In this document: piece after piece, positions 1 through 26,415 of the stretch | Layout of the letters: each line of letters opens with the position of its first letter | Position numbering within the stretch: the first letter of the stretch is position 1 | NCBI GenBank assembly: GCA_030740295.1 | Contig: JASLXP010000655.1 | Location: 1 to 26,415, forward strand | Reading direction: 5' to 3' | From: Planctomycetota bacterium | GTDB lineage: Bacteria; Planctomycetota; PUPC01; JACPCR01 | Length of the DNA stretch: 26,415 nucleotides | Translations under genes and position numbers: made by a program | Notes under the pieces: generated by a model | What the model saw: only the letters and a program-made list of their open reading frames with translations | What the model was told of the DNA's origin: nothing | Database searches by the model: none

Positions 1-524
1 AGAATCACATGGTGCGCAGTGAAACCTACACTCGATACAACCAGCGAAACGGGCAATCCTGCGAGTTTTCGAAGTTCACGGAAGACAAACCATCGCCAGT
101 AATATTCCTCAAGCAACGAATGCACGAGCGAATAAAAAACAGCCAGAATTACAAACTTCCATGCCTGATCCATCCCCACTCCCAGGATCTTCTCTCGCAC
201 TGCCAGGCCGGGGCCTTCGAAGAATCCCGAAGGTTTCAGAATCAGCCCGTAAAGCCCGATCATGGCACCCGCAGTGAGGACACCGAAACCTATGCCTTCA
301 ACAAGTCCACGCTTATCGATGACGGGCCAGGCAAAAGCCTCTTTTCGAATCAGCAGAACCCAGCAGGCCGGGAAACCGAATTGAATGATCTTCCCCACCG
401 AATAAACCGTCTGCTGCATCGCGGCCGATCTGTCGGCCAACACGACAAAATAGATGGCCGTCAATGCAGTAGGAAAACAGAGCGTGAAGAGGACAGGGAT
501 GTAACTTGTCTGCTTGGTCTCCAT
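1..524 (-). CDS. CPBP/CAAX family intramembrane metalloprotease, 3' end cut by window edge
   Basis: Reading the minus strand from ATG at 524 gives 174 uninterrupted codons that run off position 1, so the C-terminal part is missing. The product is a hydrophobic multi-span protein. It carries the two signature motifs of the CPBP (CAAX protease/bacteriocin-processing, Abi) family: EEYYWR at about residues 139-144 (EExxxR) and FTAHH at about 168-172 (FxxxH). In the family these glutamates and histidines form the active site in the membrane; substrates are usually unknown. An in-frame stop lies upstream of 524 and there is no other ATG between, so the start is well bounded, although no good Shine-Dalgarno sequence is seen. 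The gene diverges from the oxidoreductase at 608, leaving an 83-bp shared upstream region. Family assignment is firm; substrate and role are unknown. Confidence 0.85.
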   Translation of the reverse strand, partial: METKQTSYIPVLFTLCFPTALTAIYFVVLADRSAAMQQTVYSVGKIIQFGFPACWVLLIRKEAFAWPVIDKRGLVEGIGFGVLTAGAMIGLYGLILKPSGFFEGPGLAVREKILGVGMDQAWKFVILAVFYSLVHSLLEEYYWRWFVFRELRKLAGLPVSLVVSSVGFTAHHVI

Positions 525-607
525 CGGTTCTGGGTTAAGCGCTGGGGCCGCAAAGATTTGAAAAGGACTGAAAGATACATAGAAAAACGTTCACCATAGA
601 GGACAAT

Positions 608-1834
608 ATGACAGATAAGATACGACTGGCATTGGTCGGCTGCGGAGGCATGGCTGGAGCACATCTGAACGGTTATCGAGATCTAAGGGACAAGGGCATC
701 GACTTCTTTGAAATCGTCTGCGTCTGCGATCCTGCACTGGACAGGGCCGAAGCATTTGCCAAAAGAATTGCTGAATTTCAGCCGGATCGGGAAGTCACTT
801 TGCATGCATCACTCGACGAGATGCTGGAGAAGGAAGAGCTGCATTGCGTGGACACTTCCAGCCCTCACCACCTGCATCATGTCATTGCCTGCGCATGCCT
901 GGAAGCGGGCGTGGATGTCATGGTTGAGAAACCACTGGGCGTCACGGTACGTGCCGCGAGAAAAATGATCGAGACCGCCGAACGGACCGGTCAGATTCTC
1001 GCGGTCGCTGAGCAGGTCCGGCGTTGGATAGGACCGAGGGTGGTGCAGTGGGCCGTAACGAATGAAGAAATGTCCGGCCGGCCGAGAATGTTCTTTGCAC
1101 AAAGTTCCAGAGGGCCACAGGACCTGCCCGTGGAAGCGGACGTAAAGAACAAGGTCTGGCGGCACGAGAAGCTCAAAGGAGGCGGTGGATCGGTCATTGA
1201 CGGGGCTGTCCACTACGCGGATTTTCTCATCTACTGTTACGGCGAGCCGGACACAGTCTCTGCAACCTGCGGCAACCTCAATCGCTCTTACACGCTGGAC
1301 GAAGACGGCGAACGGCAGCCCATGGATTGGCCGGATACGGTGATCTCCTTCATACGGTTCAAGAGCGGCATTTCGGGCACCTGGACATGGACGGGCGCGG
1401 CGCCGGGCAAGGCCATTTCTTTTACCAACCACCATGGGGACCTTGGCTCTGTTTACGCCGAGGGGAATTACCCGATGAAACCTGAATTTCATCAGCGGGA
1501 TAAGACCTGCATTCCGTACGAAGAACTCCTTGAACAGTATCTGTCCAGCCTGTCGTCGGATGATCTTGCCAGGCTCTTTCCGCCGGAGCTCTATCCGGAA
1601 CCGAGGGAGCTCGGGGGCGATCATGGTGTGCCACTGGAGGCATACGATTTTCTCTGCGCAGTCAGAGACCGACGGCGCCCCGAGCTGGACGGCATGGACG
1701 GTCTGGTCGCCCAGTCACTGTCCGAAGCCTGTCTGGAATCATCAGAGCTTGGAAGGAGTGTTTCCTATGATGAAGTGCTCGCCGGCGAAGTTCGTGCTTA
1801 TCAACAGGAGATAGATGATGCGTACGGGCTTTGA
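608..1834 (+). CDS. Gfo/Idh/MocA family NAD(P)-dependent oxidoreductase
   Basis: A 408-residue cytoplasmic oxidoreductase of the glucose-fructose oxidoreductase/inositol dehydrogenase family. The Rossmann dinucleotide-binding motif GCGGMAGAH lies at about residues 12-20, and the family EKP motif (VMVEKPLGV) at about 101-109. The C-terminal alpha/beta domain includes GGGSVIDGAVHYADF, where the histidine sits at the usual catalytic or substrate-binding place. AGAGGA (about 597-602) lies five bases before the ATG and supports the start. Members oxidise or epimerise sugars, inositols or sugar acids; the substrate cannot be read from sequence. It converges with a second family member, with only 8 bp between their stop codons. 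The two differ clearly in length and sequence, so this is not a recent tandem duplication. Confidence 0.9.
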   Translation: MTDKIRLALVGCGGMAGAHLNGYRDLRDKGIDFFEIVCVCDPALDRAEAFAKRIAEFQPDREVTLHASLDEMLEKEELHCVDTSSPHHLHHVIACACLEAGVDVMVEKPLGVTVRAARKMIETAERTGQILAVAEQVRRWIGPRVVQWAVTNEEMSGRPRMFFAQSSRGPQDLPVEADVKNKVWRHEKLKGGGGSVIDGAVHYADFLIYCYGEPDTVSATCGNLNRSYTLDEDGERQPMDWPDTVISFIRFKSGISGTWTWTGAAPGKAISFTNHHGDLGSVYAEGNYPMKPEFHQRDKTCIPYEELLEQYLSSLSSDDLARLFPPELYPEPRELGGDHGVPLEAYDFLCAVRDRRRPELDGMDGLVAQSLSEACLESSELGRSVSYDEVLAGEVRAYQQEIDDAYGL

Positions 1835-1842
1835 ATGGGAGC

Positions 1843-2871
1843 TCATCCCTGCGTCTCTCCCAAATCCACAACGTTCCCCGTCAGGATCGATTCGTAGCAG
1901 GCATCGATAACTTTCATCTGGTTGATACTGTTCTCTGGCGAGATGCGATGTGGCTGCCCGCTCTCGAGGCAATCGCAGAGATGGTCGAGCTGATTGACGA
2001 ACTGATGAACCGGCCCGAACTCCAGCTTTTCCGTTTTACTACCGGGCCGGTGATGTGTCATGGTCGCCACCTGGTTCTCGTTGTTCCAGACCGGCTCGAG
2101 TCTGAGCATGCCTTCCGATCCGCAGATTTCTGCGTAGTGGGCCACGCCTGACCGCCAGCCAAAGGATAACTGCGCAGTCGCATCGTTTGGAAAAGTCAGA
2201 AGCGCATAGACCGCGTCATCAACGTCCATACCCATCTGCACAGTGGCGTACACCCGCGTCGGGTCTGCACCAAAGATAAACCGAGCGTGGTGAATGCAGT
2301 AACATCCCAGGTCAAACATGGCGCCGCCGCCTCTGGTACGGTCGAAACGCCAGTTTGATTCAGGCTTACGTTTCGAAGCATCGCCGCCGGACATGCAGAA
2401 AGTGCTGCGAATGGTCGTGACCTCACCCAGGTCCCCTGCATCAGTCATTGCCTTCGCCTTCAGATGCATCGGGTGATGCCGAAATTTGAAAGCCTCGGCC
2501 AGCATGACGCCGTTTTCGACGGCCACCTTTACCATGTCTTCCGCCTCCGCAGCATCCTGTGCAAAGGGCTTTTCACAAAGGATCGCTTTTACTTTTTGCG
2601 ACTGTGCGATCTGATTGCTGACCTCACGATGTAGAACGCCCCAGGTACAGATGATGGCGATGTCAAGGTCTTCTTTTTCCAACATCTGATCCAGGTCGAG
2701 GTAGCGATTCTCGACCTCGAAATTCTCACAGAACGCTGTCAATGCCTGTTCTGAGATATCGGTGACCGAGCACAGTTCAACGCGGTCAAGGCTCTGGCAC
2801 GCGTGGGCATGGGAGCGGGAGATGCCCCCGGTGCCAACAAGCCCGACGCGAATTTTATTTTCTGAAGACAT
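1843..2871 (-). CDS. Gfo/Idh/MocA family NAD(P)-dependent oxidoreductase
   Basis: A 342-residue family member, close to the usual length. The N-terminal Rossmann motif is GTGGISRSHAHA (about residues 13-24). EKPFAQ follows near residue 100, then EAFKFRHHPMH, which resembles the conserved R-HP region of this family. The segment GGGAMFDLGCYCIHHARF supplies the GCYxxH-type catalytic region. It probably acts on a sugar or sugar-derived substrate in the cytoplasm. It lies 56 bp downstream of the membrane-anchored protein at 2928-4706 on the same strand and could be co-transcribed with it. No clear ribosome binding site precedes the ATG at 2871. Confidence 0.9.
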   Translation of the reverse strand: MSSENKIRVGLVGTGGISRSHAHACQSLDRVELCSVTDISEQALTAFCENFEVENRYLDLDQMLEKEDLDIAIICTWGVLHREVSNQIAQSQKVKAILCEKPFAQDAAEAEDMVKVAVENGVMLAEAFKFRHHPMHLKAKAMTDAGDLGEVTTIRSTFCMSGGDASKRKPESNWRFDRTRGGGAMFDLGCYCIHHARFIFGADPTRVYATVQMGMDVDDAVYALLTFPNDATAQLSFGWRSGVAHYAEICGSEGMLRLEPVWNNENQVATMTHHRPGSKTEKLEFGPVHQFVNQLDHLCDCLESGQPHRISPENSINQMKVIDACYESILTGNVVDLGETQG

Positions 2872-2927
2872 GGCTGTCAGGTTTACGGCTCAAGGTCCAG
2901 AGGTTTCAGGGAGGCACCTGTCTGCTG

Positions 2928-4706
2928 TCATTTCGCTGGCCAGTTCGATCGTTGAATTCCTCTGATCACATCTCCGCGTCTGCCCTGCCAGTGCCAGTCA
3001 ATCACATCAAAACGAAAGCCCCAGTAGCGCTGATTCTGAGCGAGTTTGACGACCACCGGATTCTGACCCCGCTTGAGTTTGGCCGAGGTCCAAAGCCGGT
3101 TTGCTTCACGAGGCAGATCGATGGGCAACTCCGCCAGAAAATGGCCGTTGACCCAGAGCCATCCTGAATCATCCGGCTGAAAATTAAAGCTGCGATGGTT
3201 CAGCGCGAAATCCGCTTGAATCCACGTCACCGCGTAAGCGAATGCAGTGCTCACTTGACCGTAAACTCTGTTCAGGTCGATTGCTCCAGTCCAGTCGTAG
3301 CACGAACCATCCTCGATGATTTTCCACTCCGCCTTCTCGAAGCCTTTAATCAGAGCCAGGCCGCCCAGTTTGAGGTCCGCCGGTGAGGCGAGCTCGGCAA
3401 TCTTTGAAGGAGAGCTATCGCAGGCCTGAACTAATTCGCGGAGTGTGCCCGTTCCTCGATAGATCTGTTTCGAGCGTTGGGATGCATCCTTGAACGGCCC
3501 CAGGAACGCCCAGGAGTGTCCCTTCAAGAACCTGATCTGTGTGCGAAAAACCGTCGGGCCATCCTGCTCTTGAATCTCGATGGTCACCTCATGAATTCGG
3601 CGGTCCGCTTCCGGTGGGAACTGCAATGTGATCTGCCGGGAAACAAACGGATGTTCACGGTTCGCATTCACCTCGGCATCACCCTTTACAGTCAGACCGG
3701 GTGCGCTGGGACAAGCGATTTTGACCGTGCCGGCGAAACCCTCTTTGTCTTTTGACAGCCAGGAAACCCCGATGGTGACCTCATTCACGTGCCCCTTGCC
3801 GATAGCAAGCGATCCCGTCGGGAGCGCAAAGCACTCGAGCGTCTGGAACACGCTCTGTGGCTCGAGCGGATTGGACTCACCGGCAATGTTTTTGAGACGC
3901 GCACCAGACAGTGTGTCCCATTCCGGTATGGGTTTTTCTCCCTCGGGCACAACTGCAATGCGATCCATAACCGGCCCGTCTTCACGCAGTTCGACTCGGA
4001 GCCAGTGGACACCTGCCGCGAGTTCTGCGGCAGGGCCGCTCACCCATTGCCAGTCTGTGCTTTCGTCGTTGTCCTTGCCGATCATGCAACTGGGCTGGTC
4101 ATCAATCCGCACGAACCAACTGTTATTGCAGACCACGACGCTGAGCCCGTCCGTGGTCCAGCGAGAGTGGCAGAATGCCCGGTATTTCCCCGGCTGCGAA
4201 ATTCGGAACGGGTACAAGGCCCATCCTTCTCCCTGCTGCTGGATCTCATTGGCGCCGCTGCGCGCTCTCAGGCAGACGCGATTATCTTTCCGGTCAGGGC
4301 TGGTATCCGGGCCGATATCGAGTGGCCAGGAAATGCGCACTGGCTGCGTTGCATCCAGGATGATTGGAAAGGAGTCGGTTTCCGGCTCGGCTGTTTCTTT
4401 GTTCGCGCTTTCTTTGTCTACAGCCTCGATGACCTGCTCGGTGGAGGGAGATTCAGGCGCAACAGGTTTTGGCTCATCCAACCGGGTTTCCAACCATTCG
4501 GCCGATTGGAGAACCCGATGCTCGGGCTCGTTGGCCAGCCTTTTTTCTTCGAGGTAAGACTCCTTCGAACCCGTCCGGTAGCCGGTGTAGAAACCGAAGG
4601 CCCCTATAAGCAATGCAGACAGCAGAAACGTGAAAACAATCGCGCCGGAAGATCTCATGTGGGACAGTTTATGAAGTCCGTCCTGATGCGCCTCAAGGTC
4701 GTGCAT
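2928..4706 (-). CDS. Membrane-anchored extracytoplasmic protein with carbohydrate-binding-like domains
   Basis: About 592 residues, not assignable to a named enzyme. A short cytoplasmic N-terminus is followed by one membrane helix (about residues 21-43), then an acidic, Glu/Pro-rich linker to about residue 115. The next region, about 118-260, has the look of a CBM6/malectin-like beta-sandwich (LYPFRISQPGKYRAFCHSRW, then GVHWLRVELREDGPVMDRIAV). The C-terminal 190 residues start with WAFLGPF and contain WLWVNGHFLAELP, then PVVVKLAQNQRYWGFRFDV. This pattern is common in sugar-binding modules of planctomycete and lentisphaeral glycoside hydrolases. No catalytic domain is seen. The start is ATG 4706 or GTG 4709; neither has a clear Shine-Dalgarno sequence, and the palindrome at 4721-4792 lies just upstream. 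A role in binding glycans at the cell surface is an inference. Confidence 0.7.
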   Translation of the reverse strand: MHDLEAHQDGLHKLSHMRSSGAIVFTFLLSALLIGAFGFYTGYRTGSKESYLEEKRLANEPEHRVLQSAEWLETRLDEPKPVAPESPSTEQVIEAVDKESANKETAEPETDSFPIILDATQPVRISWPLDIGPDTSPDRKDNRVCLRARSGANEIQQQGEGWALYPFRISQPGKYRAFCHSRWTTDGLSVVVCNNSWFVRIDDQPSCMIGKDNDESTDWQWVSGPAAELAAGVHWLRVELREDGPVMDRIAVVPEGEKPIPEWDTLSGARLKNIAGESNPLEPQSVFQTLECFALPTGSLAIGKGHVNEVTIGVSWLSKDKEGFAGTVKIACPSAPGLTVKGDAEVNANREHPFVSRQITLQFPPEADRRIHEVTIEIQEQDGPTVFRTQIRFLKGHSWAFLGPFKDASQRSKQIYRGTGTLRELVQACDSSPSKIAELASPADLKLGGLALIKGFEKAEWKIIEDGSCYDWTGAIDLNRVYGQVSTAFAYAVTWIQADFALNHRSFNFQPDDSGWLWVNGHFLAELPIDLPREANRLWTSAKLKRGQNPVVVKLAQNQRYWGFRFDVIDWHWQGRRGDVIRGIQRSNWPAK

Positions 4707-4720
4707 CACGTTGGAGAGAG

Positions 4721-4792
4721 CATCGTAGCTCTGGCCTCCAGGCTGGAGTGGTATTCTCTGCGGGCTTCCGCCGCCCTGGCGGCACTACGATG
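4721..4792. repeat. Composite intergenic palindrome
   Basis: Outer arms CATCGTAG (4721-4728) and CTACGATG (4785-4792) are perfect reverse complements. Inside lie two small hairpins: CTCCAG/CTGGAG (4736-4741 and 4743-4748) and GCCGCC/GGCGGC (4770-4775 and 4778-4783, two-base loop). The element fills nearly the whole gap between the M20 gene and the next co-directional gene. It resembles REP/MITE-type intergenic repeats and could also attenuate transcription. No U-tract is seen, so a classical terminator is unlikely. Confidence 0.6.
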
Positions 4793-4809
4793 GCTGCCGC
4801 CGCAAAGGT

Positions 4810-5964
4810 TCAATAACTCACGCCAAAGTATCGCAGCACGGTACCCAAAAAGACTTTTGTCGAGCGCACAACCTCGGCGATTGGGACAAACTCGAGGCTG
4901 GCGTGCGGGGTGCCATAGACGCCGTGGTAAATGCTGGGAACACCGGCGCGTACAAATTGTGAAACATCACCGACTGATTTGAAGCCGCCGAGAGGGAGTT
5001 CTTCACCGGTCGCATCTTTGAATCCGGCGCGCAGAGAACGGACGATGGGTTCGTCTTCCTCGAGCCGGTAACCATCCCGGACCGGCAGAAGATCGTATTC
5101 GACGCTTACGCCATATTCCTTTTCGACAGTTTCTTTCAGTTCGGCGAATTCGCCGATCACGTCGTCCTTTGTTTTCTCGGGCGCGTACCGGCGTGTGCCG
5201 ACAATCTCGCAGAGGTTGGGCAGCCGATTGAAATAATCGCCGGTTTCGACTTTGCCGACAAAATAACTTTCCGGCCCGACATAAGGAAGGTCGTGAGGGA
5301 ACATCTTCTCATTGCGTTCCTCCAGAATGCTCAGGATTCGATTCAACGCTCGAACCGGGTGCGGCACGTCAGGCGTGGCGGAGTTTTCATGGATGACCTC
5401 CCCCTCGCGGGTGATGCGAATCGTCCAGATGCAGAGGCCCTTACCGATGACCGGCGCGCAATCCCAGGGGCCTTCAACATTGATGCACGCGTCGCCTTTT
5501 ACTCCGTTCTTCAGCAGCGCGTCCAGGGCTTCGCCGCGGCCGGCCGGGGCCTCGTGCATCCCATGGCAAGTGAGAAGCAGTGTGCCCGGCAGCTTGATCC
5601 CTGCCTCGATCAACACCCGCGCCACTTCAACCATCGAAGCCAGGCCGCATTTCATATCCGCAGCACCGCGGCCATATATGATGTTTTCCTCGATATAGGG
5701 CTCGCAGTGTTCGACGGGGATTGCGTCTATGTGGCCATCCAGTTGAAGCGTTGGGCCGTCCGGATCGCCGATGAGGCGTCCGATTACGTTTGGGTTTTCC
5801 GGCAGGTCTCGCTGAATCTCGACCTCCAGGCCGGTGCCCTCGAGCACGCCTGCATAGTACTCCGCAGCTTCGACGCAGTTCCCGGTCGGGCTGGGAATCT
5901 TGACCAGGTTGAAGGTGAGCTCGGTGAGACGTTCTTCTGAGACTTTGTTGAGGAGTTCCAGCAT
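4810..5964 (-). CDS. M20 family metallopeptidase/deacylase (ArgE/DapE/ACY1-like)
   Basis: A 384-residue cytoplasmic hydrolase of the M20 family, which cleaves amide bonds of small peptides or N-acylated amino acids with a di-metal centre. Visible motifs are LDGHIDAIPV (metal His78, Asp80), GRGAADMKCG (bridging Asp103), HEAPAG (general base Glu138), NVEGPWD (Glu164) and TPHASLEFVP (metal His354). The middle part fits the inserted dimerisation domain. At the usual Glu-Glu pair the second glutamate, normally a metal ligand, is alanine (Ala139), so metal binding may be altered. The substrate (acetylornithine, succinyl-diaminopimelate, dipeptide or other) cannot be told. No clear ribosome binding site precedes the ATG at 5964. 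It is upstream of, and in the same direction as, the membrane-anchored protein. Confidence 0.85.
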   Translation of the reverse strand: MLELLNKVSEERLTELTFNLVKIPSPTGNCVEAAEYYAGVLEGTGLEVEIQRDLPENPNVIGRLIGDPDGPTLQLDGHIDAIPVEHCEPYIEENIIYGRGAADMKCGLASMVEVARVLIEAGIKLPGTLLLTCHGMHEAPAGRGEALDALLKNGVKGDACINVEGPWDCAPVIGKGLCIWTIRITREGEVIHENSATPDVPHPVRALNRILSILEERNEKMFPHDLPYVGPESYFVGKVETGDYFNRLPNLCEIVGTRRYAPEKTKDDVIGEFAELKETVEKEYGVSVEYDLLPVRDGYRLEEDEPIVRSLRAGFKDATGEELPLGGFKSVGDVSQFVRAGVPSIYHGVYGTPHASLEFVPIAEVVRSTKVFLGTVLRYFGVSY

Positions 5965-6188
5965 GACGAAATTGAATTCTGGTGTAGGTGGCTCTCACTA
6001 CAGAGCGGGTTCAGCCAGACGCCGGGGTAGTTTCTGATCAATACTTCAAGCCATCGTAACTCGCAACATCAGCCCCTTGAGACTTGCTTCCAACCTTTGT
6101 TTCTGCGAAAGAGAGCAAAAGATCTGGCCGGTCATAGAATTCACCCTCACCAAGCTCGGCCCCTTGAATCTCGTCTTCGAGAATACTC

Positions 6189-7571
6189 ATGCCAACCATA
6201 GCCCAACGGGAATACGGACCGATCGCAGGAGTGATCCTTCTACTCATCGTTCCGTCCCTTCACGCCGACCTCCTCGAACTCCTCAACGGTCAACGTATCA
6301 AGGGGCAGATTGTCACGGCTGCCGATGGCCGGGTCGCCATAAAAATCAGTGTGGGCCGGGGGACGGTTGAGATGAAATATCCCATGGCCAAAGTCCATGC
6401 GGTCACGGTCAAGGGCGTGCGGAAGGTTGTCAACACCAAGGGAAGCACGCGAGTTTCATCTACTTCATCGACCCGTCCCCCAAAGAAACCCACTACAGGT
6501 TCCAGGCAGACCACCTCTACAAAAGAGACAACAACGACGACGACGAAAACCGTTCCTTCGACCAAAGATATCCTGAAGCGCATCGATGCGGCAGGGCGTT
6601 CGCAACCCGATTGGTGGGATACCGTGCAAATGGTGAATTATCCGAAGAGCCTCGATATGAAATTCCCGAGGCCGCCAAAGGGAAGCCCGTGGAATACCAA
6701 TAAGAACCTCGGCCAGTACATGTGGAGCGTGATTAATGAAAACCAAAGCCGCTGGAAGGGCGGCGCAAAATTCATGATGCACGTCATCGACGTGAACAAG
6801 AGTAATCCTGACGGCCTCGTCAAAGCCATGGATCAGATGGCTCACATTTACGCAGACCTTCTCGAGGACTACGAAAGGGGCGCCTTCTGGCTTCAGCAGA
6901 AAGCCAAGAGGTTCGGTAGGTCCTTCAGCTCCGGGAACGCGGTCAAACTTGCCAACTGCTACTACCGTCTGGGCAGCCGCTCGTTGGCGGAAGCCGTCTT
7001 GAGAAAAGCGGACGGTCGGAACACTGGCGTCATCAAACTGTGGGGAGACATGGGCAACCTGACCAAAGCCCTACAAAGTGCAGGCCGCCTTGCCTCCGCA
7101 GGTCGGGCCCACCACGCTTACATGGCTGCGGGAGACGCCTGCCGCGGAAACAATCAATTCAAGAAAGCCATGACGTATTATCAGAAGGTTCTCGACCTGA
7201 AAGTTCCTCAGGGCAAACAGGCCAAGCGTTACGACAAAGTGCGCGGCCGTGCACAGGCTAGCCTGCAGGCGATCAAGCTCTTTGAAACGCTCGATATTGC
7301 CAAGGTGTCGGACGGTACATATCGCAGCAGCAGCATCGGTTATGCAGGGCAGGTCAGCATTGAGGTGGTGGTGTCGAATGCGAAGATCACCAAAGCGCGC
7401 GTGACCCAGCACAGGGAAAAACAGTACTACTCGTCGGTCGTCGATACCCCCCGGCGGATCATCGCAAAGAACTCCGTCAAAGGAGTCGATGCGACGACTG
7501 CAGCGACGCTGACATCCGAAGCCATTATCAACGCCACGGCGAAAGCGTTGAGCCAGGGAATGAAGAAGTAA
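6189..7571 (+). CDS. Secreted TPR-like protein with C-terminal FMN-binding domain
   Basis: A 460-residue exported protein. A signal peptide (about residues 1-26, hydrophobic core AGVILLLIVPSLHA) precedes a short beta-rich module (LLNGQRIKGQIV..., to about residue 75) of a kind common in planctomycete exported proteins. A Thr/Ser-rich linker follows (about 85-125), then helical TPR-like repeats (about 225-350). The last 85 residues match FMN-binding domains of the NqrC/RnfG/NosR type: DGTYRSSSIGYAGQVSIEVV, then DATTAAT (434-440), which corresponds to the ApbE flavinylation motif Dxx(S/T)GAT but has Ala for Gly. The likely role is periplasmic one-electron transfer by a covalently bound flavin. 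The stop is 7 bp before the polyferredoxin gene, so the two very probably form an operon and an electron-transfer pair. Ribosome binding site weak; ATG 6189 is chosen because the signal peptide begins there. Confidence 0.8.
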   Translation: MPTIAQREYGPIAGVILLLIVPSLHADLLELLNGQRIKGQIVTAADGRVAIKISVGRGTVEMKYPMAKVHAVTVKGVRKVVNTKGSTRVSSTSSTRPPKKPTTGSRQTTSTKETTTTTTKTVPSTKDILKRIDAAGRSQPDWWDTVQMVNYPKSLDMKFPRPPKGSPWNTNKNLGQYMWSVINENQSRWKGGAKFMMHVIDVNKSNPDGLVKAMDQMAHIYADLLEDYERGAFWLQQKAKRFGRSFSSGNAVKLANCYYRLGSRSLAEAVLRKADGRNTGVIKLWGDMGNLTKALQSAGRLASAGRAHHAYMAAGDACRGNNQFKKAMTYYQKVLDLKVPQGKQAKRYDKVRGRAQASLQAIKLFETLDIAKVSDGTYRSSSIGYAGQVSIEVVVSNAKITKARVTQHREKQYYSSVVDTPRRIIAKNSVKGVDATTAATLTSEAIINATAKALSQGMKK

Positions 7572-7578
7572 CCCATCG

Positions 7579-9531
7579 ATGCGGCTTGATATCTTTCTGC
7601 CATTCCTGCGCAAAGCGCACAAGAAGTTCCCTCTGAAGGAGCCGGGGCTTCTGATACGTGCGGCCACCTGTTTTGTACCGCGAGCTTTACTTTCTGATCA
7701 TGAAAAGCCGAAGGCCGGCCCCATCAGACGATTGCTGAAGAAGACCGGGCTTACATGGCTGTCGTCCCCGCTTCGTCGGATCACTCAGGCCATCTGCTTC
7801 ATCCTTTTCCTCGTTTTATTCTTCCACACATGCTGGCCCTATTCGGCTCAACCCGTCCCGAGACCAGAGACATGGCCGTCCCACTATGCGGAAGAACTTC
7901 AAAGAAAAGAATGGCTGGAAGCTGAGCTGTTCCTGATCATCGATCCCCTGGTCAGCATCTCGACAGCCATCGCGGCGAAGACCTGGATTTGGCCTCTGTG
8001 GTGGGCGATTGGAATTCTCTCCGTCTGCGTGTTCATACCCCGCGGCTTCTGCGGGTTCCTGTGCCCGCTCGGAACGCTGATCGATCTCTTTGACTGGGCC
8101 ATCGGCAAGCGGGTCGGGCGCTTCAAGGTGGAGAAAGAGGGCTGGTGGGTACACCTGAAGTATTACATTCTGCTCGGCTGTCTAGTCGCATCGCTGTGCG
8201 GCGTGCTGCTGACTGGATTCGTTGCGGCCATCCCGGTCATCACGAGGGGGATGCTAATGACGCTGGCGCCGCTGCAGGTTGGGTTGGCGCGGGAATGGCA
8301 TCAGATCCCCGCCTTCAATGCCGGACACATCTTTTCACTGGTGTTGTTCTTTGCGGTACTGGGACTGGGCCTTTTTCGAAAGAGATTCTGGTGCCGATAC
8401 GTGTGCCCCAGCGGCGCCATATTCTCCGTCTTCAACTTCTTTCGGGCCTCCGATCGCAAAGTCGAATCCACCTGCATTCACTGCAACAAGTGCATCGAGA
8501 TTTGCCCGTTCGATGCCATCAAGGCCGACTTCACTACCCGGACTTCGGACTGCACCCTATGCCAGACCTGCGGCGGAGTCTGCCCGACGCATGCGATCAA
8601 ATTCGTCAGCCGCGGTGACAAGGTCGACCTGAAAATCGAAAACGATCCTCCGGCGAATGAAAGGGCGGTTTCCCGCCGCGGTTTTATCGGTGCGACGGCC
8701 GCAGGCACAGCGCTCTTCACAGGTATCAGCCATCTCTCCGGTGCAAATCTGAATACTGCCGATAACCGGGAACTGCCTGTCCGCCCGCCGGGCAGCGTCC
8801 CTGAAAAGGAATTCCTCCAGCTTTGTATTCGTTGCGGCGAATGCATGAAGGCATGCCCGAACGACGTGCTTCAGCCGATGGGTTTTAAGAAACAGGGCCT
8901 CGAAGGTCTATGGACACCAGAGGTCGTCGCCAACTGGGCCGGATGCGAGCCGAGCTGCAACATATGTACGCAGGTCTGTCCCACGGCGGCCATCCGTCCG
9001 ATCCCGCTGGAGGAGAAACGATGCGCGAGAATCGGCCTGGCCGATGTCAACAAAGAGACGTGCCTGCCTTACGCGGGCAAAGAAGCGTGCCAGCTCTGCG
9101 TGGATGAGTGCTCAACCGCTGGTTACAAGGCCATCGAGTTCGAGCGGGTCCATGTGGAAGTGGATGAGGACGGCATGCCCCTTGACGATTCCGGTTATGT
9201 CGCCCCGGTCGTCCTCCCCGAAAAATGCGTCGGCTGCGGCCTTTGCCAAACCCGCTGCCACGTGATCAACGTAAAGGAGAAGAAGAAGCTCGCCTGGACC
9301 GCCATAGAAATCTTCGCAGGTGAAGGCAGGGAAGACCGGTTGATGACCGGCTCTTACAAGGCCCTGCGCGATAAGGAACGCAACCAGCGTGAGGCAGAGA
9401 TGAAGAAGCGTGAGGAGGAATCTGGAACAGACGGCACCTTCAATCTTGATTTCCTGGATGGAGGTAATGAGGATGGGGATGGTAATGTTGACGGGCTTGA
9501 TTTCCTTAACAACATCGGAGGGGAGGAGTGA
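7579..9531 (+). CDS. NapH-NapG-like polyferredoxin fusion, membrane-bound, with internal Tat-like motif
   Basis: A 650-residue fusion. Residues 1-345 resemble NapH/NosR C-terminal membrane ferredoxins: membrane helices near 68-86, 136-155, 195-220 and 250-267, the motifs GFCGFLCPLG (Cys158, Cys162) and CRYVCPSG (Cys272, Cys276), then two 4Fe-4S clusters (Cys299-302-305-309 and Cys325-328-331-335). Residues 364-380 contain SRRGFIGATAAGTAL, a twin-arginine-like signal now internal. It is followed by a NapG/MauM-like ferredoxin part with cysteine clusters at 416-426, 456-467, 495-511 and 550-560. A charged helix (590-615) leads to a C-terminal dockerin-like loop (630-641). By family analogy it passes electrons from quinol through the membrane to or from the FMN protein encoded just upstream. 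No terminal reductase is in the window, so the electron acceptor is unknown. Confidence 0.85.
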   Translation: MRLDIFLPFLRKAHKKFPLKEPGLLIRAATCFVPRALLSDHEKPKAGPIRRLLKKTGLTWLSSPLRRITQAICFILFLVLFFHTCWPYSAQPVPRPETWPSHYAEELQRKEWLEAELFLIIDPLVSISTAIAAKTWIWPLWWAIGILSVCVFIPRGFCGFLCPLGTLIDLFDWAIGKRVGRFKVEKEGWWVHLKYYILLGCLVASLCGVLLTGFVAAIPVITRGMLMTLAPLQVGLAREWHQIPAFNAGHIFSLVLFFAVLGLGLFRKRFWCRYVCPSGAIFSVFNFFRASDRKVESTCIHCNKCIEICPFDAIKADFTTRTSDCTLCQTCGGVCPTHAIKFVSRGDKVDLKIENDPPANERAVSRRGFIGATAAGTALFTGISHLSGANLNTADNRELPVRPPGSVPEKEFLQLCIRCGECMKACPNDVLQPMGFKKQGLEGLWTPEVVANWAGCEPSCNICTQVCPTAAIRPIPLEEKRCARIGLADVNKETCLPYAGKEACQLCVDECSTAGYKAIEFERVHVEVDEDGMPLDDSGYVAPVVLPEKCVGCGLCQTRCHVINVKEKKKLAWTAIEIFAGEGREDRLMTGSYKALRDKERNQREAEMKKREEESGTDGTFNLDFLDGGNEDGDGNVDGLDFLNNIGGEE

Positions 9532-9574
9532 GTGGGGAGTGGGGAAGTGAATGGTGAATGGTGAATGGTGAGTG
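9531..9574. repeat. Heptanucleotide tandem repeats
   Basis: Two copies of AGTGGGG (9531-9537, 9538-9544), one spacer base, then four units of the form GTGAATG (9547-9574, the last as GTGAGTG). All units are 7 bases long. The tract begins on the stop codon of the polyferredoxin gene. Heptanucleotide short tandem repeats are known from intergenic DNA of filamentous cyanobacteria (STRR families, including CCCCA-type units); the relation here is only by form. Confidence 0.75.
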
Positions 9575-9641
9575 ATCCGGGCTGCGCGCTTGAGCGATTT
9601 CTGTCGCAGCCGGATTGTTGGTACTGGACCGCCAGCCAATG

Positions 9642-9662
9642 TCTGAAATCTGAAATCGGAAA
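9642..9662. repeat. Second heptanucleotide repeat tract
   Basis: Three consecutive 7-base units, TCTGAAA, TCTGAAA and TCGGAAA, lie in the same 199-bp gap as the tract at 9531-9574. The remainder of the gap holds no recognisable gene. Confidence 0.65.
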
Positions 9663-9730
9663 ACTCAGTCCTCTTTTGATAGATTACGTGGCATCGCCAG
9701 AACACTTGTTCACTTCAACAGAGGGATGCC

Positions 9731-11188
9731 ATGAAAGACAGACAACTCAGACTTCGGATCGGATGGGCACAGACGGACATCACTCCGGAGGAGCCGGTGA
9801 TGATCTCGGGGCAGTTTCATGTACGTATTTCGGAAGGCGTCGCTGACCCGATTACAGCGACTGCGCTGGTCCTCGATACCGGGCAGGATCATGCTGTTAT
9901 GGTGAGTCTGGACGTCGTGACCATTTCCGCGGACATGCTTCAACTGGTTCGTGAACGCGTTTCGGGAGTCAAGGGACTCGATCCTGAGAAAGTGATCCTC
10001 AATGCCACTCACACGCACACCGGGCCGGAGGTCCGAATCGCACGCCCGGGCACGGCGAATGTTTCTACAAGACCAGGTGTGGAACTGGATGCCATGCCGG
10101 TGGAGGTCTATCTTGAAATTGCGGCAGAGCGGATCGCTGCGGCCGTGAAGGAAGCTTGGGAGGGACGCACCGCGGGGCGCATGGCCTACGGGCTCGGCTA
10201 CGCGGTCGTTGGACGGAATCGGCGTTGGTCCAATGCTGAAGGTGAGGCGCGAATGTATGGAAATACAAACGACCCGGGCTTCAGTCATATCGAAGGCTAT
10301 GAAGACCATAGCCTCAATCTGCTGGCCACTTATTCTGAGAGGGGAGATCTGACCGGGCTGGTGGTCAATGTGCCTTGCCCGTCGCAGGTAAGCGAGAGCG
10401 AGTATCAGTTGAGCGCGGATTACTGGTACGAGACACGAACGGAACTTCGACGGCGTTTCGGGGAGGGCATTTTCATTCTGCCGCAATGCAGCGCGGCTGG
10501 CGATCAGTCTCCGCATCTACTGTTCGACAAACAGGCCAACAACCGCATGCTCTCGCTCAAGGGCCGTTCTGTCAGGGAAGAGATTGCTCAACGAATTGCG
10601 CAGGCCGTCGAGGAAGTCCTGGCGACGGTGAAGGACACTGCCGATGGTGAGACAGTGCTGCAGCATCAAATCGAAACCTTGGAACTGCCGATGAACGAGC
10701 TCACCGAAGAGGATGCCCGTTCGGCACTGGCGGAGTCTGATTCGTATCGCCGCGATTACGAAGAGGAAATCCGAAAGCTGGAGGAGAACCCGGGCCTCCG
10801 TGACGAGTCACGCTGGTATGTGTCCGTCACGCGTGCGCACCGTCGGATGCTGTGGCATCGAGGCGTCGCCCACCGATTCGAGGCGCAGAAAAAGAAAGCG
10901 TCCCTGCCGGTGGAAGTACACGTCGTCAGGCTCGGGGGCATCGCTTTCGCCACCAACCGGTTCGAGTTCTACCTTGACATGGGTATTCACATCAAAGCGC
11001 GCAGCCCGGCCTGCCAGACGTTCATCGTCCAGCTCGCGGGAGAAGGCACGTATTGTCCGAGTACGCGTTCGGTGGCCGGTGGCGGTTATGGTTCGGTAGC
11101 GGCCAGTAATCCCGTGGGCCCGGAAGGCGGACGCATGCTGGCCAGTAGGACAGTAGAGCTGCTGCAGGAACTCTGGGAAGAGAACTGA
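9731..11188 (+). CDS. Neutral/alkaline ceramidase-like (PF04734-type) protein
   Basis: A 485-residue protein with the layout of the N-terminal catalytic domain of neutral/alkaline non-lysosomal ceramidases. It begins LRIGWAQTDITPEEPVMISG, followed by the D-P-hydrophobic strand ADPITATALVLDTG and NATHTHTGPEV (about residues 93-103), whose histidines match the zinc-binding HTHSGP region. A later Tyr-rich end (EGTYCPS...GGGYGS) also fits the family. It is shorter than classical ceramidases (600-750 residues) and shows no signal peptide. In PVC-group genomes such short proteins are common and their substrate is not established, so ceramide hydrolysis should not be assumed. GAGGGA four bases before the ATG at 9731 supports the start. 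It is separated from the redox operon by the repeat-bearing gap and is probably its own transcript. Confidence 0.8.
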   Translation: MKDRQLRLRIGWAQTDITPEEPVMISGQFHVRISEGVADPITATALVLDTGQDHAVMVSLDVVTISADMLQLVRERVSGVKGLDPEKVILNATHTHTGPEVRIARPGTANVSTRPGVELDAMPVEVYLEIAAERIAAAVKEAWEGRTAGRMAYGLGYAVVGRNRRWSNAEGEARMYGNTNDPGFSHIEGYEDHSLNLLATYSERGDLTGLVVNVPCPSQVSESEYQLSADYWYETRTELRRRFGEGIFILPQCSAAGDQSPHLLFDKQANNRMLSLKGRSVREEIAQRIAQAVEEVLATVKDTADGETVLQHQIETLELPMNELTEEDARSALAESDSYRRDYEEEIRKLEENPGLRDESRWYVSVTRAHRRMLWHRGVAHRFEAQKKKASLPVEVHVVRLGGIAFATNRFEFYLDMGIHIKARSPACQTFIVQLAGEGTYCPSTRSVAGGGYGSVAASNPVGPEGGRMLASRTVELLQELWEEN

Positions 11189-11214
11189 GCGTCAGGAATA
11201 CTTTGGGGCAATTG

Positions 11215-11245
11215 CTGTCTGGGCTGACAGGCTGGCACGAGCCTG
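11215..11245. repeat. Tandem small hairpins between convergent genes
   Basis: CTGTC/GACAG (11215-11219, 11226-11230) is followed directly by CAGGCT/AGCCTG (11228-11233, 11240-11245) with a six-base loop. The element sits between the convergent ceramidase-like and ThuA-like genes. It may act as a two-way terminator, but neither side has a run of T, so it may simply be a REP-like repeat. Confidence 0.45.
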
Positions 11246-11255
11246 CGGCGATGAG

Positions 11256-12164
11256 TTAACGCGGAAGCTTGTTGCTTGGTGTCGCGTCGGCTTCGATGTC
11301 ACCCAACGCGTATTGGATGCCGTCGAGGAAGAATTTCAGCAGCGTTGGATTCCAGTAGATTTGGTCGCGATGGCCGAAAACGGTGTAGAAAGTGCGTCCT
11401 TTGCCTACGTTGCGAATCCAGGCGAGCGCGTAGTCGTGGTCTTTTCTGCCCCCCTTTTTCTTTACGGATTTCAGGTCGAGCGAAAGTAGGACGCGCAAGC
11501 GATCCCGAGAGTAAAAGCCTTTTTTGAACTGATAGATCTCATCGGCCACCTTGAACGGCTTACCTTTGAACGCTGCGACCAGCGGGTGTGCGGGCTCTTC
11601 GACTCTGACGCCTATTTCCTGATGCCAGGGATGCCCGCTGAAGAGGCCCCCCATCATCAGGCTGTAATCTTCCCACTGGTGGAAGGTGTCTGTACCTGCA
11701 TGAAAACCGATGAGGCCCTTGCCGCCTTCGACGAATGCTTTGAAGTTTGCCTTCAGGCGTTCATCGGTTTCAAAGGCCTTTTTCCGCTCCTCATCTGACA
11801 GGTTTTTCATGTTCCGGGGAAGGAAAACCTCTCGCGTGGTGTTCAACATGCAGACCGCGTCGAACTTATCGAGGCTTTCCAATTCGAACATGGCTGCATC
11901 TTCGGAATGAACAGCGGTGAAGGCGCCTGTTTTTTCTCCGAGCATTTTCAGCGACATGGCGCCGCTGGAGATCGAGCCGTGCCTGAAGCCATTGGTTTTT
12001 GAGAAGACCAGAAGCCGCCGGGGTTTGATGGGATCGGCTCTCGCTCCGTCCGGGAGGGCCGCGGTGATGTACTTTCTGGCCTTTACTTTGTCGTAACCGC
12101 CGGCATCAACAGCACGGGCGGCAACAAAGGTCAGGAGGAAAGTGTGGACGAGTGTCTTCGTCAA
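11256..12164 (-). CDS. ThuA-like domain protein, exported
   Basis: The open frame extends upstream to 12374 but would overlap the SGNH gene. I choose TTG at 12164 because GGAAAG lies six bases before it and the product then begins with a proper signal peptide (LTKTLVHTFLLTFVAARAVDA), giving about 302 residues. The mature part matches the ThuA-like (trehalose utilisation) fold, a class-I glutamine-amidotransferase-like domain: RRLLVFSKTNGFRHGSI, a mid segment KGLIGFHAGTDTFHQW, then YSLMMGGLFSGHPWHQE and the C-terminal GRTFYTVFGHRDQIYWNP. Despite the name, these domains are frequent in PVC bacteria and their activity is unproven. It is the last gene of the run that starts with the histidine kinase, 22 bp after the SGNH gene. 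Confidence 0.8.
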   Translation of the reverse strand: MTKTLVHTFLLTFVAARAVDAGGYDKVKARKYITAALPDGARADPIKPRRLLVFSKTNGFRHGSISSGAMSLKMLGEKTGAFTAVHSEDAAMFELESLDKFDAVCMLNTTREVFLPRNMKNLSDEERKKAFETDERLKANFKAFVEGGKGLIGFHAGTDTFHQWEDYSLMMGGLFSGHPWHQEIGVRVEEPAHPLVAAFKGKPFKVADEIYQFKKGFYSRDRLRVLLSLDLKSVKKKGGRKDHDYALAWIRNVGKGRTFYTVFGHRDQIYWNPTLLKFFLDGIQYALGDIEADATPSNKLPR

Positions 12165-12186
12165 TGTGATCTTTCCGATGTTTGCA

Positions 12187-12849
12187 TCAAGTGATGGAGA
12201 ACCAGCGCACCAGCTCAGCAGCGACGACTTCGTGTCCTTTGCGGTTGGGGTGATTCGACCATGAGAGGAAATCCGTGATGTCTCCGGATGTGCCCGAATG
12301 GCGTTCGATGGCGGCCATGCTGTCTGCGAGCCCGACATCGTATTCACCTGCAAGTTCTCGAATTTGTGAGGCATGCCCCTGGAGTGCCATCCAGTTTTCC
12401 GCGGCGGGATCTTTGAGGCCGGAGGTGTCCGGGGTTGGCGTGAGTAGAATGACCTTGGCCTTCGCTTCCAGCGATTCGGCGATCATGGACCGCCATGCGA
12501 CCTCGGCTTCCTGGAAGCCAATCCGGCGATCGTTCAATCCGTAATCTATAGTGACGACATCCGGTCTGTGACAGAGGACGTCTTCCTCAAATCGCTTGGC
12601 ACCGCGGGCGGAGTGCTCGCCACCGACGGCTGTGACGATGACGTTGATTACAGCGAATGGGTAGATCTCTTTCAGGCTCTTGTGGAGCAGATGAGGATAA
12701 GCATTGAAAGTATCGACCATCGGGGTCGCAAAGTAGCCGGAGGGCACGCTGTGCCCATGGCAGACGATGTTGATCGAGCGGTTATCCGGCCACTGGGCCT
12801 TTAGCTCAGCGATCAGATCTGAGAGGTAGCCTCGAATGTTGGCGCTCAT
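12187..12849 (-). CDS. SGNH/GDSL-type hydrolase with GHS in place of GDS
   Basis: A 220-residue cytoplasmic SGNH-fold hydrolase (esterase/lipase/deacetylase superfamily). Block I reads HGHSVPSGYF (Ser34 as nucleophile, His33 where Asp is usual). Block III is IDYGLNDR (Asn in the oxyanion hole), and block V is NHPNRKGHEVV with the catalytic histidine, but without the usual Asp three residues before it. This may be a separate subfamily with a Ser-His arrangement. Its ATG overlaps the stop of the YjbQ gene (ATGA, 12846-12849), so translation is coupled. The substrate is unknown; acyl or acetyl esters of sugars are typical for the superfamily. Confidence 0.8.
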   Translation of the reverse strand: MSANIRGYLSDLIAELKAQWPDNRSINIVCHGHSVPSGYFATPMVDTFNAYPHLLHKSLKEIYPFAVINVIVTAVGGEHSARGAKRFEEDVLCHRPDVVTIDYGLNDRRIGFQEAEVAWRSMIAESLEAKAKVILLTPTPDTSGLKDPAAENWMALQGHASQIRELAGEYDVGLADSMAAIERHSGTSGDITDFLSWSNHPNRKGHEVVAAELVRWFSIT

Positions 12850-13244
12850 GAATCGTGAGTTACTTTGACGTGAATTGTCCTCTGCCGCGGGCCATCAAAT
12901 TCGCAAAACCAGATACCTTGCCAGGTGCCGAGAACAAGTCGGCCGTCTTCTATCAATACTGTGAGGGAAAAGCCCATCATGGATGCCTTGACATGCGAGG
13001 CGCTGTTGCCTTCGGCATGGCGGTAAAAGGGCTGACGCCAGGGCACTATCACATCGAGCTGCTTGAGCATGTCATGGACTACATCCGGGTCAGCGTTTTC
13101 ATTGATGGTGATCCCGGCAGTGGTATGGGGGACGTAGACGATGACCTGGCCGGACTGAACGGCCGCATCATTCACAATCTGCTGGACATCTCCGGTGATC
13201 TCGATGAACTGATCGCGCTGGCTTGTACTGACCTGGAGAAGCAT
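12846..13244 (-). CDS. yjbQ: YjbQ family protein (UPF0047)
   Basis: A compact 132-residue protein of the YjbQ/UPF0047 family. The highly conserved features are present: VPHTTAGITINENADPDV (about residues 41-58), HAEGNSASHVKASMMG (about 77-92) and LGTWQGIWFCEFDGPRQR near the C-terminus. Members form trimers with a metal-like histidine site, and one E. coli member has been linked to weak thiamine-phosphate synthase activity; the true role is uncertain. ATG 13244 shares its A with the TGA of the response-regulator gene (TGATG), indicating translational coupling; TTG 13247 is a less likely start. No independent ribosome binding site is seen. Confidence 0.92.
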   Translation of the reverse strand: MLLQVSTSQRDQFIEITGDVQQIVNDAAVQSGQVIVYVPHTTAGITINENADPDVVHDMLKQLDVIVPWRQPFYRHAEGNSASHVKASMMGFSLTVLIEDGRLVLGTWQGIWFCEFDGPRQRTIHVKVTHDS

Positions 13245-14590
13245 CAAAACCGTTTGAGCTTGCGATAGAGTGTGCTTCTGTCAATGCCAAGAATCTGGGC
13301 CGCCAGCATCTTGTCACCGCCGGTTCGTTCGAGTGTTCTGAGAATGGCATCCTTCTCAATTTCTTCGAGCGGCTTGAGGTCTTCACTGCTGCCGCTTGTG
13401 AAAGGGGCCGCCCGGCTTGACCTGAAAATGGAAGGCGGCAGATCCTCTTTTTCGATCCTGTCAGACATGCCCAACGCAAGCGCACGCTCGACGAGGTTTT
13501 CCAGTTCGCGCACGTTTCCGGGCCAACTGTACGTGCTGATGGCCTCAAGCGCGTCCTCGCTGATCCCCACCATGCGGCGGTTGCCGGAGCTCTTGGTTTC
13601 AAGGAAATGGGCCACCAGCAGTTCAGTGTCCCCGCGCCTTTCGCGTAGAGACGGCAAGGTGATGTTGACGATGTTCAACAGGTAATAAAACTCCTGGCGA
13701 AACTGGCCGGTCTGGATGCTCTCTTCAAGAGGTGTGTTGGAGGCCGCGATGACACGAACATCGAGCTTGAGGTCATGGACGCTTCCCACGGGCCGGACTG
13801 AATTCTCCTGAAATGCACGGAGGAGTTTCACCTGCATCTCTATTGGGAGCTCTCCGATAGCGTCCAGAAAAACGGTACCTCCCTCGGCCATTTTCAGCAG
13901 GCCTTCTTTGTAGTTGCCGACCCCACCTCGATCCTGGCCGAACAACTCGACCTCGAACTGGCCGGGCGGAATGGCAGCGCAGTCAATTGGCACGAAAGGT
14001 TTGGAGGCCCTCGGACTGTTGTAATGGATGGCCTTGGCAACGAGCTCCTTGCCGGTGCCATTTTCACCTTCGATCAGGACGGTGGCGTGTTCCTGGCTGA
14101 CTCGTTGAACAATCTGCCGGGCTCTCTTTATCGCGTCCGATTCTCCGACGATGCGATCGTAGCTGTAATCTTCTTTGAGCTGGCTGCGAAGGAGCTGATT
14201 CTCAACCGTCAGCCTCTTAATTCGCTCGAGCTTCCTTACCGCCCGCTGCATTTCTTCAAGCTCGAAAGGCTTCGGCAGATAATCGAACGCGTCATACCGG
14301 ACCGCCTGCACCGCGGATTCAATGTCGGCGTACGCGGTCATGATGATGACTTCGGTACTCGGGCTCTTGTCCTTCACCTGCTGCAACACCTGCAGGCCGT
14401 CCATCCCGGGCAGTTTGTAATCGGCAACTACGAGGTCGTAGAACGAATCTTCAACCTGTGCCAGGCCACTCTCACCATTACCCGCGGATTCGACAGTGTG
14501 GCCGAAAGAACGCAGGAAACCTTCGCAGACGCTGCGCATGGAAGGTTCATCATCAATAACCAGGACATGCAGGGGTTGTGAGACGGACAT
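13244..14590 (-). CDS. NtrC-family response regulator with degenerate AAA+ core
   Basis: 448 residues with a receiver domain (about 8-120: acidic pair Asp13/Asp14, phospho-acceptor Asp57, Thr85, Lys107), an AAA+ domain (about 145-370) and a Fis-type helix-turn-helix (about 412-446, DKMLAAQILGIDRSTLYRKL). Walker A is GENGTGK (175-181). The core departs from sigma-54 activators at key places. ELFGQDRGGVGNYKEGLL replaces the segment with GAFTGA and is about three residues shorter. Walker B is FLDAIGELP with Ala244 for Glu, and YYLLN replaces YYRLN, losing a candidate arginine finger. It probably works as a phosphorylation-controlled DNA binder (repressor or sigma-70 regulator) rather than a sigma-54 ATPase. 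It is paired with the histidine kinase 2 bp upstream and coupled to yjbQ downstream. Confidence 0.92.
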   Translation of the reverse strand: MSVSQPLHVLVIDDEPSMRSVCEGFLRSFGHTVESAGNGESGLAQVEDSFYDLVVADYKLPGMDGLQVLQQVKDKSPSTEVIIMTAYADIESAVQAVRYDAFDYLPKPFELEEMQRAVRKLERIKRLTVENQLLRSQLKEDYSYDRIVGESDAIKRARQIVQRVSQEHATVLIEGENGTGKELVAKAIHYNSPRASKPFVPIDCAAIPPGQFEVELFGQDRGGVGNYKEGLLKMAEGGTVFLDAIGELPIEMQVKLLRAFQENSVRPVGSVHDLKLDVRVIAASNTPLEESIQTGQFRQEFYYLLNIVNITLPSLRERRGDTELLVAHFLETKSSGNRRMVGISEDALEAISTYSWPGNVRELENLVERALALGMSDRIEKEDLPPSIFRSSRAAPFTSGSSEDLKPLEEIEKDAILRTLERTGGDKMLAAQILGIDRSTLYRKLKRF

Positions 14591-14592
14591 GT

Positions 14593-15864
14593 TCAGATTG
14601 CTTTCGCTTTCAGCCTGGGCTTTTCGATGGTGTTCTCTGCATCGGATCGAGTAGCGGCCAGCACAACCGTGAACTGTGAGCCTCTACCCGACTTGGAATG
14701 CACATCGATAAATCCACCGTGGGCGCGCACGATGCTGTAGGTGATGGCGAGGCCGAGGCCGAGACCATACCCGACCTCTTTGGTGGTAACAAACGGCTCG
14801 AATACCTTGTCAACGAGTTCCGCGGACATGCCCTGTCCGTGATCGATCACGTCGATTTTCAAAACAGGATCGCCCTCTTCCAGCATCAGAGGCATGGAGA
14901 ATTCCGCGTCCCGCCCCATCAGGCGTTGGACGTCACTCGTAAGGCCATCGGCATCTGAAATCGAGCCTTTCAGGACCATCATGTCATTCTTGTCCAGAGT
15001 GCTGAGAGCTGTGCTCAAAGTGATCGTACCGCCGCCCTTCATGGCTTCCGCTGCATTGGAAATGAGGTTGTCGAGCACCATGCGCAGGTGGTCCTTCCGG
15101 CCAAAAACATTGGCGTTCTGCGCGGCCAGCTTTTCTTCAACTTCGATGCCGGTATCGAGGAATCGCGGCCGAAAGGCGTCAAGCGCTTCATGAACAATCG
15201 TATGAATGTCGACCGTGCTTTTTCGGAGATCCTCTGGGTCGGGGTTGCTGCGCGCGAAGTCGTTGAGGCCCTTTACGATTTCTCGGATTCGCCTGGCTTC
15301 TTTCTGAACGATGTCCAGGTAGGTGTGCTTCTCCTCATCCTCTTCCGGAATCTGCATTGCGAGGAGCCGGATGTGGCCGGTGATTGCCCCCAGTGGATTG
15401 TTGATTTCGTGAGACACGCCGGCTGCCATGCGGCCAATAGCGGCAAGGCGTTCGGAATGGGCGAGACGGCGCTGGGCACTGGTCAGCAGTTTCTGGGCCT
15501 CGGTGAGGCGTTGCGTACGGCTTTCACTTTCCTCCTGAAGCTCTTTCACCCGCCGCTCGCGCAACCCGTCGAGAATCCCTGCAATGCCAGTGCTTATCAG
15601 TACCAGAAGGCCGACCACCAGGTAACCACTCTCCAGCATGTTCCGGCCGAGATTTGTGAGGTCAGAGGCGGAGACGAGGAGAAGATCAATTTCTCGCGCC
15701 GCCTCTGGAGAAGGATCCCTGAACCATATGGCGATGGCCTCGACAAGATCTTCCAGATTTTCCCTGGCGAAAAAATAGACATTGCACAAAAGGCCGATGG
15801 CCAGCCCCTTCAATCCATTGCCAATGACTGCAGTATCTCTGAGGAAGGACCACGATCTGGTCAT
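14593..15864 (-). CDS. Membrane sensor histidine kinase
   Basis: 423 residues. Two membrane helices (about 14-32 and 80-98) flank a short extracytoplasmic loop of about 47 residues, so there is no large sensor domain. A coiled-coil linker (about 100-135) leads to the H-box GVSHEINNPLG (His152), N-box LDNLISNAAEAM, G1 DHGQGM (Asp341) and G2 GYGLGLGLAI. The sequence is of the NtrB/ZraS-like HPK4 type, which usually pairs with NtrC-type regulators such as the one encoded 2 bp downstream. An extra segment of about 45 residues (about 287-332) lies between the N and G1 boxes. It is the first gene of the five-gene minus-strand run and diverges from the FHA-kinase gene. No good Shine-Dalgarno sequence is visible before ATG 15864. 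Confidence 0.9.
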   Translation of the reverse strand: MTRSWSFLRDTAVIGNGLKGLAIGLLCNVYFFARENLEDLVEAIAIWFRDPSPEAAREIDLLLVSASDLTNLGRNMLESGYLVVGLLVLISTGIAGILDGLRERRVKELQEESESRTQRLTEAQKLLTSAQRRLAHSERLAAIGRMAAGVSHEINNPLGAITGHIRLLAMQIPEEDEEKHTYLDIVQKEARRIREIVKGLNDFARSNPDPEDLRKSTVDIHTIVHEALDAFRPRFLDTGIEVEEKLAAQNANVFGRKDHLRMVLDNLISNAAEAMKGGGTITLSTALSTLDKNDMMVLKGSISDADGLTSDVQRLMGRDAEFSMPLMLEEGDPVLKIDVIDHGQGMSAELVDKVFEPFVTTKEVGYGLGLGLAITYSIVRAHGGFIDVHSKSGRGSQFTVVLAATRSDAENTIEKPRLKAKAI

Positions 15865-15886
15865 TGATGTGCTTGGGCCATATTTC

Positions 15887-15949
15887 TTGAAATGGCACGG
15901 AAATGCGCCAAAGGCAGCCGAAGTCTAACAGTGGGTATACCCATTTCAA
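15887..15949. promoter_or_regulatory. Inverted repeat and perfect palindrome in divergent regulatory region
   Basis: TTGAAATGG (15887-15895) and CCATTTCAA (15941-15949) are perfect 9-base inverted copies. The right copy overlaps a perfect 12-base palindrome, TGGGTATACCCA (15932-15943). A TATGAT hexamer at 15958-15963 could be a plus-strand -10 box, without a convincing -35. The region lies between the histidine kinase and FHA-kinase genes and is a natural place for an operator; the binding protein is not known. Confidence 0.45.
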
Positions 15950-16090
15950 ATATCGGCTATGATGCTAAGATTATTGAACGCAGCTAGAAAAAGATCACGA
16001 AACAGAACACAATAGTATTCTCTCCGGTACCCCTTAAGTTGGATTGACAGGAACTTCTCTCCGCCGATTTTTTCCTTCAGAGGAATAACG

Positions 16091-17323
16091 TTGGCTCAGA
16101 TAATCTTCGCTAGCGGACCGGACAAGGGGCGTGTCGTCCCTTTGGGAGAGGGCACATTGATATTCGGGCGAGATGTCAATTGCACTGTGCGGCTCTTCGA
16201 CCCGCTGACTTCACGCAGGCACTTTGTTATCGAACCCGAGAACGGAGCGCTCTCCGTTTCTGACAAGGGGAGCCTGAACGGCACCATGTTGAACGGCCAT
16301 GTCGTAGACCGCGGGCCGCTGCAGTATGGGGACAACATTCAGATAGGAAATACCAACCTCTACTTCGTCTCTGATGAAGAGGCCCAGCTCTGGGCCGGTC
16401 TGATCGACCGGGACCTGGGTGGCTACAAAATCACACGAAGGCTTGGCCGCGGCGGCCGAGCGACCGTTTACCTGGCGGAACAGCAATCCATGCAGCGAGA
16501 GGTCGCCTTGAAGGTCCTCTCCGAGGAATATGCAGAAGACGAAAACTACGTGAAGCGTTTCGTGGAAGAGGCCCAGGGCGCGGGAAGACTACAGCATCCG
16601 TGCGTGGTGCAGGTGTTCGATGTTGGAAGTGATGAGGGCCATCACTTTTACTCCATGGAGTATTTTGAGCTGGGTTGCGTGCAGGACTACCTCTGCCAGC
16701 GAGGCAGCCTGACCGTGCTGGAAGGCCTGCGGATGATGTCCGACGTCGCCAGAGGGCTCGAATACGCACATTCACAGAAGATCGTTCATAGGGATATCAA
16801 GCCGGAAAATCTGCTGCTGGACCAGAATGGGAATATCCGCATCGGCGACCTGGGCCACGCAATCAATGCTGACGATACGAAGATGGCAGAGGGGAGCATC
16901 GTGGGCACGCCGCATTATATGTCCCCCGAGCAGGCAAGCGGCCAAGCCGTGGATCACCGTTCTGATTTATACGCATTGGGATGCACCGCCTACAAAGCTC
17001 TGAGTGGAAGGTATCCCTTTGAAGGCCAGACCCATGATGAGATCATCACCCGCCAGATGACCCAGATGGCCAAAGCATTGCACGAGCTCAAACCAGAAGT
17101 ACCTCTTAACCTATGCCGCATCATCCAGAGACTGATGGCAAAGAAACCAGAGGATCGCTACCAGACAGCCACGGAGCTCTTGCAGGATTTGACCCCGCTC
17201 CTGCTCACGACACTCCAGAGCTCGGCGCAGACCTCCACCACCCACACTCAGGTTTTGAGTAAACTGCTGTCGCAAGTACCAGGCGGGGATGCGCCTCTGG
17301 ATAAGACCGTGATTATTGGGTGA
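16091..17323 (+). CDS. FHA-domain serine/threonine protein kinase
   Basis: 410 residues, start TTG 16091 supported by AGAGGAA seven bases upstream. Residues 3-95 form a forkhead-associated domain (FGR at 25-27, TSRRH at 40-44, SLNGT at 61-65), which binds phosphothreonine. Residues 112-370 form a Hanks-type kinase: glycine loop LGRGGRATVY, Lys141 in VALK, catalytic HRDIKPEN (Asp235, Asn240), DLG (253-255) in place of DFG, GTPHYMSPEQ in the activation/P+1 region, then SDLYALGCTAYKALSG. No membrane helix is seen, so it is probably cytosolic. The last residues, LDKTVIIG, contain a Thr with Ile at +3, the kind of site FHA domains bind. The gene diverges from the two-component operon, and its 3' end overlaps the TlpA-like gene by 11 bp. 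Confidence 0.92.
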   Translation: MAQIIFASGPDKGRVVPLGEGTLIFGRDVNCTVRLFDPLTSRRHFVIEPENGALSVSDKGSLNGTMLNGHVVDRGPLQYGDNIQIGNTNLYFVSDEEAQLWAGLIDRDLGGYKITRRLGRGGRATVYLAEQQSMQREVALKVLSEEYAEDENYVKRFVEEAQGAGRLQHPCVVQVFDVGSDEGHHFYSMEYFELGCVQDYLCQRGSLTVLEGLRMMSDVARGLEYAHSQKIVHRDIKPENLLLDQNGNIRIGDLGHAINADDTKMAEGSIVGTPHYMSPEQASGQAVDHRSDLYALGCTAYKALSGRYPFEGQTHDEIITRQMTQMAKALHELKPEVPLNLCRIIQRLMAKKPEDRYQTATELLQDLTPLLLTTLQSSAQTSTTHTQVLSKLLSQVPGGDAPLDKTVIIG

Positions 17324-18110
17324 CCTCCGGCCTGGATTGCTCTTCAAGCGCCGCGGCGATTACTTTTTTCAGATCCTGTCCCCTGAGCCCTGGCTTGATG
17401 ATTTTGCCGTCGGGTCCAATCAGAATGATCAGAGGGATATTGGTCGTGTTGTAGAGCAGATCAATGCCTTCTTCTGCCTTCAGATTTTTGTTGTATATCT
17501 GGGGCCAGGGCATTTCGTGCTTTTTGACATAACCTGTCAGAGCGCTCTTCTTCTCATCCAGACTGACACCAAGGATATCGAACTGCGCACGTGGGAATTG
17601 CTCATACACCTCTTTCAGGAATGGCGTTTCCTTTCTGCATGGCCCGCACCAGGTGGCCCAGATGATGAAAAGAAGGTTTTTGCCCCTATAAGCTGACAGC
17701 GAGATCTCTTTGCCTGCCACAGTTTTCGCCAGAAAATCGGGAGGCGTCCCACCGGGCCTGACCGAGAGCTTAGTAATCTGAGCCTGAATGGAGGCCCTTA
17801 TCTCTTCGTTCCTGGTATGGGTCCTCGCGCCCCGCAGCACAGAAATCGCAGGCTCAATCTGCCCAATCTGCGTCAACAGCGAGCTAAGATTACAGAGCGC
17901 CAGACTCGCCTCATCAGTGCCCGGATGCTTCTTCACAAAATCCTGGAGGGATTGGAGAAGGGGAACAACTTGCTGCGGCCCTTCAATGCCCTTCATCTTT
18001 TCCGCAAGTGAGGACTGGAGGACCTTCCAGTCTTTAGCGGCATCCGCCGAGAGGAGATTCGAGCTCAGGAAGAGCAGGAGGATGTTCAGGACGAGATGAT
18101 ATGGATTCAT
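17313..18110 (-). CDS. TlpA/ResA-like thiol-disulfide oxidoreductase
   Basis: 265 residues. A signal peptide (about 1-24, LVLNILLLFLSSNLLSADA) is followed by a helical, TPR-like region (about 26-115) and a thioredoxin-fold domain (about 120-255). The active site WATWCGPCRK contains Cys155 and Cys158, and the conserved cis-proline lies in TTNIPLIILIGPDG. Such proteins act outside the cytoplasmic membrane, reducing or exchanging disulfides, for example during cytochrome c maturation. No cytochrome-maturation genes are nearby, so the partner is unknown. The helical N-terminal extension is common in PVC and Bacteroidota members. The stop overlaps the end of the convergent kinase gene. Confidence 0.9.
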   Translation of the reverse strand: MNPYHLVLNILLLFLSSNLLSADAAKDWKVLQSSLAEKMKGIEGPQQVVPLLQSLQDFVKKHPGTDEASLALCNLSSLLTQIGQIEPAISVLRGARTHTRNEEIRASIQAQITKLSVRPGGTPPDFLAKTVAGKEISLSAYRGKNLLFIIWATWCGPCRKETPFLKEVYEQFPRAQFDILGVSLDEKKSALTGYVKKHEMPWPQIYNKNLKAEEGIDLLYNTTNIPLIILIGPDGKIIKPGLRGQDLKKVIAAALEEQSRPEVTQ

Positions 18111-18210
18111 AATGACTGTCGTGGTTTCGATTGAAGGACGGCCCGGCTATCTTAGGAGTGCTTCCAGCCATCACCAGAAGTAGAGCACCTTAAACAGTCA
18201 GGAGAAAGGT

Positions 18211-18894
18211 ATGGCACAAAAAGAGTTTCGAATCCTCATTCCACCTTCAGAAGGCAAAACTCCAGGGGGAGATGGCAAGCCTCTGAGGCGCGCCAGAAAA
18301 CCATTGAAAGAAATGGTCGAACGACTGTCTGCCTTCGACGGTGACTGGGAGAAACTACTGGGTGTAAAGGGAGATGCAAAAGACGCTGCGATTGAAGCCA
18401 ACCAGAACCTGCTTCGAACGGCCACCAGGCCGGCCATCGAACGATACACCGGCGTGGTTTACCAAGGCATCGATTACTCATCTTTAAAGAAACCGGCGAA
18501 GACTTTCTTTGACAGACATGTGCGAATCGTCTCGGCTGTCTTCGGACTCGTAGAGCCTCAACTTTGCATACCCGATTACAAACTGAAAATCGAAAAACTC
18601 GACGCGGCGAAATACTGGCGACCGTTACTCGCTAAGGAACTTTCGAATTGTCTGGTCGTCGACCTGCTCCCGCAGGCCCACAAAAAAGCCGTTGCATATG
18701 AGGATGGTATCGAGGTTGAGTTTTTCATGGAGAAGTCAGGGAAAAACAAATCCGCTGGTCACTTCGGAAAGTTGATCAAAGGAAAGTTCGTCCGCTGGCT
18801 GTGCGAAAACAAAGTGAAAAGCGTGGCGCGCTTCAAAGAATTTAAGGAAGACGGCTACCAGTGGAATGGTGATTTCTTTCTGAAGATGGATTAG
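18211..18894 (+). CDS. yaaA: YaaA family peroxide-stress protein (UPF0246/DUF328)
   Basis: 227 residues matching the YaaA family, which in E. coli limits free iron and oxidative DNA damage under hydrogen peroxide stress and has DNA-binding ability. Family landmarks are ILIPPSEGKT near the N-terminus, AIERYTGVVYQGIDY (about 75-89), RIVSAVFGLVEP with IPDYKLKI (about 107-127), VVDLLPQAHKKAV (about 149-161) and a basic C-terminal part. The protein is slightly shorter than the E. coli one (about 258 residues). AGGAGA five bases before ATG 18211 supports the start. It appears to be a single-gene transcript; no peroxide-regulator site is recognised upstream. Confidence 0.88.
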   Translation: MAQKEFRILIPPSEGKTPGGDGKPLRRARKPLKEMVERLSAFDGDWEKLLGVKGDAKDAAIEANQNLLRTATRPAIERYTGVVYQGIDYSSLKKPAKTFFDRHVRIVSAVFGLVEPQLCIPDYKLKIEKLDAAKYWRPLLAKELSNCLVVDLLPQAHKKAVAYEDGIEVEFFMEKSGKNKSAGHFGKLIKGKFVRWLCENKVKSVARFKEFKEDGYQWNGDFFLKMD

Positions 18895-18932
18895 TAAGGC
18901 TGACCGCCCTGCCTGAATCACCAGCGGGGCAA

Positions 18933-18958
18933 GCTGGCACGTTCTCAACGCAGGCTCG
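18933..18958. repeat. Fragment related to the 11215-11245 element
   Basis: GCTGGCACG (18933-18941) matches 11231-11239 in the same orientation, and CGCAGGCTCG (18949-18958) is the reverse complement of 11238-11247. Both copies lie in gaps between convergent genes, which suggests a scattered, decayed intergenic repeat family. The rest of this 111-bp gap shows no gene. Confidence 0.35.
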
Positions 18959-19005
18959 CGTTAAGCACATACTCAGAAGCCTGGGATCTATAAGAGAGCT
19001 GATAT

Positions 19006-20064
19006 TCACTCCTGGATTTCCACCGCCTCTAACGGGCCAGAGTCTTCCTTCATCGTTTCCTCCTCCGGCCCCCCAGGTTCCACCACCTCTTCAGCGGGCA
19101 TTTCGAAATACTGCATCTGATGATCTTCCAGGAAGGGCATCGCTCTCTTTCGGCCCGGCGAGTATCCGCTCTCCATCTGACCCGGTAAAGCATCCAGCAT
19201 TGCCAACAGACGGGGGATCGCCTTTCTCGCCGCGTCAGCGCCCCGAGCCACCGCAGCCATCGGTTTTCTGAAGTCAGCCCAGTGGATGTCTCCAAGTTCC
19301 GGTTCAATAAGAAAGTCAGCCATGCGTGCCTGCATGTTCCTCAATGCATTGCCTTCAATCATCGAGTTTCGAATGAGCATGTCTGCACCTGTCCGAAGGT
19401 CCACATCCGCCAGACCGCTTGAAACATCAACGGCGATGACGAAGTCGGCGCCCATCAGGTACGCAGGCAACACTGGAATCTTCTGGACGCTTGCACCATC
19501 GACGAGAAGCTTGTCACCGGCCGCAACGGGACGGAACACGCCGGGTATCGCGCAGCTTGCATGAACTGCTCTGCGAATGGGGCCGCGATTGATGAGGATT
19601 TCCTCGCCAGTCATCACGTCAGTGGATACAGCGACAAATGGAATTTCTGTCTCTTGGACAAGACGGTCCGGCAGACACTGCGACACATTGTGAGCCATCG
19701 CCTCTGCTGTAATGAAACCGTTACTCGTAAGGGTGGAGCTGTACATCACACCTTTACGAATAAGCGATTTCAGTGTGTTTATGAATCCGGGCTCGGCCTG
19801 GTTGGCCTGCCTGATGAAATCAAATTTGCTGCTCCTGAAGCCGCTGCTTTCCGCGAAAGCGATGGACTGTTCAGTCACCTGCCGTGCATCGGGATTGCAC
19901 GCATAGCATCCGGCGACGAACGAGCCAAAACTTGATCCGGCAATAAGGTCGACGCTGATCCCCGCCTCATCAAGAACCTGCAGCACACCAAGGTGTGCGA
20001 CTCCGCGTGCCGCTCCCGCCCCCAGCGCCAGACCGATTCTGTATGGGTTATGTCGAATGCGCAT
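19006..20064 (-). CDS. Patatin-like phospholipase (RssA/YchK-like)
   Basis: 352 residues with a bacterial patatin domain. GLALGAGAARGVAHLG (about 11-26) is the glycine-rich oxyanion loop, GSSFGS holds the nucleophile Ser45 within GxSxG, and LLVDGAS (Asp189) completes the Ser-Asp dyad. It is predicted to be a cytoplasmic lipid acyl hydrolase without signal peptide. After about residue 290 a non-conserved, Glu/Pro-rich tail follows. The ribosome binding site AGGAGGAA, eight bases before ATG 20064, is the strongest in the window, and a sigma-70-like promoter lies at 20130-20157. The phospholipid substrate is unknown. Confidence 0.9.
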   Translation of the reverse strand: MRIRHNPYRIGLALGAGAARGVAHLGVLQVLDEAGISVDLIAGSSFGSFVAGCYACNPDARQVTEQSIAFAESSGFRSSKFDFIRQANQAEPGFINTLKSLIRKGVMYSSTLTSNGFITAEAMAHNVSQCLPDRLVQETEIPFVAVSTDVMTGEEILINRGPIRRAVHASCAIPGVFRPVAAGDKLLVDGASVQKIPVLPAYLMGADFVIAVDVSSGLADVDLRTGADMLIRNSMIEGNALRNMQARMADFLIEPELGDIHWADFRKPMAAVARGADAARKAIPRLLAMLDALPGQMESGYSPGRKRAMPFLEDHQMQYFEMPAEEVVEPGGPEEETMKEDSGPLEAVEIQE

Positions 20065-20129
20065 GGGATATTCCTCCTTGAAAAGAGCCGGATTTCAGGC
20101 CGGGGTAAAGACCTGTTTCCCTTACATTA

Positions 20130-20157
20130 TTTATACGCGATAAATGGCCCGTTCCAA
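20130..20157 (-). promoter_or_regulatory. Candidate sigma-70-type promoter of the patatin gene
   Basis: On the minus strand TTGGAA (20157-20152), 16 bases, then TATAAA (20135-20130). This would give a leader of about 58 bases to ATG 20064. The -10 region overlaps the near-palindrome TTTATCGCGTATAAA, which could serve as an operator. Confidence 0.45.
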
Positions 20158-20256
20158 GGTCGAAAACCTGCTCCGCAGGGCTTGCGACTTGTGCCTGAAT
20201 TCGCTTAGTGTTACCAAAGCGTTGCCCTCTGCTACGCGCTCCTCATAGCTCAGACC

Positions 20257-21381
20257 ATGAAAATCACCGAACTGAAAACCTGCATCATCAACAACGGTGT
20301 GCGCGGTTACGTCTTCCTCAAAATTGAAACCGACGAGGGGATTCACGGCTGGGGCGAAGGCACGCTCGAATCAAAGGAACGCGCCGTCGTCGCTGCCATC
20401 CATGATCTGAAACACCACGTCGTTGGAGAAGACCCCACTCGCATCGAGTTCTTGTGGCAGTGCCTGCGCAGGCACGGATTCTGGCGCGGCGGAGTGGTCA
20501 CCAACACTGCGCTCAGCGCAATCGATCACGCGCTCTGGGACATCACCGGCAAGGCATATGGCCAACCTGTCTACAAACTGCTTGGCGGGGCATGCCGGGA
20601 CCGCATCCGCTGCTACTGTCACGGAGGTGCGGGGAACGTAAAGGACAAATTCGATGAAGGGTGGAGAGCCATTAAGTGCGGGGCAGGAGGCGTGGATGCC
20701 GAAGGTGTCTATCACGAAAAGAACGTCATCCCCGACTGCACGGAAAATCTCTCGAAGATGCGGGAGCTGGTCGGCGAAGAGATGGACATCATGGTCGATG
20801 TGCACGGCCGTCTTCGTCCCTCCATGGCCATTCGTCTGGCCCGTGCGGTCGAGCCCTTCCATCTGATGTTTCTGGAAGAGCCCGTCCCACCGGACAACGT
20901 CGATGCGTTCGCCAAACTACGCGACAGCCGCCCTTCCGTTGACATCGCTACCGGCGAGCGGCTCTTCATGCGCTGGGGCTTCCGCCGCCTGATCGAGAAG
21001 CAATACGTGGATGTGATCCAGCCGGACATCTGCCATTGCGGCGGCATCAGCGAGCTCCGCAAGATCGCGGCAATGGCGGAGACCTACTACATAAAGGTTG
21101 CTCCTCACAATCCGAACGGCCCCGTTGCCACGGCCGCCTCGGCACATGTCGCCGCCGCTATACCGAATTTCCTGAACCTTGAGACAGTCGTTGTCGAAAA
21201 CCTCTGGAACGAGATAGTGACAGAAAAGGTCTTCAGGCCGCAGAACAGCTACCTGGAGCTACCAACCCAGCCCGGCCTTGGCATCGAACTCGATGAAGAA
21301 CGTCTCGCTGCAGAAGGAGAATTCCAGCAGGGGGCTTACGGGAAGAACCTGGACCCGGATGGCGCACCTAGTGATATTTGA
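20257..21381 (+). CDS. Mandelate racemase/muconate lactonizing enzyme family dehydratase (galactonate dehydratase-like)
   Basis: 374 residues of the enolase superfamily. The N-terminal capping domain (about 1-115) ends with SAIDHALWDITGKAYGQPVYKLLGG. The TIM barrel carries the metal ligands Asp181 (MVDVHGR), Glu207 (FLEEPVPP) and Glu234 (TGERL), with the catalytic histidines His183 and His284 (APHNPNGP). This combination fits the D-galactonate dehydratase-like group, which removes water from sugar acids to give 2-keto-3-deoxy acids. The exact sugar acid is not predictable. The following gene starts 32 bp downstream on the same strand, probably in one operon. No clear ribosome binding site precedes ATG 20257. 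Confidence 0.88.
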   Translation: MKITELKTCIINNGVRGYVFLKIETDEGIHGWGEGTLESKERAVVAAIHDLKHHVVGEDPTRIEFLWQCLRRHGFWRGGVVTNTALSAIDHALWDITGKAYGQPVYKLLGGACRDRIRCYCHGGAGNVKDKFDEGWRAIKCGAGGVDAEGVYHEKNVIPDCTENLSKMRELVGEEMDIMVDVHGRLRPSMAIRLARAVEPFHLMFLEEPVPPDNVDAFAKLRDSRPSVDIATGERLFMRWGFRRLIEKQYVDVIQPDICHCGGISELRKIAAMAETYYIKVAPHNPNGPVATAASAHVAAAIPNFLNLETVVVENLWNEIVTEKVFRPQNSYLELPTQPGLGIELDEERLAAEGEFQQGAYGKNLDPDGAPSDI

Positions 21382-21413
21382 AAACAAGTCTGGGACATTG
21401 GAGCGTTAGATAA

Positions 21414-22394
21414 ATGCGAATCCTTAACTCAAACGACATCAGACAAGCCCTCCCGATGGGCGAGTGCATCGCAGCGATTCGCCAGGCTGTGGTTGCGCTT
21501 TCAGAAGGCGAATTCGTAGTGCCGGAACGCATTCCGATGGAATCCGACGGCGGCATCAGCCTGATCATGCCCGCGTTGTGGCCGGAGAAGAATGCCACCT
21601 CTACAAAGCTCATTTCCATCTATCCGGATAATCCTGCGAAAGGGCTGCCCACCATTCACGGGATTCTGATCCTTCAGGACTCATCGACCGGACGCCCGCT
21701 CGCCCTGATGGATTCGGCTTCGTTAACGGCCCTGCGTACCGGGGCGCTGTGCGGAGTGGCGGCAGAGGCGCTGTGCAAGGAGGATAAACCGGTTGTCGCT
21801 ATCTTTGGCGCGGGGAAACAGGCACGAACACAAGCGGAAGCAGTCCTGGCAGTTCATGACGTATCGCAGATTCGGATCTACAGTCGGACCAGATCCAATG
21901 TGGAAGAACTCGTGGAGGAACTATCCGATCAAGCCTGGTGTGATTGTGAGGTCTCTGCCGCAGATTCATCGTCAGTAGCGGTGAAGGACGCGGACATCGT
22001 GATGTGCGCGACCACTTCCAGCACACCGATCCTGAATGGCGATGATGTCAAGCCGGGCGCGCACGTCAGCGCGATCGGCGCTTTCACGCCAGAAGACCGC
22101 GAACTGGACAGCCAACTGGTGCAGCATGCCGATCTGCTGGTGGTTGATACCTACGCCGGAGCCCTCGAGGAAGCCGGCGATTTTCTCATTCCGATGAATG
22201 AGGGCCTCATCCGCAGGGAAGATTTCTCGACCGAGATCGGCGAGGTCGTCGCAGGCGTGAAAGCGGGCCGCACAAGCCCGGAACAGATCACGATCTTCAA
22301 AAGCGTCGGCAATGCAGCATTCGATGTCGCTTCCGCGCCGATTGCATTGGCCAACGCTGAGCGAATGGGGCTCGGGACAATGTGTGAGATCTGA
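21414..22394 (+). CDS. Ornithine cyclodeaminase/mu-crystallin family protein
   Basis: 326 residues with the OCD/mu-crystallin fold: substrate-binding part at the N-terminus, then the NAD(P)-binding motif FGAGKQARTQAEAV (about 131-144). DSASLTALRTGA (about 100-111) is the conserved segment ahead of the Rossmann domain, and Lys65 lies where the family's catalytic lysine is expected. Members include ornithine cyclodeaminase, ketimine reductases, and alanine or lysine dehydrogenase-like enzymes; the reaction here is open. GGAG at 21400-21403, ten bases before ATG, is an acceptable ribosome binding site. It probably shares a transcript with the dehydratase upstream. Only 6 bp separate it from the convergent LamG gene. 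Confidence 0.88.
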   Translation: MRILNSNDIRQALPMGECIAAIRQAVVALSEGEFVVPERIPMESDGGISLIMPALWPEKNATSTKLISIYPDNPAKGLPTIHGILILQDSSTGRPLALMDSASLTALRTGALCGVAAEALCKEDKPVVAIFGAGKQARTQAEAVLAVHDVSQIRIYSRTRSNVEELVEELSDQAWCDCEVSAADSSSVAVKDADIVMCATTSSTPILNGDDVKPGAHVSAIGAFTPEDRELDSQLVQHADLLVVDTYAGALEEAGDFLIPMNEGLIRREDFSTEIGEVVAGVKAGRTSPEQITIFKSVGNAAFDVASAPIALANAERMGLGTMCEI

Positions 22395-22400
22395 TTGAGC

Positions 22401-23171
22401 TCAGTCACTTAATTCGAAAAGCATACTCACCTCGTTCCTGTTCATCGGACGATTGAAGACCATCACTTCATCAAGCAGGCCCTTCTCACCGCCCCGGGAT
22501 CCGATGATGAGCGAACCAAAAAACTCTTTTTCGGGGACACCGCTCAGAGCTTTCGCAGCGAACGGCCCTGCATTAATGCTCCATTCCATTTTCGGCCAGG
22601 CCCAATTGGCCACGACCAGGTACCACTGGCCGTTCTTCCATGGCGAGTACCTGTTCAGCGACGTGAACTGTTTCTGTGCCGTTGATGCCTTGACCAGGAA
22701 TTGGATGCATTCCGAACGAATGAGTTTGCCCTCGGGCGCTCGCAAAGGGCCCTGCCGCTGAAGATAAAATTGAGAGCCAGCCGTCATGGCAAAGACGATG
22801 TTCGAGCCGTTCGGGCGGGCCCATTCCAAGGGCTTCACCCACATGGCAATCGCTCCTCTTCCCTGGAAATCAATGTTGGACCCGTTCGAATAGATCGCCG
22901 CGCCCGAGCCGAGCACGAGGGCACTGCCAATTCGTCCTTTTTCAAAGATGGGTGATTCGGTCTTCTTTGTGTACGGACCGAGAACCCTCGGAATGAATCT
23001 CGGCCCGGCCGCCATATCCGGCAGCATGGACTTATTATCGAAGCTGATGTGCAGAGTGACCGCATCCATCAGCGATTGCAGCCTGGGTTTATAGTAGAGG
23101 CCGTTCGCAGTTGGCTCAGCAAGGCAGGCGAGGCACAACGAAAGGAGTAGGAGAACCGCTCGCAAAGTCAT
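22401..23171 (-). CDS. Secreted LamG/concanavalin-like domain protein
   Basis: The frame is open to 23255, but the first 28 codons run through a palindromic repeat. ATG 23171 gives a clean signal peptide (MTLRAVLLLLSLCLACLAEP), so about 256 residues are called. The mature protein is one LamG/concanavalin-A-like jelly roll: TLHISFDNKS at the start, GRIGSALVLGSG, GAIAMWVKPLEW, GQWYLVVANW, and the closing GLLDEVMVFNRPMNRNEVSMLF. It has no catalytic residues I can identify. Such domains bind glycans or sit next to glycoside hydrolases. It lies about 80 bp downstream of the large glycoside-hydrolase-like gene on the same strand and may work with it outside the cell. Confidence 0.78.
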   Translation of the reverse strand: MTLRAVLLLLSLCLACLAEPTANGLYYKPRLQSLMDAVTLHISFDNKSMLPDMAAGPRFIPRVLGPYTKKTESPIFEKGRIGSALVLGSGAAIYSNGSNIDFQGRGAIAMWVKPLEWARPNGSNIVFAMTAGSQFYLQRQGPLRAPEGKLIRSECIQFLVKASTAQKQFTSLNRYSPWKNGQWYLVVANWAWPKMEWSINAGPFAAKALSGVPEKEFFGSLIIGSRGGEKGLLDEVMVFNRPMNRNEVSMLFELSD

Positions 23172-23183
23172 CGGACAGGCCTT

Positions 23184-23220
23184 GTGGCGGCGGGCTGGCA
23201 GGCTGGCAGCCTGCCGCCAC
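23184..23220. repeat. Palindromic repeat with internal 8-base duplication
   Basis: Arms GTGGCGGCGGGCT (23184-23196) and AGCCTGCCGCCAC (23208-23220) pair with a single mismatch. GGCTGGCA is present twice in tandem (23193-23200, 23201-23208), as if a shorter hairpin had gained 8 bases. It lies between the large glycoside-hydrolase-like gene and the LamG gene. It has no U-tract, so it is REP-like rather than a classical terminator. Confidence 0.65.
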
Positions 23221-23251
23221 GCCCTTGAAGACATCCCAGTTTCTGCTCCCA

Positions 23252-26200
23252 TCATTCAATCACCAGAATGCGGTAATCGTGTTTCTGGAGGACGAGCTTG
23301 AAACTGCTGGCCGCGCTCCCTTCGACAGCTTCCCCTGTCTCAAAATCTTTCGCGCTGGCATCCTTCCTGATGCCGAGTTTGTCTGTCTGCACGTTGACGT
23401 TGCATTCTCCGCCTTCGCCATAGTCGGTAACCACGATTAATGCTTTTGCTTTGTGAGCAATCGCAATCGTGCGCGCATCCACGGAATTCGAATTCACCGT
23501 GACAGGATGACCGGCCTGCCAGTAATTGAAGACCTCGCAGCCATCTTCTCCGTATCCGAATTCGAAGAGGCGCTCGTAGAGCTTAGTATCCGAAGGCGGG
23601 CGCCAGTTGAATGCCTGGATCTCATGCACGAGGCAGACGCCGAGCCGGGTACGCCACAGATGTGGGCAGCGCGGGTCTTTCGGATCCGGATGGCCTCCGG
23701 CGAGGATCGTCGGCCATGCGCCAACTTGGCGTCCGATCGTTTCGGCGACGGTCAGGTCTGGCGAAAAGCGGTCCTGGAAATCTTCGTAACCGTACTTCCA
23801 TTCCCAGTCCATGTTGCAGTTTCCGAACGAGAGCACCGGCACGATCATCGTGTTCGTCATGTGCGAGAGGGTGAGGAGCGGTTTTCGATTGTCGGGGAGC
23901 TCCTTGCTTTCGTTGTGGAACATGACAGCCGTACGCTTGATAAGACTGCGCAGGTGCATGAGCCCCATGCCGGGATGCCACCGGCCCTTGTCGTCCTGCC
24001 AGGCGTTGCCGACCACCGGATCGTAGTTCGCAGAGAGGAACGTGTTGTCCCAATAGACGCCATCGAAACAGACGAGCATCTTCCTGTAATACCAGAGCGC
24101 AAAATCCACGAAGCTCTTCGAAGGGCTCACATCGTAGCCGACCGCGCCCTTTGGCGACCATTCACGATTGAACCAGGCGTAGCGCAGCCATTCGTCCTGG
24201 AAGGTCTTGAATTCGGGTGAATGAAAGCCGACGCCACGAGCATTGGTGTAGCCGAACACGCGCCAGCCCTTGCTCCATGGCGATGACCTTGCCACATGCA
24301 TGCCGCCGCGAACGTGTGCAAGGAAATTTTCCTCGGTGCGCGTCAGCAGCTCTTTCTTCTTCATCAATTCTTTCATCCATGCGGTGATGTATTGCAGATC
24401 CCACTCACCGGAGATTCGGGCCTTCTTGAGTGTGTCGAAATAGGAGTAGTCCTTCTCAAACGGATACACGTCGTAACTGATCCCACCCCAATAGAAGGTG
24501 GCGCCCATCCAGCGAATGGGCCGTGCGCCTTCCGGCCTCTTGGTGGCCGTCCAGCGGCGCCAGCCTTTTGGCATGGGCTTGGTGGGAGTGACCTGAAGGC
24601 CAAAGACGATTTCGCGTTCAGCATCAATTGCGACTGGCCTGTTGATGAGGTGAACACGCATTTCGAGAGTGCCGCCACGGCGGACGAGCTCGATCATCGG
24701 CTTGTCGTCGTCGAGTGACAGCCCCCTGTCCGTATCAGCAAAAAAACAGACACCGCGCTCTGCCCTGCCAACCCAGACGTAGGGGAAGAACGCGCCGATG
24801 ATGTTGAGCTTGTTGGCTTTGCTGCTATCCCAGACAACGCCCTTGCCTCTGGGCACGAAACCAGCGAAGTTGTGGCGAAGGCCGTCGCCCACCGAATGCA
24901 TGTACCTGGCCTCGGATTCTTTGACGGGGATTCGGAAGGACAGCCGGTCGACCGTTTCGCCGTTCGATCGGAGCTTTAGCTTGACGAGCATCATGCCGTC
25001 GTAATCCCACGTGGTCTGCATGCGCGCGCTGATCGGCCCGGCCGACCATTCGGATTCGCCCACGACTTCCGTGGACTTCCGGCTTGTGGACTTCCACGGC
25101 CTGGAGGCTGCGATCTGCTGCAGGCCGCCGGAATCCACTTCCCATTGCATCGGGCCGGTGAGTATTTGAATGCCCTGACTCTTCACGGATTCCCATAAAC
25201 CGGAATCTCCATGCTGATGCTCGCGCAACACGCACTTCACCGTCTTGCCGTTCACTTCAAGCGGCGTGAACGGAGGAATCACATCATCACTGAAACCAAG
25301 CTTGTTGTTTTCCCATTCAAAACGTTTTCGCTCGAATGCCTGTGTCACCGGTTTATCTGGTATCCCCTCTTCGCCTTCTAGAAAGAGGGCCAGTTCGTAC
25401 TTGCTTTCGTCCAATTCTGGAATCGGCAAAACGCCTTCAAAAACGTCCTTCTCAAATCGGATTTCATGAGACCAGATTCCGTTATCCGTTTTCGTGCTTT
25501 TCAGTTTCCTGATCAACACTCGCGCACCGGATACCTTGTCCTTGAGTTTCAAACCGGCGATATCGGCCCGCAGCCGAATTTTGCTGTGAGAGGGGTAATA
25601 CTTGAACTGCAGAGCGACGGCCCGGCGCTGCTCTTCGCCAATCGACCAGACTGATTTCGGACGGTGCATGCTCCACCGAAAATGGCGAGAGAACCAGACC
25701 TTCGAAGCATCCGAATTGGTCACCTTTATCCTGCAGGTGTGGAGGCCCTCCGGCCCGCCGTCTCTGGCTTTGAGCGCTACTTCCCGTGTTTCACCGGGAG
25801 GAATCGCGAGCGCCTGTTTCAACTCGTCCGCGGGATTGTGATGCCAGTTGTCTGCGATGCTCGCTTTAACGGACAGGGGCTTTGCGCCCGGATTCCGAAT
25901 GGAGAGTCTGATGACCGGAGCACCGTCTTCCTGGAGAGACCGCATTTGAATGACCGGCGCGGCCGCATCCCAACTCACCAGCGGCATGGAAGGCTGATCG
26001 ATATAGCTTGCTCCGACTGATTCCCATTGCGTCTGCTCGCCGGGTCGCCGCCAGTTACGTGCGATGCGAATCCCCCAGGCCAGCTTCAGGTCGCTCTCGA
26101 CCACCTCCAGGCTTTCGAATGGGATCGCAATCTCCACCTGCCACCAGCCGTCCTTGAGCTGATGCTCGAGCTCCCACTTCGGAATGCGCCAATTGAAGTC

Positions 26201-26415
26201 CACCGGATTCTGCTTGTTATCGGGATTGACAGCGCGGTCGTAGAGAGTGCCGCGGCCGTTAGTGATCAGGTGATAAAAAGTCCGCGCCCCCTGCTTGCGC
26301 TCGCGTTTCGGATCGATGGCGAGTTCGATCGAGTCGTCATGGAACGCGGCAATGATGTCCCGCGTACCATCGGGCACGGCGCGGTTGAGGATGCGGCCGT
26401 CGGGCGGCGCTTCGG
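23252..26415 (-). CDS. Very large glycoside-hydrolase-like protein with CBM9-like domain, 5' end cut by window edge
   Basis: The frame is open from the right edge to the stop at 23252, at least 1053 residues; GTG 26377 is unlikely to be the true start because codons upstream remain open and protein-like. At the left of the protein, a CBM9/DOMON-like domain is visible (WELEHQL...WWQVEIAIPFESLE, then LAWGIRIARNWRRPG). Beta-rich regions follow, then a catalytic-looking barrel with FDGVYWDNTFLS (about residues 765-780 counted from 26377), LTLSHMTNTM and NMDWEWKYGYEDF, and a C-terminal beta domain ending HDYRILVIE. It resembles uncharacterised glycoside hydrolases (DUF6067/GH123-N-like) found in PVC genomes, but I cannot fix the GH family or substrate. 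The signal peptide, if any, is outside the window. Confidence 0.75.
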   Translation of the reverse strand, partial: EAPPDGRILNRAVPDGTRDIIAAFHDDSIELAIDPKRERKQGARTFYHLITNGRGTLYDRAVNPDNKQNPVDFNWRIPKWELEHQLKDGWWQVEIAIPFESLEVVESDLKLAWGIRIARNWRRPGEQTQWESVGASYIDQPSMPLVSWDAAAPVIQMRSLQEDGAPVIRLSIRNPGAKPLSVKASIADNWHHNPADELKQALAIPPGETREVALKARDGGPEGLHTCRIKVTNSDASKVWFSRHFRWSMHRPKSVWSIGEEQRRAVALQFKYYPSHSKIRLRADIAGLKLKDKVSGARVLIRKLKSTKTDNGIWSHEIRFEKDVFEGVLPIPELDESKYELALFLEGEEGIPDKPVTQAFERKRFEWENNKLGFSDDVIPPFTPLEVNGKTVKCVLREHQHGDSGLWESVKSQGIQILTGPMQWEVDSGGLQQIAASRPWKSTSRKSTEVVGESEWSAGPISARMQTTWDYDGMMLVKLKLRSNGETVDRLSFRIPVKESEARYMHSVGDGLRHNFAGFVPRGKGVVWDSSKANKLNIIGAFFPYVWVGRAERGVCFFADTDRGLSLDDDKPMIELVRRGGTLEMRVHLINRPVAIDAEREIVFGLQVTPTKPMPKGWRRWTATKRPEGARPIRWMGATFYWGGISYDVYPFEKDYSYFDTLKKARISGEWDLQYITAWMKELMKKKELLTRTEENFLAHVRGGMHVARSSPWSKGWRVFGYTNARGVGFHSPEFKTFQDEWLRYAWFNREWSPKGAVGYDVSPSKSFVDFALWYYRKMLVCFDGVYWDNTFLSANYDPVVGNAWQDDKGRWHPGMGLMHLRSLIKRTAVMFHNESKELPDNRKPLLTLSHMTNTMIVPVLSFGNCNMDWEWKYGYEDFQDRFSPDLTVAETIGRQVGAWPTILAGGHPDPKDPRCPHLWRTRLGVCLVHEIQAFNWRPPSDTKLYERLFEFGYGEDGCEVFNYWQAGHPVTVNSNSVDARTIAIAHKAKALIVVTDYGEGGECNVNVQTDKLGIRKDASAKDFETGEAVEGSAASSFKLVLQKHDYRILVIE

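Follow-up and report, generated by a model that had tools for sequence, protein, structure and literature searches.

What does an NtrC-type response regulator do when the elements by which such proteins engage and drive the sigma-54 polymerase have been altered? The question is raised by one gene (13244..14590, minus strand) in a Planctomycetota sequence of 26,415 nucleotides, which as a whole is referred to here as the window. In the list of open reading frames the gene begins with ATG and encodes 448 aa, comprising a receiver domain (residues 1–118; 14237..14590, minus strand), an AAA+ domain with its lid (residues 147–394; 13409..14152, minus strand) and a Fis-type helix-turn-helix (HTH; residues 408–448; 13247..13369, minus strand). 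All of the corresponding Pfam matches exceeded the curated cut-off: Response_reg (9–118), Sigma54_activat (147–310), AAA_lid_14 (316–394) and HTH_8 (408–448). The receiver contains Asp57, Thr85 and Lys107, which are unchanged in 11/11 members of the protein's family that possess an N-terminus, and the HTH sequence DRSTLYRKLKR is present in all 12 members. Both domains are thus as intact as the initial annotation of this DNA had described them.

The state of the AAA+ motifs was established by alignment to P0008, a family member with 63% identity. Walker A (GENGTGKE; 14045..14068, minus strand) and sensor II (WPGNVREL; 13502..13525, minus strand) are intact. The L1 loop (residues 219–227; 13910..13936, minus strand) reads ELFGHERGAFTGATQPNIGLF in P0008 and ELFGQDRGGVGNYKEGLL in the window protein, where GAFTGA is replaced and three residues are missing. 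Walker B reads FLDEI in P0008 and FLDAI in the window protein, with the Asp kept and the Glu position occupied by an Ala (codon GCT; 13859..13861, minus strand), while FRKDLFYRLN corresponds to FRQEFYYLLN, so that the RxDxxxR position reads RQEFYYL (13679..13699, minus strand) with a Leu in place of the second Arg. The three changes that the initial annotation had reported, in GAFTGA, the Walker B Glu and the Arg of YYRLN, are confirmed by this alignment and by the nearest non-members, of which 163/163 are intact at these positions. A fourth change, Asp to Glu in RxDxxxR, had escaped it; this is weak evidence, because the same Asp is absent from 3/163 non-members. R298 preserves the first RxDxxxR Arg, at the position of PspF R162, identified as the R-finger (PMC3419264). 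The window protein therefore combines the receiver/AAA+/Fis-type HTH order and the Walker A motif of NtrC-group sigma-54 activators with the absence of GAFTGA, the Walker B Glu and a full RxDxxxR, and its broken L1 loop with retained Walker A is a feature shared with the GAFTGA-less, sigma-70-acting NtrC-type group. An AlphaFold model of the regulator was mediocre (mean pLDDT 71, pTM 0.53), with loop residues 220–227 below 50, and no conclusion on the loop was drawn from it.

Homologues were sought among 5.8 billion proteins, with 8000 candidates scored and the best 120 listed. Twelve close homologues (P0001–P0012) showed 63–100% identity, followed by a drop to 47% among the matches listed, and a second search with the family alignment returned the identical 12 above the drop with no additional member among its listed matches. 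The family formed a clade with support of 100/100 in both trees, the first of which excluded L046 (6 residues long) and placed L045 on a terminal branch of about 6–10, probably owing to a mis-framed translation, whereas the second used L044 alone of these loci; the sister rows P0121, P0122, P0131 and L044 all contain GAFTGA or GSFTGA. This is the distinct regulator subfamily whose existence the initial annotation had suggested. The source names are Planctomycetota bacterium for P0004 and P0005 and Planctomycetes bacterium for P0009. In a scan of 392 genomes from the phylum of the relative G001, with four candidates scored per genome, matches of 886 and 865 bits occurred only in G001 and G002 and the next best reached 504; the order of G001 is represented by two genomes in the collection, and the gene is present in both.

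Within the family the losses are unevenly distributed. The GAFTGA loop is degenerate in 11/12 members, although one loop glycine persists in most. Of the two RxDxxxR arginines, the second has gone from 10/12 members, replaced by Leu in P0001–P0005, P0009 and P0010, by Gln in P0007 and P0012 and by Ser in P0006, so that P0008 and P0011 still carry it. Ser takes the place of the first in 2/12 (P0007 and P0012), and the Asp of the motif is Glu in 6/12 (P0001–P0005 and P0007). The Walker B Glu is lost in 3/12, being replaced by Ala in P0001 and P0005 and by Asp in P0011, and is present in the other nine; P0002–P0004, relatives with 86–90% identity, keep it and share two of the three changes with the window protein. 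Every one of the 11 loop-broken members has a replacement at the Walker B Glu or at one or both RxDxxxR Arg, P0011 qualifying only through its Glu to Asp change. The 12 members uniformly keep the Walker A GK with the following Glu, the Walker B Asp and the sensor II Arg. The idea that the three positions would be found changed together in homologues does not hold, and simultaneous loss of the three motifs is ruled out by this distribution.

The nearest non-members, 162 from the homologue searches plus L044, served as a control set (n=163): G[AS]FT[GD]A, the Walker B Glu and each of the two Arg were found in 163/163 and the RxDxxxR Asp in 160/163, so that loss of the Walker B Glu or of an RxDxxxR Arg occurred in 0/163. 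The 11 loop-broken members do not represent 11 independent events, because they include a near-identical pair (P0001 and P0005, 99%) and partial sequences (P0005 and P0012) and share common descent. On a tree built without the motif columns, parsimony required two changes for the loop and three for the second Arg, and the grouping of all losers in one clade was not rejected by an AU test (p 0.201 and 0.17). P0008 has GAFTGA, the Walker B Glu and RxDxxxR all intact; it is 63% identical to the window protein, with the same domains and in the same clade, and differs from it in retaining all three motifs. To judge from its residues, P0008 is presumably a normal sigma-54 activator, and because of it the family as a whole cannot be called sigma-54-independent. 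An intact homologue had been named in advance as an argument against a distinct function: one exists, at 63% identity, but there is none among the closest relatives. The source names of P0004, P0005 and P0009 describe these proteins as sigma-54-dependent, probably wrongly in each case.

The alteration of three otherwise near-invariant motifs in one protein might indicate a decaying gene or a sequencing or assembly error, yet this explanation has almost nothing left to recommend it. The frame is open, P0002–P0004 share two of the changes, and P0005, a partial NCBI protein with 99% identity, contains all three. Moreover, the Walker B codon is GCT in the window, GAA in the related locus L001 and GAG in L002, two substitutions away from either. 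A one-base error is ruled out by P0005 and by the distance of the Ala codon, and the local defect that the initial annotation had considered is not what is found. Comparison of the window with L001 (NG86) gave dN 0.070 and dS 1.25 for the whole gene (dN/dS ~0.06), dN 0.054 and dS 1.20 for the AAA+ core (dN/dS 0.045) and dN 0.055 and dS 1.26 for the receiver, values obtained from a single usable pair, whose dS (~1.25) approaches saturation, and which do not isolate the window branch. The regulator gene is under strong purifying selection relative to this one relative, as the initial annotation had supposed from its open frame. The regulator is not decaying, because Walker A, the Walker B Asp, sensor II, the phospho-acceptor and the HTH are kept and dN/dS is ~0.06.

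Constraint is not uniform along the protein. Identity between the window and L002 is 71% in the receiver, 59% in the AAA+ domain and 83% in the HTH. Of 11 reciprocal-best pairs of activators between G001 and G002, 10 showed higher conservation in the AAA+ domain (0.66–0.83) than in the N-terminal part, and the regulator pair alone was reversed (AAA+ 0.60, N-terminal part 0.66). This comparison drew on 16 activator loci per genome, and the contrast is indicative because the 15 others were the best-scoring ones, a choice favouring conserved AAA+ domains, and some have longer N-terminal parts. The AAA+ domain remains under selection, apparently less tightly than in the paralogues that drive sigma-54.

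Loss of sigma-54 from the lineage was considered as the cause and is ruled out for the two relatives, since rpoN is present in the genomes of both G001 and G002. Sigma54_activat matches numbered 31 in G001 and 28 in G002, and the loop census covered those above 40 bits, the remaining 10 and 5, respectively, scoring at or below 40 bits. Besides the regulator gene, G001 has 19 loci, 17 of them with a GAFTGA-like loop (GAFTGA, GSFTGA, GAYTGA, GAFTDA, GSFTDA or GAFSGA) and two, L072 and L073, without; G002 has 22 loci, of which 20 have such a loop, L076 does not, and L078 stops short of it. Loop loss is therefore specific to a few paralogues, because rpoN and many GAFTGA activators persist in both relatives, and in the order to which the two belong, decoupling from sigma-54 apparently evolved on more than one occasion.

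Several of these loci deserve a separate description. L072 (G001:C11:29000-31500) and L076 (G002:C98:1-2500) each encode a second GAFTGA-less receiver/AAA+/HTH regulator in the respective genome and are apparently orthologous by eye; L072 has the Walker B Glu and RxDxxxR, and the second Arg of L076 is Gln. L073 (G001:C16:4000-6500; 117.6 bits) is more degenerate, with Walker A GERGTYKG, no GAFTGA and Walker B FLDG, and its C-terminus has no Fis-type HTH by eye. At L075 (G001:C252:5500-8500) an activator gene is split across two frames in the AAA+ region and gives two overlapping matches.

The regulator has a partner. Two bases upstream lies a histidine kinase gene (HisKA and HATPase_c by Pfam; 14593..15864, minus strand) whose product is strongly hydrophobic in one segment at least, near residues 76–102. 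Among the matches listed, the kinase has 13 close relatives (54–100%, including itself and one partial copy), followed by proteins of at most 38% identity, and two of the kinase entries, P0186 and P0187, lie on contigs equal in length to those of P0009 and P0011; window and L001 kinases differ by dN 0.105 and dS 0.90, and the kinase–regulator pair is present in both L001 and L002. On the other side, a YjbQ/UPF0047 gene (12846..13244, minus strand; Pfam), whose ATG overlaps the regulator stop, likely belongs to the same operon in the window and in L001. YjbQ, a GDSL hydrolase and ThuA follow the regulator in the window and, by sequence, in L001; they are not constant components of the system, because the next downstream open frame in L002 is unlike YjbQ by eye. 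Divergent to the operon is a gene for an FHA and Ser/Thr protein kinase protein (16091–17323, plus strand), divergent by eye in L001 too.

A motif scan of the upstream region identified a sigma-70-like promoter (15922..15951, minus strand) with TTGAAA, a spacer of 16 and TAGACT, TG preceding the second hexamer, and the palindrome TGGGTATACCCA within the spacer; two such sites were found in 501 bases against 0.6 expected. The 30-base block 15922–15951 is identical in L001, where 156/228 columns of the whole spacer are identical, and 0/5000 shuffles matched this run. In L002, by eye, ACTGTTAAACT is retained and the palindrome is missing. The perfect 12-base palindrome TGGGTATACCCA has one exact site in the 9 Mb of G001 and none in G002, a frequency at chance level because the backwards control also yields one site in G001; a longer palindrome pattern found the same G001 site only, with 0 for its control. 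A search for strong sigma-54 promoters, defined as matching at least 9/11 consensus positions together with the GG and GC marks, found none in the window, L001 or L002 (6301–8100). From these sequence features, the operon would likely be transcribed by a sigma-70-type polymerase, and binding of the regulator to its own operon promoter, with autoregulation, is a possibility.

Mutational studies of PspF indicate what the altered residues would cost. With E108A and R168A, Vmax falls from 39.5 per min to 0.15 and 0.17, respectively; E108A lowers Km from 250 to 100 µM and R168A raises it from 250 to above 4500 µM, and variants of R162, D164 and R168 are constitutive hexamers (PMC3419264). E108Q, itself active, still requires an intact GAFTGA for remodelling (PMC4132715). 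On these data the window protein should be a poor ATPase and fail to engage sigma-54, and its ATP binding may be weak in view of the Km of R168A. With the phospho-acceptor, Walker A and the HTH intact under selection, we regard it as probable that the window protein is a phosphorylation-gated, ATP-binding and poorly hydrolysing regulator that acts independently of sigma-54 at promoters of the sigma-70 type, where activation and repression are both compatible with its sequence.

In the model that we propose, it is inferred that the protein is phosphorylated, that it binds ATP without hydrolysing it and that it works in the cell independently of sigma-54, as is the promoter class of its targets. 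The ancestor would have been a canonical sigma-54 enhancer-binding protein, now the regulator of a membrane kinase–regulator pair. The kinase would phosphorylate Asp57, upon which the regulator would oligomerise on DNA via its AAA+ domain. ATP would be bound, as proposed from the retention of Walker A, the Walker B Asp and sensor II, yet hardly hydrolysed, as proposed from the changes at the Walker B Glu and at two RxDxxxR positions, so that the nucleotide would be an assembly latch rather than a fuel. Without GAFTGA the regulator would be unable to engage or remodel the sigma-54 polymerase and would thus act by binding sigma-70-type promoters, possibly including its own.

Other functions can be imagined for such a protein. 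It may be a phospho-dependent DNA-binding protein whose AAA+ domain is a structural scaffold for oligomerisation in which the nucleotide has no role, an option to which we give some, though small, credence: both hydrolysis motifs are changed, the PspF R162/D164/R168 variants form hexamers constitutively, R168A with a Km above 4500 µM (PMC3419264), and VpsR is reportedly ATP-independent (PMC10274813). A pure scaffold, however, would not require the Walker A GK and Glu, the Walker B Asp or the sensor II Arg, which 12/12 members keep. That the protein enters mixed rings with an intact paralogue, tuning or poisoning sigma-54 activation in the manner of a natural dominant-negative subunit, is very improbable; many intact activators are encoded in the relatives' genomes and PspF subunits with different defects complement one another (PMC3419264), but the protein retains a receiver, an HTH and a kinase partner of its own, as would be expected of a separate pathway, and no intact paralogue lies within the window. 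Slightly less credible again is a weak residual activation of sigma-54 through the remodelled loop. The presence of rpoN in two relatives, the one loop glycine left in most members and the activity of PspF E108 variants on pre-opened DNA, lower for E108A, would agree with it, yet E108Q needs GAFTGA for remodelling (PMC4132715). The loop, moreover, varies across lineages and is shortened in that of the window, which also speaks against residual activation.

How does the window protein compare with regulators already known to be decoupled from sigma-54? TyrR and DhaR sense ligands through their N-terminal domains and are not known to carry a receiver paired with a kinase, unlike the window protein, and they resemble it, as do VpsR and YplP, in their broken GAFTGA. 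The loop is reported to be broken in the activator paralogues TyrR, DhaR, HupR, VpsR and YplP, with ~110 homologues deviating in this way, and TyrR and DhaR are reported to be sigma-70-dependent (PMC3162934), so that the kind of protein is already known. Rhodobacter capsulatus NtrC and HupR are likewise NtrC-type proteins without GAFTGA and sigma-70-dependent, although they are alphaproteobacterial and are likened here by description, not by sequence; at sigma-70 promoters R. capsulatus NtrC reportedly needs ATP binding but not hydrolysis (PMC10274813), and such proteins are the precedent for our reading. The window protein scores 382.5 against the NtrC equivalog TIGR01818, below its cut-off of 558.6. 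In Caulobacter crescentus NtrC, an 8-residue deletion has likewise removed the GAFTGA loop, and the protein works at sigma-70 promoters; growth on ammonium depends on its Walker A Lys and Walker B Asp, suggesting hydrolysis (PMC10274813), whereas the window protein has lost hydrolysis residues. The top Foldseek matches of the regulator model are NtrX proteins. Brucella NtrX (5m7n) shares the receiver/AAA+/HTH order and a loop of similar length without GAFTGA, but keeps the Walker B Asp-Glu and RxDxxxR; Caulobacter NtrX is also reported to lack GAFTGA (PMC10274813), and the window protein scores 345.6 against the NCBIfam NtrX model NF051870, below its cut-off of 600. VfmH, with the loop GAFTDA, has ATPase activity and did not recover sigma-54 in a pull-down (PMC10714721), and the set of proteins retained in PMC12316311 is restricted to those with GAFTGA.

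Among the papers listed by searches of an open-access library, no title or abstract opening reports sigma-54-decoupled regulators in Planctomycetota. As far as that literature was searched, what is new is a Planctomycetota family that spans fully intact to loop-less, hydrolysis-defective members, and the finding extends sigma-54-decoupled regulators to this phylum. Because intact and broken members lie within 63–100% identity, the purpose of ATP hydrolysis in NtrC-type regulators becomes directly addressable, and one can ask what remains selected after sigma-54 contact is lost. Tentatively, and with somewhat more doubt than conviction, we suggest that the family may be a natural series from AAA+ activator to ATP-latched, hydrolysis-free switch, in which the catalytic losses followed the break of the loop lineage by lineage: the second Arg to Leu, Gln or Ser, the first Arg to Ser, and the Glu to Asp or Ala. 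The residues for ATP binding, phosphate acceptance and DNA binding would have remained constant throughout. Loss of the loop before catalytic loss fits with Brucella NtrX and L072, which keep the Walker B Glu and RxDxxxR without GAFTGA. If this is true, it is the contact with sigma-54 that keeps the hydrolysis machinery in place, and P0008 is the surviving intact form.

Elsewhere in the window, a 485-residue open frame (9731–11188, plus strand) had no Pfam match at E 0.001. The genes at 608–1834 (plus strand), 1843–2871 (minus strand), 20257–21381 (plus strand) and 21414–22394 (plus strand) belong to sugar and acid metabolism, encoding two GFO/IDH/MocA oxidoreductases, a mandelate racemase-type enolase and an ornithine cyclodeaminase-type protein.
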